Of a stretch of 64,000 nt of DNA, positions 1 to 64,000 are shown in pieces. The notes beneath the pieces are model-generated. The model was given only the letters and a program-made list of their open reading frames with translations, ran no database searches and had not been told where the DNA came from. Made by a program: the position numbers and the translations under genes. This DNA comes from an uncultured Pseudomonadota bacterium. GTDB taxonomy: Bacteria; Pseudomonadota; Gammaproteobacteria; Ga0077536. Numbering within the stretch: the first letter of the stretch is position 1; every line of letters begins with the position of its first letter. The DNA lies in the NCBI GenBank assembly GCA_903825645.1, contig CAIKBL010000041.1, forward strand, positions 72,375 through 136,374, written 5' to 3'.

Positions 1-1
1 A

Positions 2-2779
2 GACCCCGTCTCGCCGATCGCTAAAACATACGATCCGCACAGCATCGAAAAAATTCGTTACGCGGCGTGGGAGGCGGCTGGCTATTTTAAGCCCGCGGGA
101 ACTCACGATCCCTATTGCATCATGCTGCCGCCCCCGAACGTGACGGGCAGCCTGCATATGGGACATGCGTTTCAAGACACGTTAATGGATAGCCTGATCC
201 GTTATCAGCGAATGCGCGGACGCGCAACACTCTGGCAGTGCGGGACGGACCATGCCGGAATTGCCACCCAGATGGTGGTCGAGCGTCAACTCGGCTTGAA
301 GGGACTCTCGCGTCAAGATCTGGGTCGCGAGCGTTTCACAGCAGCCGTCTGGGATTGGAAAGCGGAATCCGGCGGCACGATCTCTCAGCAACTCCGGCGC
401 ATGGGCACCTCGATGGATTGGAGCCGCGAGTGTTTCACGATGGACGAAGACCTGTCGCGCGCGGTCACTGAAGCCTTCGTGAGACTCCACGAGGAAGGAC
501 TTATTTATCGGGGAAAACGTTTGGTCAACTGGGATCCCGTGCTCAAAACCGCCATCTCTGATCTGGAAGTGATATCGCAAGAAGAACAAGGCAGTTTATG
601 GCACCTCCGGTATCCACTGGAAGACGGTACGGGTCACGTGGTGGTCGCCACCACTCGTCCTGAAACGCTGCTTGGCGACGTCGCCGTCGCTGTACACCCC
701 GAAGACGAGCGTTACCGCCGCATCATCGGAAAATTCGTACTGCTGCCGCTCTGCGATCGACGCATCCCGATTATCGCGGACACCTACGTTGACCCGGCGT
801 TTGGCTCCGGGTGCGTCAAGATCACTCCGGCTCACGACTTCAACGACTATGCGGTCGGCGAGCGCCACGGGCTGCCGCAGATCAATATTTTCACTGAGCA
901 CGCGACGCTCAATGAAAATGCACCTGAAGCGTATCGTGGTCTCGATCGATTTGACGCTCGCCGTCATGTCATCGCTCACCTCGATGCCCTTGGACTACTG
1001 GCCCGAACGGATCCGCACAAGCTGATGGTGCCCCGTGGAGACCGGTCGCAAGCCGTCATAGAGCCCTTTCTGACGGACCAGTGGTTTGTCAGGATTGCGC
1101 CATTGGCCGCACCGGCGATCGCCTGCGTGGAAGACGGCCGACTCCGCTTCGTACCAGAAAATTGGAGCAAGACGTATTTCGAATGGATGCGCAATATTGA
1201 GGATTGGTGCATCTCGCGCCAACTGTGGTGGGGCCATCGTATCCCGGCGTGGTACGACGCCACCGGCACTATCTACGTCGGACGTACTGAAGAGGAGGCC
1301 AGACATCGGGGAGGATTAGGACCTGATGTTGTGTTAAGACAAGATCCGGACGTCCTCGATACGTGGTTTTCATCTGCCTTGTGGCCTTTTTCGACACTCG
1401 GCTGGCCCCAGCAAACACCGGAACTCAAAACCTTTTATCCGACAGCCGTCCTGGTAACTGGATTCGACATCATTTTTTTCTGGGTGGCCCGGATGATTAT
1501 GATGGGCCTCAAGTTCATGGACGAAGTACCCTTCCAAGAGGTCTATATCCATGGGCTAGTGCGCGACGCCGAAGGCAACAAAATGTCGAAATCGAAGGGG
1601 AATATCCTCGACCCTATCGATCTCATTGATGGCATTGGCCTTGAACAGCTGGTCATCAAACGCACCACCGGCCTGATGCGCCCGGAGGAGGCCCCTAAAA
1701 TTGAAGCGGCAACCCGTCGCCAGTTCGCCGATGGACTGCCGAGTTACGGGACTGACGCCCTGCGCTTTACCTTCGCGTCCATGGCGACACAGGGCAGGGA
1801 TGTGCGTTTTGATCTCGGCCGGATAGATGGGTACCGTAATTTCTGCAATAAAGTCTGGAACGCTTCCCGCTTCGTGTTGATGGTCGTCGGCGAGGAGGCG
1901 CTACCGGTGGTAGTACCGGACAAAACTGTCGGGGCGCTGCCGGAACGCTGGATAAAGCAATGCCTGCGAAAAACGCTCGCGACCGTCGAGACAGCTTTCG
2001 AATCGTATCGCTTCGACTTGGCGGCGCAAGCTATTTACGAGTTCGTTTGGGATGAGTATTGCGACTGGTATATCGAATTGGCCAAGGTCACGCTCAATGA
2101 CGTCGACGTAGTGGATTCGGTCAAGGCGGGAACCCGCCATACCCTCGTTACGGTGCTCGAAAGCGCGTTGCGCATGATGCATCCCATCATGCCATTCATC
2201 ACGGACGAAATCTGGTGCAAGATCGCACCGCTGCTCGGGAAAACGGACACGACAATAATGCTTCAGCGCTATCCCGAGGCGGCCGATTTTGAGATCGATC
2301 TTGCGGCAGAGGAAAGCCTGAATTGGGTGAAGACCTTCATTCTCGGCGTAAGGCGTATTCGCGCCGAGAATAATCTGGAACCCGCCAAACGCATTCCGAT
2401 CCGCGTTTACGGCGGGAACACGACAGAGTGCGCGGTGCTGGAATTGCTGGGAAAATATGTCAGACAACTCGCGCGGGTCACTGAAATCGAGCGTGTCGAT
2501 AGCGTATCGGATCCTGACGCGACCACGGCACTTGCCGGAGGAATGACTATCTTGGTGCCGCTCATGGACTTGATTGATCCCATTGTCGAACGGGATCGCA
2601 TCACGAAAGAGATCGACCGGCTTAATCAAGATTTGCAGCGCGTGGAGGGCAAATTGAGCAACGCGTCATTCGTCGCCAAAGCGCCGCCGGAAGTAGTTGA
2701 GAAAGAAAGAAAACGCGCGTCGGACAATCGGGACCAAATTACCCGCCTGACTGAACAACTGGGGCGGCTACGGAAATAG
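2..2779 (+). CDS. valS: Valine--tRNA ligase, 5' end cut by window edge
   Basis: Class I aminoacyl-tRNA synthetase that charges tRNA-Val in the cytoplasm. The frame is open to the first base of the window, so the true start lies upstream; 925 residues are present, against about 950 in the E. coli enzyme. The HIGH-type motif reads HMGH (bases 155-166) and the KMSKS loop is intact (bases 1580-1594). The central part carries the editing domain. The last 70 codons form the charged coiled-coil arm typical of ValS, starting near [17 protein letters not shown]. It converges on the DUF2970 gene with a 34-base gap. Identification is firm; only the N-terminus is missing. Confidence 0.97.
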
Positions 2780-2813
2780 ACGCATCTGCCCTTGGGCTGG
2801 ATAATTCTGGCGT

Positions 2814-3053
2814 TCAGCCCATCGCCGATTTCAGGACTAGCTGAACCACGCCATAGACCGTAAGGATGAATAAGCCGGTGGCCAGGAGGCCCGCGACAAT
2901 GAATACGCGGGGCGTACCCTGTTTAAAATCGCGTTCCCGATTACGGTTGCTTTGCACGCCCATAGTCGCGGCAAGCACGCTTTGGATGACTTGTAGTATG
3001 CTCAATTTCACCGGTGGGGGGTTTTCTTCTGCCACGGAGAACCTCTCGAGCAA
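2814..3053 (-). CDS. DUF2970 family small membrane protein
   Basis: A 79-residue protein with the DUF2970 layout: a short N-terminal helix (LSILQVIQSVLAATMGVQS), a charged NRERDF motif, then one hydrophobic segment (FIVAGLLATGLFILTVYGVV, about residues 51-70) that should cross the inner membrane once. Function is not known for the family. It is divergent from cysE, with only 43 bases between the start codons, so the two genes share a control region. Small size and end-to-end family resemblance make it a real gene, not a chance frame. Confidence 0.8.
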   Translation of the reverse strand: MLERFSVAEENPPPVKLSILQVIQSVLAATMGVQSNRNRERDFKQGTPRVFIVAGLLATGLFILTVYGVVQLVLKSAMG

Positions 3054-3067
3054 CGAATAAGAATCCC

Positions 3068-3073
3068 TATAAT
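3068..3073 (+). promoter_or_regulatory. Candidate -10 element for cysE
   Basis: A perfect TATAAT lies 23 bases before the cysE start. No convincing -35 hexamer sits 16-18 bases upstream (CTCGAG at 17), so if it is a promoter it is activator-dependent or weak. Inference from sequence only. Confidence 0.35.
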
Positions 3074-3096
3074 CTTAACATCGGAATGGCAATTGA

Positions 3097-3861
3097 ATGT
3101 TCGAACATCTGAGAGAAGATATCCGCAGTATTTTCGCGCGGGATCCGGCCGCCCGTAACACACTCGAGCTGTTGATTGCTTACCCAGGCGTCCATGCACT
3201 GGTCCTGCATAGAGCGAGCCATTGGCTCTGGTCTAGGGGACTTAAGTTACCCGCCCGCGCATTGTCTCATCTCGCCCGTTTTCTGACCGGGATTGAAATT
3301 CATCCTGGCGTGATGATTGGACGTCGTCTGTTTATCGACCACGGCATGGGCGTGGTGATCGGCGAAACCGCAGAAATTGGCGATGACGTCACTCTTTATC
3401 ACGGCGTGACGCTCGGCGGGACGACTTGGAACAAAGGTAAGCGGCATCCAACGTTGCGCAATGGCGTGGTCATTGGGGCGGGTGCAAAAATTTTGGGGCC
3501 CATTACGATCGGAGAAAATGCGCGGGTCGGTTCCAATGCGGTGGTGACTAAAGATGTACCCGCGGGTGCGACTGTCGTCGGCATTCCGGGCCGCGTTGCC
3601 GGTGCAGCGCGTAGTGAACAGCAGGCCGCACGGGAAGAAACCGCACGTCGCATCGGCTTTGACGCGTATGGCCAAGCGAAAGATCAGAACGACCCCCTCA
3701 TGCAGGCGGTCGACGCCCTCCTCGACCATGCTCGAGGCCTCGAAAAACAGATCGCGACGCTGGCAAACGCCCTAAAAAGTCACGGGATCCCGATCGATTT
3801 GCCAGCCGTGGCACCTTGCGAAACGTCGTCCTCCACAGCAACTGACATCACCCCGCCCTGA
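3097..3861 (+). CDS. cysE: Serine O-acetyltransferase
   Basis: Transfers acetyl from acetyl-CoA to L-serine, giving O-acetylserine, the carbon acceptor for cysteine synthesis. The 254-residue protein has the N-terminal helical domain ([20 protein letters not shown]) followed by the left-handed beta-helix with hexapeptide repeats and the active-site stretch [15 protein letters not shown]. It belongs to the short serine acetyltransferase group. The C-terminal about 60 residues are a helical tail unlike the E. coli enzyme. Its place directly before the iscR-suf cluster is fitting, since cysteine is the sulfur donor used by SufS; that link is inference. Confidence 0.93.
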
Positions 3862-3915
3862 GCGCGCCCGTTCACGGCACCGCGCGACACCGAGACCGAT
3901 CGGCTTTGCCGGATA

Positions 3916-3940
3916 ATTCTTGACTAAATTACTGGGGAAA
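3916..3940 (+). promoter_or_regulatory. Type 1 IscR binding site overlapping the iscR-suf promoter
   Basis: The 25 bases match the published E. coli type 1 IscR consensus (ATASYYGACTRWWWYAGTCRRSTAT) at about 20 positions, with the left half GACT and the AT-rich centre intact and the right half reading ACTG instead of AGTC. A -35-like TTGACT (3920-3925) lies inside it and a -10-like CAGAAT (3944-3949) follows at 18 bases. This fits holo-IscR repressing its own operon when clusters are plentiful. Consensus match is seen; regulation is inferred. Confidence 0.6.
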
Positions 3941-3985
3941 TGACAGAATTACATAGTAATTTGGTAGGAATTTAACGGAGTTGCA

Positions 3986-4462
3986 ATGCGGTTAACAACA
4001 AAAGGCCGATATGCCGTGACCGCGATGGTAGATCTCGCCTTGAATAGCACAGGCGGACGCATAGCGCTGGCGGAAATCGCCGCGCGCCATGACATCTCAC
4101 AGTCCTACCTCGAACAATTGTTTGCGGCACTGCGGCGCAGTGGCTTGGTCGATGGCACCAGAGGACCAGGTGGCGGCTATCAGCTAGGTCGTGCCGGTGC
4201 GGAAATCTCGGTCGCCGACGTTATTGATGCGGTTGATGAGTCGGTGGATGCGACCCGCTGTGGCGGGAAACGAAACTGTCGTGGCGATCAGGGCTGTCTG
4301 ACACACGATTTATGGGAAAGTTTAAGCAGTCAAATCCGGCAATTTTTAAGCAGCGTCAGCCTAGAAACGGTAGTCAAACAGCACCGAGCGGGCACGGCAC
4401 CGCAAGTGCTGCATAAATGGCTGAAAACGGTTGTGTCTCCCTTAAATTCAGGCGTCCTCTAA
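3986..4462 (+). CDS. iscR: Fe-S cluster-sensing Rrf2-family regulator IscR
   Basis: Transcription factor that reports cluster supply by binding a [2Fe-2S] cluster. At 158 residues it has an N-terminal winged helix (residues 1-60, recognition region [19 protein letters not shown]) and the three cysteine ligands C92, C98 and C104 followed by H107, the same numbering as the E. coli protein. A GGAG ribosome site lies 6 bases before the ATG. It is the first gene of the suf cluster, 37 bases before the A-type carrier gene, so it probably controls SUF in place of an ISC operon. Confidence 0.95.
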
Positions 4463-4499
4463 TCGGCAGCTTCGGCACTGATAGAGATGGAGTAAAACA

Positions 4500-4820
4500 A
4501 TGGCAATCACCCTGACTGAACGCGCTGCGCGTCATGTTCAGAATTTTCTTTCGAAAAATAACGGAAACGGCTTACGGGTAGGAGTGAAACCCACGGGATG
4601 TTCGGGCTTCATGTACGTGGTTCAGCCGGTGCAGGACGTCAAGGAGCACGACCAGGTCTTCGTCTCTCAGGGCGTACAAATCGTAGTCGATGACGAAAGC
4701 ATGAAATACATGGACGGCACCGAAGTCGACTTCGCACGTGAAGGCCTCAACGAAGGCTTTAAATTCCAGAACCCTAACGTGAAGGCAACGTGCGGCTGCG
4801 GCGAGAGCTTCAGCCTGTAG
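4500..4820 (+). CDS. A-type iron-sulfur carrier (IscA/SufA family)
   Basis: Accepts assembled clusters and hands them to apo-proteins. All three conserved cysteines are present: C34 in the GCSG motif and C98/C100 in the C-terminal CGCGESF motif. At 106 residues it has the compact IscA-like length without the N-terminal extension of SufA, so the symbol is left open, although its position in front of sufB argues for a SufA role. GGAG lies 7 bases before the ATG, and 18 bases separate it from sufB. Confidence 0.92.
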   Translation: MAITLTERAARHVQNFLSKNNGNGLRVGVKPTGCSGFMYVVQPVQDVKEHDQVFVSQGVQIVVDDESMKYMDGTEVDFAREGLNEGFKFQNPNVKATCGCGESFSL

Positions 4821-4838
4821 CCTAATCCGGAGCATTCG

Positions 4839-6287
4839 ATGGCCACCTCCTCCAGTGACGTCCGAGACTTGCTAAGTCGAAAATATGAAGCCGGCTTTTA
4901 CACCGAGATAGAGCAAGATCAGGTTCCCCCAGGGCTGAATGAAGCCGTAGTTCGACTAATTTCTGCCAAAAAGCAGGAACCAGAGTGGATGCTCGAATGG
5001 CGCCTGCGTGCCTTCGAGCGATGGCAAAAAATGCGCGAGCCCAAGTGGGCTCACGTGCATTACCCGCCGATCAACTTTCAGGCGCTGTCGTACTACTCCG
5101 CGCCGAAATCGAACGCCGACGGCCCTAAAACACTCGAGGACGTGGATCCCAAACTACTGGAAACCTACAAGAAACTGGGGATCCCGCTGGAAGAGCAGAA
5201 AATGCTCGCGGGCGTAGCCGTCGATGTCGTCTTTGATAGCGTATCCGTACATACGACGTTCAAGGAAAAACTTGCCGCCGCTGGTGTCATTTTTTGTTCG
5301 TTTTCTGAAGCCGTGCGAGAACATCCAGAATTGATACGAAAGTATCTGGGATCGGTCGTCCCACAAGGGGATAACTATTACGCCGCATTAAATTCCGCCG
5401 TATTCTCAGATGGTTCGTTTGTCTACATTCCGAAAAACACACGCTGTCCGATGGAGCTCTCGACCTATTTTCGTATCAATGCCATGAATACAGGGCAGTT
5501 CGAACGCACGCTGGTCATCGCTGATAGCGGCAGTTATGTCAGTTACTTAGAAGGTTGCACGGCACCCCAGCGGGATGAGAACCAACTGCATGCAGCGGTC
5601 GTGGAGCTCGTCGCGCTTGACGATGCCACGATCAAGTATTCCACGGTCCAAAACTGGTATCCGGGGGACGAAGAAGGCCGGGGTGGCATCTATAACTTTG
5701 TGACCAAGCGTGGCGATTGTCGGGGTCGCAATTCGAAAATTTCCTGGACACAGGTGGAGACTGGCTCAGCCATTACCTGGAAATACCCAAGCTGCCTTCT
5801 GAAAGGCGAAAATTCGGTGGGCGAGTTTTACTCGGTCGCGGTCACTCACCATCGTCAACAAGCGGATACCGGTACCAAGATGATTCACCTTGGACGTAAT
5901 ACGCGAAGCACCATCATCTCCAAGGGTATCTCTGCTGGGCACGGTCAGAACGCCTACCGGGGTCTTGTTCGAATCGCAAAAAGTGCAGAGAACGCACGTA
6001 ATTATACGCAATGTGACTCATTACTTATGGGTAACCAATGCGGCGCGCACACTTTCCCGTACGTGGAAGTCCGCAATGCAACTGCAAAGGTGGAGCATGA
6101 AGCCTCCACGTCGAAAATCAGCGAAGACCAATTGTTCTACCTACGCAGCCGCGGCATAGGTGGCGAAGATGCCGTTAACCTCATTGTGAACGGGTTCTGC
6201 AAAGAGGTTTTCAAGGAGCTGCCGATGGAGTTCGCGGTGGAGGCTCAGAAATTGCTCAATATCACGCTGGAAGGCGCAGTAGGATAA
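4839..6287 (+). CDS. sufB: Fe-S cluster assembly scaffold SufB
   Basis: Core scaffold of the SufBC2D complex, on which clusters form from persulfide sulfur and iron. The 482-residue length is usual. Recognisable family stretches include [40 protein letters not shown] with the conserved cysteine, and the C-terminal [17 protein letters not shown] shared with SufD. It follows the A-type carrier closely and precedes sufC by 10 bases, which points to one transcript with the whole suf block. Confidence 0.97.
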
Positions 6288-6297
6288 GTATTACACC

Positions 6298-7047
6298 ATG
6301 TTGAAAATAGAGAATCTTCACGCCGAAGTGGACGGCAAACCCATCTTGCGAGGAATCAATTTGACGGTTCCTGCGGGAGAGGTGCACGCGATCATGGGCC
6401 CTAACGGATCCGGCAAAAGCACGCTCGCCTATCTGATCGCGGGACGCCCGGGCTATACCGTGACGCAAGGGTCGATCACCTATAACGACAAGGATTTACT
6501 CGCGCTCTCCCCCGAGGATCGCGCGGGGGAAGGCGTTTTTCTGGCTTTCCAGTATCCCGTGGAGATCCCGGGTGTAAACAACGTCTATATGCTGAAGGCC
6601 GCGATGAATGGCTTACGTAAATACCGTGGCCTGGGTGAAATGAGCGCAGTAGAGTTCTTAAATCTGGTCAAAACAAAAACAAAAGAAATTGGCCTGAAAG
6701 ACGGATTACTGAACCGGCCGGTAAACCAAGGCTTTTCCGGCGGCGAAAAAAAGCGCAACGAAGTTTTTCAAATGAGTATCTTGGAACCGAGTTTGGGGAT
6801 CCTCGACGAAACTGACTCCGGACTAGATATCGACGCGCTCAAGATCGTGGCCGATGGCGTAACACGATTGCGGGGGCCGGCGCGTTCCTTTGTCGTGGTG
6901 ACCCATTACCAGCGACTGCTTGACTACATCGTGCCGGATTACGTCCACGTGCTGGCACACGGGCAAATCGTCAAATCTGGGACTCGGGAGCTTGCACTGG
7001 AACTGGAGGCTCGCGGCTACGATTGGCTGTCAGCGGACGCCGCCTGA
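6298..7047 (+). CDS. sufC: Fe-S assembly ATPase SufC
   Basis: Soluble ABC-type ATPase that drives shape changes of SufB-SufD. The 249-residue chain has Walker A GPNGSGKS (residues 34-41), the signature region FSGGEKKRNE (from residue 146) and Walker B LGILDETDSG (166-175). FSGGEKKRNE with ETDSGLD is diagnostic for SufC as against transport ABC proteins. Its stop codon shares one base with the sufD start (TGATG), so translation of the two is likely coupled. Confidence 0.97.
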   Translation: MLKIENLHAEVDGKPILRGINLTVPAGEVHAIMGPNGSGKSTLAYLIAGRPGYTVTQGSITYNDKDLLALSPEDRAGEGVFLAFQYPVEIPGVNNVYMLKAAMNGLRKYRGLGEMSAVEFLNLVKTKTKEIGLKDGLLNRPVNQGFSGGEKKRNEVFQMSILEPSLGILDETDSGLDIDALKIVADGVTRLRGPARSFVVVTHYQRLLDYIVPDYVHVLAHGQIVKSGTRELALELEARGYDWLSADAA

Positions 7048-8351
7048 TGGGTCTACTCGAGACTTTTGCCCGACATTTGGAAACGGTGTCGCCGGTGAAC
7101 GGTATTCACGCCGCCCGCCTCGCCGCGCTCGCGCATGCGGGCGTACGTGGACTTCCGGAAATTTCCGACGAGGACTGGAAATATACCGATATTGGCAGAT
7201 TGCATCGTATCGAGTTTAATTTAGGCCGGAGTCCCGATAGGGCTCCCGTCGCGGTCCCGCTTGCCGGTCTTGAAGCGCACCGGGTGGTGTTCATCAACGG
7301 TCATTTCTCGGCGGTCCACTCCACGCTCGACACCCTTCCGAAAGAAGTCCGGTTGCGACTGTTTCATCGCGCCTCAACGGAAGAACCGGAATGGCTCGCG
7401 ACACATCTCGGCAAACTCGGCACCGGAGATGCGTCCGCATTCGCCGCACTCAACGCCGCCGGTGCACAGGATGGTGTCGCCGTAGAGCTGGCCAACGCGT
7501 ATCGCCTGGTTCAACCGTTATTGGTCATTTTCATGAACACCGGGGAGCTCCACCCCTCGGTTGTTTCCCCGCATCTGCACGTCTCTGCGGGGGCTGGCGC
7601 GGAAGCCTCGATCATTGAGCTTCATGTGGGCGACGGTGAAGCTACCAGCCTGACCAACGCCTTCACCCGTATCGAGACCTCGCGCGGTGCGCGCATCAGC
7701 CACTATCGTGCGATATGTGAAGCGGTAAACGCGACACACATTGGTCAACTACAACTAGATATCGGGTCAGATAGTGAGGTTGAAAACTTCTCACTTGCCT
7801 TGGGTGGACGACTTATTCGCGTGGATATCGACTGTCGGTTGGCCGCCGCCGGTGGCAAGGTGGTGCTCAACGGGGTGTTCGTGGCCGGCCTAGATCAGCA
7901 TATCGACCACCACACGAGAGTGGACCATCGGGCAAGCCACACGAGCAGCGATGAGACCTACAGAGGCATAGCCGACGGTAATGGCCGCGGTGTTTTCAAC
8001 GGCAAAATCATCGTGCAACCCGGGGTCGAAAAAATTGTCGCCACGCAGGCGAGCCATAATTTACTGCTCTCCAACGAGGGCGAGATTGACACAAAGCCTG
8101 AACTCGAAATTTACGCCGACGATCTTCGTTGCGCCCACGGTGCGACAGTCGGGCAACTTGATGAGGATGCGTTATTTTATCTTCGGGCACGCGGCGTGCC
8201 CGAAGCAGAAGCGCGGGCGCTACTCGTCTATGGTTTTGTGCAGGCTTCGCTGGCGACTATCCCTGTGCGCGAGCTCCAGGCGCTGGTCTCATCACGATTT
8301 GCCAATGACAATGAGGCGCTGGCGCGAATTCTATCCGGTAACTTGATATGA
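7047..8351 (+). CDS. sufD: Fe-S cluster assembly protein SufD
   Basis: Partner of SufB in the SufBC2D scaffold, needed mainly for iron acquisition in the complex. The ATG that overlaps the sufC stop gives 434 residues; a TTG 24 bases upstream in the same frame is a possible but less likely start. The central right-handed beta-helix core includes VVLNGVFVAGLDQHIDHHT and the C-terminal helical part has EDALFYLRARGVPEAEAR. The end overlaps sufS by an ATGA. Confidence 0.95.
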   Translation: MGLLETFARHLETVSPVNGIHAARLAALAHAGVRGLPEISDEDWKYTDIGRLHRIEFNLGRSPDRAPVAVPLAGLEAHRVVFINGHFSAVHSTLDTLPKEVRLRLFHRASTEEPEWLATHLGKLGTGDASAFAALNAAGAQDGVAVELANAYRLVQPLLVIFMNTGELHPSVVSPHLHVSAGAGAEASIIELHVGDGEATSLTNAFTRIETSRGARISHYRAICEAVNATHIGQLQLDIGSDSEVENFSLALGGRLIRVDIDCRLAAAGGKVVLNGVFVAGLDQHIDHHTRVDHRASHTSSDETYRGIADGNGRGVFNGKIIVQPGVEKIVATQASHNLLLSNEGEIDTKPELEIYADDLRCAHGATVGQLDEDALFYLRARGVPEAEARALLVYGFVQASLATIPVRELQALVSSRFANDNEALARILSGNLI

Positions 8352-9598
8352 GTTCAGGTGCCGCTGAGGCGTATATATCCCATTTCGATGTCCAGCGCGT
8401 TCGGGCCGATTTCCCGTTGCTCAGCACGCGGATAAACCAGCATCCGTTGGTGTATTTCGATAACGCCGCGACAACCCAGAAACCACTCAGCGTTATTGAG
8501 TGCTTGCGTCACTACTACGCAGAAGACAACGCCAATATTCACCGAGGTGTTCACACGCTTAGTCAGCGCGCAACCTCGGCGTTTGAGAGGGCGCGAGAAA
8601 TCGTCCGCCAATTCCTAGGCGCCAAGGAAGGGGCAGAAATTATCTTCACCCGAGGGACTACCGAGGCGATCAATTTGGTCGCCCAGAGCTACGCACGTAC
8701 CCAGCTCAAGGCGGGCGACGAAATTCTTATCGGTGAGGCCGAACATCACGCCAATATTGTGCCCTGGCAGATACTGGGTTCTCAGATCGGGACCATTCTC
8801 AAGGTGGTTCCCGTTAATGACGCCGGGGAGATAACGCCTTCGGCCTTGGCGGCAGCGCTCACGAACAGGACCCGGTTATGCGCATTCGGTCATGTTTCAA
8901 ATGCGCTAGGCAGTATTAATCCGGTGGCCGAAATCGTGCGCCTAGCCCGCTCGGTAGGCGCAAAGGTGCTCGTTGACGGTGCGCAGGCAGTTGCGCATGC
9001 CCCTGTGGATGTCCAATCGCTAGATTGTGATTTCTATGCTTTTTCGGGACACAAACTGTTTGGACCGACGGGGATCGGTGTGCTTTACGGTAAACGCGAA
9101 TTGCTCGAGGAGATGCCGCCTTACCAAGGGGGCGGCGACATGATAAAAACCGTCTCTTTCAGTGGCACCGAGTACGCCGATCTCCCGCACAAGTTCGAAG
9201 CCGGAACTCCCCATATCGCCGGCGCGATCGGTTTGGGAGCGGCCATTCAGTATCTCGACGGACTCGATCGACGTGGCGCACTTCGCCACGAGGACGCTTT
9301 GCTAGCTTACGCCACCGAACAGGCTCGCGGGGTATCCGGTTTACGCATCATCGGAACCGCGCGTGACAAGGCGGCCGTATTGTCATTCTTGATCGATGGC
9401 ACGCACCCCCAAGATCTCGGCGTGCTCCTCGACAACCAAGGCGTGGCTATTCGGACGGGCCACCATTGCGCGATGCCCGTTATGCAGCGCTTCGGTATAC
9501 CCGGGACAGCTCGCGCGTCGTTTGCGTTCTACAACACGCGGGAAGAAATTGATTATTTCTTCACTGCGCTGGAAAAAGCACGGCAAATGCTCGCCTGA
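8348..9598 (+). CDS. sufS: Cysteine desulfurase SufS (group II)
   Basis: PLP enzyme that takes sulfur from L-cysteine, leaving alanine, and carries it as a persulfide. In the 416-residue chain the PLP lysine is K236 (FSGHKLFGPTG) and the catalytic cysteine is C374 in RTGHHCAMPV; the short active-site loop marks the group II SufS/CsdA type. SufS normally needs SufE or SufU as sulfur acceptor. Neither is encoded nearby, so the partner must lie elsewhere in the genome. The start overlaps the sufD stop. Confidence 0.96.
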   Translation: MSSGAAEAYISHFDVQRVRADFPLLSTRINQHPLVYFDNAATTQKPLSVIECLRHYYAEDNANIHRGVHTLSQRATSAFERAREIVRQFLGAKEGAEIIFTRGTTEAINLVAQSYARTQLKAGDEILIGEAEHHANIVPWQILGSQIGTILKVVPVNDAGEITPSALAAALTNRTRLCAFGHVSNALGSINPVAEIVRLARSVGAKVLVDGAQAVAHAPVDVQSLDCDFYAFSGHKLFGPTGIGVLYGKRELLEEMPPYQGGGDMIKTVSFSGTEYADLPHKFEAGTPHIAGAIGLGAAIQYLDGLDRRGALRHEDALLAYATEQARGVSGLRIIGTARDKAAVLSFLIDGTHPQDLGVLLDNQGVAIRTGHHCAMPVMQRFGIPGTARASFAFYNTREEIDYFFTALEKARQMLA

Positions 9599-9638
9599 TC
9601 TCAGCTTGTATTTATGAAATAAGAATATTGGGGTTCGC

Positions 9639-10199
9639 ATGACATCACCCGAAGATTTCAACCAACCGATCAGGCTCAGCCGTGCCTGCGCGGCGGTACT
9701 CATCCCCCAGGGGACGAATATCACGCTGGAGGAAGGAACCACCGTTCTGGTCACCCAGGCCCTAGGCGGGTCCGTGACGGTCAACGTCAATGGAAACCTT
9801 GCGCGCATTCCGGCAAGCGAGATCGATGCGCTGGGTATGGTGCCGAACGAACTCCCGACGCAGCGCGCCCAAGTCAACGACGGCTCCGTTGACGAGGGAC
9901 TGATTTGGGCTCAGCTGGAAACCTGTTACGACCCGGAAATCCCGATTAATATCGTTGAGCTCGGTTTGATTTACCGTTGCGAAGTGGTTCCGTTAGCCGA
10001 AAACGGTCAGCGGGTGGAAATTGACATGACCCTTACTGCACCTGGATGTGGCATGGGGCCAATCCTGGTGGAGGATATTGCGACCAAGGTACGCCAGGTT
10101 CCCAACGTCACTGATGTCAAAGTCGATTTGACGTTTGATCCCCCCTGGAATTCTGAAATGATGTCCGAGGCCGCGCGCCTGCAAACCGGCATGTACTGA
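9639..10199 (+). CDS. sufT: Fe-S maturation factor SufT (MIP18/DUF59 family)
   Basis: The 186-residue protein has an N-terminal about 85-residue part (LIPQGTNITLEEGTTVLVTQ) joined to a C-terminal MIP18/DUF59 domain. The latter shows the DPE motif in CYDPEIPINIVELGLIY and the conserved cysteine in LTAPGCGMGPIL. This two-part form is the one called SufT when it closes suf clusters. Family members help load clusters onto client proteins; the exact role here is inferred from context. It follows sufS by 40 bases. Confidence 0.9.
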   Translation: MTSPEDFNQPIRLSRACAAVLIPQGTNITLEEGTTVLVTQALGGSVTVNVNGNLARIPASEIDALGMVPNELPTQRAQVNDGSVDEGLIWAQLETCYDPEIPINIVELGLIYRCEVVPLAENGQRVEIDMTLTAPGCGMGPILVEDIATKVRQVPNVTDVKVDLTFDPPWNSEMMSEAARLQTGMY

Positions 10200-10212
10200 A
10201 GCGCCGCATCAG

Positions 10213-10230
10213 GACGGCAAAAGCGCCGTC
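10213..10230 (+). terminator. GC hairpin after the suf cluster
   Basis: GACGGC and GCCGTC can pair around a 6-base loop, 13 bases after the sufT stop. No run of T follows, so it would be a weak intrinsic terminator or an RNA-stabilising hairpin rather than a strong stop. Confidence 0.3.
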
Positions 10231-10277
10231 TTGACCTGAAACCCCGCCCGCACCGTGCTTTTGTGCACAGCACCCAA

Positions 10278-10283
10278 TATAAT
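10278..10283 (+). promoter_or_regulatory. Candidate -10 element for ndk
   Basis: A perfect TATAAT sits 47 bases before the ndk start in the 131-base gap after sufT. No good -35 hexamer is seen at the right distance, so this is a tentative call. Confidence 0.3.
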
Positions 10284-10330
10284 GGTGCTCAATTTCAATA
10301 TCTTATGTCACTTTGAGGAGTCCTTCTTCT

Positions 10331-10756
10331 ATGTCCATTGAGCGTACCTTATCGATTGTCAAGCCGAGCGCTGTCCGTGACAACCAGATTGGCGGCATCC
10401 TTGCCAAATTCGAGGCTGCCGGGCTCCGGATTATCGCCGCGAAGATGATCAATCTGACGCCCGCTCAGGCCGGAGATTTCTATGACGTTCATCGCACGCG
10501 CCCATTTTTTCAGGAACTCGTGGATTTCATGACCTCGGGACCCATTTTGGTGCAAGTCTTAGAGGGACCTAATGCCATCGCGAAAAATCGTGAAGTGATG
10601 GGTGCAACCGATCCAGCCAAGGCCGAACCGGGGACTATCCGCGCGGAGTTTGGCAAAGATATTTCCGAAAATGCAGTACATGGTTCAGATGCACCCGAGA
10701 CAGCCCAGACCGAAATCAACTTCTTCTTCGCCGCCAGCGAGCTGTGTCCGCGCTGA
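10331..10756 (+). CDS. ndk: Nucleoside-diphosphate kinase
   Basis: Balances nucleoside triphosphate pools by passing the gamma phosphate through an active-site histidine. The 141-residue protein has the start [15 protein letters not shown] and the phospho-accepting H117 in [12 protein letters not shown], all at standard positions. The ATG is chosen because GAGGAG lies 10 bases before it; a TTG 18 bases upstream would place the ribosome site inside the gene. It heads the run ndk-rlmN-pilW-rodZ-hisS, an order shared with many gammaproteobacteria. Confidence 0.97.
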
Positions 10757-10761
10757 TTCCG

Positions 10762-11856
10762 ATGACAAGTGCTCCGGTCAACCTGCTTGATCTTGACGCT
10801 GCGGGGCTGGCACGCTACTTCGCGACGATAGGAGAACGTCCCTTTCGGGCGACCCAAATCATCAGGTGGGCGCACCAGCAAGGGGTGGTGGACGTTGCGC
10901 GGATGACCAATCTGAGCCGCGCGTTGCGCGAACGCCTCAGTGCCGAAGCCGAATTTCGAGCGCCTGAAGTGGTCACGTTGCAAGAATCCGAAGATGGAAC
11001 ACTGAAGTGGCTGTTGCGCGTGGATCGGGGTAATTGCATCGAGATGGTTTTCATCCCAGAGGCGGAACGCGGCACGCTGTGCGTATCGTCGCAGGTCGGT
11101 TGCCCACTCAACTGCAGTTTCTGTGCCACCGCGAAGCAGGGATTCAGCCGAAATCTTTCGACTGCCGAGATTATTGGACAGGTTTGGGTCGCTGCCCGCC
11201 ACCTCGGCCAGAATCCAAAAACCCATCGTCACATAACGAACGTGGTGATGATGGGTATGGGTGAGCCCTTGCTCAATTTTGAGCAGGTCGTGCCCGCTAT
11301 GCGGCTTATGATGGATGACAATGCGTACAACTTGGGCCGCCGCCGCGTCACCCTAAGCACGGCGGGCCTCGTCCCCGGAATTGACCGGCTCCGTGAGGAG
11401 TGTCCGGTAAGCTTGGCTGTTTCGCTGCACGCCCCTAATGACGCGTTGCGCGATGAGCTCGTGCCATTGAACCGTACTTATCCACTCGCTGAGCTCATGG
11501 CTGCCTGTAATCGCTATTTGGCGAACAGTCCGCACGATCAGATTACATTCGAATATGTCATGCTTGCCGGCGTAAACGATGATCTCGCGCTGGCACGGCA
11601 ACTGGCACGGCTGCTACGCGGGGTGCCGGCCAAAATCAATCTCATTCCTTTCAATCCGATTGCAGACGCCGACTATCAATGCTCGTCCCACGAAGTTATC
11701 TCCCAATTTCGTGAAATCCTCGTAAGAGCGGGTTATGTGACCACGACACGCAAGACCCGCGGGGACGATATCGATGCCGCGTGTGGTCAATTGGTTGGAC
11801 GCGTGCACGCCAAGGCCGCGCGCCATCGACGCGAATCCGCCGCGGCGACGCGGTAA
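10762..11856 (+). CDS. rlmN: Dual-specificity RNA methyltransferase RlmN
   Basis: Radical-SAM enzyme that methylates C2 of adenine in 23S rRNA (A2503) and in tRNA (A37). The cluster-binding cysteines C114, C118 and C121 lie in [19 protein letters not shown], and the C-terminal conserved cysteine is in DIDAACGQL. The ATG 5 bases after ndk gives 364 residues; a GTG at 10744 overlapping ndk is an alternative. The 3' end is separated from pilW by 5 bases. Confidence 0.95.
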
Positions 11857-11861
11857 GAGAA

Positions 11862-12632
11862 ATGAGCATGTTGCGGGTCGTCTGGTGTGTTCCGATGGTC
11901 GTGGCCTTACTGACCGGCTGTCAGTCGACGGGCTCCTCTTCTTCACCAGGCTCCACCGAGAATCGCATCAAGCTTGCGGAAATCGACACCCAGCTCGGGA
12001 TCGCCTACATGCGAGAAGGCGATAATGAGCTTGCCCTAAACAAACTTGAAAAGGCGCTAGCGGCTAACCCAAGGGTAGCAGAGACACATAATGCGATCGC
12101 GGTTCTCTACAACCTGTTGGGCGAAACACAGAAAGCCGAAGTCCATTACAAGACAGCCATCGGACTCGACCCCAAAAACATTTCGACGCTAAACAACTAC
12201 GGACTGTTCTTGTGCCAACAAGGTCGCTATAAGCAGGGGCAAGAAAAATTCGAGGAGGCTTTCTCAAACCCATTGAACCGGGCACCCGCGAACGCGCTGA
12301 CCAACGCAGGCACCTGTGCACAGCAGGCCAAGGACCCAGCGCACGCCGAGCAGTACTTCAGAAGTGCCCTGCAGATTGCGCCGAAATTGGCGCCGGCGCT
12401 CCTGCGAATGGCTCAGTTAAGTTTTGATCAACAGCGTTTCCTCGAGGCCCGAGGCTATTTCCAACGCTATCTGGAAACGGATGTGCAGAGCGCCCAGACA
12501 TTGTGGCTAGGGATCCGGATCGAACATGGGATCGATGATCGCAACGCATCTGCCAGTTATGCCCTGGAACTGAAAAATAAATTCCCAGACTCGCCGGAAT
12601 ACGGCCTGTATCTGCAAGGAAAATTCAACTGA
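11862..12632 (+). CDS. pilW: Type IV pilus biogenesis lipoprotein PilW/PilF
   Basis: Outer-membrane lipoprotein pilotin that helps the PilQ secretin reach and assemble in the outer membrane. The 256-residue protein begins with a lipoprotein signal (MVVALLTGC, lipid-modified cysteine at residue 20) and then runs as TPR repeats, for example LGIAYMREGDNELALNKLEKA and NNYGLFLCQQGRYKQGQEKF. The ATG just after the rlmN stop is chosen because it puts the signal peptide at the start. It ends in a TGATG overlap with rodZ, as often seen in this block. Confidence 0.88.
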   Translation: MSMLRVVWCVPMVVALLTGCQSTGSSSSPGSTENRIKLAEIDTQLGIAYMREGDNELALNKLEKALAANPRVAETHNAIAVLYNLLGETQKAEVHYKTAIGLDPKNISTLNNYGLFLCQQGRYKQGQEKFEEAFSNPLNRAPANALTNAGTCAQQAKDPAHAEQYFRSALQIAPKLAPALLRMAQLSFDQQRFLEARGYFQRYLETDVQSAQTLWLGIRIEHGIDDRNASASYALELKNKFPDSPEYGLYLQGKFN

Positions 12633-13732
12633 TGCAGACGTCCGGTGAGGAACATCAACTCAGTGCCGCCCGCCTAGCGTTGGGTGCTGGTGCTATGCTT
12701 AAACGCGCCCGTGAGGCGGCAAATATCAGCGCCGCAGATATCGCAGCACGTACCCGTCTCGAACTCAAAGTGGTTGAGGCACTCGAACGGGAAGATTATT
12801 TGAGCCTGGCGGCTGCTGCGTTCGTCAAAGGCTATATCCGTAGCATCGCTCGCGAGTTGAACATCGATTCGGCCCCGATTCTTGCCCAGTACATCCAACA
12901 AGCGCAGATAGAAGATCCGGCGCTCGCTGATTTTTCGTCTCGAAGTCCCGTGCAGATCACGAGCTCGAGTGCGCTCATCCGTACCATCAGCTTGGTATTG
13001 GTCGCGATCGTGCTGGCCTTAGTGGCATTGTGGTGGCAGCATAATTACAAGGCGCCCGCGGAGCCTACCGAGGCCCTGACAGAAATCCCCGCGCCGGGGG
13101 AAATCAAAGCACTGGAAACCGGACCACAGCCGGCACCAACGGGCGCCGACAAAAATCCCGCCACGCCGCCGTTGACAAAGCCGACCGCTCTTTCTTCTCC
13201 CGCCCACGGGTTATTACTCCCGAGCGCGCCAGGAGAACGTTCCGAGAAGCCGGTCGACAAACCGAAAGAGCAGACGCCGCCGGAAACCCCCGGAGGCCCA
13301 TTGGGTCAGGGTGGATCGCCGCCGCAGAAAGCGTCAGTGGCACAGGCTCCGGTAACCGCCGCTGCTTCACCCGCCGTTACCGAGCCGACACCGATGTCTG
13401 CCGAGCAGGAGCCGCCCCCGGAGGAAGAGGCCGTGAACGCAACCCCGGAGCCGAAACCGGCGGCGCCGTCGCCCACCGCGTCGTCGACTGGAGAGCTCCA
13501 GCTGGTGGGGCGTGGGGAGTCTTGGGTCGAAGTCTCCGATGTGGCTGGTAAGCGCCTTTATTTCGGCATGTTGAAGCGCGGACAGAAGGTTGGGGTCACG
13601 GGCAAGCCGCCTTACGATTTGCTCATCGGCAACGCGCACAGGGTATCCGCTACATTGCATGGCAAGCCCATCGATATTCGGGCGCGAGCGGTCAATGGGG
13701 TGGCGCGATTCTCCCTCGGCGAGCCCCACTAG
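12632..13732 (+). CDS. rodZ: Cytoskeletal protein RodZ
   Basis: Inner-membrane protein that links MreB filaments to the elongation machinery and so keeps rod shape. Three parts are clear in 366 residues: a cytoplasmic helix-turn-helix (about residues 20-90, LKRAREAANISAADIAARTR and FVKGYIRSIARELNI), one membrane segment (ISLVLVAIVLALVALWW, near 115-135), and a periplasmic DUF4115 beta domain at the C-terminus (ESWVEVSDVAGKRLYFGMLK). Between them lies an unusually long, proline- and glutamate-rich linker of about 140 residues. In E. coli ispG follows; here hisS does. Confidence 0.93.
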   Translation: MQTSGEEHQLSAARLALGAGAMLKRAREAANISAADIAARTRLELKVVEALEREDYLSLAAAAFVKGYIRSIARELNIDSAPILAQYIQQAQIEDPALADFSSRSPVQITSSSALIRTISLVLVAIVLALVALWWQHNYKAPAEPTEALTEIPAPGEIKALETGPQPAPTGADKNPATPPLTKPTALSSPAHGLLLPSAPGERSEKPVDKPKEQTPPETPGGPLGQGGSPPQKASVAQAPVTAAASPAVTEPTPMSAEQEPPPEEEAVNATPEPKPAAPSPTASSTGELQLVGRGESWVEVSDVAGKRLYFGMLKRGQKVGVTGKPPYDLLIGNAHRVSATLHGKPIDIRARAVNGVARFSLGEPH

Positions 13733-13741
13733 GAGTCTCAT

Positions 13742-15070
13742 ATGACGGCATTGCGCGCCATCCGCGGCATGAATGACATCCTGCCTCCCGACGCTGGTTG
13801 GTGGAGAGAAATAGAGTCGCGCATTACGCGTGTGCTGGCCAATTATGGCTATCAGGAAATCCGACTCCCGATCGTGGAATCGACCCAGGTTTTTTCACGA
13901 TCAATCGGAGATACCACCGATATCGTGCAAAAGGAGATGTACACCTTCACAGACCGCAACGGCGACAGCCTCACACTGCGTCCTGAAGGCACCGCGAGCT
14001 GCGTCCGGGCCGTGCTCGAGAATGGTTTATTACAAACGCCCCAGCGTCTTTTCTACATGGGCCCCATGTTCAGGCACGAACGACCTCAAAAGGGGCGCTA
14101 TCGACAATTTCATCAGGTCGGTGTCGAAGCCTTTGGGATGGACGGACCCGACATCGACGCTGAAATGATTCTGATGACATCCCAGCTCTGGAAAGCACTC
14201 GGACTCAATCAGCTACGTCTTGAGATCAACACACTCGGCACGCCCGCAGTGCGTGCACAATATCGGGATCGCCTAGTTGAATATTTTAGTGATCATCTCG
14301 ACCAACTCGATCCGGACAGTCTCAGTCGGCTCACCCGAAATCCAATGCGGATCCTGGATTCTAAAAATCCGGCGCTCAAGGCACTCATTACCAATGCGCC
14401 ACGTTTGGTCGATAGTTTAGATGACGAATCTACCGCGCATTTTCTGAGTGTCCGCGCGGTCCTGGATGCGGCTCAGATCAGCTATCGCGTGAATCCACAC
14501 CTCGTTCGGGGTCTCGATTATTACTCCAAAACCGTATTCGAATGGATCACGGACGAACTCGGTGCCCAAGGTACCGTCTGTGCAGGCGGTCGCTATGATG
14601 GGCTCGTGGAGCAAATGGGGGGACGCCCCACACCGGCTGTCGGCTTCGCCATGGGGATCGAACGACTGATCGAATTAATTCCCGGGCGTCCGGAAGTCCG
14701 CACGGACGCTGATCTCTACGTAATCGGCGCTACGGTGTCAGAAAAGCCGACCGCCTTGGCCGCTGCAGAAACCCTGCGCACCGCCTACCCGGATTTGCGG
14801 ACACTGTGCCATTGCGGTGCAGAGGGTCTCAAGTCGCAAATGAAACGAGCCGATCGAAGCGGCGCCTTGGTCGCCATCATCATCGGTGCGGACGAATATG
14901 CGGCGGGTGAAGTCACGCTTAAGCCGCTGCGTGGTCAGGGCGAGCAGTGTCGCGTTACGCGCGAGAAGATGGCAAGCGCACTTGGCCCGCTTGTTGAGCG
15001 AACACAGGAAATATCGCCCCTGACCGGGGTCCTTGCCCAGAGCATCAGGAGTATACCAGGTGGAAACTGA
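13742..15070 (+). CDS. hisS: Histidine--tRNA ligase
   Basis: Class II synthetase that charges tRNA-His. The 442-residue chain shows motif 2 (MFRHERPQKGRYRQFHQVG), the histidine-specific segments VRGLDYYSKTVFEW and GGRYDGLVEQMGG, and motif 3 with PAVGFAMGIERL, followed by the anticodon-binding domain. An AGGAG lies just before the ATG. The last 11 bases overlap the GTG start of the next gene. Confidence 0.97.
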   Translation: MTALRAIRGMNDILPPDAGWWREIESRITRVLANYGYQEIRLPIVESTQVFSRSIGDTTDIVQKEMYTFTDRNGDSLTLRPEGTASCVRAVLENGLLQTPQRLFYMGPMFRHERPQKGRYRQFHQVGVEAFGMDGPDIDAEMILMTSQLWKALGLNQLRLEINTLGTPAVRAQYRDRLVEYFSDHLDQLDPDSLSRLTRNPMRILDSKNPALKALITNAPRLVDSLDDESTAHFLSVRAVLDAAQISYRVNPHLVRGLDYYSKTVFEWITDELGAQGTVCAGGRYDGLVEQMGGRPTPAVGFAMGIERLIELIPGRPEVRTDADLYVIGATVSEKPTALAAAETLRTAYPDLRTLCHCGAEGLKSQMKRADRSGALVAIIIGADEYAAGEVTLKPLRGQGEQCRVTREKMASALGPLVERTQEISPLTGVLAQSIRSIPGGN

Positions 15071-15713
15071 CACCTCAGAACGCGAACAAATCGACGAGCT
15101 CCGCAAGTGGTGGAATGCCAATGGAAAGTCAATGCTCTCCGGGCTGCTCATCGGCTTGGTCATTCTTTTTGGGTACCGGTATTGGCAATCGGTGATCGAA
15201 TCAAAGGCCGAAAGTGCCTCGATCAACTATCAGCATTTCCTCGAACGCGCGGCGGCAGGACCAAGCGACGAGGTCCGGTCAATTGGCAAAGCAGTCATCG
15301 AAGGTTATCCCGACAGCGCATACGCCCGTCTCACGGCGCTTTTGCTCGCGCGCATAGAAGTCGAAGATAAAAAACCGGCTGAGGCAAAAAAGCAACTGCA
15401 CTGGATAATCGACAACGGTCGTGATTCGGAACTCGTATCCGTAGCACGCGGAAGACTCGCCCAAATCCTTTTATCGGAAGGCAACGCGGAGGGCGCGTGG
15501 GACGAAATTTCCAAAAACGCGACTGCTTCGAAAACCGAGATGTTCGCGGAATTGAAAGGTGACGTCCTCTCCGCGCTCGGCAAACGCGCCGAGGCGCGGT
15601 CGATGTATTCGCAAGCAATTACGGCGGTCGGCGCGGTCGGTGGGGATCCTGGTTATCTTGAACTTAAACGCGACGCGCTAGGTGCGGACGTGACTACTGT
15701 CCAGACGAAATAA
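15060..15713 (+). CDS. yfgM: YfgM/AncA-like TPR membrane protein
   Basis: A 217-residue protein with one N-terminal membrane anchor (MLSGLLIGLVILFGYRYWQ, near residues 22-40) and a periplasmic tetratricopeptide region of the TPR_21 type. In E. coli the homologue associates with the SecYEG translocon and the chaperone PpiD. The GTG start is preferred because AGGAG ends 8 bases before it; a TTG 27 bases further up also is in frame. It overlaps hisS and is followed by bamB after 3 bases, the usual order. Confidence 0.88.
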   Translation: METDTSEREQIDELRKWWNANGKSMLSGLLIGLVILFGYRYWQSVIESKAESASINYQHFLERAAAGPSDEVRSIGKAVIEGYPDSAYARLTALLLARIEVEDKKPAEAKKQLHWIIDNGRDSELVSVARGRLAQILLSEGNAEGAWDEISKNATASKTEMFAELKGDVLSALGKRAEARSMYSQAITAVGAVGGDPGYLELKRDALGADVTTVQTK

Positions 15714-15716
15714 ACA

Positions 15717-16925
15717 ATGCGCCAGACGTTCATCACGTTTCCCCTCGTGCTCCTCTTTTCCGTCCTGCTGACAGGGTGCGGAGACGATACGAGGACCGCT
15801 ATCCGCGATGCGACAATTGGGTGGATAACGGACGAGGGGAAAGTCGATCCGGAAACGAAGCCCACGGAACTCAGCAAAGATTTTGCCGCCAAGATAACGA
15901 TTAAGGAGCGCTGGTCGAGACAAGTCGGCAAGGGGACGGCAGATCTCTATCTCAAAATCGTACCGGCAACTGACGGCACGTCCGTGTATGTAGCCGATCG
16001 GGAAGGGGGCGTCTTATCACTCGCGGTCGCGGATGGACATAAGCAATGGTCGGCACGCGACGAAAATCGTCTGATATCGGCGGGGCCTGGCCTGGGTGAC
16101 GGCGCCGTACTCGTCGGGACTTCGCAAGGGGAAGTGGTGGCACGAGATGCGACCTCCGGAAAAAAACTCTGGATCGCAAAAGTGTCGAGCGAAGTCGTCG
16201 CCGTGCCACGTGCGGCCAATGGTGTCGTACTCGTACGCACCGGAGACAGCAATCTTTTTGCTCTGGACAGCAGAACGGGCGTCGAAAAGTGGGTTTACGA
16301 TCGTAGCGTCCCCGCCCTGACCCTGCGCGGGGCTGGCGCGCCCACGCTGCATGAAGGCGTCGCCTACACCGGTTTTGCCAATGGCCGCGTCGTGGCCCTC
16401 CGGCTTGAAACAGGCAGTCCGCTATGGGACGTGCAGCTGGCACAACCGACCGGGCGGTCAGATCTGGAACGTCTCGTCGACATCGATGGGGAGCCGGCCA
16501 TCAAGGACAGCTTTGCCTATATCGGCGGTTTTCAGGGCAAGATTGCGGCGCTAAACACAGATAACGGCAATGTCGAATGGTCCCGCGTGATGTCGACATA
16601 CGACAACGTCGCCGTGGACGAGCAACGCGTCTATGTGACGGACGAACGTGGTGTGGTGTGGGCATTAAATCGCACTGACGGCAGCGCCGTGTGGCGGCAG
16701 AAGGATTTAAAATTTCGACATCTGACCGCTCCGACCCGCTTTGAACGCTACCTGGTGGTGGGCGATTTCGAGGGCTATCTGCACTGGCTCGACGCGGAGA
16801 CGGGCGAGATAGTGGCACGGCTTCAGATCGATAAAAAGCGCATCCTGACCGCGCCCATCAATATGGGGGATGTGTTGCTAGGCTACAGCTCCTCCGGAAG
16901 AATCGCTGTCTTCAGCGCCAAATAA
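15717..16925 (+). CDS. bamB: Outer-membrane assembly lipoprotein BamB
   Basis: Periplasm-facing lipoprotein of the BAM complex, which folds beta-barrel proteins into the outer membrane. The 402-residue chain starts with a lipoprotein signal ending LLTGC and then an eight-bladed beta-propeller of PQQ-like repeats, visible as recurring GxLxALDxxTGxxxW stretches such as VVARDATSGKKLWIAKV and LFALDSRTGVEKWVYD. Standing between yfgM and der is its standard place. Confidence 0.95.
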   Translation: MRQTFITFPLVLLFSVLLTGCGDDTRTAIRDATIGWITDEGKVDPETKPTELSKDFAAKITIKERWSRQVGKGTADLYLKIVPATDGTSVYVADREGGVLSLAVADGHKQWSARDENRLISAGPGLGDGAVLVGTSQGEVVARDATSGKKLWIAKVSSEVVAVPRAANGVVLVRTGDSNLFALDSRTGVEKWVYDRSVPALTLRGAGAPTLHEGVAYTGFANGRVVALRLETGSPLWDVQLAQPTGRSDLERLVDIDGEPAIKDSFAYIGGFQGKIAALNTDNGNVEWSRVMSTYDNVAVDEQRVYVTDERGVVWALNRTDGSAVWRQKDLKFRHLTAPTRFERYLVVGDFEGYLHWLDAETGEIVARLQIDKKRILTAPINMGDVLLGYSSSGRIAVFSAK

Positions 16926-16942
16926 TCCGGATACCCTGAACT

Positions 16943-18352
16943 ATGGCGCTAGATATTTCACGTGATGCAAAACCGGCCTTGGCACTTCTGGGCCGCCCTA
17001 ACGTCGGCAAATCGACGCTCTTCAATCGGCTGACCCGCACCCGTGATGCCCTCGTTGCAGATATTCCGGGAGTTACGCGGGATATCAAGGTTGGAATAGG
17101 GAAAGTCGGGCACGCGGCCTTTCTGGTCGTAGATACCGGCGGCATCACAGGCGAATCTTCCGATCTCCTCGCCAATAAAGTCAGCCAGCAGGCACTGCAG
17201 GCGCTCGAGGAGTGCGCGGCCGGCCTTTTATTGATCGATGGGCGAGCGGGTCTGACGCCCGCCGATCGGGAACTTGCCCAACAACTGCGAAAGAACAGTA
17301 CGCCGCTTTATCTTGCGGTCAACAAAACCGAAGGCTTTGATGCCGAGTCGGTATGTGCAGAGTTCTCTGAACTCGGACTGCTCCCATTTGCCATTTCCTC
17401 GGCTCATGGAACAGGCGTCGCCTCGATGATTGAGAACATCACCGCAGGCTGGCTCCAGGAATCCGATCTGCCCGACCCTCACGACCAGAGTATTCGGGTG
17501 GCCATTTGCGGTCGACCTAATGTAGGTAAATCGACGCTGACTAACCGCATGTTGGGCGAGCAGCGAATGATCACGGCGGACATGCCCGGGACAACCCACG
17601 ACAGTGTAGCGATCCCGATGACGCGTCAGGGCAGGGACTATACGTTGATCGATACCGCTGGCTTACGGCGTAAAAGTCGGGTCACCGATGTGATTGAAAA
17701 ATTCAGCGCGATTAAGGCCTTGCAAGCGATCGATCTTGCTCATGTTGTACTCGTCGTGCTCGACGCGCGGGAGGGCCTGAGCGAGCAGGACCTGACGGTA
17801 CTGGGTTCGGTGGTCGAGTGTGGTCGCTCCCTTGTGATCGCCGTCAATAAATGGGACGGCCTCGCGCCAGAATTGCGAGACGAGATGCGTCGCCAGCTTG
17901 ATCGTCGTCTCGAATTCGTAGACTTTGCGAAAACCCACTATATCTCGGCGCTACATGGCACGGGAGTCGGCGACCTGTTTGAAACGATCGATGCCGCATG
18001 GCAGTCTGCCCATGTGGATGTACCGACCAAGGTACTCACCGATCTGCTGGAGCGTGCGCTTGAGCGACATAGCCCACCACTCGTTCGAGGTAGACGGATT
18101 AAACTGCGCTATGCCCATTTTGGGGGTAAAAATCCGCCGACGATTGTGATCCACGGGACACAGACGGATGAAGTGCCGGAGAGCTACCGTCGTTATCTCG
18201 CCAATTTCTTCCGGCAATCTCTGAAATTAGTCGGAACGCCAGTCCGCGTTGAATTCAAATTCGGGGAAAACCCCTTCGAAGGACGGCGTAACCCACTAAC
18301 CAAACGCCAAGTCCAGAAGCGACGCCGACTGCTTCGCCACATCAAAGGCTGA
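16943..18352 (+). CDS. der: Ribosome biogenesis GTPase Der (EngA)
   Basis: Essential GTPase with two G domains in tandem that helps mature the 50S subunit. Both P-loops read GRPNVGKST (near residues 17-25 and 190-198), with G3 motifs DTGG and DTAG and G4 motifs NKTE and NKWD. A C-terminal KH-like domain ends in the basic tail NPLTKRQVQKRRRLLRH. The 469-residue length is normal. It is the last rightward gene of the block and converges on the metallo-beta-lactamase-fold gene; a 12-base palindrome (18363-18374) lies in the 26-base gap. Confidence 0.97.
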   Translation: MALDISRDAKPALALLGRPNVGKSTLFNRLTRTRDALVADIPGVTRDIKVGIGKVGHAAFLVVDTGGITGESSDLLANKVSQQALQALEECAAGLLLIDGRAGLTPADRELAQQLRKNSTPLYLAVNKTEGFDAESVCAEFSELGLLPFAISSAHGTGVASMIENITAGWLQESDLPDPHDQSIRVAICGRPNVGKSTLTNRMLGEQRMITADMPGTTHDSVAIPMTRQGRDYTLIDTAGLRRKSRVTDVIEKFSAIKALQAIDLAHVVLVVLDAREGLSEQDLTVLGSVVECGRSLVIAVNKWDGLAPELRDEMRRQLDRRLEFVDFAKTHYISALHGTGVGDLFETIDAAWQSAHVDVPTKVLTDLLERALERHSPPLVRGRRIKLRYAHFGGKNPPTIVIHGTQTDEVPESYRRYLANFFRQSLKLVGTPVRVEFKFGENPFEGRRNPLTKRQVQKRRRLLRHIKG

Positions 18353-18378
18353 GATAACGACGCGCGGATCCGCGAGGT

Positions 18379-19146
18379 TCAAACATCGAACCAGGGTACG
18401 ACTTCATCCTGCGTCGCAATCGACCATTCAAACCCGCGCGTTTCCTGCGCCACCTGACGTAAGCACTCCGTGACGAGATCGGGATGATTCGTTCTTTTGC
18501 TGAGATGTGCAGCGACGACCTTCTTGAGATTCGCCGATTGCATTGACCGCAAAAAATTTTGGGACTGGGCATTACTGAAGTGCCCATAGTCACCCGCTAT
18601 GCGGCGTTTGAGCCGAGCAGGATAGACCGCGGCAGCCAGTAACGCCGGATCATGATTGAATTCGAGAATCAGCGCGCTGCAGAGCCGATATTGGTCAGCG
18701 AGATGGGCAGTCTGGCTTCCAACATCCGTCAATAGACCCAGCCGGGCCGTCTCGACCGTGAAGATAAACTGGCTGGGCTCTCTAGCATCATGCGGAACCG
18801 CTACAGGCTGAACCTGAATCTCGCCCAAAGTGAAATCCGCGTGCACCGAAATTTGTTGCCAGTGCGGTAACGAACCGATGCGCGCCTCCGTCGCGGCGCG
18901 AGTTCCGCGCGTCGCATACACTGGTATCTCGTATTTTCGCGCAAGCGCGTCGACGCCGCCCGCATGATCGCCATGTTCATGCGTCACGAGAATACCGGTT
19001 AGCGCTGCAGGGTCCACGCTCAAGGCCCGCGCTCGCGCCTCAAAGCTGCGGAGGGAATATCCGCAGTCGATCAAGAGGGTCGTCGCTCCGCTGGCAACTA
19101 AGGTCCCATTGCCCCCACTGCCGCTCCCAATCAGCGCACAACGCAC
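18379..19146 (-). CDS. MBL-fold metallohydrolase (YycJ/WalJ-like)
   Basis: A 255-residue metallo-beta-lactamase-fold protein with the metal motif THEHGDHAGG and a start SLGSGSGGNGT-like (IGSGSGGNGTLV) that is typical of the YycJ/WalJ group of predicted phosphodiesterases or nucleases. Other metal ligands are probably in VPHDAREP and GDYGHFSN. The start is GTG, 4 bases after the bamC stop, so it is likely cotranscribed with dapA and bamC. The substrate is unknown; a link to the outer-membrane or lysine genes before it is not shown by sequence. Confidence 0.85.
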   Translation of the reverse strand: MRCALIGSGSGGNGTLVASGATTLLIDCGYSLRSFEARARALSVDPAALTGILVTHEHGDHAGGVDALARKYEIPVYATRGTRAATEARIGSLPHWQQISVHADFTLGEIQVQPVAVPHDAREPSQFIFTVETARLGLLTDVGSQTAHLADQYRLCSALILEFNHDPALLAAAVYPARLKRRIAGDYGHFSNAQSQNFLRSMQSANLKKVVAAHLSKRTNHPDLVTECLRQVAQETRGFEWSIATQDEVVPWFDV

Positions 19147-19150
19147 GGAA

Positions 19151-20392
19151 TCAACTGGCGAGCTTATTTATTTCGTGGCTCAACCGGTCCAAAATTTTCT
19201 TGGAAAGCTCATCGGTTTCGGACCGCCCTTTCTTGTCGAGTACGAGCACTTCTGTCTTGGTACCCACAATATTCAGATTAATCTGCAGTTCGACTTCTTT
19301 TCGCTCCTTGTCGGAGCGCCAGAAAGCCAGCTTATCAAGCCAGGCGGTGCGCGGTTGCTGCATGTCAGGCGTCAGCGGGATCCGGATGTAATACGTCCCG
19401 GTGTCCCTGTCGTAATGGTCAATATCGTATCCGGCACGTTCCAGAGCGACGCCCATGCTCCGCCACGCCGTCGAAAAATCTTGGCTCACCAACATAGAAA
19501 CTTTGCCGAGGGTGCTGATCACCACGTCGGTCAGCGCGGGCATGGCGTCAGCGCTGGCAGCGCTTATTTTCGCCGTACCAGGCACGGCGCCAGTCCCCAA
19601 TTTTCGTTGAATCTGCGCCACCAACTGATTTTCCCTAGCCGCGTCACGTGTCTTGGGTTGCCACACCATTTCTCCGTCTTTTTGCACGAGAGACTCTGCC
19701 CGATTAGAGACATATAAAACTGTTGCGCCTAGATTTTCTCCCGGCTCCGCGAAAATTTTGTATTTTTCACGATGTCCTTCTTTCTCGTTCTCGATCCAGT
19801 TCGTCTCGATGACACCCAATTCCTGATCATTAAGGGCAAGCGCGTAGTTATGCTCTTTCATCAGATCGACCAAGACGGGCCAAAGCTGCGCCGTAGTTCC
19901 CGACACGGCCATAATGTGCTCATTATCGAGTACGCGTGTGCCCTCGTTCGCGGACGTTTCCTGATCATCCCGCTGTTTATTTTCTGCACCTCGGTCCAGC
20001 GTGGTTGCGCTTGGCGGGCTACTTTCCGGTTTGCTCTCGGCCGGGCGCGGGGGCGCCACAGGGACGAGCGGCGGGGGGGGTGTTGCCGCGGTATCAGCAC
20101 CGCCGTGCTCCTGACTGACTGGGGTCGGCTGGGCACTCTGCTGCTGCTTTCGCTCTGCGATGCGCTCTTGGTAAGTGGAATATTTAGCCGTGCCACCGGC
20201 TTCGGGTACGCTCATGCGGTCCCGAATTGCTTCAGTCGTTAAATCGGGGGGAACTTCGAGATCAGGCAGACTTTTGCTCTTTTTATATTGCGAGCGATTA
20301 TCTGCCTCGACTTTGTCGAGCTTAGGCATGATCCAGCTGCAGCCGGAGAGAGAAATGAGCGCAAGCAGCACGATCGATAGCATCTTGGACAT
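19151..20392 (-). CDS. bamC: Outer-membrane assembly lipoprotein BamC
   Basis: Lipoprotein accessory subunit of the BAM complex (former NlpB/DapX). The signal ends LISLSGC, with the lipidated cysteine at residue 18, followed by the conserved unstructured stretch YKKSKSLPDLEVPPDLT that binds BamD. After it comes a proline-rich spacer and two helix-grip domains (LWPVLVDLMKEHNYALALND and AWRSMGVALERAGYDIDHYD). At 413 residues it is about 70 longer than the E. coli protein, mainly in the spacer. Gene order dapA-bamC matches E. coli. Confidence 0.92.
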   Translation of the reverse strand: MSKMLSIVLLALISLSGCSWIMPKLDKVEADNRSQYKKSKSLPDLEVPPDLTTEAIRDRMSVPEAGGTAKYSTYQERIAERKQQQSAQPTPVSQEHGGADTAATPPPPLVPVAPPRPAESKPESSPPSATTLDRGAENKQRDDQETSANEGTRVLDNEHIMAVSGTTAQLWPVLVDLMKEHNYALALNDQELGVIETNWIENEKEGHREKYKIFAEPGENLGATVLYVSNRAESLVQKDGEMVWQPKTRDAARENQLVAQIQRKLGTGAVPGTAKISAASADAMPALTDVVISTLGKVSMLVSQDFSTAWRSMGVALERAGYDIDHYDRDTGTYYIRIPLTPDMQQPRTAWLDKLAFWRSDKERKEVELQINLNIVGTKTEVLVLDKKGRSETDELSKKILDRLSHEINKLAS

Positions 20393-20449
20393 CGCGGGAG
20401 AACCTCGCAGGATATAGCGTGAAAGCGGATGTTAAACCGGTCAGGTTAA

Positions 20450-21352
20450 CTACGCGTGAATTGAGAGCCCAGCCTGTGCGAGTGCCGCCCGCACAATTCT
20501 CTGTCCGCCCTCGGTCAACCAGGTCAGCGGAAGTCTGATGCCCACGTCTGCCCGCCCCTGTGCATGCACCACCCATTTAACCGGAATAGGATTGGCCTCG
20601 CAGAAAAGATCCCGATGCAAAGCCGCGAGGGGCGCATCAATTTGCGCCGCTCGCTCGATATGCCCGGCCCGCGCCGCTGCGCACATATCATGCATCGCAC
20701 GTGGCGCAATATTGGCCGTTACCGATATAACGCCGTCGCCCCCTGCCAAAATGAATTCGCGCGCCGTTGCATCATCGCCACTCAGAAGCAAAAAATCCTT
20801 GTCACACAAGGCACGCAAGCGAGTCGCTCGACTCACCTCACCTGTCGCCTCTTTGATGCCGATAATGTGAGGCACCGCCGCCAAACGCGCGACCGTCTCC
20901 ACCTGCATGTCACAAGCCGTACGTCCAGGGACGTTGTATAGAATTTGCGGGATAGCAACGGCATCCGCCACCGCTTTATGGTGGAGATACAAGCCTTCCT
21001 GCGTCGGTTTGTTGTAGTACGGCGTCACGAGAAGGCACGCGTCCGCACCCGCGTCTTTGGCCGCACGCGTCAAGCTGATCGCTTCCGCAGTCGAATTAGC
21101 ACCGGTGCCCGCGATAACTGGGACGCGGCCACGCACCCACTGCACGGTCCGGCGAATGACCTCGCAATGTTCTGCCTCAGTGAGTGTGGCAGATTCGCCG
21201 GTCGTGCCGACGGCGATGATGCCATCGGTTTGTTCGCTGATGTGATACTCGAGCAGCTCCGCGTAGCGGTCCCAGTCGATCGCCGCATCGATGGCGACGC
21301 CACCCTTCATGGGCGTCACGATGGCGACCATGCTGCCGTGGAATTGAGCCAT
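20450..21352 (-). CDS. dapA: 4-hydroxy-tetrahydrodipicolinate synthase
   Basis: Condenses pyruvate with aspartate semialdehyde, the first step of the diaminopimelate/lysine branch that feeds peptidoglycan. With the ATG of MAQFHGSMVAIVTPMKGG as start it has 300 residues. The Schiff-base lysine is K167 (HIIGIKEATG) and the catalytic tyrosine is Y139 (ILYNVPGRTACDM); GTTGESATL is the pyruvate-binding loop. The frame stays open 41 codons further upstream, but that stretch is unlike the family. A candidate promoter lies just before it. Confidence 0.96.
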   Translation of the reverse strand: MAQFHGSMVAIVTPMKGGVAIDAAIDWDRYAELLEYHISEQTDGIIAVGTTGESATLTEAEHCEVIRRTVQWVRGRVPVIAGTGANSTAEAISLTRAAKDAGADACLLVTPYYNKPTQEGLYLHHKAVADAVAIPQILYNVPGRTACDMQVETVARLAAVPHIIGIKEATGEVSRATRLRALCDKDFLLLSGDDATAREFILAGGDGVISVTANIAPRAMHDMCAAARAGHIERAAQIDAPLAALHRDLFCEANPIPVKWVVHAQGRADVGIRLPLTWLTEGGQRIVRAALAQAGLSIHA

Positions 21353-21379
21353 GCCAGAACCCCGGAAAAACGGTCGTGT

Positions 21380-21408
21380 ATAGTAGCCTTCTGGCATTGC
21401 TAACTCAA
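21380..21408 (-). promoter_or_regulatory. Candidate sigma-70 promoter of dapA-bamC
   Basis: Read on the minus strand, TTGAGT (21403-21408) and TACTAT (21380-21385) are separated by 17 bases and lie about 28 bases before the dapA start. Each hexamer matches four of six consensus positions. Confidence 0.4.
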
Positions 21409-21535
21409 GAAGGCACCGCCCGGACGGGCGCCGCTCAGACGCCTCGAAACCCCCGCTTGGGGAATACGACTCCACGTTGCTTTTGCCGGCGCGCTTGCGG
21501 TCAATGCGTATTCACAGGCACAATTACCTCGCCTC

Positions 21536-22096
21536 ATGAAGACCCCGAACAAGTCGCCACCCGAAATCACCCATAACTCCATCGCGATCACGCTGATGGG
21601 AGCGAACCGTGTCGGCCTGATAGAGGCTTTCACCAAAGCCGTGCGGGATTGTGGCTGCTGTATTGGCGAAAGCCGCATGACCGTACTCGGTGACCGTTTC
21701 GCGCTGCTGCTGCTGCTGACCGGCAGCTGGGACGCTATCGCGAAAATCGAAAGTATGCTGCCACGACTGGAGAGCCAGTTGCAGGTCAAGATGCTGTCGC
21801 AACGTGCTGAGCCCCGCAAACGACACACCAACATGATGCCCTACGCTATCGAAGTGGTGGCTGTTGACCGACTTGGAATTGTGCATGAGATCACGCAATT
21901 TTTTACCCAGCGCGAAATTGGTGTTGAAGACATGTACTCGGGCACTTACACCGCCGCCCACACGGGAACGCCCATGTTTTCGTTGCACATGACCATCAGT
22001 GTACCGACGGACGTTTCGATCGCCGGGCTCCGCGGCGAGTTCATGGATTTCTGCGACCATCTGAATCTAGATGCCATCATGGAGCCGGTGAAATAG
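21536..22096 (+). CDS. gcvR: Glycine cleavage regulator-like protein with two ACT domains
   Basis: The 186-residue protein is two ACT domains in tandem (about residues 14-85 and 100-178), e.g. IAITLMGANRVGLIEAFTKA and IEVVAVDRLGIVHEITQFF. This is the GcvR architecture; in E. coli GcvR binds GcvA and represses the glycine cleavage genes. No gcv genes are in this window. It stands divergent from dapA, the same neighbourhood as in many gammaproteobacteria, and PIN-PhoH starts 5 bases after it. Confidence 0.83.
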   Translation: MKTPNKSPPEITHNSIAITLMGANRVGLIEAFTKAVRDCGCCIGESRMTVLGDRFALLLLLTGSWDAIAKIESMLPRLESQLQVKMLSQRAEPRKRHTNMMPYAIEVVAVDRLGIVHEITQFFTQREIGVEDMYSGTYTAAHTGTPMFSLHMTISVPTDVSIAGLRGEFMDFCDHLNLDAIMEPVK

Positions 22097-22101
22097 CCGG
22101 C

Positions 22102-23514
22102 ATGAGCGACGCGTCCCGACCAGGAGCGCGGTCCCGTTTGTTCGTCCTCGACACCAACGTGCTACTGCACGATCCCAGCGCCCTGTTCCGTTTCAAGGAA
22201 CACGATATCTATTTGCCGATGATGGTGCTTGAAGAGCTGGATGCCGCGAAGAAAGGGGTTTCGGAGGTGGCGCGCAATGCCCGGCAAGTCAGCCGCTTCC
22301 TCGATGAACTTATTGGTGCCAGTGACCGCGCCGCCATTGAGGCGGGACTTCCCTTACCGGCGCGCGATATAGCGGGCGCGCCGCCGGCCGGACGTCTGCG
22401 CCTGCAAACGACACCGCTACCCGCCGCGGTCATGGCCGAGCTACCGGGTCGCTCACCCGATAACAGCATCCTGAATACCGCACTCGTCCTGCAGGGACAG
22501 CAACCCGATATCGAAGTCACTCTAGTTTCAAAAGATATCAACCTGCGAATTAAAGCCCGGGTGATCGGTATCCACGCGGAGGACTATTACAATGACATGG
22601 TGCTGGACGACATCAATCTGTTGTACACCGGCGCACGCGCACTCCCGCCGAACTTCTGGGCGACCGCCGGACAGGATTTAACCGCCGTGCAGACCGAAGG
22701 CACCGCGCATTACACCGTCTCAGCAAGCCATTTTGATCACTTTTATCCTAATGAATTTCTCTTCGGTCCCGGTCCTGATGACTTGATACTGGTGGCCCGG
22801 CGGATCGTGGGCTCCCGGGTGGTGCTAGATCCGGTCAAAGATTACGGCCTGACCGAACATGCTGTTTGGGGATTGACCGCGCGAAATCGAGAACAAAGCT
22901 TCGCGCTCAACCTTGTAATGGACCCCGAGATAGATTTCGTCACCCTACTGGGCGCCGCCGGCACAGGGAAAACGCTGCTTGCGCTTGCCGCCGGTCTGGC
23001 CCAGTGCCTAGACGGCAAACGTTATCGGGAAGTGATTGTGACGCGGGAAACCGTGCCCCTCGGCGAGGACATCGGTTTTTTGCCGGGGACCGAGGAAGAG
23101 AAGATGAACCCTTGGATGGGTGCCTTAATGGACAATCTTGAAGTGCTTTCCGAGACCCAAGAGGGCGGCGAATGGGGAAGGGCCGCCACGGCCGATTTAT
23201 TACAGAACCGGGTAAAGATCCGTTCGATGAATTTCATGCGGGGACGCACGTTTTTCAATCGTTACCTGATTATCGACGAGGCGCAAAATCTCACCGCCAA
23301 ACAGATGCGTACCTTAGTAACTCGTGCAGGTTCCGGGACAAAGATTGTGTGTTGCGGAAATCTTGCCCAAATCGACACCCCCTATCTGAGCGAAACGACA
23401 TCGGGACTGACTTATGCTGTCGACCGTTTCAAGCAATGGTCCCACAGTGGGCACATCACGTTGCTGCGCGGAGAGCGTTCGCGCTTAGCGGATTACGCCG
23501 TTCAACATCTATAG
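22102..23514 (+). CDS. PIN domain-PhoH family ATPase
   Basis: A 470-residue fusion. The N-terminal PIN domain (about residues 12-165) has the acidic residues of a ribonuclease (FVLDTNVLLHD at its start, DNSILNTALVL later). The C-terminal PhoH ATPase has Walker A GAAGTGKTLLALAAG and Walker B YLIIDEAQNLT. Members of this PhoH2-like group are thought to unwind and cut RNA; the name PhoH does not prove phosphate control. It closely follows the gcvR-like gene and is probably cotranscribed with it. Confidence 0.88.
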   Translation: MSDASRPGARSRLFVLDTNVLLHDPSALFRFKEHDIYLPMMVLEELDAAKKGVSEVARNARQVSRFLDELIGASDRAAIEAGLPLPARDIAGAPPAGRLRLQTTPLPAAVMAELPGRSPDNSILNTALVLQGQQPDIEVTLVSKDINLRIKARVIGIHAEDYYNDMVLDDINLLYTGARALPPNFWATAGQDLTAVQTEGTAHYTVSASHFDHFYPNEFLFGPGPDDLILVARRIVGSRVVLDPVKDYGLTEHAVWGLTARNREQSFALNLVMDPEIDFVTLLGAAGTGKTLLALAAGLAQCLDGKRYREVIVTRETVPLGEDIGFLPGTEEEKMNPWMGALMDNLEVLSETQEGGEWGRAATADLLQNRVKIRSMNFMRGRTFFNRYLIIDEAQNLTAKQMRTLVTRAGSGTKIVCCGNLAQIDTPYLSETTSGLTYAVDRFKQWSHSGHITLLRGERSRLADYAVQHL

Positions 23515-23741
23515 ATCTCAGCCCATCTGCTGCGGCACGAACCAGGCAGGCGATCATTAAAACCAAACCCCGTTTCTCGTTGATACAGAGCGCGAGAATA
23601 GAGTTGACCTCCTTATGCACGCCCAAGCAATAACGGGCGACGTCCCCGAAAGTGCAACGCTAATTCAACTTTGCAGAGAGCGCTTCGGATGCGTTATGAC
23701 GCACATCGCGCGCTCACCCCCCGGCGATCCCGGCCCACAAT

Positions 23742-24821
23742 ATGATTAGTCAAGACCCGCCAGCGCCCGCCGTGCTCGCCCACTTGCTGAAACAACAAGC
23801 ACGCCTGCTGGGTTTCAACCAAGTCGGGATCGCGCACACGGATCTGAGTCGCGATGAAGCTCTTCTCGATGCCTGGCTAGCCTCGGGTTATCACGGCGAA
23901 ATGCACTATCTGGAGCGCCATGGCAAAAAACGGAGCCACCCCGATCTGCTCGTTCCTGGCACGCTCAGCGTCGTTTCCGTGGCGCTCGATTATTTGCCAC
24001 CGGAAGCGAGGAAAATGACCGAAGTCCTGGCTGATCCGAATAGCGGCTATGTGGCGCGTTACGCGCTGGGCCGTGACTATCATAAAGTCATGCGGGGGAA
24101 ACTCCGGGCGCTCGCGCGTCATGCCGAGACGGTCCTAGGACCCTTTGGTTACCGAGTCTTTAGCGACAGTGCGCCAGTGCTGGAAAAAGCGCTCGCCCGC
24201 AATGCAGGACTCGGGTGGATCGGAAAACATACCAATCTAATCAATCGTACGCATGGCTCGTGGTTTTTTCTGGGCGAAATTTACACCGATGTGGCACTAC
24301 CGGTAGATCTCCCCTACCACGAGAACCATTGTGGAAGCTGTTTGCGCTGCCTAGAAGTCTGCCCGACCAAGGCGATAATTGCCCCCTATCAACTCGATGC
24401 ACGTCGCTGCATTGCCTACCTCACTATTGAATCCCACACGGCGATTCCACTAGAACTTCGTCCGCTTATCGGAAATAGAATCTTTGGGTGCGACGACTGT
24501 CAAACCTTCTGTCCCTGGAACCGCGAAGCGACCTTTACAGTAGAGCCTGACTTCAAAGTCCGGCATGACCTGGATGACGTCTCGTTACGAGATCTTTGGC
24601 AATGGGATGAGGAAACTTTCCTGAGCCGAACCGAAGGCAGTGCGATACGCCGAATCAGTTTCGAACAGTGGCAACGGAACCTGGCCGTTGCCTTAGGCAA
24701 CGCGCAGCCCTCTCGGGAGATCATCGCGGCGTTACATACGAACCTGGAGAAATCGACGCCCATGGTTCAAGAACATGTAATCTGGGCTATCGCGCGCCAG
24801 CGGGAAAAAATGGCCTTGTAA
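23742..24821 (+). CDS. queG: Epoxyqueuosine reductase QueG
   Basis: Cobalamin-dependent iron-sulfur enzyme for the last step of queuosine synthesis in tRNA. The 359-residue chain has two [4Fe-4S] cysteine motifs, CGSCLRCLEVCPTKAI and CDDCQTFCPWN, and the family stretch ALARNAGLGWIGKHTNLI. C-terminal HEAT-like helices finish the protein. No clear ribosome site precedes the ATG, but the N-terminus fits the family. A second queuosine gene, queC, lies near the right end of the window. The 227-base gap before queG holds no gene I recognise. Confidence 0.95.
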   Translation: MISQDPPAPAVLAHLLKQQARLLGFNQVGIAHTDLSRDEALLDAWLASGYHGEMHYLERHGKKRSHPDLLVPGTLSVVSVALDYLPPEARKMTEVLADPNSGYVARYALGRDYHKVMRGKLRALARHAETVLGPFGYRVFSDSAPVLEKALARNAGLGWIGKHTNLINRTHGSWFFLGEIYTDVALPVDLPYHENHCGSCLRCLEVCPTKAIIAPYQLDARRCIAYLTIESHTAIPLELRPLIGNRIFGCDDCQTFCPWNREATFTVEPDFKVRHDLDDVSLRDLWQWDEETFLSRTEGSAIRRISFEQWQRNLAVALGNAQPSREIIAALHTNLEKSTPMVQEHVIWAIARQREKMAL

Positions 24822-25263
24822 CCAGAAACAAGGGAAAACCAAACGCCCTTGGCGAGGCCGCCGTAGGTGCGTAATCTTAATCTCGCGCCATCTGCGGCGG
24901 CGATGGAGGCGGTGCCCTTTATTCAGATCCCGAGCTTAAGTGCCCGGCAGCTGGCTAGTCCCAACCAATAGGCGATGATTGAGCGCACAGCATCCAAGCG
25001 AGCAGTCCGCCACCCGTGGTTGCCGCGCAGATACCGATCTCTCGATAAATGAGTAGCCGAATGAACACGCCTCGGGGAGATTTTCTGATAGCGCGCGTAG
25101 GCAACCCGATAACCGTAGACCATCGTGCCGGCCAAACCCACACGCCACGCCGCGGCGTGTGGTGGGCGATCGGGACAATAGCGGCACGCGCGTACCATGA
25201 GCCGGGAGAGAACCGTCAACCCAAGCCCTTTGGCTGCGTGCGCCATCCTCACGCTGAGCGCGC
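24822..25263. other. Gene-free stretch with possible decayed membrane-protein frame
   Basis: No intact gene is recognised. On the minus strand three overlapping frames are open, none with a ribosome site. One (24955-25143) encodes hydrophobic residues resembling membrane segments (VFIRLLIYREIGI and GGGLLAWMLCAQ), while the likely upstream part lies in another frame. This could be the remains of a small membrane-protein gene, or chance in GC-rich DNA. Confidence 0.3.
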
Positions 25264-25326
25264 GTGGCCCGAAGCGGTTTACTTACTCGCGCATATCTTG
25301 AGAAAATACTGTATCTAGCCACACAA

Positions 25327-26403
25327 ATGCTCATGGCCCAGCCGCGCATCGAGCTTCACACCGGCTGCTTTAATCCGGATAGCTATTGTCAAATCATCGA
25401 AGGGAATTCCGCAGCGCTGTCCATGCTCCTGCAATCCGCTGTCGACACGGACTCGCTGGGCCAGGAAAACGGCGACGTTATTTGCCAACCCAAACTCAAC
25501 AGAGCGCTTTGTTTTGAGCGAAATATTGGCGAAAATCTGCTCGCTGTCTACGCAAATGAAGTAGCTCCGATGACAGCGATCGCGTCCGTGGTTAACGCCG
25601 CAATCGACACCGCGTTAACGCTCACCCCAACAGAGATGGCCGCGTACCGACTCAGCGATGAATTGCGCGCGTTGGAATGGGACAGGCGTGTTTTCAGCCA
25701 AGAAAAACACCGGCCGATCAATACCGAGGAAACGGCAACAGCGGATCCCTCACCTTTCCTTCTGCGATCTCCTCGTGATCGAAAGCTTGGCGTTTTGTTG
25801 GTTCACGGCTTTCTGGCCAATCCAGGTGAGATGCGGCCGTTCGGTGAGGCGGTTCACGCGGTCGGGTATTCGGTGATGGGGGTACGCCTGAAAGGGCACG
25901 GAACTTCACCCTGGGACTTGCGGGCACGAACACGGAGAGATTGGGAACGTTCAGTTCATCGCAGGGTTGAAATACTCCGTGCTTATTGCGAAAAAAGCTG
26001 CCTCGCCGGGTTCTCGACCGGAGGGACGTTAGCGCTCCTGCAGGCACTGACGTCGTCTGAGGTCGTGGCAGGAATTGCCGCCGTGTCGCCGGTCTTCCGG
26101 TTTCGAAACCGACGCATGCATCTAGTGCCGCTGGTACATGGTGCTAACCGCTTGCTCGAATGGTTCACCAAGCAAGGCGATTTTTTGCCTTTTCGACCTG
26201 CCGAAACCGAGCACCCGACTTTCAATTACCGTCATATGCCTGTGCGCGGGCTCTATGAGTTGACTCTACTCGCCTCAACAGTCAAACAATCCCTGTCCGG
26301 GATCCATTGTCCGACGCTAATCATTCAAGGAACAGCAGATCCTGTCGTCGATCACTCCGGCGCCGCTGTCATCGTCGATCGACCCGGAGGCGCCGATAAA
26401 TAA
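25327..26403 (+). CDS. Alpha/beta hydrolase (lysophospholipase/S33 type), cut short by an in-frame stop
   Basis: The 358-residue product has an N-terminal about 130-residue region of unknown role and an alpha/beta hydrolase domain. Visible are the oxyanion loop LLVHGFLANPGEM, the nucleophile elbow GFSTGG, and the acidic residue in IIQGTADPVVD. The catalytic histidine is missing, because a TAA interrupts the frame; the same frame goes on with a proper C-terminus containing RHGIL. As it stands the enzyme should be inactive. A GTG 63 bases upstream is an alternative start. The substrate is unknown; esterase or lysophospholipase activity is a family-level guess. Confidence 0.7.
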   Translation: MLMAQPRIELHTGCFNPDSYCQIIEGNSAALSMLLQSAVDTDSLGQENGDVICQPKLNRALCFERNIGENLLAVYANEVAPMTAIASVVNAAIDTALTLTPTEMAAYRLSDELRALEWDRRVFSQEKHRPINTEETATADPSPFLLRSPRDRKLGVLLVHGFLANPGEMRPFGEAVHAVGYSVMGVRLKGHGTSPWDLRARTRRDWERSVHRRVEILRAYCEKSCLAGFSTGGTLALLQALTSSEVVAGIAAVSPVFRFRNRRMHLVPLVHGANRLLEWFTKQGDFLPFRPAETEHPTFNYRHMPVRGLYELTLLASTVKQSLSGIHCPTLIIQGTADPVVDHSGAAVIVDRPGGADK

Positions 26404-26532
26404 CTCGCCTGGGTGGTCCCCGACCGTCACGGGATCCTCTACGAGAATATTGGTGAGACGCATCAACTGCTTTTCAATTTTATTCGTCGGCTTGATGCAA
26501 CAACCACCGCCTATCCTGAGACAGAGGAATAG
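26404..26532 (+). pseudogene. Detached C-terminal end of the preceding alpha/beta hydrolase
   Basis: Directly after the TAA the same frame continues for 42 sense codons to a TAG. The translation includes VVPDRHGILYENIGETHQ, which is the expected catalytic-histidine segment and last helix of the hydrolase fold. There is no start codon or ribosome site, so it is not a separate gene. A single base change of TAA to CAA, GAA or AAA would restore a 401-residue enzyme. Confidence 0.75.
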
Positions 26533-26606
26533 CAGTGCTCGGTGGCGGGAACAATAAAGCGAATCGCGCAAAGTTGCGCCCGAACCAATAAGGAGGCGTT
26601 CTAAAA

Positions 26607-27269
26607 ATGGATTCGACATTCTGGCTCGACAAATGGCAGGCCAATGAGATCGGCTTCCATCAAACCGATATTCATCCCTTATTGACTGCCCATTGGCCGC
26701 GGCTGGACATCCCCCCGGGGAGCCGCGTGTTGGTTCCGCTGTGCGGCAAATCGCGTGACATGCAGTGGCTAGCCCGGTTGGGGCTGCGCGTCATCGGTTT
26801 CGAATTGAGTGATGTGGCGACCGCCGATTTCTTCGGGGAGCAGGCACTGGAACCTATGGTGACGCCGGTCGGTGAATTCCGTCGCTATAGCGCGAAGAAC
26901 ATCACAATTTTTTGCGGCGACTTCTTTGCAGCACGCCCGAACTTATGTCTGCCCTGCGATGCGGTATACGATCGCGCAGCGCTGATTGCGCTCATGCCGG
27001 CGCAGCGAAAAGCTTATCTCCAGACGCTGCGGTCGCTGTGCAGCCCTTCTGCAAGTGGGCTATTGATCTCCGTGGAATACCCAACGGCGAGCGTGACGGG
27101 TCCGCCTTTCAGTATCGTCCGGACAGAAATTGACCAGCACTACCTTGGTTGGGGAACCTTGCGCGAAATAGAACGCCGAGCCTCAGACGTGAAAGGCCAA
27201 CCAGCGTTCGAAGTCGCCTATACCTTTGGTGGCGTGGCGGTGGCGGATGGCGCGCGTGTCGGCACATGA
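26607..27269 (+). CDS. tpm: Thiopurine S-methyltransferase
   Basis: SAM-dependent methyltransferase of the TPMT family; bacterial members methylate thiopurines and in some cases selenium or tellurium compounds. The 220-residue protein begins with the family motif FWLDKWQANEIGFHQ and has the SAM-binding stretch RVLVPLCGKSRDMQWLA followed by GFELSDVA. A full AGGAGG lies 10 bases before the ATG. Its 3' end overlaps the opposite-strand DUF3530 gene by 52 bases. Confidence 0.92.
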   Translation: MDSTFWLDKWQANEIGFHQTDIHPLLTAHWPRLDIPPGSRVLVPLCGKSRDMQWLARLGLRVIGFELSDVATADFFGEQALEPMVTPVGEFRRYSAKNITIFCGDFFAARPNLCLPCDAVYDRAALIALMPAQRKAYLQTLRSLCSPSASGLLISVEYPTASVTGPPFSIVRTEIDQHYLGWGTLREIERRASDVKGQPAFEVAYTFGGVAVADGARVGT

Positions 27270-28099
27270 CGAAGCCAGGCCCGCAGACGTTTGGCCAATT
27301 CTTCCTCGCCGCCCTGAAAGCCTCGATTCGGGACGTCGACCGTTGCCTGATGGTAGCTTGCCCCCGACCGGCCAACCACGCTGATTTCGCGCCGATGCGC
27401 TGCCTCCCGCGCCGCCTGATCGCCACTCGGCACGAGATCGAGCACCGGGATGCTGATGTCTTCTAGGCTACTGCGCCAACGGCCGACGCCAGCCAATGCG
27501 GCGATCTCCGGTGGAAACTTCCGCGCGTAACAGGCAATGGCACTGTCAACGCCATCGCCAATCGCGACCAGCGCAATCGGCGAGTCAGCGCGCGCCTTGA
27601 GCGCGGCAAGGCCCGCCGCTAGCCGTGGACAGAAACCATCATCAGGACTGGGTACCGGGGGGGCGGGTTGCACAGCGAGGGTCACCCAACCGCCTTTCGG
27701 TGGCAGACTGGCAAGCGTAAGTGGTAAGAGATCTGAAAGCGCAGCCCCGGCGGCGGGCACTAATAACAGCGCCCCCCGCGGTTTCGTGACGGCACGGGGC
27801 AGGGTTAAGATGGCGAGGAAGGTGCCTTGCTTGAGTTTCAAGGATTGGAGACGAGGGCCGAGTCCGTCGCGCTCTAGCGCCCGACGCACTGCCGCTTCGC
27901 GGGTATCGGTACCGGGTGTTCCCGCGGCGACGGGCGGCGACGGGCTAACGATCGGCGCACTGGTCACGGCGCCGGGCTTACCGTTGGAGGAAACCGACTC
28001 CTTAGTAGCCGGTTGCGCCGCTTGACTCACGCCCGAAAAAACAAGCGCCCCCCAAAGACACCAAGCTGGAAACCCGCCCAAGCGCTCTTGCACACTCAT
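27218..28099 (-). CDS. DUF3530 family exported alpha/beta hydrolase-like protein
   Basis: A 293-residue protein with a probable signal peptide ([15 protein letters not shown], cleavage after about residue 28), a low-complexity serine/proline stretch, and a domain with alpha/beta-hydrolase features: [20 protein letters not shown], a strand-plus-turn at [12 protein letters not shown] in place of the usual GxSxG, and [12 protein letters not shown]. This matches DUF3530, whose function is unknown. The serine nucleophile is not evident, so activity is doubtful. It is divergent from rpe with a 94-base gap and overlaps tpm at the 3' end. Confidence 0.75.
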
Positions 28100-28193
28100 T
28101 GTGTCCCTAACACTCCTGTTCCATACGTACCGCTGGGCAATTAAGGGTAGCTTCCATTACAGTGCGCCCGATTCCAATCCGGGGCGATGCGAC

Positions 28194-28871
28194 ATGCAGC
28201 CACCTTTCATAGCACCTTCCATCCTTTCAGCGGACTTCGCACGTCTCGGTGCCGAAGTCGACGCCGTTTTAGCCGCCGGGGCCGATTTGATCCATTTTGA
28301 TGTGATGGACAATCACTACGTGCCCAATCTCACCATCGGTCCCCTGGTATGCGCCGCCTTACGCAAGTATGGGATCACAGCCCCTATCGACGTGCACCTC
28401 ATGGTCGATCCGGTCGATCGCCTAATCGGCGATTTTGCGGAGGCCGGCGCCTCCTATATTACTTTCCATCCCGAAGCGAGCCACCACATAGACCGCAGCC
28501 TCGGGCTGATCCGGGAAGCGGGCTGTCGGGCTGGATTGGTGTTTAATCCCGCAACGCCGCTGGAGACGCTGCACTATGTGATGGACAAAGTCGACATGAT
28601 ATTGCTCATGGCCGTCAACCCGGGATTCGGGGGTCAGTCTTTTATCCCCGCGGTGCTGGATAAGTTGCGCACTGCCCGAGCGCTGATCACTGCAAGTGGC
28701 CGCCCGATCCGGCTCGAAATCGATGGTGGCGTCAAAGTCGATAATATCGGGAAAATTGCCGCAGCAGGGGCCGACACTTTTGTCGCCGGATCGGCGATCT
28801 TCAACAGCGCAGACTACTCCGCAACTGTTGCCGCGATGCGGCATGAAATTCGGGCAGCAGGTCATACATGA
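28194..28871 (+). CDS. rpe: Ribulose-phosphate 3-epimerase
   Basis: Interconverts ribulose 5-phosphate and xylulose 5-phosphate in the pentose phosphate or Calvin pathway. The 225-residue (beta/alpha)8 protein shows [14 protein letters not shown], the metal and catalytic motif [17 protein letters not shown], and the phosphate loop [12 protein letters not shown]. The chosen ATG fits the family N-terminus; the frame is open 31 codons further upstream without family match. It overlaps gph by ATGA. The second pentose enzyme rpiA is 12 kb away. Confidence 0.97.
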
Positions 28872-29542
28872 TGTCTTCACGAGCCCGCCTGGTACTTTTT
28901 GATCTCGACGGGACGCTGGTACACAGCGCGCCCGATATCGCCCATGCGGCCAATCAGGCTTTGGCCGATGTCGGCCATCCGCTGCGCCCGATCGCGGAAA
29001 TTTGCGATTTTATCGGCCACGGTGCTGAGCGACTCATCCACCGCTGCCTTACAGGCACGCGGGATGACGATGCCGACTCGGCCCTCCACCAAACAACCTA
29101 CCTCGGCTTTCAGCGACATTACGCCGCTTGTTTAAACGCGCAGACACAACTTTATGCCGGTGTGGTCGAAACGCTGGATACGCTGGCTGGCCACGGCATC
29201 CTGTTGGGCTGTGTGACCAATAAACCGGCTAAATTTACGCTCCCCTTACTGGAACGCATGGCGCTTACACCTTATTTTGCGGTAATCCTCTCAGGAGATA
29301 GTCTTCCGACCAAAAAACCTGACCCTGCGCCCTTGCGCCGGGCAGCAGCCGATTGCGGCGTGTCTAACGCGGATACCGTCATGGTCGGCGACTCCATGGC
29401 CGACCTAACCGCGGCGAGAGCGGCCAGCATGCGGATTTTCTGTGTTAGCTACGGGTATTCCGCAGGAATCGATCTAACCGGGTATAAACCCGACGCCTAC
29501 GTCGCGCAGATCAAGGATATCCTACCGCATCTGATTGGCTGA
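28868..29542 (+). CDS. gph: Phosphoglycolate phosphatase
   Basis: HAD-type phosphatase that removes 2-phosphoglycolate. The nucleophile aspartate lies in [14 protein letters not shown], motif III lysine in [12 protein letters not shown], and the acidic motif in [15 protein letters not shown]. The 224-residue length is normal. It is translationally coupled to rpe, a common pair; in pseudomonads trpE follows next, but not here. Confidence 0.93.
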
Positions 29543-29608
29543 TTGGCCGACGCCAAGCTCGGGACAGTGAAGCCCCAAGACTTCCCGCTCAAAAATCGCC
29601 CTGTCTCG

Positions 29609-30004
29609 TCAGCCAAATGCCTGCGTCACAAGTTCGGTATCAAGATATTCCGTGATGGCTTTGATTTGGCCCTGCTCGAAACGATAGACCCAACAATAGG
29701 TATTGTTATAGGGCACACCACGTTTGGTCATCGCATGACCGTGCCCTTGTGCGACCACGAAATCCCCGTCTGCCAACAGATTGTCGACGTGAATATGGAT
29801 ATGACCGTCCACCAACGCCTCCCGAAATTTGCCGAGAAAATCGAGCACGGCCGGCTTGCCCTTGAACGTCTTAGACAGGACCGTAGTCCCGATAATGGTC
29901 CATTGCACATCATCACCCAGGCTGCTCACTAACGGCTCGCCGTTACCTTGCGCGAGTTGTTCAAAATTATGGTGGACGGTCTGCTTGTTTCGTTCCGCAC
30001 TCAT
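29609..30004 (-). CDS. NTF2/SnoaL-like cone-fold protein
   Basis: A 131-residue protein with the N-terminal helix pair (NKQTVHHNFEQLAQGN), the strand WTIIGTTVLSKTFKGKPAVLDFL, and the C-terminal strands TYCWVYRFEQGQIKAITEYLD, typical of the SnoaL-like branch of the NTF2 fold. The family includes small enzymes and binding proteins; no catalytic set can be fixed here. It stands alone on the minus strand after gph. Confidence 0.78.
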   Translation of the reverse strand: MSAERNKQTVHHNFEQLAQGNGEPLVSSLGDDVQWTIIGTTVLSKTFKGKPAVLDFLGKFREALVDGHIHIHVDNLLADGDFVVAQGHGHAMTKRGVPYNNTYCWVYRFEQGQIKAITEYLDTELVTQAFG

Positions 30005-30496
30005 CTAATTTCCCCTGACTTGGATTGGTGTACCCAGACTAAACCCAAATTTCCCATAAGAACATGTTTTGAGGGCGAAAAACCCACCGCGCAATAGATG
30101 AGCAAATCGAAGGAGTCGGACATAATCGCAACGTCCTTCGAATCACGCTCGGTGGTGCTTGGCAAGCGCGAGTTTGACGATCCTTGCCCGACCAGCCGTC
30201 GCGAGATAGCCCGTTTCTATAAAGCATTCATATCGCCAGGTTTTCAAGTTTGATGCGCGGTTTTCGGGCGACTCGGCATGATTGACCCGCATGACGGCCT
30301 ACGAGCCCATGCACCTACTCGGACAGGCCATCTTCCTCGTGTTCAAGACGGCTTCCGTCGCGTAGTCCCGTCACGCGGACATCGCTGCCATCGAGTATCG
30401 ACAACGACCAGACCCGCAACAGTCCTACCGCGGACGCTGTATGTCGACTCGGATACATCACGGGCAGTTCGCTACACATCGCGCAAACCGGCCAAA

Positions 30497-30682
30497 AACG
30501 TCGCCAAGAATGGCCATTGGCACAATGCCGTCGCGCTGCGCATCCCGCCGTCCCTAGGATCGGCCGCCCGACATTGCACCCGCAACACCTTCATCACCGC
30601 CATCACCCGCACCGTCTGCTCAAATCCGACTGTGTCCATCGGATGCGCTTCCTTTTGGCGTAGCGCCGCTGACGGCGCTTAA
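30497..30682 (+). pseudogene. Possible remnant of a MazE/AbrB-type antitoxin gene
   Basis: The frame encodes VAKNGHWHNAVALRIPPSL, which resembles the opening strand-loop of SpoVT/AbrB-fold antitoxins (usual form KWGNSxAVRIP). The rest does not match the family well, no start codon or ribosome site fits, and no toxin gene follows. A terminator-like hairpin sits at its end. Resemblance is short, so the call is tentative. Confidence 0.3.
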
Positions 30683-30689
30683 ATTTTTC
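30662..30689 (+). terminator. Candidate intrinsic terminator
   Basis: AGCGCC and GGCGCT pair around a GCTGAC loop, followed by TAAATTTTT. It would stop rightward transcription of the decayed stretch before the cheB-like gene. Confidence 0.5.
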
Positions 30690-30847
30690 ACAAACGCAGG
30701 GCCACCAATTGACGGACTTAGAGCCCTAGCGGGAGATGGACAAAGCCGGATTCAAGTTGCAGTATGGGCAAGAAATAGTTGTGGCTACCATGGTTTTTTG
30801 CGTGCTGACTGGCTTGATCCTCCGACGGATGTGGAGACCCCATTAGC

Positions 30848-31492
30848 ATGAACTCACAGGCCTGCGTCGTCGTGGGGATTGGGGCATCCGCAGGCGGCCT
30901 ATCCGCGCTGCAGACATTCTTTCGCCGATCACGACCAGACACCGGTGCAGCGTTCGTGATCGTCCAACATCTGGCTCCTCTCCATAGCAGTCTGCTAGCA
31001 GAGATCATCGCCCGTGATACCGTCATGCCCACCGCGCAGGTGGTCAGCGGCATGCCCATTGCGCAGAACCATGTCTACATCATCCCGCCCGGAAATTACC
31101 TGACTGTGCGCGGAGATGTCTTTGAACTGAGCGAACCGGTCTTGGAGAATGGCGTGAGGATGCCCATTGACGCCTTCTGGACATCGCTGGCAACGGAACG
31201 GGGGGAACGTGCGGTCGCCGTCGTCCTGTCGGGCAATGGTGCAGACGGCACGCTTGGAATACGTGCCGTAAAGAGCCGCGGGGGCCTCGTGTTGGTGCAG
31301 AGCCCAGACACTGCCGAATTTGATAGCATGCCGCAGCACGCTATCGCCACCGGGCTTACCGATGTCGTCTGTGACGTCGAGCGGATTGTCGACTACCTCG
31401 ATAAGTTCCTGCGACACTTTTGTAGCGAAATGCCCACAGCCTCTCCCCTCTCCCCTCTCCCGCGGAAAGCGATGAGCTACGGGATCTCTTAG
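30848..31492 (+). CDS. CheB methylesterase domain, split off from a CheB-CheR-PAS-kinase protein
   Basis: The 214-residue product is a CheB-type methylesterase domain with the catalytic set S14 (GIGASAGG), H41 (VQHLAP) and D133 (SGNGADGT). It lacks a receiver domain, as is normal when CheB begins a large CheB-CheR-PAS-histidine kinase chain. In the known architecture the CheR domain continues in the same frame. Here the frame runs through three 7-base repeats into 12 non-family codons and a TAG. GGAG lies 11 bases before the ATG. The domain itself looks functional. Confidence 0.87.
   Translation: MNSQACVVVGIGASAGGLSALQTFFRRSRPDTGAAFVIVQHLAPLHSSLLAEIIARDTVMPTAQVVSGMPIAQNHVYIIPPGNYLTVRGDVFELSEPVLENGVRMPIDAFWTSLATERGERAVAVVLSGNGADGTLGIRAVKSRGGLVLVQSPDTAEFDSMPQHAIATGLTDVVCDVERIVDYLDKFLRHFCSEMPTASPLSPLPRKAMSYGIS
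31441..31461 (+). repeat. Three perfect tandem copies of CTCTCCC at the CheB/CheR junction
   Basis: CTCTCCC occurs three times without interruption. The unit is 7 bases, so each gain or loss shifts the reading frame. With three copies CheB and CheR are out of frame; with four copies (or one) the frame runs from 30848 to 34917 as a single protein of about 1,358 (or 1,351) residues. The repeat codes for a serine-proline-leucine linker. Confidence 0.9.
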
Positions 31493-31569
31493 CGCTGTTA
31501 AAGGTCCGCGGTGGTTATGACTTCAGCGGTTACAAAACCGGCACGATCTATCGGCGCATCGATCGGCGC

Positions 31570-34500
31570 ATGAGACTCCACGAGAGAAAGACGTTCGTTG
31601 AATACCTTCAACTCGTGCGCGAAAACGAAAACGAAATGCACCAACTGCGCCAAGATCTCCTTATTGGGGTGACGTCATTTTTTCGGAACACCGCTGCCTT
31701 CAGCGCCCTCGACGCTGAGGTCATCGCCCCCTTGGTGGCCGACAAACATCCCGATGAGCCGATCAGGATCTGGGTCCCAGGTTGCGCCACTGGTGAGGAA
31801 GCCTACTCCATCGCGATGCTGGTGATCGAGCAACTAAAAAAAGCAGGGAAAAACTGTCCGCTTCAAATTTTCGCCAGCGATATTGACGAATCCGCGCTGG
31901 CGATTGCGCGCGCAGGTCTGTATCAGCAAGAGAGCGTAGCCGCGCTTCCTCCCTCTTATCTGGAGCGCTTTTTTGTCCAGAACGGCCACAATTACCAGGC
32001 CTCCCGGCCGTTGAGAGAAGCCATCCTTTTCACGACCCAAAATCTGATCAGTGATCTGCCGTTCTCCAATCTGGACCTAGTTACCTGCCGGAATGTGCTC
32101 ATTTACCTGAACATCGATCTGCAGAATAAAATATTCAGGCTGTTCCATTTTGTCCTGAGAAAGCGTGGCTGCCTATTCTTAGGGAACTCGGAAATGGTGA
32201 GTGAAGACGAGGGGTTGTTCGAACCCATCAACAAGGAATGGCGGATCTACCGTCGAGTCGGGGACTCACGTCTGCCGCTGCTCGACTTACCGACCAGAAT
32301 GCTACGGAGCGCCTATACACCCGCCGCGGACAGGAAGATTGCAGATCGTAGTCTCGCAGACGTTATGAAGCAGTCTCTATTCAATAATTTCGTGCCGGCC
32401 GCTGTTCTAGTCGATTCTAAGGGTGATGTACTGCAATTTTCGGGGAAAACTGGACCCTTTTTGGAACAACCCACCGGCGCCCCAACACGCAATCTATTCG
32501 CGCTAGTTCGACGGGAATTGCAGGCAAAACTGCGGGACGCGCTACGTGGTGCCGTCGCCGATAATAAGCTGGTGGAAATCGACGACGCCCATGTGGTGGA
32601 TCGTGTCGGACGGCGACGTATCAAACTCACGCTCAGGCCAATCTCGATACCGGGCTCGATCGAACGCCTGTTTCTGATTGCTTTCGAAAACCGGCCCGAC
32701 CAGCCAGCACAGCATGAATCGCGTGAATACAACTGGGTGCCGCCGGAACGATCGTTAGTTCAGGGCATAGAAGATGAACTGCGGATTACCCGCGAAGAGT
32801 TGCAAGAAAAAATCCTAGAGCTCGAATTGACCAACCAGGAATTTCAGGCCGCCAACGAAGAGATGATGTCGGTAAATGAGGAGTTGCAGGCCTCCAATGA
32901 GGAGATGGAAACCTCGAAGGAAGAACTTCAGGCTACTAATGAAGAGCTCAGCACGGTAAACAACGAGCTCAAAATTAAAATCGGAGAGCTGGCGGAAAGC
33001 AATGACGATTTATCGAATTTATTGAGAAGCACGGACATCCCAATTCTGTTTGTGGATGCGGAACGGCTGATTAGGCGGTTTACACCCTCGATGGCGACGG
33101 TAATGAATATTATGCCATCTGACGTGGGGCGCCCACTGATCGATCTCCGACTGAAAGTGACGGATCCCAATTTGCTGGACGATATCGATCTTGTGATAAG
33201 CGGGCGCGCAGTGGCGGCTCGCGAAATCATGGGCACAGAAGAAAAATGTTATTTGCGCCAAATTTCGCGCTACCAAGCACATTCTAATGATATCAGCGGA
33301 GCAGTAATCTCCTTCGTTGATATCAGTCCTCAATTGCGGGCGTATGCGGAGTCTCAGCGACTCGCCGTTGTACTTCGGGATTCCACGGATGCCCTCACGG
33401 TACAGGGAATGGATGGCCATATTATCGCTTGGAATAAAGGCGCTGAAGGTTTATACGGCTGGAAAGAAGAGGAAGCGCTCAAGATGAATGCGTCCGTGCT
33501 GCGGTCAAAAGACGCGCTGCAGGTGGAGCCATCAATCATCCAACGCCTCCTTCGCGGAGAAAAAATACCTAGCGTGGAAACCAAGCGCCGGCACAAGAAT
33601 GGCGCAGAGATCGACGTATGGGCAACGGTAACGCCGTTAGTGGATCGAGATGGACGCATCACAGCGGTGGCGACGACAGATCGCGATGTCACCGAGCGTA
33701 ATGCCGCGATATCGGCGCGCCTACGTGCGGAAACTCGTTACGAAAATCTCGCCCGACAAGTCCCAGTGGGTCTGTTTACTTTCAAGCTTGACCCGTTTGG
33801 GAAATTTATCATTACCTACGCGAGCCCTCGCTATTGTGAGCTTCTGGGCGTCACTGCCGAATCAGTCACATCCGATCCAAATCTCCTGTTCGAGATAATC
33901 CATTCTGCAGATTCGAAGTTACTCCGCGATATTCTAAAAAAAATGTCGTTAGCGTCTGATTCTTTTGAGTACGATCTGCGCTTCATCGTGCACGGAGAAG
34001 TGCGCCATATTCGCACCACAGTGAACCTCGGCGGAGATCAGTGCGGCGGTATCGAAGGGTCTGGTTCCATCCTTGATGTCACGGAGCAGCTACTAACCCA
34101 AGAGGAACGCGCGCGTCTTAGCGCGCAGCTGACTCAGTCCCAAAAGATGGAAGCCATGGGCCAGCTCTCGGCTGGCGTCGCCCATCATTTCAACAACATC
34201 ATCCACAATATTATCAATTTTGTGGAATTAGCGAAAAAATTAGGCACGCCAGACTCGAACAGCGTGCTTGATCCGATTTTGGATAAAATTGAACGAAGTG
34301 CCGAAAGTGGCGCTGATTTAGTCTCGAGTTTACTGAGATACAGTCAACCTACTGACCTCCTCGAAGCCATTCAACCTATCGATGCGCATAGCGTGATCCG
34401 CACAGCACTGGTCCTCATCCACACCTTATTGCCCCGTGGTATCACGCTAGCGTATGCGCATGACGAACATCTGCCTTTGATCGCCATCCGAGCCGCCGAA

Positions 34501-34917
34501 CTGCAAGACGCGATAAGGAATCTCGTCCTAAACGCATGTGAGGCGCAGGGCAATCGAGGCGAAATACAAATAAACCTTCACGGCGCAATGTCCGCCGAAG
34601 GAATTTGCGCGGCCTGCCAGCAGCCTTTTAAAGGTCAGTTTGTCGAAGTCGAAGTAATCGACAAGGGGCCCGGGATTAAAGGAGAGATCCTCTCGGATAT
34701 ATTCCAGCCTTTTTTTTCGACCAAAGAAGTTGGCAACGGGTCGGGCCTGGGCCTGTCTTTGGTGCACGGCTTGGTGCACGCCGTTGGCGGTCATATCCTC
34801 GTGGAATCCGAACTTGGACGACGCACTGCCTTCAAGCTCCTGTTTCCCCCCGTGCTCACCGAACCGTCTCCGCACGCTGACGACGGGGTTGGACGCAACC
34901 TCATCAGTCCTGACTAA
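31570..34917 (+). CDS. CheR methyltransferase-PAS-histidine kinase protein (3' part of a split hybrid)
   Basis: The 1,115-residue product has a CheR SAM-binding domain (VPGCATGEEAYSIAM, near residues 60-75), a PAS-like stretch, a heptad coiled coil (about 400-483, repeated NEELQASNEEM units), three PAS domains (about 497-587, 592-710, 723-846), an H-box with H872 (GVAHHFNNI) and an HATPase domain (about 977-1096; DKGPGIKG, GSGLGLSLVHG). No receiver follows. The frame is open upstream to 31426 and encodes the rest of the conserved CheR N-terminal helices (YDFSGYKTGTIYRRIDRRM), so the internal ATG is not the natural start. Confidence 0.88.
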   Translation: MRLHERKTFVEYLQLVRENENEMHQLRQDLLIGVTSFFRNTAAFSALDAEVIAPLVADKHPDEPIRIWVPGCATGEEAYSIAMLVIEQLKKAGKNCPLQIFASDIDESALAIARAGLYQQESVAALPPSYLERFFVQNGHNYQASRPLREAILFTTQNLISDLPFSNLDLVTCRNVLIYLNIDLQNKIFRLFHFVLRKRGCLFLGNSEMVSEDEGLFEPINKEWRIYRRVGDSRLPLLDLPTRMLRSAYTPAADRKIADRSLADVMKQSLFNNFVPAAVLVDSKGDVLQFSGKTGPFLEQPTGAPTRNLFALVRRELQAKLRDALRGAVADNKLVEIDDAHVVDRVGRRRIKLTLRPISIPGSIERLFLIAFENRPDQPAQHESREYNWVPPERSLVQGIEDELRITREELQEKILELELTNQEFQAANEEMMSVNEELQASNEEMETSKEELQATNEELSTVNNELKIKIGELAESNDDLSNLLRSTDIPILFVDAERLIRRFTPSMATVMNIMPSDVGRPLIDLRLKVTDPNLLDDIDLVISGRAVAAREIMGTEEKCYLRQISRYQAHSNDISGAVISFVDISPQLRAYAESQRLAVVLRDSTDALTVQGMDGHIIAWNKGAEGLYGWKEEEALKMNASVLRSKDALQVEPSIIQRLLRGEKIPSVETKRRHKNGAEIDVWATVTPLVDRDGRITAVATTDRDVTERNAAISARLRAETRYENLARQVPVGLFTFKLDPFGKFIITYASPRYCELLGVTAESVTSDPNLLFEIIHSADSKLLRDILKKMSLASDSFEYDLRFIVHGEVRHIRTTVNLGGDQCGGIEGSGSILDVTEQLLTQEERARLSAQLTQSQKMEAMGQLSAGVAHHFNNIIHNIINFVELAKKLGTPDSNSVLDPILDKIERSAESGADLVSSLLRYSQPTDLLEAIQPIDAHSVIRTALVLIHTLLPRGITLAYAHDEHLPLIAIRAAELQDAIRNLVLNACEAQGNRGEIQINLHGAMSAEGICAACQQPFKGQFVEVEVIDKGPGIKGEILSDIFQPFFSTKEVGNGSGLGLSLVHGLVHAVGGHILVESELGRRTAFKLLFPPVLTEPSPHADDGVGRNLISPD

Positions 34918-35398
34918 CACTTTCCGAAGCCAGGCGCTATTTGGCCCCTATAAAAATAGGGCTGTCGCAATTCGCGCATGGTGGTTATATCGGTAGGCAA
35001 ACTGGCAGCGTTCTCATCGTTAGAATCCTGCAGCGCGCAAATACTTAATGCTGAAGATGAGGAGGACCACGCAAGGTGGTCTCCCGCGGGCCCTACAAAA
35101 AGAAGAGACGAGGCGCGCGGCGATGGGGGGCACGCAAGCATATCGCGCCGCACTGATTGCACGTCAGCCCGATCACATATCTGTGGTGCTAGCAGTCCTA
35201 TCACGCATTCAACGCCGGTGGCGATACATTTTTGCCCCATTCTAGGCGAAAATGGCAGCTCGGCGCTGTCAGTCCTGAACGGGTTGACTTCTGGGTCGCC
35301 CGAGTGCGAATGCCGTCGCGGAAAGCCGATAAAGACGGCGAGTTCCCCAAAGCTTTTTTGGATCAGGCCTCTCTATTTTTCAATGGGTTGCTAGATTT
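34918..35398. other. 481-base gap before trpG, no recognised gene
   Basis: Several short frames are open but none has family resemblance. The most coding-like is a 69-codon plus-strand frame (35193-35402) containing [20 protein letters not shown]; it has no good start codon but its stop overlaps the trpG ATG as ATGA. It may be the tail of a lost gene. No terminator after the kinase gene was found. Confidence 0.4.
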
Positions 35399-35995
35399 AT
35401 GATCCTCATGATCGACAATTACGATTCTTTTACCTACAACCTAGTCCAATATTGTGGCGAGTTAGGTTATGCGGTGGAAGTGGTGCGCAATGACGCCACG
35501 GATCTCGCGACGATTCGCGCGATGCGACCGTCTCACATTATCGTCTCCCCGGGCCCTTGTACGCCGAATGAGGCGGGCATTTCCCTCGCGGTGGTCAGGG
35601 AACTCGCCGATGAATTTCCTATCCTCGGGGTTTGTCTCGGCCACCAGAGCATTGGCCAGGCCTATGGGGGCCGAGTGGTTCACGCACGGCAGGTCATGCA
35701 TGGGAAGACCTCGCCTATTCATCATCGCGGCTCGGGCCTTTTCAAGGCTATTCCCGACTGCTTTATTGCGACACGCTATCACTCCCTCGTCATTGAGAAA
35801 GCTTCCTGCCCGGCCTGTTTGGAGATCACGGCTTGGACGGCGCTGCCGGGCGGCGAAATGGATGAAATCATGGCGGTCCGTCACCGTGAACTCCCCTTGT
35901 TCGGCGTTCAATTTCATCCGGAAGCGATTTTGACCGAATTTGGGCATCAACTGCTCCGTAACTTTTTCGAACAAACCCGGGCAGCAACAACATGA
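35399..35995 (+). CDS. trpG: Anthranilate synthase, glutamine amidotransferase component
   Basis: Supplies ammonia from glutamine to TrpE for anthranilate synthesis; some TrpG proteins also serve PabB. The 198-residue class I amidotransferase has the nucleophile cysteine in [15 protein letters not shown] and the His-Glu pair in [12 protein letters not shown]. It overlaps trpD by ATGA. TrpE is not encoded in the window. Confidence 0.93.
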
Positions 35996-37020
35996 ATATC
36001 CGGGAAGCTATCGCTAAAACCGTTAGCCGAGGCGATCTCAGTCTCACAGAGATGACTGCCGTCATGCATCAAATCATGGCGGGGGACGCGACGCCGGCAC
36101 AGATCGCAGGCCTCCTTGTCGCCTTGCGGCAAAAAGGCGAAACCGTTGATGAGATAACCGCAGCGGCGCGTGTCATGCGGGCGCTATCGGTCAAAGTCGA
36201 GGTGGGCGTCTTGCCCTTGATTGATACGTGCGGCACGGGAGGCGACTCGAGCGGGACTTTTAATATCTCGACAGCCGCTGCATTCGTCGTTGCCGCCGGC
36301 GGAGGCCACGTCGCCAAACATGGGAACCGTTCGGTATCCAGTTCGAGTGGGTCGGCTGATTTACTTGAAGCGGCAGGCGCCAAACTCGAACTCGCCCCCG
36401 ACGATATCGCACGCTGCATCCGGGAGGTTGGGTTCGGTTTTATGTTTGCCCAAACCCATCACGGTGCCGCCCGACATGCCGCGGGTCCGCGGCGAGAATT
36501 GGGGATCCGTACGATCTTCAACCTCCTCGGCCCTTTGACCAATCCCGCCGACGCACGATTACAGCTGATGGGCGTGTTTCACGAAGAATGGGTTCCCCGT
36601 GTTGCGGCCGTACTGCGAGAATTGGGTTGTGAACGCGCGATGGTAGTGCATGCGGAAGACGGTTTGGACGAGATCAGCATCGGCGCACCCACCCGTGTCG
36701 CCGAGTTAAATCAGGGAGTGATTTCGGAATATCTATTCGATCCGGTGTCGATCGGAGTGCCACGAACGGGACTCGCGCGCTTGAAAGTGAATAATGCAGC
36801 AGAAAGCTTGGCGATTATTCGTCAGGCGTTCGCCAACAACCCGGGCCCAGCACGCGATGTGATTGCGCTTAATGCGGGCGCCGCACTCTACCTCTGTGGC
36901 CTGTGCCGCGACTTGCACGCCGGTTATCAACGTGCGCTCGAACTGTTGGCAAGTGGGGCCGCTCAGGCCTGTTTCGCCCGCTACGTCACCCTGACCCAAA
37001 CTTTGCCCCGAACCGATTGA
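35992..37020 (+). CDS. trpD: Anthranilate phosphoribosyltransferase
   Basis: Joins anthranilate to PRPP, the second tryptophan step. The 342-residue chain shows the PRPP/pyrophosphate loop [18 protein letters not shown], the [19 protein letters not shown] motif and [10 protein letters not shown]. Coupled to trpG by a 4-base overlap and followed by trpC after 8 bases, a classic trpGDC unit. Confidence 0.96.
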
Positions 37021-37028
37021 GTCATCAG

Positions 37029-37850
37029 ATGTCTTCAGAAAATGTACCACTGGCGCCCGGGCGAGATCTTCTCCAGGAAATCTTTGCGCATAAAGTCGAA
37101 GAGGTGCGTCAGCGCGTCGCGCTGCGCGCGTTTGCCGAAGTCCGCGCCGCCGCACGCGATCAGCCGCCAGCCCGCGGCTTTGAGGCCGCGCTCCGACGTA
37201 AGCTCGCACGGGGAGAAGCTGGCGTCATAGCAGAATGCAAGAAGGCTTCACCGAGCAAGGGCGTGATGCGTGATCCCTATATCGTCACCGACATCGCGCA
37301 CTCGTATACACAAGGGGGGGCGGCATGCCTCTCCGTGCTCACGGACAAACGCTATTTTCAGGGGGCGGATGAAGATCTACTCGCCGCCCGGAGCGTTTGC
37401 AGCCTCCCGGTCATCCGTAAGGACTTTATGTGCGAGGCGTATCAGATATACGAATCGCGTGCGCTCGGTGCGGACTGTGTCCTGCTCATTGTCGCCGGCC
37501 TCACCGATGAAGCGCTTCAGCAACTCGCGGGCATTGCCTCTGAGCTCGGGATGGACGTGTTGATTGAAGTCCATGATCGCGAAGAGCTCGAACGGGCTTT
37601 GCGACTGCGGTTGCCGTTAATTGGGATCAATAATCGAGATTTGAAACGGTTTGTCACCCGCATCGAGACGACGCTTGAATTAATCAATGACATCCCCGCC
37701 GATCGCGTGATCGTGACCGAGTCGGGGATCAGCACGCGAGAGGAGGTCGCGCGTCTGCGCGCCCGTGAAGTGAACTGTTTTCTGGTCGGCGAAGCCTTCA
37801 TGCGTAGTGCTGATCCGGGTGCGCGACTACAGGAATTATTCAGCCGTTGA
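37029..37850 (+). CDS. trpC: Indole-3-glycerol phosphate synthase
   Basis: Closes the indole ring in tryptophan synthesis. It is the stand-alone form (273 residues), not the TrpC-TrpF fusion of enterics. The (beta/alpha)8 barrel shows AGVIAECKKASPSKGVMRD, the catalytic lysine in LPVIRKDFMCEAYQIYE, and NNRDLKRF. The ATG 8 bases after trpD is chosen; the frame is open further upstream inside trpD without family match. TrpF, TrpA and TrpB are outside the window. Confidence 0.95.
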   Translation: MSSENVPLAPGRDLLQEIFAHKVEEVRQRVALRAFAEVRAAARDQPPARGFEAALRRKLARGEAGVIAECKKASPSKGVMRDPYIVTDIAHSYTQGGAACLSVLTDKRYFQGADEDLLAARSVCSLPVIRKDFMCEAYQIYESRALGADCVLLIVAGLTDEALQQLAGIASELGMDVLIEVHDREELERALRLRLPLIGINNRDLKRFVTRIETTLELINDIPADRVIVTESGISTREEVARLRAREVNCFLVGEAFMRSADPGARLQELFSR

Positions 37851-37875
37851 GATGTTCCTGCATGCGTGCGCGCGG

Positions 37876-38322
37876 CTAGTCGCCGCGGCTGGTGCCAAAT
37901 GCCAGGCAGTTGCCGCTCGGATCTGTAATCGCAAACCACGCTTCCGTGCCGCCATCGGGCCCCGCCAAGGTGGTTGGGAGCAAACGATAGGTGATCCCCA
38001 CGTAATTGAGATGATCCACCGCTCGGTGCCAGTCCACCCAACTCATCAATAGCCCGAAATTGGGCACAGGAACTGATTTTCCACCCCGTTGTCCGGCCAC
38101 AGTCTCCGGCATTTTGGTCACCTTGTACGCCTGCAGTCGTCCACCAAAGAAGATGAGTTCCAGCGAGTTCGCGTCCTCCCGGTGGACGCTCGAGCCGAGG
38201 AGATCCACGTAGAACACGCGCAATGCGCCCAAATCAAGCGCGGGGATCGCCAGTTGAAAAGTCGGCCGACTCGTGAATTCTGCGAGCGGTCCGCTGGGCT
38301 TACTCGGCGGGTTGTTGTCCAT
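37876..38322 (-). CDS. VOC-family (glyoxalase/dioxygenase-fold) protein
   Basis: A 148-residue protein with the two-module VOC fold: FQLAIPALDLGALRVFYVDLLG at the start and AWFAITDPSGNCLAFGTS at the end, with metal-ligand candidates in these strands and ELIFFGG between. Members range from glyoxalase I to dioxygenases; nothing here fixes the substrate. It overlaps the 3' end of the class II aldolase gene by 23 bases and is probably in one transcript with it and ilvA. Confidence 0.8.
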   Translation of the reverse strand: MDNNPPSKPSGPLAEFTSRPTFQLAIPALDLGALRVFYVDLLGSSVHREDANSLELIFFGGRLQAYKVTKMPETVAGQRGGKSVPVPNFGLLMSWVDWHRAVDHLNYVGITYRLLPTTLAGPDGGTEAWFAITDPSGNCLAFGTSRGD

Positions 38323-38947
38323 AAGTCTTAAAACGCTCCAGCACTTCGTCCATCTCCTCCGGGGAAAGCAGCACGGGCTCGCCGCACTGCAACGTTACGC
38401 AATATTGATGGGCGAGATCTTCAAGCGCAAGCGTCAATTCCCCTGCGCTTGTCAAAGAATCACCGGTGGCGACCAATCCATGATTGGCCAGAAGACAGGC
38501 GCGCCGCCCCGTCAGGGCTTCCATCACGGACTGCGACAGCGCCTCCGTTCCAAACGTTGCGTAGGGAGCGCATCGAATAGAATCGCCACCGCCCATGGAA
38601 ACCATGTAATGGAAAGCCGGAATGTCCCGACGCAGACAAGCGAGTGCGGTGGCGTATGGCGAGTGAACATGGACGACCGCGTGGATTTCAGGTCGCGACT
38701 GATAAATCGCCGCGTGGAAACGCCATTCGCTGGAGGGAAGACGCTGTCCCGGTCGGACAACACCGGTCAAGGACATTGCGACGTGGTCTTTATCTTCCAG
38801 TGTCCGGGCGCGCGCGCCCGTCGCGGTGATCAGCATACCGTCATCCCAACGCGCACTGGCGTTGCCCGCCGCCCCTTGGTTCAAACCAGCCGCGGCAAGT
38901 GATTGCACGACCTCGGTTAGCGAACTTCTGAGTAGCTTGATTGACAT
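38300..38947 (-). CDS. Class II aldolase/adducin family protein
   Basis: A 215-residue zinc-dependent aldolase-like protein, close in layout to fuculose-phosphate aldolase. Zinc ligands are likely in VVHVHSPYATALA (two histidines) and LLANHGLVATGDSL (third). The early loop GLNQGAAGNASAR binds phosphate in the family and the acid residue lies in SSEWRFHAAIY. Sugar-phosphate aldolase or methylthioribulose-phosphate dehydratase are possible roles; neither is proven. It begins 2 bases after the ilvA stop, so the two genes are tightly coupled. Confidence 0.85.
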   Translation of the reverse strand: MSIKLLRSSLTEVVQSLAAAGLNQGAAGNASARWDDGMLITATGARARTLEDKDHVAMSLTGVVRPGQRLPSSEWRFHAAIYQSRPEIHAVVHVHSPYATALACLRRDIPAFHYMVSMGGGDSIRCAPYATFGTEALSQSVMEALTGRRACLLANHGLVATGDSLTSAGELTLALEDLAHQYCVTLQCGEPVLLSPEEMDEVLERFKTYGQQPAE

Positions 38948-38949
38948 GG

Positions 38950-40464
38950 TCAACGCAGAAAAAGCTCGTAGGCCGCATTATCACGCTCCTCCACCCACTC
39001 CATCTGGAGTCCTGCCAGAAATGCGTCGAAGTCCGCATTGCAGTTACTCGGCACGGCGATCCCCATCAGCACGCGCCCATTTGCCGCGCCGTGATTGCGA
39101 TAATGGAACAGCGTGATATTCCAACGATCCTCAACCTGGTTTAGAAAATGCAGCAGCGCGCCGGGGCGCTCTGGAAACTCGACACGCAACAGGCGCTCGT
39201 TTAACAAATTACTTGCGTGCCCCCCCACCATGTAACGCACGTGCATTTTCGCAAGCTCGTTGTCCGTAATGTCGATCGCCTCGATACCGCTACTGCTCAG
39301 ACTAGACAACAAGATCTTGTTATCCAATTCGCCGGCGCGCAGCTGGACACCGGCGAATACGGTCGCCCGCTCCTCGCCGGCGTAACGATAATTAAATTCG
39401 GTGATAGCCCGTGGCCCCAAGGCGTGGCAGAAACGCCGAAAACTACCTGGCCGTTCCGGGATGACCGCCCCTATCAGCACTTCACGCCGCTCACCAAGCT
39501 CCGCTAATTCCGCGATGTGGCGGAGCCGATCGAAGTTGACGTTCGCGCCACTGAGGATCGCGACGAGATCTTTGTCCTGAATTTTCTCGCGGGCCACGTA
39601 TTGTTTAAGACCGGCGAGGGCTAGCGCACCCGCCGGCTCCGCAATGGCGCGCGTATCCTCAAAAATATCTTTGACTGCAGCGCAGATTTCATCGATCGAG
39701 ACGGTGAGCACTTCATCCACATGCTCACGGGCAATCCGAAAAGTCTCGACCCCAACTTGCCTGACAGCGGCGCCGTCCGCAAATATGCCGATTTTCTCGA
39801 GCGTTACCCGCTCCCCGGCATCCAGTGCTGCTTTCATGCAGGCGGCATCAACCGCTTCAACGCCAATCACCTTGATGCCAGGTTCAAGTGCTTTGACGAA
39901 AGCTGCAACGCCGGCAATTAAGCCACCGCCGCCGACCGGCACAAAGATGGCCTCAGGGTTGCCATGATGTTGACGCAGAATTTCCATTGCCACCGTCCCC
40001 TGACCAGCGATAATCAAGGGATGGTCGTAGGGGGGAACGTAGGTCAGGTTTTTCTTTTCGCCCAGCTCGCGGGCGTGGATACTGGCTTCATCATAGGTAT
40101 TCCCATGAAGAATGATCTCGGCGTTGAGTCGCCGTACGGCGGCGACCTTAATATCCGGCGTGGTTTTCGGCATGACGATGATCGCGTGCATCTGTAAGCG
40201 TCCGGCCGCGAGCGCTACACCCTGGGCATGATTCCCCGCCGAGGCGGTGATCACACCCCGCTGGCGCTCCTCAAGGCTCAGGCTCGCCATCATGGCGTAC
40301 GCACCACGCAGCTTGTAAGAGAAAACAGGTTGCATGTCTTCCCGTTTGATCCAGACCCGGTTATTCGTGCGGCGCGAAATAAGCGGCATGGCGTCCAGTG
40401 GCGTCTCACGCGCAACGTCGTACACGGGAGCTTTGAGGATAAGTTTCAGGTAGTGGTCGAGCAT
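38950..40464 (-). CDS. ilvA: Threonine ammonia-lyase, biosynthetic
   Basis: PLP enzyme making 2-oxobutanoate from threonine, the first step to isoleucine. The 504-residue length and two C-terminal ACT-like regulatory domains (from about residue 325, e.g. VLIGAVIPERPGSFRRFCHA and LLRVEFPERPGALLHFLNQ) mark the isoleucine-inhibited biosynthetic form. PLP lysine is in VFSYKLRGAYAM; SAGNHAQGVA and the glycine loop VPVGGGGLIAGVA bind the cofactor phosphate. Divergent from rpiA with a 58-base gap. Confidence 0.96.
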   Translation of the reverse strand: MLDHYLKLILKAPVYDVARETPLDAMPLISRRTNNRVWIKREDMQPVFSYKLRGAYAMMASLSLEERQRGVITASAGNHAQGVALAAGRLQMHAIIVMPKTTPDIKVAAVRRLNAEIILHGNTYDEASIHARELGEKKNLTYVPPYDHPLIIAGQGTVAMEILRQHHGNPEAIFVPVGGGGLIAGVAAFVKALEPGIKVIGVEAVDAACMKAALDAGERVTLEKIGIFADGAAVRQVGVETFRIAREHVDEVLTVSIDEICAAVKDIFEDTRAIAEPAGALALAGLKQYVAREKIQDKDLVAILSGANVNFDRLRHIAELAELGERREVLIGAVIPERPGSFRRFCHALGPRAITEFNYRYAGEERATVFAGVQLRAGELDNKILLSSLSSSGIEAIDITDNELAKMHVRYMVGGHASNLLNERLLRVEFPERPGALLHFLNQVEDRWNITLFHYRNHGAANGRVLMGIAVPSNCNADFDAFLAGLQMEWVEERDNAAYELFLR

Positions 40465-40522
40465 CTGGCTAAGATAACATTTACGGGCGCGCGCGCGGAC
40501 GTCATCGCATCAGGAGACCACC

Positions 40523-41176
40523 ATGACCCAAGATCAAAAAAAACGACAAGCGGCTGAAGCGGCCGTCGATTTTATCCGACACGCCCGGATCGTCGGTGTT
40601 GGCACGGGAAGCACTGCCAATTATTTCATCGACGCGCTGGCCGGGATACGACACCAAATCGACGGAGTAGTGCCGAGCTCCGAGGCCACTGCGGCGCGGC
40701 TGCGGGGTCATGGACTTGAAATCCTGGATCTTAATGAGGTCGGTCCTCTGGACGTCTATGTCGATGGGGCGGACGAAGCCAACAGGCACCGTCAGTTAAT
40801 CAAGGGAGGCGGGGGCGCGCTCACCCGAGAAAAAATAGTCGCGGCGGCAAGCCGGCAGTTCATCTGCATCATGGACGAATCAAAACTGGTCGAAAAGCTA
40901 GGCCTTTTCCCACTGCCTATCGAAGTGATTCCGATGGCCCGTAGTCTGGTCGGCCGTGAGTTGGTTAAATTGGGGGGGCAACCCGAATATCGGACGGGTT
41001 TTGTCACCGACAATGGCAATTGGATGCTGGACGTCTACCACCTCGATATGACGGACGTCGTCGGCCTAGAACAAGCCGTAAATCAGATCCCTGGCGTGGT
41101 CACCAATGGATTGTTTGCACGTAGGCCTGCCGATATTTTGCTGATTGGGTCGCGCGGTGGTGTTCAGCAGCTATAA
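40523..41176 (+). CDS. rpiA: Ribose-5-phosphate isomerase A
   Basis: Interconverts ribose 5-phosphate and ribulose 5-phosphate. The 217-residue protein has [16 protein letters not shown], the catalytic acid stretch [10 protein letters not shown], and [22 protein letters not shown] lies before the ATG. It is a lone rightward gene that converges on tatC; the 71-base gap contains GC-rich inverted stretches but no T-tract terminator. Confidence 0.96.
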
Positions 41177-41247
41177 CCGATTGATCGCCAGCGGGCGCTC
41201 GCGGCGCCTCCCTGGCGCAGGCTTTGAATTGGATTTAGCGCCTTATT

Positions 41248-42036
41248 TTATTTAGGGACTAGGGCCTTGCCGGAGCCCTCTCCGGACGTCTCCTCGGGAA
41301 TAAAGATTCGGCAAAACAACAGGCCGACTTCGTAGAGCATCCAGATGGGAACTGCCATCATGGTTTGCGAGATGACATCGGGTGGGGTGAGGACGGCCCC
41401 AATGACGAATGCGCCGACAATCACGTACGGACGCATCTCGGTCAGTGCCTGGCGAGTCGACATACCCGTGCGCACGATCAAAAAAGTCAGCACCGGCACC
41501 TCAAAAGCGGCCCCGAAGGCGCAAAACATCACAATCACAAAATCCAGATATTTGGAGATATCGGTCATGACCGTGACACCTATTGGGGCTGCCGTCGTCA
41601 GAAAACCAAAGACCACCGGGAAAACGGCAAAATAGGCGAAACTAATACCGCAATAAAACAGGAAGGTGCTGGAAATAAGCAGCGGCAGGACCAGTTTTTT
41701 TTCGTTCAGATAAAGTCCAGGCGCGATGAAGGCCCAGAGCTGATAAAAGATGTAGGGCACGCTGATGAGAAGCGAGACAAAACACGTGAGCTTGAAGGGC
41801 GCCAGAAAAGGCGAAGTCACCTCCGTGGCAATCATCTGAGCACCCACCTCGGCCATCTGCCGCAAAAGTGGGCGTGATAGCCATTCATAGAGGGTATTCG
41901 AAACCGGCATCAACACGAGCAGGACCGCCACCAGACAGATCACGGCCCGCATCAAGCGGTTCCGAAGCTCAATGAGGTGGGACAAGAAGGACTGCTCGCC
42001 CTCTTCCAGAGCGTCGGTGTTTCGCGGCGGAACCAT
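41248..42036 (-). CDS. tatC: Sec-independent translocase subunit TatC
   Basis: Receptor subunit for twin-arginine signal peptides in the inner membrane. The 262-residue protein has the conserved N-terminal FLSHLIELRNRLMRAVI and six hydrophobic segments, with the first-loop motif MIATEVTSPFLAPFKL and the acidic residue in FEVPVLTFLIVRTG. It follows tatB by 3 bases at the end of the his-tat run. Confidence 0.96.
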   Translation of the reverse strand: MVPPRNTDALEEGEQSFLSHLIELRNRLMRAVICLVAVLLVLMPVSNTLYEWLSRPLLRQMAEVGAQMIATEVTSPFLAPFKLTCFVSLLISVPYIFYQLWAFIAPGLYLNEKKLVLPLLISSTFLFYCGISFAYFAVFPVVFGFLTTAAPIGVTVMTDISKYLDFVIVMFCAFGAAFEVPVLTFLIVRTGMSTRQALTEMRPYVIVGAFVIGAVLTPPDVISQTMMAVPIWMLYEVGLLFCRIFIPEETSGEGSGKALVPK

Positions 42037-42039
42037 AGG

Positions 42040-42333
42040 TCAGGGTGGGGGTGAATGAGGTGACTGGAGTGATTGCGCCGTTTCGCCCACCGGTTTGAGG
42101 GGTTCTTCGGCGAGCTTTTTCAAATCGTCCGATCGCAGGGCCTGCTTGAACTCGTTGAGTTCACGCAGGCTCGCATCGTTTTCGAGCTGGTTTTTCAGTT
42201 CACGGACCATGCGTTGAGCGCGACCCACCCAACGTCCGGTCGTCCGAATCAACGGCGGCAACCGCTCCGGGCCAAGCACCAGTAGCGCGACCAACCCAAT
42301 CAGCATCAGTTCCGAAAAGCCGACATCAAACAT
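42040..42333 (-). CDS. tatB: Sec-independent translocase subunit TatB
   Basis: Single-span Tat subunit that forms the receptor complex with TatC. With MFDVGFSELMLIGLVALLVL as N-terminus it has 97 residues: membrane helix, hinge at GPERLPPL with the conserved Glu and Pro, then the amphipathic helix and a polar tail. The frame extends 14 codons upstream but that would bury the membrane helix. Confidence 0.93.
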   Translation of the reverse strand: MFDVGFSELMLIGLVALLVLGPERLPPLIRTTGRWVGRAQRMVRELKNQLENDASLRELNEFKQALRSDDLKKLAEEPLKPVGETAQSLQSPHSPPP

Positions 42334-42340
42334 AGTAAAT

Positions 42341-42562
42341 TTAGACGTTCTTTTGCTCAGATTTGACGACTTCACCGTCGATTACGTGTTTTGCGGCATT
42401 AATATCGACCACCGGCGGATCGTCATTGCCGTCCTTAATTGCTTTTCTGAAATCGCTTATCCAGCCACCGACATCGCCACCGATGCCTCGAATTTTTTTG
42501 GTCCCGAACACCAGAATGACGATCACGAGCACGATAATCAGGTGCGGAAGACTAATTCCCAT
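42341..42562 (-). CDS. tatA: Sec-independent translocase subunit TatA
   Basis: Pore-forming subunit of the Tat system. 73 residues: membrane helix LPHLIIVLVIVILVFG, hinge FGTKKIRGIG and amphipathic helix DVGGWISDFRKAIKD. The phenylalanine-glycine hinge (FGTKK) marks TatA as against TatB. Seven bases separate it from tatB. Confidence 0.95.
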   Translation of the reverse strand: MGISLPHLIIVLVIVILVFGTKKIRGIGGDVGGWISDFRKAIKDGNDDPPVVDINAAKHVIDGEVVKSEQKNV

Positions 42563-42613
42563 GAGCTTTCTCCCGCGCTCACCCGTAGGTAAACGCTTCG
42601 ATTAAACAAGTGT

Positions 42614-42955
42614 CTATTGTGTCTGACGCGAGGCTTTTTCTTCAATGCCAGAACGTCCAAACCGTCCGGCAAGTTCCGTCATCACTCGCGCGGGGTCGAT
42701 CCCCTGATGAACCAGTGCGACGAGGCAGTGAAACCACAAATCAGCCATCTCGTGGACAACCGCGTCCTGATCAGTCCCGCCCGTCGCAATCACCACCTCT
42801 GTTGCCTCTTCACCAATCTTCTTACGAATCGCATCGATCCCTTGATGGTAGAGTCGCGCAACGTAGGACGACGCGGGATCGGCGCTTCTCCTCTGTTCCA
42901 AGATCTGGATCAGTTGGTTCAGGATATCGTCGGACATTGGCGCTCCCCGGTTCAT
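42614..42955 (-). CDS. hisE: Phosphoribosyl-ATP diphosphatase
   Basis: Removes pyrophosphate from phosphoribosyl-ATP, the second histidine step. The all-helical 113-residue protein has the MazG-like acidic motifs [10 protein letters not shown] and [14 protein letters not shown]. The start used overlaps the hisI stop as ATGA, which favours it over the ATG six codons later. HisE and HisI are separate genes here, not fused as in E. coli. Confidence 0.94.
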
Positions 42956-43347
42956 TTCGAGTCAGGGGCCCGGTACATCGTCGCGGGATCTCGCGCGACA
43001 GGGTCAACGGCGAGCCATTGGGCCTGTTCCAGTCTGCGGTAAAAACATGACTCGCGTCCAGTGTGACAAGCAATTCCGCCCGTTTGCTCGACAATGAGTT
43101 GAAGGGCGTCACCGTCACAATCAAGCCTGATTTCTCTCACCTGTTGAACATGACCGGACTCTTCTCCTTTTCGCCATAACCGACTACGCGAGCGCGACCA
43201 GTAGACTGCCCGTCCTTCCGCGACAGTAGCGGCAAGCGCCTCACGATTCATCCAAGCTTGCATCAATAGCCGCCCGGTCACGACATCCTGTGTCACGACA
43301 GGGGCCAAACCCTCCGCGTTCCAAAGTACCGCGTCAATCCAACTCAT
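42952..43347 (-). CDS. hisI: Phosphoribosyl-AMP cyclohydrolase
   Basis: Opens the adenine ring of phosphoribosyl-AMP. The 131-residue metal enzyme shows [17 protein letters not shown], the [13 protein letters not shown] motif with metal-binding aspartates, and the zinc cysteine/histidine segment [15 protein letters not shown]. Overlaps both neighbours by 4 bases, so hisF-hisI-hisE are strictly coupled. Confidence 0.95.
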
Positions 43348-44114
43348 AGACGCATCTCGATTCCCGCTGCTGCCATGTGACGTTTTGCCTGTCCAACCGT
43401 GTATTCGCCGAAGTGAAAAATGCTTGCCGCAAGCACTGCGTCTGCGTGTCCGAGCGCGACACCCGCGACAAGATGGTCAAGTTCCCCCACGCCACCTGAG
43501 GCGATGACCGGAATGGGCACCGCGTCAGCCACCGCGCGGGTAAGCGCCAGATCAAAGCCATCCCGCGTCCCATCGCGGTCCATGCTCGTCAGCAGAATTT
43601 CCCCCGCACCAAGCTCCGACACGCGGACTGCCCAGGCGACCGCGTCAAGCCCGGTACCCCGCCGCCCGCCGTGGGTGAACACCTCCCACCCTTTGTGATC
43701 AGGACGCGCGCGCGCATCAATCGCCACCACAATGCATTGCGAGCCGTACTTATCAGCCGCTGCCCGCACAAAATCGGGGTGACTGACTGCCGCCGTATTG
43801 ATCCCGACTTTATCAGCACCCGCGGCCAACATGCGTTGCACATCCTGTATTTCGCGGATCCCGCCCCCGACCGTGAGTGGGATAAATACCTGTCCCGCGA
43901 CCGCCTCGACGACCTCGACCAGTGTCTGTCGACCCTCGCTGCTCGCCGTAATATCAAGAAAGGTAATTTCGTCAGCCCCCTGAAGGTCGTAACGCCGGGC
44001 TATTTCAACGGGATCGCCGGCATCACGGATATCGACAAACTTGACCCCTTTGACGACCCGCCCGGCGTCGACATCAAGGCACGGGATAATGCGTTTCGCG
44101 AGACCCATGTTCAA
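43344..44114 (-). CDS. hisF: Imidazole glycerol phosphate synthase, cyclase subunit
   Basis: Uses ammonia delivered by HisH to form imidazole glycerol phosphate and AICAR. The 256-residue barrel has the catalytic aspartates in [16 protein letters not shown] and [15 protein letters not shown] and the phosphate sites VGGGI and ASGGVG. The HisH partner is not in this window, although it often sits before hisA. Confidence 0.96.
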
Positions 44115-44209
44115 AAACTCAAACGGCTGATGTAGAGGTAGTTAAGACTGACCCGAGCCAAGGGACATCCCGCGGCCCGCGGTTTTTTTAGCGCAGCAGG
44201 AAGATTGCG

Positions 44210-44953
44210 TCAGGTCGCGCCGGATAGTTCGTCAGCCAGCGCTTGGGCAGCCCGAAAATCTAGCGTACCCTCGTAAATCGCACGTCCAGTTACCGCACCG
44301 GCGATGCCTTCTGGCTCCGCGGCGACCAAGGCCCGGATGTCGTCCAGATTAGTCACCCCACCCGACGCGAAAACGGGGATCCGAAGAGGACGGGCAAAAT
44401 CGATCGTCGCCTCCATATTCAAGCCATTCATCATGCCGTCCCGTCGAATATCCGTGAAAATAATCCCTTCGACGCCGTCCTCTTCGAATTTTTTCGCGAG
44501 ATCGACTGCGTCGTGGCGGGACAGTTTAGACCATCCTTCAATCGCAACCTTGCCATCCTTGACATCGAGTCCGACCAAGATGTGACCGGGAAACTCGAGA
44601 CAGATATCAGAGACAAAGTGCGGCGCCGTCACCGCCTTCGTCCCGATAATCACATAACGCACACCAGCATCGAGATAAATCTGAATAGTATCTTCATCTC
44701 GAATCCCCCCGCCCACTTGCACCGGGACTTGGGGAAACGCGCGGGCGATTTCGTGGATGACCTCGGAATTGACCGGCCGACCATCGGTCGCGCCGTTCAA
44801 ATCGACGATGTGCAGGCGACGTGCGCCGGCCGTGACCCAGCGATGCGCCATCGCGACCGGATCGTCCGAATACACGGTATCGTCATCCATACGGCCTTGC
44901 CGTAGGCGAACGCATTTGCCGTCTTTGATATCGATGGCAGGAATCAGCAGCAT
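44210..44953 (-). CDS. hisA: ProFAR isomerase HisA
   Basis: Isomerises the ProFAR intermediate in histidine synthesis; a half-barrel relative of HisF. 247 residues with [18 protein letters not shown] and the catalytic aspartate in [14 protein letters not shown] 95-base gap precedes hisF; it contains a small GC hairpin with seven T, but oriented to stop rightward, not leftward, transcription. Normally hisB and hisH lie upstream; here polA does. Confidence 0.95.
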
Positions 44954-45083
44954 GAAGCTAACACCTGGAACAGATTTTGAGGTGGTCTGGGGTCAACATT
45001 GTCGACGCGCGGCCGGTTAGGCCAAAGCGTCTGATATGGCCGGGATAGTAGCACAAGCCCCCCAAAAAATCAGAGTGGCCCGA

Positions 45084-47792
45084 TTAATGGGCTTCATCCC
45101 AATTGAGGCCAACGCCGATATCCACGACCAAGGGAACGGCAAGCGCCGCCGCCCCCGCCATCAGGCGGCGAACCTGCGTCGTGACGTCTTCAAGCGCGGT
45201 AGTCGCCACTTCAAAAACGAGCTCGTCATGGACCTGCATAACGAGCGATGCGGGCGGCCGCTCGCGCACCATCCAGTCATCAACGGCAAGCATCGCACGT
45301 TTGATAATATCGGCCGCCGTGCCCTGCATGGGCGCATTGATCGCCGTACGCTCGGCATACTGTCGACGCTGCACGTTACGAGAATCGATGTCCGGCAAAT
45401 ACAGGCGCCGTCCGAACACCGTTTCAACGTACCCCTGTTCGCGGGCACGCACCCGTGTGTCCTCCATGTATTTCTTTACCCCGGGGTAGCGGGCGAAATA
45501 CAAATCCACATACGCCTGCGCTGCCCCGCGTTCGATGCCCAGTTGACGGGCTAGTCCGAAAGCAGACATCCCGTAGATCAGACCGAAATTAATTGCCTTG
45601 GCGGCTCTTCGCTGCTCGTCGCCCACCGCCTCGAGGGCGATCCCAAAAACTTCCGCGGCCGTAGCCCTGTGAATATCCGCCCCAATCGCAAAGGCGGCGA
45701 GCAGCCGCTCGTCGCCCGACAGATGGGCCATGATGCGCAATTCAATCTGCGAATAATCTGCGGCGAGCAAGCGCGACCCGGGCGGCGCAATGAATGCTTG
45801 GCGGATGCGCCGACCCTCCGGCGTACGGACGGGTATGTTCTGCAAGTTAGGATCGGAGGATGACAAACGCCCCGTGGCCGCAATCGCCTGATGGTAACTG
45901 GTGTGGATCCGACCGGTAGCCGGATTGACCTCGAGCGGCAACTTATCTGTGTAGGTGGATTTGAGCTTAGTTAGTCCACGGTACTCCAGAATCAGGCGGG
46001 GCAACGGATAGGATTCGGCTAATTCCTGCAGGGCCGATTCTGCCGTCGAAGGTTGGCCAGTAGGGGTCTTGGCGGTTATCGGGAGCCCGAGGCGCTCGAA
46101 AAGGATCTCCTGAATCTGTTTGGGTGAGCTCATATTGAACTCACATCCGGCAAGCGTGTAGGCATCCCGGGCCAATACCTGAATTTTGAAGGCGAGCTCT
46201 TCGCTCTGTGCGGCGAGCATCGTGGTGTTGATTAGAACACCCCGGCGTTCGATGCGGGAAAGCACGGACACCAGTGGGATTTCTATTTCATCAAGTAACT
46301 GGTTAAGCGTCGGTATTTGTTGCACACGGGGCCACAGACTCTGGTGCAGTTTGAGACAGATATCCGCGTCTTCTGCGGCATAAGGGGTCGCTTGTTCGAT
46401 GGAGACCTGATCGAAACACAGCTGATTGCTGCCCTTACCCGCCACGTCTTCGAAGTGAATGGTGGTATGACCGAGGTACTTGAGTGCAAGCGAATCGAGA
46501 TCGTGTCGGGTTATCGTGCTGTTCAGTACATAAGATTCGAGCATCGTGTCATAGCGGATGCCGCGCAGTTGGATCCCATGGTTCGCCAGTACACTTTTAT
46601 CGTATTTGAGATTATGCCCAAGCTTGAGGATGGCGGGATTTTCAAGGAGGGGCTTGAGTAAGTCGAGAACGATCTCGCGGGGCAACTGGGGGGGGACGCC
46701 TAGATAGGTATGCGCGAGTGGCACGTAGGCCGCCATGCCTGGCTCACAGGAAAAGGAGACGCCCACAATCCGAGCGTCAATGTAATTGAGGCTTGTGGTT
46801 TCCGTATCAAAGGCAAAATAGGGCGCGGCTCGCAGTCGCGAAAGCCAAACCTCCAAGTGCTCCATCGTCAAGACGGTTTCATAGTCCGCGCGAGTGACGA
46901 CTTCCGGGATCTCCGATGCGGTTGGCGAGTCCGGAAACTGGCGCAGCCAAGTGTTGAATTCCAGACGCTGAAACAGGGCGCGTAAAGCTGCCGTGTCGGG
47001 TGACCGTGGTGCCAACGCCGTTAAGGGGGTTTCGAGTTCCAGATCGTCCATGATCGTCACCAGCCGCCGTGACAGCGGCAACTGCGGCAGCGTTGCGCGC
47101 AAACTCTCGCCCACCGTGCCCTTGATGTGCTCGGCATTCCCGATGATACCGTCAAGGTTGCCGTACTCCTGAAGCCATTTCACCGCCGTTTTTGGCCCGA
47201 CTTTAGGAACGCCAGGCACATTGTCGACCGTATCTCCAATCAACGTCAGATAATCGACGATGAGCGCAGGCGGCACACCAAACTTGGCCAAGACCCCGGC
47301 GCTATCCAGCCGAGTATTGTCCATCGTGTTGACGAGGGTAATGTGCGGTCCAACCAGTTGCGCGAAGTCTTTATCGCCCGTGGAAATGACCACTTCGTGC
47401 CCGGCGCGCTCCGCTAACCGGGCGAGCGTACCGATGACATCATCCGCTTCGATACCCGTCATCATGATTCTTGGCAAGCCGAGTGCATCGATGACCTCGA
47501 AAAGTAGTGGAACCTGCGAGGAGAGTTCTTCCGGCATCGAAGGACGGTGCGCTTTGTAACCGGCGAACCAACCATCCCGGGTGGTGGGGCCTCTTGGGTC
47601 AAAGACCACCGCGAACAGTGACGAGGGCAGCTCAGCCTGTAACTTCCTGAGCATGGCGATGACCCCATGGATCGCGCCCGTAGGCTGCCCGGCACTGTTG
47701 GTCAGATTCGGCAGGGCATGAAAGGCCCGATAAAGATAGGAAGAGCCATCCACCAGAACGAGGATCGGGGTTTGCGCGTCAGTTACAGACAT
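45084..47792 (-). CDS. polA: DNA polymerase I
   Basis: Repair and Okazaki-fragment polymerase. The 902-residue protein has a full 5'-3' exonuclease domain (residues about 10-290; GIEADDVIGT, STGDKDFAQLV), a 3'-5' exonuclease with catalytic D329 and E331 (FAFDTETTSL) still present, hence probably proofreading, and the family A polymerase with motif A (LAADYSQIELR), motif B (RRAAKAINFGLIYG) and motif C (VMQVHDEL). Divergent from the DUF2782 gene, a pairing seen in other gammaproteobacteria. Confidence 0.97.
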   Translation of the reverse strand: MSVTDAQTPILVLVDGSSYLYRAFHALPNLTNSAGQPTGAIHGVIAMLRKLQAELPSSLFAVVFDPRGPTTRDGWFAGYKAHRPSMPEELSSQVPLLFEVIDALGLPRIMMTGIEADDVIGTLARLAERAGHEVVISTGDKDFAQLVGPHITLVNTMDNTRLDSAGVLAKFGVPPALIVDYLTLIGDTVDNVPGVPKVGPKTAVKWLQEYGNLDGIIGNAEHIKGTVGESLRATLPQLPLSRRLVTIMDDLELETPLTALAPRSPDTAALRALFQRLEFNTWLRQFPDSPTASEIPEVVTRADYETVLTMEHLEVWLSRLRAAPYFAFDTETTSLNYIDARIVGVSFSCEPGMAAYVPLAHTYLGVPPQLPREIVLDLLKPLLENPAILKLGHNLKYDKSVLANHGIQLRGIRYDTMLESYVLNSTITRHDLDSLALKYLGHTTIHFEDVAGKGSNQLCFDQVSIEQATPYAAEDADICLKLHQSLWPRVQQIPTLNQLLDEIEIPLVSVLSRIERRGVLINTTMLAAQSEELAFKIQVLARDAYTLAGCEFNMSSPKQIQEILFERLGLPITAKTPTGQPSTAESALQELAESYPLPRLILEYRGLTKLKSTYTDKLPLEVNPATGRIHTSYHQAIAATGRLSSSDPNLQNIPVRTPEGRRIRQAFIAPPGSRLLAADYSQIELRIMAHLSGDERLLAAFAIGADIHRATAAEVFGIALEAVGDEQRRAAKAINFGLIYGMSAFGLARQLGIERGAAQAYVDLYFARYPGVKKYMEDTRVRAREQGYVETVFGRRLYLPDIDSRNVQRRQYAERTAINAPMQGTAADIIKRAMLAVDDWMVRERPPASLVMQVHDELVFEVATTALEDVTTQVRRLMAGAAALAVPLVVDIGVGLNWDEAH

Positions 47793-47861
47793 AGCGTCTC
47801 TGTGGTTGTTCGAGATACGACAGTTGAAGAGGGATCACGAGCAGATCTGTCTCAAGGGTGG

Positions 47862-47870
47862 TGCTATGCT
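47862..47870 (+). promoter_or_regulatory. Candidate extended -10 promoter for the DUF2782 gene
   Basis: TGCTATGCT fits an extended -10 (TGn plus TATGCT), 40 bases before the GTG start. The -35 region (CAGATC) is poor, which is tolerated by extended -10 promoters. Confidence 0.3.
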
Positions 47871-47910
47871 ATGACGAACCTCCGGCTTCGTCGAATCCAG
47901 AAAGGGTCCA

Positions 47911-48264
47911 GTGCTAATCCGTCGTTCCCCTGTTTCGCTTATGGTCTGTTTTGCGCTGGCCGCAGCGATGTCCGCTTCCGCCTTCGCCGCTAAACGCCTC
48001 GAAGATGTGTCCGAGTCAGCGCCCCCGCCGCCTTCCTCTATCGAAGACGGCCAGACAATGCAGCCCGAGATCACCATCGTGCACCGCAAAGACGCCACGG
48101 TTGAAGAGTACAGGGTGAGCGGCAGACTTTACATGGTTAAGGTCACGCCCGTCGTTGGTCCGCCCTATTATCTCGTGGACAATAACGGGGATGGCCGGCT
48201 GTCGAGCCGAATTGACACGCTCGCGCCGCCCACGGTCCCGAGATGGGTAATCTTCAGCTGGTGA
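47911..48264 (+). CDS. DUF2782 family exported protein
   Basis: A 117-residue protein with a signal peptide (LMVCFALAAAMSASAFA, cleavage near residue 26) and a mature part carrying the DUF2782 core: PEITIVHRKDATVEEYRVSGRLYMVKVTP and a glycine-rich end YYLVDNNGDGRL. Function is unknown; the family is often found beside polA. The start is GTG, with AAAGGG 4 bases before it; an ATG ten codons later would cut the signal peptide. Confidence 0.82.
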   Translation: MLIRRSPVSLMVCFALAAAMSASAFAAKRLEDVSESAPPPPSSIEDGQTMQPEITIVHRKDATVEEYRVSGRLYMVKVTPVVGPPYYLVDNNGDGRLSSRIDTLAPPTVPRWVIFSW

Positions 48265-48542
48265 CCCACTGCGGGCTTCCCCACGCCGTGAGACACGGTG
48301 TAGAGGCTGACGGGCACCCGCCTGTAGGGAGGCCGCGCGTCCTTATCAAGACGGCTTGACGTCAAAAAAAGAACCCTCACTCGCCGTCTCCTTGCACCCA
48401 ATTCAATGCAATCCGCGTACTGAACCGTGGCGCAGAAGACGGATGTCGAACCGTGGGCACGCGAGACCTGACGTCTTTAGTGCCGCGACGCCACCAACGG
48501 CGCGCGCCGGTTTAGCCCCTAATAACCAAGATCTGCAGGTAC
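48265..48542. other. Gene-free stretch after the DUF2782 gene
   Basis: No frame in this stretch shows family resemblance or a ribosome site. It leads into the bidirectional terminator that separates the rightward DUF2782 gene from the leftward OmpA-like gene. Confidence 0.5.
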
Positions 48543-48570
48543 AAAAAAGCCCTCCGGAGAGGGCTTTTTT
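48543..48570. terminator. Strong bidirectional intrinsic terminator
   Basis: GCCCTC and GAGGGC form a perfect 6-bp GC stem around CGGA, with six A on the left and six T on the right, so it works on both strands. It sits between two convergent genes, 41 bases from the OmpA-like stop. Confidence 0.9.
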
Positions 48571-48611
48571 GCGGGTGTTTACGCCGAAGCGCAGACGCCA
48601 CATTACCCCGT

Positions 48612-49118
48612 TTACTTCGCGACCACCAAGTCAACTCTGCGGTTACGTGCACGCCCCTCACTCGTCTGGTTGCTTGCAGCCGGGCGAGTCTTGCCGTAGC
48701 CGGCAGGCGACAGGCGACTGGCATCAATGCCTTTGCTACTCAGATATTTGACGACAGCTTGCGCGCGGCGCTCGGACAATTTCTGGTTGTAGCGCGCTGA
48801 GCCCACGCTATCCGTGTGTCCTTCGACGCTGACCTTGACGGCCGGATTCTGCGTGAGCACCTCGGCGACATGGTCAAGCTTGGCAAGCGCTTCCGGGTGA
48901 AGGATCGCTTTGTTGAAGTCGAAATTCGTTCCTTCCAGGCTCAGCATCGTGGTGCCGACTTGCGGCGGTACGACAGGTGCTGGTGCCGGCACGGCGGCGG
49001 GTGCCGCCGCTTGAACCGGGACTGGCGCCACGGGTTCACTGACGCGGCATTGGTTAGCGCACCCACCGAGCAATAGGCTCACAGAGATGGCGAAACTGGC
49101 TTTTAATCGGTTGCCCAT
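48612..49118 (-). CDS. OmpA/Pal-like outer-membrane lipoprotein
   Basis: A 168-residue lipoprotein: signal ending LLLGGC (lipid cysteine at residue 20), an alanine-proline-valine-rich spacer to about residue 52, and a C-terminal OmpA domain that binds diaminopimelate in peptidoglycan (VSVEGHTDSVGSARYNQKLSERRA, then ARNRRVDLVV). It is distinct from the true pal gene at the right end of the window. It stands alone, bounded by the terminator and its own promoter region. Confidence 0.87.
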   Translation of the reverse strand: MGNRLKASFAISVSLLLGGCANQCRVSEPVAPVPVQAAAPAAVPAPAPVVPPQVGTTMLSLEGTNFDFNKAILHPEALAKLDHVAEVLTQNPAVKVSVEGHTDSVGSARYNQKLSERRAQAVVKYLSSKGIDASRLSPAGYGKTRPAASNQTSEGRARNRRVDLVVAK

Positions 49119-49205
49119 AACGTACTTCCCGTCCTGTTTGAAAGTGTTTAAAACTTATTTGCAAATAAAATTGCCGCACTGCAGTAATATATGTGCGCGG
49201 CACGC

Positions 49206-49233
49206 AGGATACCACAGCTTACGACAGGATCAA
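49206..49233 (-). promoter_or_regulatory. Candidate promoter of the OmpA-like lipoprotein gene
   Basis: On the minus strand TTGATC (49228-49233) and TATCCT (49206-49211) are 16 bases apart, about 90 bases before the start codon. The leader between contains an AT-rich tract. Confidence 0.35.
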
Positions 49234-49389
49234 TTGCGTTCGATGCTAGATGAACGTTATGACGTAAGTATATGGTGAAATTAGAGTTGCCGGACGGCAT
49301 TTGCACTAAATCAGCGCCATCAGGCTCGCGAGAGATCGCCGACGAACGCGCGCACGTGGCGATACACCCGAGGTTCACCGACAAGGGCG

Positions 49390-51123
49390 TCAGCCGATTT
49401 CCTCCAACAATCTGCGGAGTTTCACCGGGTCGGAAGTCTTGATTGCACGCTCCGCGAGCTGGCGAACAACGCCGGCGTCGGTGTCTGCAATCACGCGTTT
49501 GATTTCGAGCAGGACCGACGGGTGAACACTGAAACAGTCCAACCCCAGGCCCAGGAGCAGACGGGTACAACGCACATCTCCCGCCATCTCGCCGCACATC
49601 GAGACGGGAACGCGCGCCTTCTGGCCAGCCTTGAGGGTCATCGAAATTAACCGCAAGACGCCCGGATTGAAGGGGTCATAGAGATAATTCACCTCGTCAT
49701 TGACCCGATCAATGGCCAACGAGTATTGAATGAGATCATTCGTACCGATAGAAAGGAAATCGAGCACGTGTGCGAAGCCGTCCGCAAATACGGCTGCAAC
49801 CGGCACTTCAATCATCCCGCCTACCGGCATTTCGGGATCGAATAGAATCTTTTGGGCGCTAAATTCGGCTTGGATCCCTCGGACCAGCTCTCGGACCTGA
49901 CTGGCCTCTTCCACCTGCGAAAGCATGGGGATCATCATCCGTACCGGTCCCAATGCCGACGCCCGAATAATTGCCCGCAGCTGCGGCAGAAATAGGGTCG
50001 GCTCCTTCAGGCCGAGCCGAATCGCCCGCAGGCCCAGCGCCGGATTGGCCCCTTTTCCTCGTGCAGTCAGCGCCGGATCGACTTGCTTGTCCCCACCAAT
50101 GTCCATCGTTCGAATGGTGACGGGAAGACCGCTAACCGCCTTTACCAGTTGCTGATAGGCGTCAAAATGCTCTTCTTCGGTTGGCGCGTCAGGACGATTC
50201 ATGTAGAGAAATTCGGTACGGTATAGACCCACCCCCTGCGCGCCCACCTCACGTGCCGCCGCAAAATCGCTAGGCAGTTCGACGTTAGCCTGAAGTTCAA
50301 TCGTGACACCATCGTGCGTGACGCAGGGCGCCCGTCTCAGCTTATTCAGCGTTGCGGAATAACGGGCTCGCTCGTCCTGTCGGCGACGGTAATGCGCCAA
50401 GGTCCGTTGATCGGGCTCACCAACCACAACACCTTCGTTGCCATCGACAATGAGCAATTCGCCGGACTGCAAAAATCGACGGGCATGACGGACGCCGACG
50501 ATACCGGGGATCCCGAGGCTACGTGCGAGAATCGCGGTGTGAGAGGTAGGTCCACCAAATTCGGTGACAAACCCGACCACCCCATGATGTTGCATTAACA
50601 AGGCATCCGCGGGGGCGAGATCATCAGCAAACAACACCGCGCCCTGCAACCGGTCTTCAGCACCCGCCGTCCGCGCAAGACTCACCCCCTGCAGGCTCCG
50701 TAGAATTCCGTTCATCACATGTTCCACGTCATCACGACGGGTGCGCAAATACGGATCGTCCATCTGGTCAAAAACACTCACGATCGCGTCACGCTGATTG
50801 CGTAGCGCCCACGCGGCATTCAAGCGTCGCTCACGGATCAGACGAATCGGCTCCTCCGCCAGCGTCGGATCCCCCAACATGAGCAGGTGTGTATCAATGA
50901 ATGCGGCAACATCGTGCGGCGAATTTATCGGAATTCTGTCGCGCATCTGTCGCAGATGTTCAGCCGAGGCCTCAATTGCGGCACGAAGCCTCGCCACTTC
51001 GGACTCGATCTCTGGGAGATCAATCAGACTTTCGCGGACGTCGTGGTCCTCGTGGGCAAGGATGTGCGCCTTGCCGATCGCAATCCCGCGAGAGACCGCA
51101 AGACCGTGGAGAGAAAACGTCAT
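49390..51123 (-). CDS. ptsI: PTS enzyme I (phosphoenolpyruvate-protein phosphotransferase)
   Basis: Takes phosphate from phosphoenolpyruvate and passes it to HPr. The 577-residue protein has the phospho-histidine H195 in FGGPTSHTAILARSLG, the PEP-binding barrel segments LYRTEFLYMNR and IRTMDIGGDKQ, and the C-terminal cysteine in VSMCGEMAGD. No GAF domain, so it is the carbon-type EI, not EI-Ntr. It is last in the run and overlaps the HPr gene by 4 bases. Confidence 0.95.
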   Translation of the reverse strand: MTFSLHGLAVSRGIAIGKAHILAHEDHDVRESLIDLPEIESEVARLRAAIEASAEHLRQMRDRIPINSPHDVAAFIDTHLLMLGDPTLAEEPIRLIRERRLNAAWALRNQRDAIVSVFDQMDDPYLRTRRDDVEHVMNGILRSLQGVSLARTAGAEDRLQGAVLFADDLAPADALLMQHHGVVGFVTEFGGPTSHTAILARSLGIPGIVGVRHARRFLQSGELLIVDGNEGVVVGEPDQRTLAHYRRRQDERARYSATLNKLRRAPCVTHDGVTIELQANVELPSDFAAAREVGAQGVGLYRTEFLYMNRPDAPTEEEHFDAYQQLVKAVSGLPVTIRTMDIGGDKQVDPALTARGKGANPALGLRAIRLGLKEPTLFLPQLRAIIRASALGPVRMMIPMLSQVEEASQVRELVRGIQAEFSAQKILFDPEMPVGGMIEVPVAAVFADGFAHVLDFLSIGTNDLIQYSLAIDRVNDEVNYLYDPFNPGVLRLISMTLKAGQKARVPVSMCGEMAGDVRCTRLLLGLGLDCFSVHPSVLLEIKRVIADTDAGVVRQLAERAIKTSDPVKLRRLLEEIG

Positions 51124-51389
51124 TCCGGCTCACCAAAACGACTATCGATCAAGGCAATCAAGGCCTGCAAGGCGGCTTCTTCATCTTCACCCTCGGTGCT
51201 AATAACGAGTTCACAGTCCTGTGATGCAGCCAGCATCATCAAACCCATGATGCTCTTCCCGTTGATTTTTTTGGTGCCTTTCTCAACGAAAACCTCACAG
51301 CGAAAGGATGTCGCCATTTGCATAAATTTAGCGGCGGCACGTGCATGCAGACCAAGCCGATTGATAATTTTGACCGAAGCACTCAGCAT
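51120..51389 (-). CDS. HPr family phosphocarrier protein
   Basis: 89-residue phosphocarrier with phospho-accepting H15 (NRLGLHARAAAKF) and a serine at position 46 (INGKSIMGLMMLAA), the residue that HPr kinase modifies in other bacteria. Whether it acts in sugar transport or only in regulation (HPr or NPr) cannot be told. The ATG chosen matches the family N-terminus; the open frame runs 35 codons further into rapZ. No EIIA gene stands next to it. Confidence 0.93.
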   Translation of the reverse strand: MLSASVKIINRLGLHARAAAKFMQMATSFRCEVFVEKGTKKINGKSIMGLMMLAASQDCELVISTEGEDEEAALQALIALIDSRFGEPE

Positions 51390-51394
51390 GTTCT

Positions 51395-52255
51395 TCAGAG
51401 ATCTCTGTGGGAAAGCACAATATGCCAGCGGGCGCGAAAATGTGCGGCAATCCGCTCGGCGACATAAACGGATCGATGGCGACCGCCCGTACATCCAATA
51501 GCAATCGTCAGGTAACTGCGGTCTTCCCGTTCAAAACGCGGAATCCAGCGCTCAAGCAGTTGTGTGACATCAGCCACCATCTCCGTCGCATACGCGGTAC
51601 GGTCCAAGAATTCGCACACAGGGGCATCCTGGCCTGACAACTCCCTCAGCTGCGGATCCCAATGAGGATTTGGCAAACACCGCACGTCGAAGAGAAAATC
51701 GGCATCGGGCGGAATACCGTCTTTATAACCGAAGGAGGACACTTGCACCGTGAGGGAGCCAGGTGTGCGTTTGCTGACTTGTTCGGTGATCTGCGCGCGA
51801 AATTCGTGAATATGGGTGTGCGTTGTATCAATTCGCAAATCCGCACGGGCGATCACCGGCTCGAGAACCGCACGTTCGCGTGCAATCGCCTGGCGCAGCG
51901 GTACCTCGACGGTTGACAGCGGGTGGCGGCGACGGGACTCATTAAAGCGGTTAATCAACGCTTGATCGCTGGCTTCGACGAAGACAAGTTCGACCTCGAA
52001 GGCCCGGGTTTTTAGGAGATCCAGAATCTCGGGCAGCTGCCGGAGATCCCCATCAGGATTACGGGCATCGATGCCGACCGCAACCCGTGCATAGCGTGGG
52101 AGCGGACTTTGGCCCACGAAATGGGCGAAGTCAGCTAGAAACCCTGCGGGAAGATTATCAACGCAGTAGAACCCCGCATCTTCCAGCGCATGTAGTGCGA
52201 TCGTTTTACCGGCGCCTGAGAGTCCAGAGACGATGATGAAGCGCTGCACAGTCAT
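51395..52255 (-). CDS. rapZ: RNase adapter protein RapZ
   Basis: P-loop protein that in E. coli binds the small RNA GlmZ and RNase E and so tunes glucosamine-6-phosphate synthesis. The 286-residue chain has Walker A GLSGAGKT (11-18) and the conserved C-terminal segment IGCTGGRHRSVYVAERIA, with VSSFGYKDGIPPDAD in the middle. Its place between hpf and HPr is standard, except that ptsN, usually next to it, is missing. Confidence 0.95.
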   Translation of the reverse strand: MTVQRFIIVSGLSGAGKTIALHALEDAGFYCVDNLPAGFLADFAHFVGQSPLPRYARVAVGIDARNPDGDLRQLPEILDLLKTRAFEVELVFVEASDQALINRFNESRRRHPLSTVEVPLRQAIARERAVLEPVIARADLRIDTTHTHIHEFRAQITEQVSKRTPGSLTVQVSSFGYKDGIPPDADFLFDVRCLPNPHWDPQLRELSGQDAPVCEFLDRTAYATEMVADVTQLLERWIPRFEREDRSYLTIAIGCTGGRHRSVYVAERIAAHFRARWHIVLSHRDL

Positions 52256-52369
52256 GGTGTTGTTCTGTCACAGAGGAGCGAGATCCCGGTCCGGCGAGGA
52301 TCCGGGCCGGGTTTTCATTAAATTTTCTTTGTTTACCAGCGTATTAGCGACTCGCGCTGCTGGCGCCCC

Positions 52370-52684
52370 CTAGTCCTTCCCAACGGTGTCACGCGCGTGA
52401 TGATCGGTAAGTTTCTCCTTATGCCGTTTAACCTGCCGATCGAGTTTATCCAACATCGAATCAATCGCGGCATACATGTCTTGATGCTCACTGGTCGCGT
52501 GCAGGGTATTTCCGGCAACATGAACCGTTGCCTCCGCACGATGTAATTGCTTTTCAACCCCCAACACAAAATGGGCGTCAACCATTTGATCATAATGTCG
52601 CTGGATACGTTGCAACTTCGTCTTGAGGTACTCGTTCAAGGCTGGTGAGAGCTCGAGATGAAGGCCCGTGATATTTATTTGCAC
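52370..52684 (-). CDS. hpf: Ribosome hibernation-promoting factor HPF (short form)
   Basis: Binds the 30S decoding region and helps form inactive 100S ribosome dimers in stationary phase. 104 residues with the family N-terminus MQINITGLHLELSPALNEYL and the basic helix KLDRQVKRHKEKLTDHHA. No C-terminal dimerisation domain, so it is the short gammaproteobacterial type. It follows rpoN, the usual order. Confidence 0.94.
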   Translation of the reverse strand: MQINITGLHLELSPALNEYLKTKLQRIQRHYDQMVDAHFVLGVEKQLHRAEATVHVAGNTLHATSEHQDMYAAIDSMLDKLDRQVKRHKEKLTDHHARDTVGKD

Positions 52685-52764
52685 AATTCGCTCCTAGCTA
52701 GAAGACATAAAAATCTGGGAAAGTCCCAGGCGGGCAGAGTTGCACCGGGTGGGCACCTTTGCCC

Positions 52765-54300
52765 TCACACCAATTTTTTGCGCTCGTTGGACGGCGGAAT
52801 CTGCATCCCCTCACGGTATTTAGCGACCGTACGCCGCGCAACATTGACCCCTTGCTTGGACAATATGGAGGCGATGATGCTATCGCTCAAGGGTTTGTCT
52901 CCATTTTCGGCAGAAATCAATTTTCGGATCACGGCTCTGATCGCCGTGGACGACGCTTCGCCACCCAGCGAAGTTCCCACATGACTGGAAAAAAAATATT
53001 TCAGTTCAAAAGTACCCCGGGGGGTGTAGAGGTATTTCCGTGTGGTCACCCGAGAAATCGTTGATTCATGCATCCCGAGCGCGTCGGCGATATCGTGCAG
53101 GATGAGCGGTCGCATCGCTTCCTCACCGTGTTCCAGAAATGCCCGCTGCCGCTCCACAATGGCATTAGCCACGCGTAATAGGGTTTCACTACGACTCTGG
53201 AGACTTTTGATGAACCACTTGGCTTCCTGCAGATGTGTGCGCAGCGCGTTGTTGTCGTCCGTATTTGCAGCGCGCCGGACCAGATTCGCGTAATAGGGGT
53301 TTATTCGCAACTGAGGCATCGTCTCCCCGTTGAGCTCAACGCGCCAGCGCCCCTTTATTTTACGGACAAACACGTCGGGAATAAGATATTCCGGATTGGT
53401 CGCCGAAAAACCCCCGCCAGGGCGCGGCGCGAGCGACCGAATCAACGCGATAACAGCTCGCAGATCGTCGGTGGCAAGGTCCAGACGACGCCCGAGCTGG
53501 GCATAATCCCGGCTAGCGAGCAACGTCAAGTGGTGCTCACAAAGTGTGCGAGCCTCCTCTCGCCACGGCGTCTCGGGTGGCAGTTGCTTCAGCTGCAGAA
53601 GCAGGCATTCCTTTAAATCTCGCGCGCCGACGCCGGCCGGCTCCAGCATCTGCACGAGCCGCAGAACGGCCGTCACTTCCTCGCTCAGGAATGGCTGCGG
53701 TTCGCCGACGCTAACAATGTCCCTTATTTCCTCCACGGTGGCTTCGAGATAGCCGTCTTCATTGATGGCATCGATGATGGCCTCGCCGATCTTCCGATCG
53801 GCGGCACTGAGGGGCGCCAGGTTTAATTGCCAGAGCAGGTGTTCACGCAGGGTCTCGGTGGTGCCTACTTGAGATTCGCGATCGCCGTAGTCTTCTTGCG
53901 GGGCCTGCGGGGCCCCCTGCGGCAGCGTGCTATCAAACACATCTTCCCAGTCGATATCGATTGGCAAGTCCTGCGGAATATCTTCGGTGGTCGACGCCAC
54001 CCCGCTATCCCAGTCCTCGGGTGATTCTCGCCCACCCTCAGGGGCATTTCCGTCACCGTTCCAATCCTCTCGGGAGCCGTCCAGATCCTCACTCGTGGTG
54101 GTGTCGGACGAGAGGCTGTCGAGACCGAGATCTGGGAGTTCGCTATCGTCTTCCAGTTCCAACATCATATTGGAATCAAGGACCTGCTGAACCTCGATGC
54201 TCAGTTCTAGCGAAGAGAGCTGGAGCAATCGAATGGCTTGTTGCAGCTGCGGCGTCATCGCGAGCTGCTGGCCAAGTTTGAGTTGCAGGGACTGCTTCAT
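52765..54300 (-). CDS. rpoN: RNA polymerase sigma-54 factor
   Basis: Alternative sigma factor for activator-dependent promoters. The 511-residue protein has the glutamine/leucine-rich region I (MKQSLQLKLGQQLAMTPQLQ), an acidic region II rich in Asp and Ser (about residues 50-130), the core-binding domain, a helix-turn-helix (ALGMHESTISRVTTRKYLYT) and the RpoN box ARRTVAKYRE at 488-497. Its position after lptB is conserved among proteobacteria. Confidence 0.96.
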   Translation of the reverse strand: MKQSLQLKLGQQLAMTPQLQQAIRLLQLSSLELSIEVQQVLDSNMMLELEDDSELPDLGLDSLSSDTTTSEDLDGSREDWNGDGNAPEGGRESPEDWDSGVASTTEDIPQDLPIDIDWEDVFDSTLPQGAPQAPQEDYGDRESQVGTTETLREHLLWQLNLAPLSAADRKIGEAIIDAINEDGYLEATVEEIRDIVSVGEPQPFLSEEVTAVLRLVQMLEPAGVGARDLKECLLLQLKQLPPETPWREEARTLCEHHLTLLASRDYAQLGRRLDLATDDLRAVIALIRSLAPRPGGGFSATNPEYLIPDVFVRKIKGRWRVELNGETMPQLRINPYYANLVRRAANTDDNNALRTHLQEAKWFIKSLQSRSETLLRVANAIVERQRAFLEHGEEAMRPLILHDIADALGMHESTISRVTTRKYLYTPRGTFELKYFFSSHVGTSLGGEASSTAIRAVIRKLISAENGDKPLSDSIIASILSKQGVNVARRTVAKYREGMQIPPSNERKKLV

Positions 54301-54412
54301 TGCTCAGCGCTTGATAAGGAACGTATCTTGCATGAGCAGAGTGTAGCGCAAACTGATGAAGGGCACGCTTGGGATCTGTCGTCGCAGAATCCGGTACCCT
54401 TTCTGATGACTC

Positions 54413-55138
54413 TCAGAGGGTGAAATCCTCACCCAGATAGACCTGTCTGACATGCTCGTTCTCAAGTATCTGCGCCGCGGTCCCTTCCGCAATAATGCGT
54501 CCCTCATTGACAATGTAGGCGCGATCACAGATGCCCAACGTCTCCCTCACGTTGTGATCGGTAATGAGTACACCGATGCCGAGGCCACTTAAATGCATAA
54601 TAATGCGGCGAATATCGCCCACGGAGATCGGATCCACCCCCGCAAACGGCTCATCGAGCAGCACGAATCGAGGTTGCATCGCCAGCGCGCGTGCAATTTC
54701 CACTCGCCTGCGCTCTCCGCCGGAGAGGGACATCCCCAGGTTCTTCCTCAGGTGTCCGATATGAAATTCCCGCAAAAGGCTATCGAGCCTACTACTACGC
54801 TCGTCAGGTCCTAAACCGGGGACAATTTCGAGAACCGCTGCAATGTTTTCCTCGACGGTCAGCTTCCTGAAAACCGAGGCTTCCTGCGGCAGGTAACCCA
54901 GGCCCTTGCGCGCCCGCAGATCCATGGGAAGTGCCGTCAAATCCTCTTCGTCGAGATGGATCGTCCCACCTTCCCCGGGCACTAGCCCAACGATCATGTA
55001 AAAGCTGGTGGTCTTCCCCGCGCCGTTAGGGCCAAGCAGCCCCACCACTTCGCCTGCGTTCACGCGCAGGCTGACATCCTTGACGACCTGACGGCGCTTG
55101 TAGGTCTTGGCGAGGTGGCGAACAGAGAGCACACTCAT
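54413..55138 (-). CDS. lptB: LPS export ABC transporter ATPase LptB
   Basis: Cytoplasmic ATPase that powers lipopolysaccharide extraction by LptFG. With the ATG of [16 protein letters not shown] it has 241 residues, the E. coli length; an ATG seven codons upstream is also possible. Walker A GPNGAGKT (36-43), signature LSGGERRR, Walker [14 protein letters not shown] and the switch histidine in LITDHNVRE are all present. Lies between lptA and rpoN. Confidence 0.96.
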
Positions 55139-55168
55139 CGAAGACAGATCCGAGTGCATGGACCGTTT

Positions 55169-55858
55169 TTACTGGACTTCACGTGCTGCTCCATCGGTCG
55201 CCGGCAAACCGTTGCCGACGCTTGAACGTGTAGGTGACGCGCGTGTCGGCGCCGCGGCGGCACGTGCGGGCGGCGGCTTTCGCAACGGCGCGTCGTGCGT
55301 CATCCCATGCACCGTACCTGCACCATTCTGCGGGTCCCGCTGTCGGGGTGGGATAACGAGCTTAACCCGACCAGACGTCTGTGGGATTTGGATGTTTCGT
55401 GGGGTACTGGAAGCCCCGCGGCCCGTCATAATGCTTCGCTTCGTGTCGTAATTTATCCGGTACCCCTCAAAAAGGCGTTCACCCTGGTTGAGGCGTGCTC
55501 GATCGATCAAAAACAGAAGATTTTTGTCTTGATGGTATTCAATCTTCATTGCCTGACCTTGGATATCGTCCTTGCCACCATCCGGCGTCTGTTTGAAATG
55601 TGCCGGAGTACCATCCAGATAAACGTCGACTAAATCGTGGTTGTCGGTAAAGTTGGCGATAAGCTTCTCCCCGGTCATCCGCATGGAGCCCTGGACGGCG
55701 ACCACATTCCCCGTGTAGGTCGCGCGGTTAGATTCATCGTCAAGCTCGCCGAAATCGGCCTCGATTTCGATGGGCTGATCAGCATCCGTACTCAATGCGA
55801 GCGCAAACACAGGGCGCAGCAGTAACAAAGCAAGGCTAAGCAGGCGGAGGCTTTTCAT
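55169..55858 (-). CDS. lptA: LPS transport periplasmic protein LptA
   Basis: Periplasmic bridge for lipopolysaccharide. The 229-residue precursor has a signal peptide (LLSLALLLLRPVFALA) and the OstA beta-jellyroll domain (YTGNVVAVQGSMRMTGEKL, AHFKQTPDGGKDDIQGQAMK). The last about 60 residues after KLVIPPRQ are an alanine/proline/arginine-rich tail beyond the usual end of the jellyroll, more than in E. coli LptA. It overlaps lptC by 23 bases. Confidence 0.92.
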   Translation of the reverse strand: MKSLRLLSLALLLLRPVFALALSTDADQPIEIEADFGELDDESNRATYTGNVVAVQGSMRMTGEKLIANFTDNHDLVDVYLDGTPAHFKQTPDGGKDDIQGQAMKIEYHQDKNLLFLIDRARLNQGERLFEGYRINYDTKRSIMTGRGASSTPRNIQIPQTSGRVKLVIPPRQRDPQNGAGTVHGMTHDAPLRKPPPARAAAAPTRASPTRSSVGNGLPATDGAAREVQ

Positions 55859-56405
55859 AGCGGCTTCTGACTCGTTCCAGCAGTTCTAGTCGATTGTGCT
55901 CAAAGTTAGCTCGGAAGCCGCGTGTTTTGGTCACATTGGAGGACCCACGGATGGTCGTCGCATTGTCAGACTCCCCGTATTGGACTTTGGGGAACACACG
56001 GAATTCAGACGTCAGTATCTCGAACTGACGCTGCCCTTCGCTATTGACACGCCATATTTCCACCCGCCCTTGCAGAAAAACAATTTCATTGTCGGACTTT
56101 ATCAGTCCGCGCTCGGCCACAACCTGCCAAGGATTCGGATCGCCATTGTAGATCTCCATATGTGGGTGAGCCAGTTCGGTCGTGTCATCGTCTGGGAAGT
56201 GATAGACGTTCTCCGCGGTCAGCACGTTCTGCAGCTCACCCTCTCGGTTCATCGTTCGCCGCGTCATCTCTACAAAATAGTAATCGGGCTCATGCCTTGT
56301 CTGGGCAAGACTGCTGGTCTGCTCTTCGTCGAGCTGCCGTAAAATCCAGAACGTCAGCGCACCTAGAAACGCCGTCGCCAGCATGACGCGCCAAGCCTGA
56401 CTCAT
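55836..56405 (-). CDS. lptC: LPS export protein LptC
   Basis: Bitopic inner-membrane protein that receives lipopolysaccharide from LptFGB and passes it to LptA. With the ATG that overlaps the kdsC stop as ATGA the protein has 189 residues: membrane anchor VMLATAFLGALTFWILRQL and the periplasmic jellyroll (YYFVEMTRRTMNREGELQN onwards). An ATG six codons upstream inside kdsC is less likely. Confidence 0.92.
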   Translation of the reverse strand: MSQAWRVMLATAFLGALTFWILRQLDEEQTSSLAQTRHEPDYYFVEMTRRTMNREGELQNVLTAENVYHFPDDDTTELAHPHMEIYNGDPNPWQVVAERGLIKSDNEIVFLQGRVEIWRVNSEGQRQFEILTSEFRVFPKVQYGESDNATTIRGSSNVTKTRGFRANFEHNRLELLERVRSRYEKPPPA

Positions 56406-56971
56406 GCGCGGATCGGTTCCCATGGTGACGACGGTCCGGCCGGCGCGGGCGCGGCATCGGTGAGCGTACCCTGTGCCATCATCAGCAGCTCAGCCACTTC
56501 TCGGGCCGCGCCAGTCCCCCCCGCCGCGCAGGTGCGATAACGGGCGACCGCCGCAACCGAGGGGTGGGCATCTGCGACAGCGACTGGCAATCCAACCGCA
56601 CGCAGCACTGGAATGTCCGGCAAATCGTCACCCACATAGCAAATCTGTGCCGGCGTTACGCCGCTGATCGCACAAAGCTCGTGCAAGGCGGCCAGTTTAT
56701 CGGACCTGCCCTGATAGACGTAGCGCACCCCTAGCTCCTGCATTCGATGGGTGACAACTGACGACTGGCGGCCGGTGATGATCGCCAGTTGCACACCAGA
56801 CTGACGCAGCATCACAAGGCCATGGCCGTCCCTGACATGGAATTGTTTGTATTCCTCGCCGGCTGGGCCCAACAAAATTCGACCGTCAGTCAGAACCCCA
56901 TCGACATCAAACACGGCCATACGAACCTCGCGCGCCGAGGCAAGAATTGGCGGCTCGAGGGGAAAATTCAT
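56402..56971 (-). CDS. kdsC: 3-deoxy-D-manno-octulosonate 8-phosphate phosphatase
   Basis: HAD-type phosphatase that makes free Kdo for the LPS inner core. The nucleophile is in MAVFDVDGVLTDGRILLG, motif II in IITGRQSSVV and motif III/IV in CYVGDDLPDIPVLRAVG. 189 residues is usual for this tetrameric family. Overlaps kdsD by 4 bases, and lptC by 4. Confidence 0.95.
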   Translation of the reverse strand: MNFPLEPPILASAREVRMAVFDVDGVLTDGRILLGPAGEEYKQFHVRDGHGLVMLRQSGVQLAIITGRQSSVVTHRMQELGVRYVYQGRSDKLAALHELCAISGVTPAQICYVGDDLPDIPVLRAVGLPVAVADAHPSVAAVARYRTCAAGGTGAAREVAELLMMAQGTLTDAAPAPAGPSSPWEPIRA

Positions 56972-57960
56972 ATCACGCGTGCCTTCAGCAAATCGTGCAT
57001 ATTGATGGCACCTTGCAGCACACGCGCTTCGTTGACCACCAGCAGGGCGTTTATCTCCAAGTCCTGCATGACACCGAGCGCCTCCGCCGCCAGTAGGTCG
57101 CCCGAAATAGTCTTACAGCTCGCCGTCATCACCTCCTGAACACAGATGGTCCGCACATCGAGACCTCGATCGATCGCGCGACGCAAATCCCCATCGGTGA
57201 AGATACCTAAGACGGTGCCCTGATCATCCAGCACGGCGGTTAAACCCATTCCCTTACGGGTAATCTCAAGCAGTGCATCGACCAGCCGGGTCTGAGGGCC
57301 TACAGTCGGCATGGTGTCCCCGGTGTGCATCAAATCGCGCACTTTAAGTAGAAGCCGTCGGCCCAACGCACCGCCCGGGTGCGACCGCGCGAAATCTTCC
57401 TGCGTAAAACCGCGTGCTTCAAGCAGGGCAATAGCCATCGCATCGCCCATGGCGAGTGCTGCCGTGGTACTGGAAGTCGGTGCGAGTCCCAGCGGACAGG
57501 CCTCCTGCGCGACCGCGATATGAATATGGACCGTGGCCGACTCCGCCAGCGAGGATCGCGGATTGCCCGTCATCGCGACCAGCGGAACACCGAGGCGCTT
57601 CAGCAAGGGAATGAGCACGACCAACTCGTCCGTTTCGCCTGAATTCGACAACGCGAGCACCACATCGTGGCTTGTGATCATGCCCATGTCGCCATGGCTT
57701 GCCTCGCCGGGATGGACGAAGAAAGCCGGCGTGCCCGTACTGGCGAAAGTGGCTGCAATTTTGTGCGCGATATGGCCTGATTTACCCATGCCCAGCACGA
57801 CGACCCGTCCGCGACAGGACAACAGGCAACGGGCAGCCGCTATAAAGGCGGGACCAACTTGCGGCAACAGCCCCAAAATCGACTGTGCTTCGATTTCGAG
57901 CACTGCCTTAGCGAGTGTCGTCAGGCGCACGCCGTCAATCGGGGATTCTTGGTATGACAT
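56968..57960 (-). CDS. kdsD: Arabinose-5-phosphate isomerase
   Basis: Makes D-arabinose 5-phosphate, the starting sugar for Kdo. The 330-residue chain has an N-terminal SIS domain (VVVLGMGKSGHIAHKIAATF, SGETDELVVLIPLLKRLG) and two CBS domains (DLMHTGDTMPTVGPQTRL and VMTASCKTISGDLLAAEAL). It heads the long leftward run kdsD-kdsC-lptC-lptA-lptB-rpoN-hpf-rapZ-HPr-ptsI. Confidence 0.95.
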   Translation of the reverse strand: MSYQESPIDGVRLTTLAKAVLEIEAQSILGLLPQVGPAFIAAARCLLSCRGRVVVLGMGKSGHIAHKIAATFASTGTPAFFVHPGEASHGDMGMITSHDVVLALSNSGETDELVVLIPLLKRLGVPLVAMTGNPRSSLAESATVHIHIAVAQEACPLGLAPTSSTTAALAMGDAMAIALLEARGFTQEDFARSHPGGALGRRLLLKVRDLMHTGDTMPTVGPQTRLVDALLEITRKGMGLTAVLDDQGTVLGIFTDGDLRRAIDRGLDVRTICVQEVMTASCKTISGDLLAAEALGVMQDLEINALLVVNEARVLQGAINMHDLLKARVI

Positions 57961-58067
57961 CAGGCGTACGGGTGCTCAGATTCGGTCCACGGGTTCTTTG
58001 GCCTCGTCGGACACAAAAGTGGCGCGCCGGCAAGGCTTCGATTCCGTTAGAATTTCAGAATTAGTTG

Positions 58068-58096
58068 ATTATCCGACAGTGTGCCACGGTCACCAA
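58068..58096 (-). promoter_or_regulatory. Candidate promoter of the kdsD-lpt-rpoN run
   Basis: On the minus strand TTGGTG (58091-58096) and GATAAT (58068-58073) are separated by 17 bases, about 108 bases before kdsD. The -10 matches five of six positions, the -35 three to four. Confidence 0.35.
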
Positions 58097-58151
58097 GCCG
58101 CTGCTGCTGTTTTTATGGGCAGACCGAACTTTCCCGAAATCTAAGTCCCGC

Positions 58152-58859
58152 ATGTCTTACCCGAACCTACGTATCACTACCCCCTTGGTCAGGCAGGCCA
58201 TCATCCTCGCGGCGGGTCGCGGTGAGCGCCTCCGACCGCTCACCGATTCGCGGCCCAAACCACTGATCGAACTAGCCGGAAGACCGTTAATCGACCATCA
58301 TCTGGATCGGCTACGACAGGCCGGCGTCACCGACTGCGTCGTCAACATCGCTTATTTGGGTGCGTTGATTGCCGAACATGTTGGCGACGGCACCCGCTAC
58401 GGGCTGCGAATCCGCCTCTCCAAGGAGCCCGAAGGCGCCTTGGAAACCGGCGGGGGGATACGCCAAGCCCTTGCGCTACTCGCGCCCGGACCTTTTATCA
58501 CCGTAAATGCGGATATTTTCTGTGACTTTGATTTTCTGACCTTGCCCGTAACGCCGCGCGGCCTGTCACATCTGGTGCTGATCGACAATCCGCCGCATCA
58601 TCCTGCCGGCGATTTTTCATTCGAGGGCGATCTGGTCGGGAACCTGTTGTACCCACGATTTACCTTCAGCGGCATCGCCGTGCATTCGCCCCAGCTGTTC
58701 CCCGTGACCGTCGAAAACCCCCGGTTCCCGCTTGCGCCGCTCCTTCGAAAAGCCGCTGCTAACGGCCTCGTCACGGGTCAGATTCATCGGGGTCAGTGGT
58801 TCGATATCGGGACATTAAGGCGTCTAGAGGAGGCAAGGACGGCGATGGCAACATCCTGA
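58152..58859 (+). CDS. murU: Nucleotidyltransferase family protein, MurU-like
   Basis: A 235-residue sugar-phosphate nucleotidyltransferase with the signature AIILAAGRGERLRPLTDSRPKPL and DHHLDRLRQAGVTDCVVN. It resembles MurU, which makes UDP-MurNAc from MurNAc 1-phosphate in the peptidoglycan recycling bypass. MurU is normally next to the kinase gene amgK, which is absent here, so the sugar is uncertain; a lytic transglycosylase follows, in keeping with recycling. The ATG is chosen to fit the family N-terminus. Confidence 0.72.
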   Translation: MSYPNLRITTPLVRQAIILAAGRGERLRPLTDSRPKPLIELAGRPLIDHHLDRLRQAGVTDCVVNIAYLGALIAEHVGDGTRYGLRIRLSKEPEGALETGGGIRQALALLAPGPFITVNADIFCDFDFLTLPVTPRGLSHLVLIDNPPHHPAGDFSFEGDLVGNLLYPRFTFSGIAVHSPQLFPVTVENPRFPLAPLLRKAAANGLVTGQIHRGQWFDIGTLRRLEEARTAMATS

Positions 58860-58959
58860 AAAATTTACAGTTATCTATTAAAAACAACATATTACTTCCT
58901 TATTCTTATTTTTTTGATTAGACTCTTATCTGGCTCCGTTGATGAGAACTCCGCCCTTT

Positions 58960-58975
58960 CCTGACTAAAGTCAGG
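58960..58975. repeat. Perfect inverted repeat in the AT-rich gap before the transglycosylase gene
   Basis: CCTGAC and GTCAGG flank a TAAA loop, about 100 bases before the transglycosylase start. The 215-base gap begins with a markedly AT-rich stretch. The repeat could be an operator or an RNA hairpin; no T-tract follows. Confidence 0.5.
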
Positions 58976-59074
58976 TAGACGAACCGCGATTGAGGCAGAT
59001 GGCTTTCACAAAGATGAATGGCCTTCTCGCCGACGAAATAAACGTATTCTCAATTCCAAAGGCCTTGTATCGGA

Positions 59075-61204
59075 ATGATCCGTCCTGCTCCCAAGCGCGC
59101 CATCGCACGGTGGTGCGTGACGCTGCTCGCCCTTGTTCTCGGGTTCGAAATCCTGCCCGCGGCAGCCGCATCACTGTTGCCACCTCGCGTCCCACCACAG
59201 GACTTAGGACTTCAGCCGCAGACGAATGGCGAGCGGCCCCACCTGCGGATCTTGGTGTTGGGAGAACGCCCAAATCCGATTCTCGGACGCGCGTCGCTGG
59301 AGATGTCGGTACTCACCGATTACGCCAAAGCCCATTATCTCGAACTCGATTGGATACCGGTTGCAACGCCCGAGGCACTGTACGCTGCGCTGATGCGGGG
59401 TGAAGCCGATATCGCCTTAGGCGCAATGGTCGACGCGCGTGTGCCCCGTGCAAGCCTTTTAAACACACAACCGCTGGCGACGTGGCACTACCAGTTAATT
59501 GGCCGAAACGGCCTCACCATCAGGGATCCCTTGGGCTTATCGGGTGTCCATCTGGGGATTTGTTCGACATCACCCCTGTGGTCCTATTTCGAAAAACTCC
59601 GAGGGGTCGTTCCTAATCTCCATCTCGTCGCACTGCCAGAGCACCTAAGTCGCGAAATGACCTTGCGCTTGGTCGCCGACGGCCATTATGACGCAACTGT
59701 CTTGCCCATCACCTCAGGAGAAGCCGATCTCCTCGGGTTCTCGACCCTGAAACCGCTGTTTGACCTAACTGACGATCAACCCTCGGGATGGTATTTACGT
59801 CGAGACCACATCGCCCTGTTGAGAAGCCTCAACCATTTCATCGCGCGCTATCACACGGCCAACTACAAACCCGTCATCGCCCTGCGCAACTTCGCTGAAA
59901 TCCGGCGCCGTGGCGTTTTACGGATCGCGACCCGCCTCGACCCCGAAAATTATTTCGTGGATCACGGTCGACCGTCCGGTTTTGAATTCGAGCTGGCAAC
60001 CGCCTTTGCCGAGGCTCAGGGACTGAAGGTGCAGGTGCTGCTCGCCCATTCCGACGAGCAAATGACCGAATGGCTGAAAAGAGGTGCGGCGGATCTGATT
60101 AGCGGACGCATTGATGCCCATCTGATGAGAAGTGATTCGGAACTCCGTTTCTCTCGACACTATCATCACACCGCGTACGTTGTGCTTACCGGTCGCGATT
60201 CAGCGATCCAGAGTACAGCAGCACTGCGAGGCAAACGAGTCATCGCCTATGCTGACTCACCCGAACTACGCGCCGCACGCAGTGCCGCGGACATGACCGG
60301 ACTCGAGGTCCTCTCGGCGGATCGACATCTGCCGGCCCGGGCGCTACTGGCCAGCGTGTTGGAACATCGGGTGGATGGTCTACTCGTCAGCGGCGAGACG
60401 GCCAACCACATCGTGATGACCCATCCATCGTTCATCGCGGGCGTCAGCGTGCCCAATGCATTCGCCTATCGATGGACCGTCAGGGCAGGCGATCCGCTGC
60501 TGTTGGCGACGATTGACCGATTTTTAGTAGAGAGTCACGCAACCGGACTGGATGCGATCCTGAGCAACAAATATTTTTCACCGGCGTCGAACGCGGGGCG
60601 CGGCACCGACAATCACCGAATCCTCTCACCGTTTGACCCGATCATGAAAACCTATGCAGATCGCTACGATTTCGACTGGCGGTTGATTGCAGCGCAGATG
60701 TTTGAAGAAAGTCAGTTTAACCCTCAGGCAATCTCTACCGGGGGCGCGACTGGACTGATGCAGATGTTGCCCAACACCGCGAAATCACTCGGCTTCCGCA
60801 ATATTCGAGCGCCCGACCCGGCGATACATGCTGCGGTCAAATACCTCTCGGCGTTGCGTAATGAATTCAACGAAGAAGTCCCGATCGGCGAGCGCACCTG
60901 GTTCGCCCTCGCGGCCTACAACGCCGGTCGTGATCGCGTGCAACTAGCGCGCCAGCTGGCGACAAAACTTCATCTCGATCCAAACAAATGGTTTGGTAAC
61001 GTCGAAACCGCCATGCTCGAATTCGCCCGCCCGACGGATGGGACAAAACCTCTTCGGGGTTACGGTCAAGCCATCATTTACGTCCGGGAAATCCAGTCGC
61101 TGTACGGAACTTATCTGCAGTTGGGAAGCGTCGGGGACGAAAATCTGCGGGTTTCGAATGCGACGCCAGAACTAGGTGCTTACCGGTTCGCGATGGCGCC
61201 CTGA
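59075..61204 (+). CDS. MltF-like lytic transglycosylase with two solute-binding-type domains
   Basis: A 709-residue exported protein. After a signal peptide ([19 protein letters not shown]) come two periplasmic binding protein type domains (about residues 50-270 and 285-505; the second opens with [18 protein letters not shown]) and a C-terminal SLT domain (about 525-680) with the catalytic glutamate E545 in [22 protein letters not shown] and the AAYNAGRDR motif. E. coli MltF has only one binding domain and about 518 residues, so this one carries an extra. It cuts peptidoglycan to anhydro-muropeptides by family analogy. Its 3' end overlaps queC by 25 bases. Confidence 0.87.
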
Positions 61205-61887
61205 TAGCGCGTCATATCCGCGCTGCCTGCCTGACGGAAACCTTCGCGCCTGAAATAGCAGGCATCACAACGCCCACAAGCTTCACCCAAATCGTTTGCC
61301 TGATAACAGGAAACCGTCTCCCGATAATCCACCCCGAGGGCGAGTCCACGCAACACAATCTGAGCTTTAGTCAAATGCATGAGCGGCGCCATAATTTGAA
61401 CAGCGTGTCCCTCAATACCGGCTTTGGTGGCAACCTCCGCCAAGGCCTGAAATGCCGACACAAACACTGGACGACAATCCGGGTAGCCGGAATAGTCCAC
61501 CGCATTGACGCCAATATAAATTTCACTCGCTTCGAGGATCTCCGCCCAGCCCAGCGCGATGGCGAGCATGACCGTATTACGCGCGGGCACATAAGTTACT
61601 GGGATCCCCACGGCACGTTCTTCTGGGATCGCCAATTCGGGATCGGTGAGGGCCGACCCCCCCAATTGCCCGTAATCCAGCACCATGACCCGATGTTCTA
61701 TGGCACCGAGCTGGCGCGACAATACCTGTGCGGCGGCGAGCTCCGCACGGTGGCGCTGGCCGTAATCAAGACTCAGCGTGTAACACCGCCGCCCTTTTGC
61801 CCGCGCAGCAGCAAGCACTGTCGCGGAGTCAAGCCCACCGGAGAGCAAAACGACCGCACAAGGTGAATTCAACGGTTTCTGCCGCAA
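61180..61887 (-). CDS. queC: 7-cyano-7-deazaguanine synthase QueC
   Basis: ATP-dependent enzyme that turns carboxy-deazaguanine into preQ0 for queuosine. The 235-residue protein has the PP-loop [17 protein letters not shown] and the zinc cysteines in [20 protein letters not shown]. The only start near the family N-terminus is TTG; the frame is open further up inside cpoB but with no other usable start fitting the family. Position after cpoB in the tol-pal cluster is common. Confidence 0.92.
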
Positions 61888-61898
61888 AACATGTCGCG

Positions 61899-62897
61899 TC
61901 AGCGACTTGCCGGCAACTGCGCGATGCGTTGCGCGGCAAGCTGCGCGGCAGCCGAGCCTGGGAAGCGCTGCTGAAGATCGGTCAGGGCCGCCTTCGCTTC
62001 TATCGTTTTTCCGAGCTCCGCATAGCAATACCCAATCTTCAACATCGCGTGCGACAGCTTTTTGCTCGTCGGATAGTTGGACAACATCTGCTGATATGCC
62101 CCCAGCGCGGCAGGGAAATCGCGCCTCACATAGTGCGCTTCGGCCAGCCAGAATTGTGCATTGTCGCCGTACTGACTGGTCGGATAGTGCTGCTGAAAAG
62201 CGCTAAACGCACTAATCGCCTGTTCGTATTCGCCTGACTTTAAAAGAGTAAAAGCGTCCCGGTACGCCGTTTCAGAGCCGGTGTCATCACTCGTCGTCCG
62301 CGGGGATCCCGCGACGACAGATCCGGCCGCCTCCATCGTGGGGGGCGGCCCGTCCCCAGGGGCAGGTAGCGACGAACCTTGTGCGGGCGGCGCTCCAGGA
62401 GGCATTTCTACGGCTTGTGGCGCACTCATCACTGGCGTAGCGCCCCCCCCCGTCGAGAGACCATCTGGGCCAATCGCGGGCGGGTGATTCAACTGTACCT
62501 GCAGGTCACCCTGCGTCGCTGGCGTGCCCGCGACAGCCTGTTGCGGGACCGCTTGTAGTACCGGTAACGGCGCGCCATCACCGGCCACCGTCGCCGCGGC
62601 ACGCGAGCGCCCGCCGCTCAGCGTCCCCGCAGGCTGGCCCTTTTTAAGCTGCTCCAACGCATACGCCTGCTCCTCGAGTTGCCCGCGCAGCTTTGCCATG
62701 TCGCGCTTGAGATCTTCGATCTCCTGCAGCAGGTCAAGGAGCCCACGGTTGTTTAGCGTCTGCTCCAACTTACCAACCCGACTCGGCAAATCATCGGAGG
62801 TCTGTGCTGACGTCGCGACGGGTAATAGCCCCGCCAGACACACCAACAGCAGGGGGGCCACCGCCTTATTTATGTACCGACCGAATCGTTCAGCCAT
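61899..62897 (-). CDS. cpoB: Tol-Pal system coordinator CpoB (YbgF)
   Basis: Periplasmic protein that links cell-wall synthesis with outer-membrane constriction. 332 residues: signal peptide ending VATSAQ, a trimerising coiled coil (about 40-95, [20 protein letters not shown]), a long low-complexity proline/glycine spacer (about 95-205), and C-terminal TPR repeats ([41 protein letters not shown]). The spacer is longer than in E. coli. It follows pal by 41 bases. Confidence 0.93.
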
Positions 62898-62938
62898 TTC
62901 CGCGCGCCCCCCGCTCTACGCAATGAATTGCCGGTCGT

Positions 62939-63487
62939 TCAAGGATAAACGAGTTCGACTCGTCTATTTTTACCGTAACTAGCTTCATCGTGTCCTTCGG
63001 CCACCGGGCGTTCCTTGCCATAGCTGACAGTCTTCACCTGACCGGCGTTCGCACCGAGCAAGACAAGCTGACGGCGTACGGCCATCGCTCTACGCTCGCC
63101 CAAGGCCAAGTTGTATTCTGGCGTCCCCCGCTCATCCGTATGCCCTTCCAAAGTCAGTGCAGTCCCGGGATGTGCGGCCAAATAGCTGGCGTGGGCCTGC
63201 ACGATAGGACCGAAATCACTACGGATCGTCGTGCTGTCGTAATCGAAGTAAATTATTCGCGTCGACAACGGGCTCTTGGGATCGTTCAAGGCATTCGCGC
63301 CCGCCGCGCCCGCGCCGTCTTTAAGACCGCGACTCCTTGCGGCATCAATATCGTTCATTTCGCCGTTGGATATCCCTCCATTTTCAACGGCCGCGTTCGC
63401 CGGCGCCTTTTTGCCAAGGCTGCTACACCCAGACAGCGTCACGACGACCATCGCCGCCAACGTCATATTTAGCAAATACCGCGTCAT
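62939..63487 (-). CDS. pal: Peptidoglycan-associated lipoprotein Pal
   Basis: Outer-membrane lipoprotein that ties the outer membrane to peptidoglycan and TolB. The ATG of MTRYLLNMTLAAMVVVTLSG is chosen since GAGAGGG precedes it closely; it gives 182 residues with the lipid cysteine after VTLSG. The OmpA-type domain shows YFDYDSTTIRSDFGPIV and LEGHTDERGTPEYNLALGERRA, and the C-terminus SYGKNRRVELVY. Lies between tolB and cpoB as usual. Confidence 0.96.
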   Translation of the reverse strand: MTRYLLNMTLAAMVVVTLSGCSSLGKKAPANAAVENGGISNGEMNDIDAARSRGLKDGAGAAGANALNDPKSPLSTRIIYFDYDSTTIRSDFGPIVQAHASYLAAHPGTALTLEGHTDERGTPEYNLALGERRAMAVRRQLVLLGANAGQVKTVSYGKERPVAEGHDEASYGKNRRVELVYP

Positions 63488-63564
63488 AATCCCTCTCCTC
63501 ACCAGTTGATTCATCGATTTTAGAGCACCCAGAAGATCTCAAGGTGCGGCAAATTTTGCGCTCG

Positions 63565-64000
63565 CTATTCGCGGAACGGCCCCCAAGCGGGCTCCCGAAC
63601 CTGACCATGTTGAAGCGCCAGCCGTTGCTTGATCCTGCCATCCACTGAAGTCGCCGCGAGTTCCATCCCATGTCCACCCATTGTGGCATAGATGATCATA
63701 CTGCCATTGGGCGCGAAACTCGGTGATTCATCAAGACTAGCCTGGCTGATCACGTGAAACTCACCCGTCGCAAGCGTGAAAATAGCGATATGAAAACCGC
63801 CTCCACCATGCACCATGACCAATGATTTTCCATCAGGTGCGTAACTCGCGCGCGCATTGTAATCGCCCGCATTGAAAGTCACACGCTGTTGTGGCCCGCC
63901 GGCGGGCGACACCCGATAAATCTGCGGCGCGCCTCCCCGATCGGAGGTAAAAATGATCGTTTGTCCGTCAGGAGACCAGGACGCTTCCGTGTCGATTCCG
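63565..64000 (-). CDS. tolB: Tol-Pal system beta-propeller protein TolB, C-terminal part
   Basis: The frame is open to the right edge, so only the last about 144 residues are seen. They are propeller repeats with SWSPDGQTIIFTSDRGGAPQ, ARASYAPDGKSLVMV and SPSFAPNGSMIIYATM, followed by the family ending near VREPAWGPF. TolB is periplasmic and binds Pal; its gene stands directly before pal here, as expected. Confidence 0.93.
   Translation of the reverse strand, partial: GIDTEASWSPDGQTIIFTSDRGGAPQIYRVSPAGGPQQRVTFNAGDYNARASYAPDGKSLVMVHGGGGFHIAIFTLATGEFHVISQASLDESPSFAPNGSMIIYATMGGHGMELAATSVDGRIKQRLALQHGQVREPAWGPFRE

Follow-up and report, generated by a model that had tools for sequence, protein, structure and literature searches.

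In the 64,000-nt stretch of an uncultured gammaproteobacterial genome analyzed here (below, the window), a gene for a CheB-CheR-PAS-histidine kinase fusion is divided between two reading frames, with the changeover at three tandem copies of CTCTCCC. We read it as a disrupted allele of an already known fusion, with the repeat the likely cause of the break, because the array is unique and not expected by chance and because the relatives are in frame without a repeat. The most probable explanation is a recent slippage frameshift in a locally acquired gene, which would leave a free CheB domain and a crippled kinase.

The split gene and the heptamer array

The features of the locus are listed in Table 1. 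Pfam analysis places a near-complete CheB_methylest domain (1-173/174) in the upstream frame, and CheR_N (1-52/53), CheR, PAS domains, HisKA and HATPase_c in the downstream frame. The domains thus follow the order CheB, CheR_N, CheR, PAS, HisKA, HATPase_c, but are spread over two frames, so that CheB and CheR are not on a single polypeptide in the assembled sequence. These results confirm a sequence-only reading of the same DNA, which had placed CheB and the CheR-kinase part in different frames changing at the three heptamers, with the CheR frame open far enough upstream to encode CheR_N. The Glu/Gln-rich stretch between CheR and PAS_10 is probably a coiled coil, judging from the translation. 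The CheR frame contains no ATG, GTG or TTG start before 31570, and no Shine-Dalgarno-like sequence is seen in the 20 bases 5' of this ATG. A promoter scan upstream of the gene was uninformative (0 found versus 3.8 expected in shuffles).

Table 1. Features of the split gene (positions in the window)
Feature	Position	Strand	Description
CheB frame	30848..31492	+	ATG 30848 to TAG 31490-31492, 214 aa; CheB_methylest, then out-of-frame tail
CheR-PAS-histidine kinase frame	31426..34917	+	1,163 codons open; preceded by TAG 31423-31425
Domain order in the CheR-PAS-histidine kinase frame	31426..34917		CheR_N - CheR - Glu/Gln-rich stretch - PAS_10 - PAS - PAS - HisKA - HATPase_c
Interval of obligatory frame change	31433..31467	+	CheB homology ends before, CheR homology begins after
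Heptamer array	31440..31461	+	Three perfect CTCTCCC (31441-31461) and one matching base, in the CheB-CheR linker
Earliest ATG version of the CheR-kinase frame	31570..34917	+	1,115 aa; most of CheR_N missing

The perfect array comprises 22 bases, or 3.14 copies of the 7-mer, and is a simple repeat in which a change by one unit breaks the frame of the gene. Among copy numbers from one to six, one and four bring CheB and CheR into register, while two, three, five and six leave them out of register; the earlier claim that gain of one unit or loss of two restores the frame therefore holds. Restoration requires just one base modulo three, and loss of a single base in a C-run fits equally.

For two tandem copies of CTCTCCC with at most one mismatch, the expected number in the window is 0.01, against two overlapping places observed, both inside the array. 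The whole-genome search returned those two places only, that is, the array is unique in the genome; the reversed pattern, used as a control, also has one match in the whole genome, and in the window this reversed string falls within the array itself, at 31446. Among 525,692 bases sampled from three contigs (about 13% of the genome, not chosen at random), the linker array is the only period-7 array with at least 2.4 copies, and the idea of heptamer contingency repeats throughout the genome thus finds no support in this sample. In ten first-order Markov simulations, period-7 arrays never reached 2.85 copies. Given such an array somewhere in the gene, the chance of its overlapping the 35-nt interval of frame change is 0.014. 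The repeat is likely the cause of the frame break.

Relatives and genomic context

The locus resembles other CheB-CheR-PAS-histidine kinase fusions in the order of CheB and CheR and in the place of the linker (38 loci, compared over CheB and CheR). It differs from them in its frames: in all 38 fetched relatives with the pair, CheB and CheR share one frame across the linker with no stop between, which supports the earlier statement that such proteins are normally one chain. A natural two-gene split is ruled out by this common frame and by the lack of an early common start in the downstream frame. None of the 38 linkers carries a repeat, but these relatives are distant (about 34-52% identity over the CheB and CheR domains), and the search gave no close orthologue. 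Relatives with an intact frame and no repeat, which the sequence-only reading had named as pointing away from a switch, are thus present, but at this level of identity they argue against it weakly.

The relatives come from three sets of loci. In one, the best 80 of 441 loci were kept, and three of those 80 carry the pair (L035-L037). The next contributed 28 of 29 non-self loci, with L127 excluded for a weakly recognisable CheB (27% identity). The last contributed seven of nine non-self loci, L004 having CheB alone and L191 a CheR piece on the other side of CheB, and one additional match row in it had no locus. Dropped from the count were six loci representing the window's own gene, together with L006, L021, L115, L116 and L118, whose available sequence shows no CheB next to CheR. 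In L125, which comes from a 420-contig draft, CheB itself is broken, its first third lying in another frame than the remainder; the locus was retained among the 38, as the end of its CheB shares the frame of CheR. Its break indicates that breaks also occur elsewhere in such genes, which counts against the linker as a special site.

Linkers of the relatives span 15-57 nt (mode 27, median 33, n = 38). The linker considered here would measure 21 nt with one copy, 42 nt with four, and 36 nt after a single-base change; two of the 38 relatives have a linker of 21 nt or less and five one of 42 nt or more. Lying towards opposite ends of the range, 21 and 42 nt leave neither in-register copy number clearly favoured as ancestral, which counts against the slippage explanation, whereas 36 nt is near the middle.

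Residues identical in at least 95% of a reference set of 32 relatives were regarded as near-invariant. In CheB one of 14 is changed (D to E), and in the downstream frame none of 59. This retention excludes an old pseudogene, which would lose such residues, and counts against the frameshift explanation; it implies that the break is recent or reversible, or that the gene is still working, or that the break is an error.

The 4.1-kb gene sits between a SnoaL-like gene and trpG. In two congeners the same slot holds 1,064 bp (G001) and 2,133 bp (G002) without significant similarity to the gene (best E 0.014). A lone CheB frame is present in another genome of the genus, G005. At the DNA level, none of the genus's five other genomes yielded a close match to the gene, and the 57 genomes searched besides its own gave only short patches, in 15 of them, all outside the genus. 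The gene appears to have been acquired locally, in a variable slot next to trpG, and for such a gene simple breakage is a plainer reading than switching. A phage origin was rejected: nine phage records match, all below 60% identity and none covering 80% of the query. Plasmid records match in 256 cases at E 1e-50, again all below 60% identity, with three covering 80% of the query, and are annotated as chemotaxis protein CheB or CheR family methyltransferase. Thus the gene family occurs on plasmids, and the source of this gene was not found among them.

Alternative explanations

The break could lie in the data, the true linker being in frame and a unit or a base having been lost or gained by sequencing, assembly or consensus error. 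We regard this as rather unlikely. The genome is a 90-contig draft, the C-runs (C4, C4, C3) are places of possible base miscalls, the near-invariant residues are intact on both sides of the break, which is the only one in a neighbourhood that is otherwise clean, and the frame-broken relative L125 likewise comes from a draft. However, collapse of a 22-bp array is not expected; ordinary sequencing reads are longer than 22 bp. Nor is the stretch rich in errors. Among 50 open frames of G002 (at least 45% identity, syntenic part of the window), the sole frame-break candidate runs antisense to two conserved genes and was judged to be their shadow, so no break was accepted among the syntenic window genes. 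Distinctly unlikely is a single-base deletion in a linker C-run with the heptamer array as a bystander. One base modulo three suffices arithmetically, and a linker of 36 nt would be more central among the lengths in relatives than one of 21 or 42 nt, but the array is perfect over its 22 bases, and a formerly imperfect array would have to have turned perfect through the deletion. Deliberate production of both parts, whether the ribosome shifts frame or reinitiates at the C-rich linker, is very improbable. In its favour, the downstream frame remains open, and a C before a proline codon (C CCT) could let the P-site tRNA slip by -1 and so enter the CheR frame. However, programmed -1 frameshifting was rejected on two marks: no X XXY YYZ heptamer occurs in the CheB frame within 31425-31492, and the RNA fold of 31400-31560, a prediction that leaves pseudoknots aside, is no better than shuffles (z 0.53). 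Further points against are that the CheR frame offers no start codon until 31570, that no Shine-Dalgarno-like sequence is seen in front of this position, and that none of the 38 relatives is split at the linker.

The sequence-only reading had proposed copy-number toggling as a possible phase-variable switch. In such a switch, reversible change at a biologically useful rate would make the product alternate between one fused sensor kinase capable of adaptation and two pieces, a free methylesterase and a crippled kinase. The proposal gained no support, and we consider it unlikely. In its favour, the array is placed exactly at the break, beyond chance, and the remaining frame is open for its whole length with near-invariant residues intact. 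The hmw1a/hmw2a tracts of Haemophilus influenzae, which mediate phase variation, likewise have a seven-base unit, and the tract of strain PittAA lies inside a reading frame, consistent with frameshifting (PMC2651432). Three copies reach the repeat-counting threshold applied to H. influenzae, but the tracts with reported numbers have 13 to 38 copies and are mostly upstream of the gene (PMC2651432). The 6-bp repeat of mutL in Salmonella and Escherichia coli is similar in its three tandem copies and in that slippage alters gene function, and in a Salmonella mutator strain it interconverts alleles; however, its unit preserves the frame, whereas CTCTCCC breaks it, and conversion was reported absent among more than ten thousand colonies of non-mutators (PMC2955026). 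Further evidence against the switch is the absence of the repeat from the linkers of all 38 relatives, of a further heptamer array of at least 2.4 copies from the sampled bases, and of a close DNA match from the other genomes of the genus, as well as the acquired appearance of the gene. A slow heritable switch, in which the in-register state would be a kinase with built-in methylation feedback and the out-of-register state would release a free CheB able to act on other chemoreceptors, is quite unlikely. Among titles and abstract openings in the literature on CheB-CheR-kinase fusions or repeat phase variation, no case like this one was found.

Probable slippage frameshift and its predicted consequences

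The explanation that we favour is a frameshift by slippage. Slipped-strand mispairing in replication would have altered the number of CTCTCCC copies in the linker, which came to rest at three, out of frame, probably at a recent date. The products would be a CheB methylesterase domain on its own, ending in a short junk tail, and a CheR-kinase part that, deprived of its normal translation start, would be poorly made or made from ATG 31570 without most of CheR_N, so that the kinase function is presumably lost. From general knowledge of these enzymes, the kinase of the intact protein would be tuned through glutamates in the coiled coil, to which CheR would add methyl groups and from which CheB would remove them. 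An analogy comes from Bacillus cereus, where the signalling helix of the sensor kinase RsbK is a methylation target of RsbM (PMC4574943).

Slippage at this array is supported by three-copy intragenic repeats known as slippage hotspots. For instance, indels at (CTGG)3 are the largest class of lacI-inactivating mutations reported in Pseudomonas putida (PMC3485313). Both sites consist of three short tandem copies in a coding region, with a unit that is not a multiple of three; the lacI indels were measured under laboratory selection, whereas here a single sequence state is seen in one genome. By this analogy, the three copies may form a mutable site like that of lacI rather than a long phase-variable tract. 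Such a site could revert, though frequent or selected reversion goes beyond the evidence.

If switching were true, phase variation would act on the part of a sensor kinase that serves adaptation, and its effect would be to set CheB free rather than simply to turn a gene off. As we read it, the two halves should not be annotated as separate working genes, and the locus is a clean natural example of a few tandem heptamers breaking a large multidomain gene.

Frame change at the CTCTCCC array

The sequence-only reading placed the split of the CheB-CheR-PAS-histidine kinase gene between two frames at a CTCTCCC triplet, which is correct and well located, as judged from the frames, the Pfam domains and the position of the array inside the break interval. 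The reading frame of CheB falls at positions 2 modulo 3, that of CheR at 1 modulo 3, and the third frame is interrupted by a stop in the same region as the junction. Homology to CheB extends to about 31432 and homology to CheR starts at about 31468, so the frame change is forced within some 35 bases, 22 of which belong to the perfect array (31440-31461). Third-position G+C is 0.675 in CheB versus 0.581 in the CheR-kinase part (30848-34914). Two 21-bp imperfect repeats (80% matches; 32875-32915), with a unit length that is a multiple of three, lie in the part encoding a Glu/Gln-rich stretch.

Frames of the split gene and of its relatives
Feature	Location	Strand	Remarks
CheB frame	30848-31492	+	Pfam CheB_methylest, residues 1-173 of 174
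CheR-PAS-histidine kinase frame, overlapping the CheB frame	31426-34917	+	Pfam CheR_N, CheR, PAS_10, further PAS domains, HisKA, HATPase_c
L134, CheR-kinase relative	G243:C84:6830-9148		in-frame stop within match
CheR-kinase relative	G336:C36:1230-3260		in-frame stop within match
L004 (G005), CheB frame alone	1291-2088		265 residues read
L004 (G005), frame with helix-turn-helix matches	2103-2579		15 bases past the CheB frame; HTH_7 barely above cut-off

The expected number of tandem CTCTCCC pairs in the window, with at most one mismatch allowed, is 0.01, and exact pairs occur in the 4,125,812-base genome solely within this array; a reversed-pattern control had one genome match, and in the window that string falls inside the array itself. 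A scan of 525,692 bases (the window and 24 further stretches of its genome, on three contigs and amounting to about 13% of the total) turned up 34 arrays of period 7 with two copies or more, the CTCTCCC array alone having at least 2.4, while ten first-order Markov simulations of the same length each produced zero period-7 arrays of at least 2.85 copies. For an array placed at random in the gene, the probability of touching the break interval is 0.014. Given this rarity and overlap probability, repeat and break are genuinely associated, and slippage is the natural and likely cause of the break.

The product of the broken gene would be a free CheB to which a short tail is attached. The first possible ATG, GTG or TTG start of the CheR-kinase frame is at 31570; a start at that position is frame residue 49, CheR_N covers residues 16-67, and no Shine-Dalgarno-like sequence was seen in the 20 preceding bases. 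A working kinase from this allele seems unlikely. Programmed frameshifting is unsupported, since the CheB frame around the array contains no X XXY YYZ heptamer and the RNA fold around the site is not better than shuffles (z 0.53).

Relatives, genomic slot and constraint

That CheB and CheR normally form one chain is borne out by all 38 paired loci, in each of which the two domains are separated by a multiple of three bases and the linker has no stop. Of these loci, 31 come from a GTDB species contig scan (CheB-CheR pair in 3 of the best 80 of 441 loci) and a class-level search (matches at E 1e-100 in 30 of 369 genomes), and 7 from a family-level CheB search (matches in 7 of 36 genomes), both searches counting the window's own genome. 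None of the 38 linkers contains a repeat of at least 2.5 copies and at least 12 bases. Intact relatives lacking the repeat, which the sequence-only reading took to point to decay or a sequencing error, are the rule. These relatives share just about 34-52% identity in the CheB and CheR domains, and because of this low identity they cannot show the linker of the immediate ancestor. In-frame stops lie inside 2 of 36 match rows of the class-level search (TAA, TAG), and CheB of a further relative (L125:3406-3952, G208) is spread over two frames, switching near residue 67; breaks at other sites in such genes do occur.

The flanking genes are collinear on both sides in G001 and G002, the two congeners in which the slot was compared (contigs of G003 and G005 start at trpG, and trpD was not found in G004). 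The distance from the SnoaL-like gene to trpG (NCBIfam TIGR00566, trpG_papA) is 5,394 bp in the window, 1,064 bp in G001 and 2,133 bp in G002, and a comparison of either congener's slot sequence with that of the window gave nothing significant (best E 0.014). The window slot (30005-35398) is unrelated to those of G001 and G002, which have a similar frame in common, G002 having one more; their translations suggest a putative TetR-like regulator in both and an exonuclease III-like gene in G002. The slot is a variable spot adjoining trpGDC. Of the 6 genus genomes, 2 have CheB matches at E 1e-30: the one carrying the window and G005, where the CheB frame has no CheR partner and is possibly a CheB-CheR gene severed in the linker by a mobile element. 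G+C is 0.522 over 31500-34500, 0.568 in the whole window and 0.596 in CheB. Collinear flanks, unrelated slots, the CheB distribution and G+C together suggest that the gene is a local addition in the variable slot, probably acquired.

Compared with 32 relatives, the window departs at 1 of 14 near-invariant positions of CheB and at none of the 59 of the downstream frame; the relatives' own changed fractions are 0 to 0.067 for CheB (single outlier 0.667) and 0 to 0.113 for the rest. Frame change aside, the gene looks constrained. The retained residues disfavor an old pseudogene and fit a recent break, a reversible break or an error. As an assembly check, 50 open frames in 98 kb of G002 matched the window at 45% identity or more, and one (window 42154-42728, + strand) was a frame-break candidate, judged an antisense shadow because two conserved genes occupy the same place on the - strand. 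Matches of at least 55% identity span 27,143 bases, so the check reaches less than half of the window.

Copy number, reversion and rival explanations

As the sequence-only reading proposed, one added CTCTCCC unit or two lost restore the frame, CheB and CheR being in register at four copies or one. The normalized linker is 21 nt at one copy and 42 nt at four; among the 38 relatives linker length runs from 15 to 57 nt (mode 27, median 33), with 2 of at most 21 nt and 5 of at least 42 nt, and neither copy number seems clearly favored as ancestral. A single-base change gives a 36-nt linker, nearer the middle of this range than 21 or 42, and for this reason a single-base deletion in the linker is kept as a rival cause of the break, albeit a quite improbable one.

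Indels in (CTGG)3, like the window array three short copies, are reported as the largest class among lacI-inactivating mutations in P. putida (PMC3485313); three short copies are enough for a mutation hotspot. A mutL repeat, likewise of three copies, is reported to convert in a Salmonella mutator; no conversion was observed in non-mutators, out of more than ten thousand colonies (PMC2955026). The H. influenzae heptamer tracts with numbers given have 13 to 38 copies (PMC2651432) versus three in the window. These precedents make reversion of the CTCTCCC array plausible and probably rare. A phase-variable switch is possible, unproven and in our judgment unlikely. The best reading, held with moderate confidence, is that slippage at the CTCTCCC linker array would have generated a frameshift allele of the known CheB-CheR-kinase fusion.
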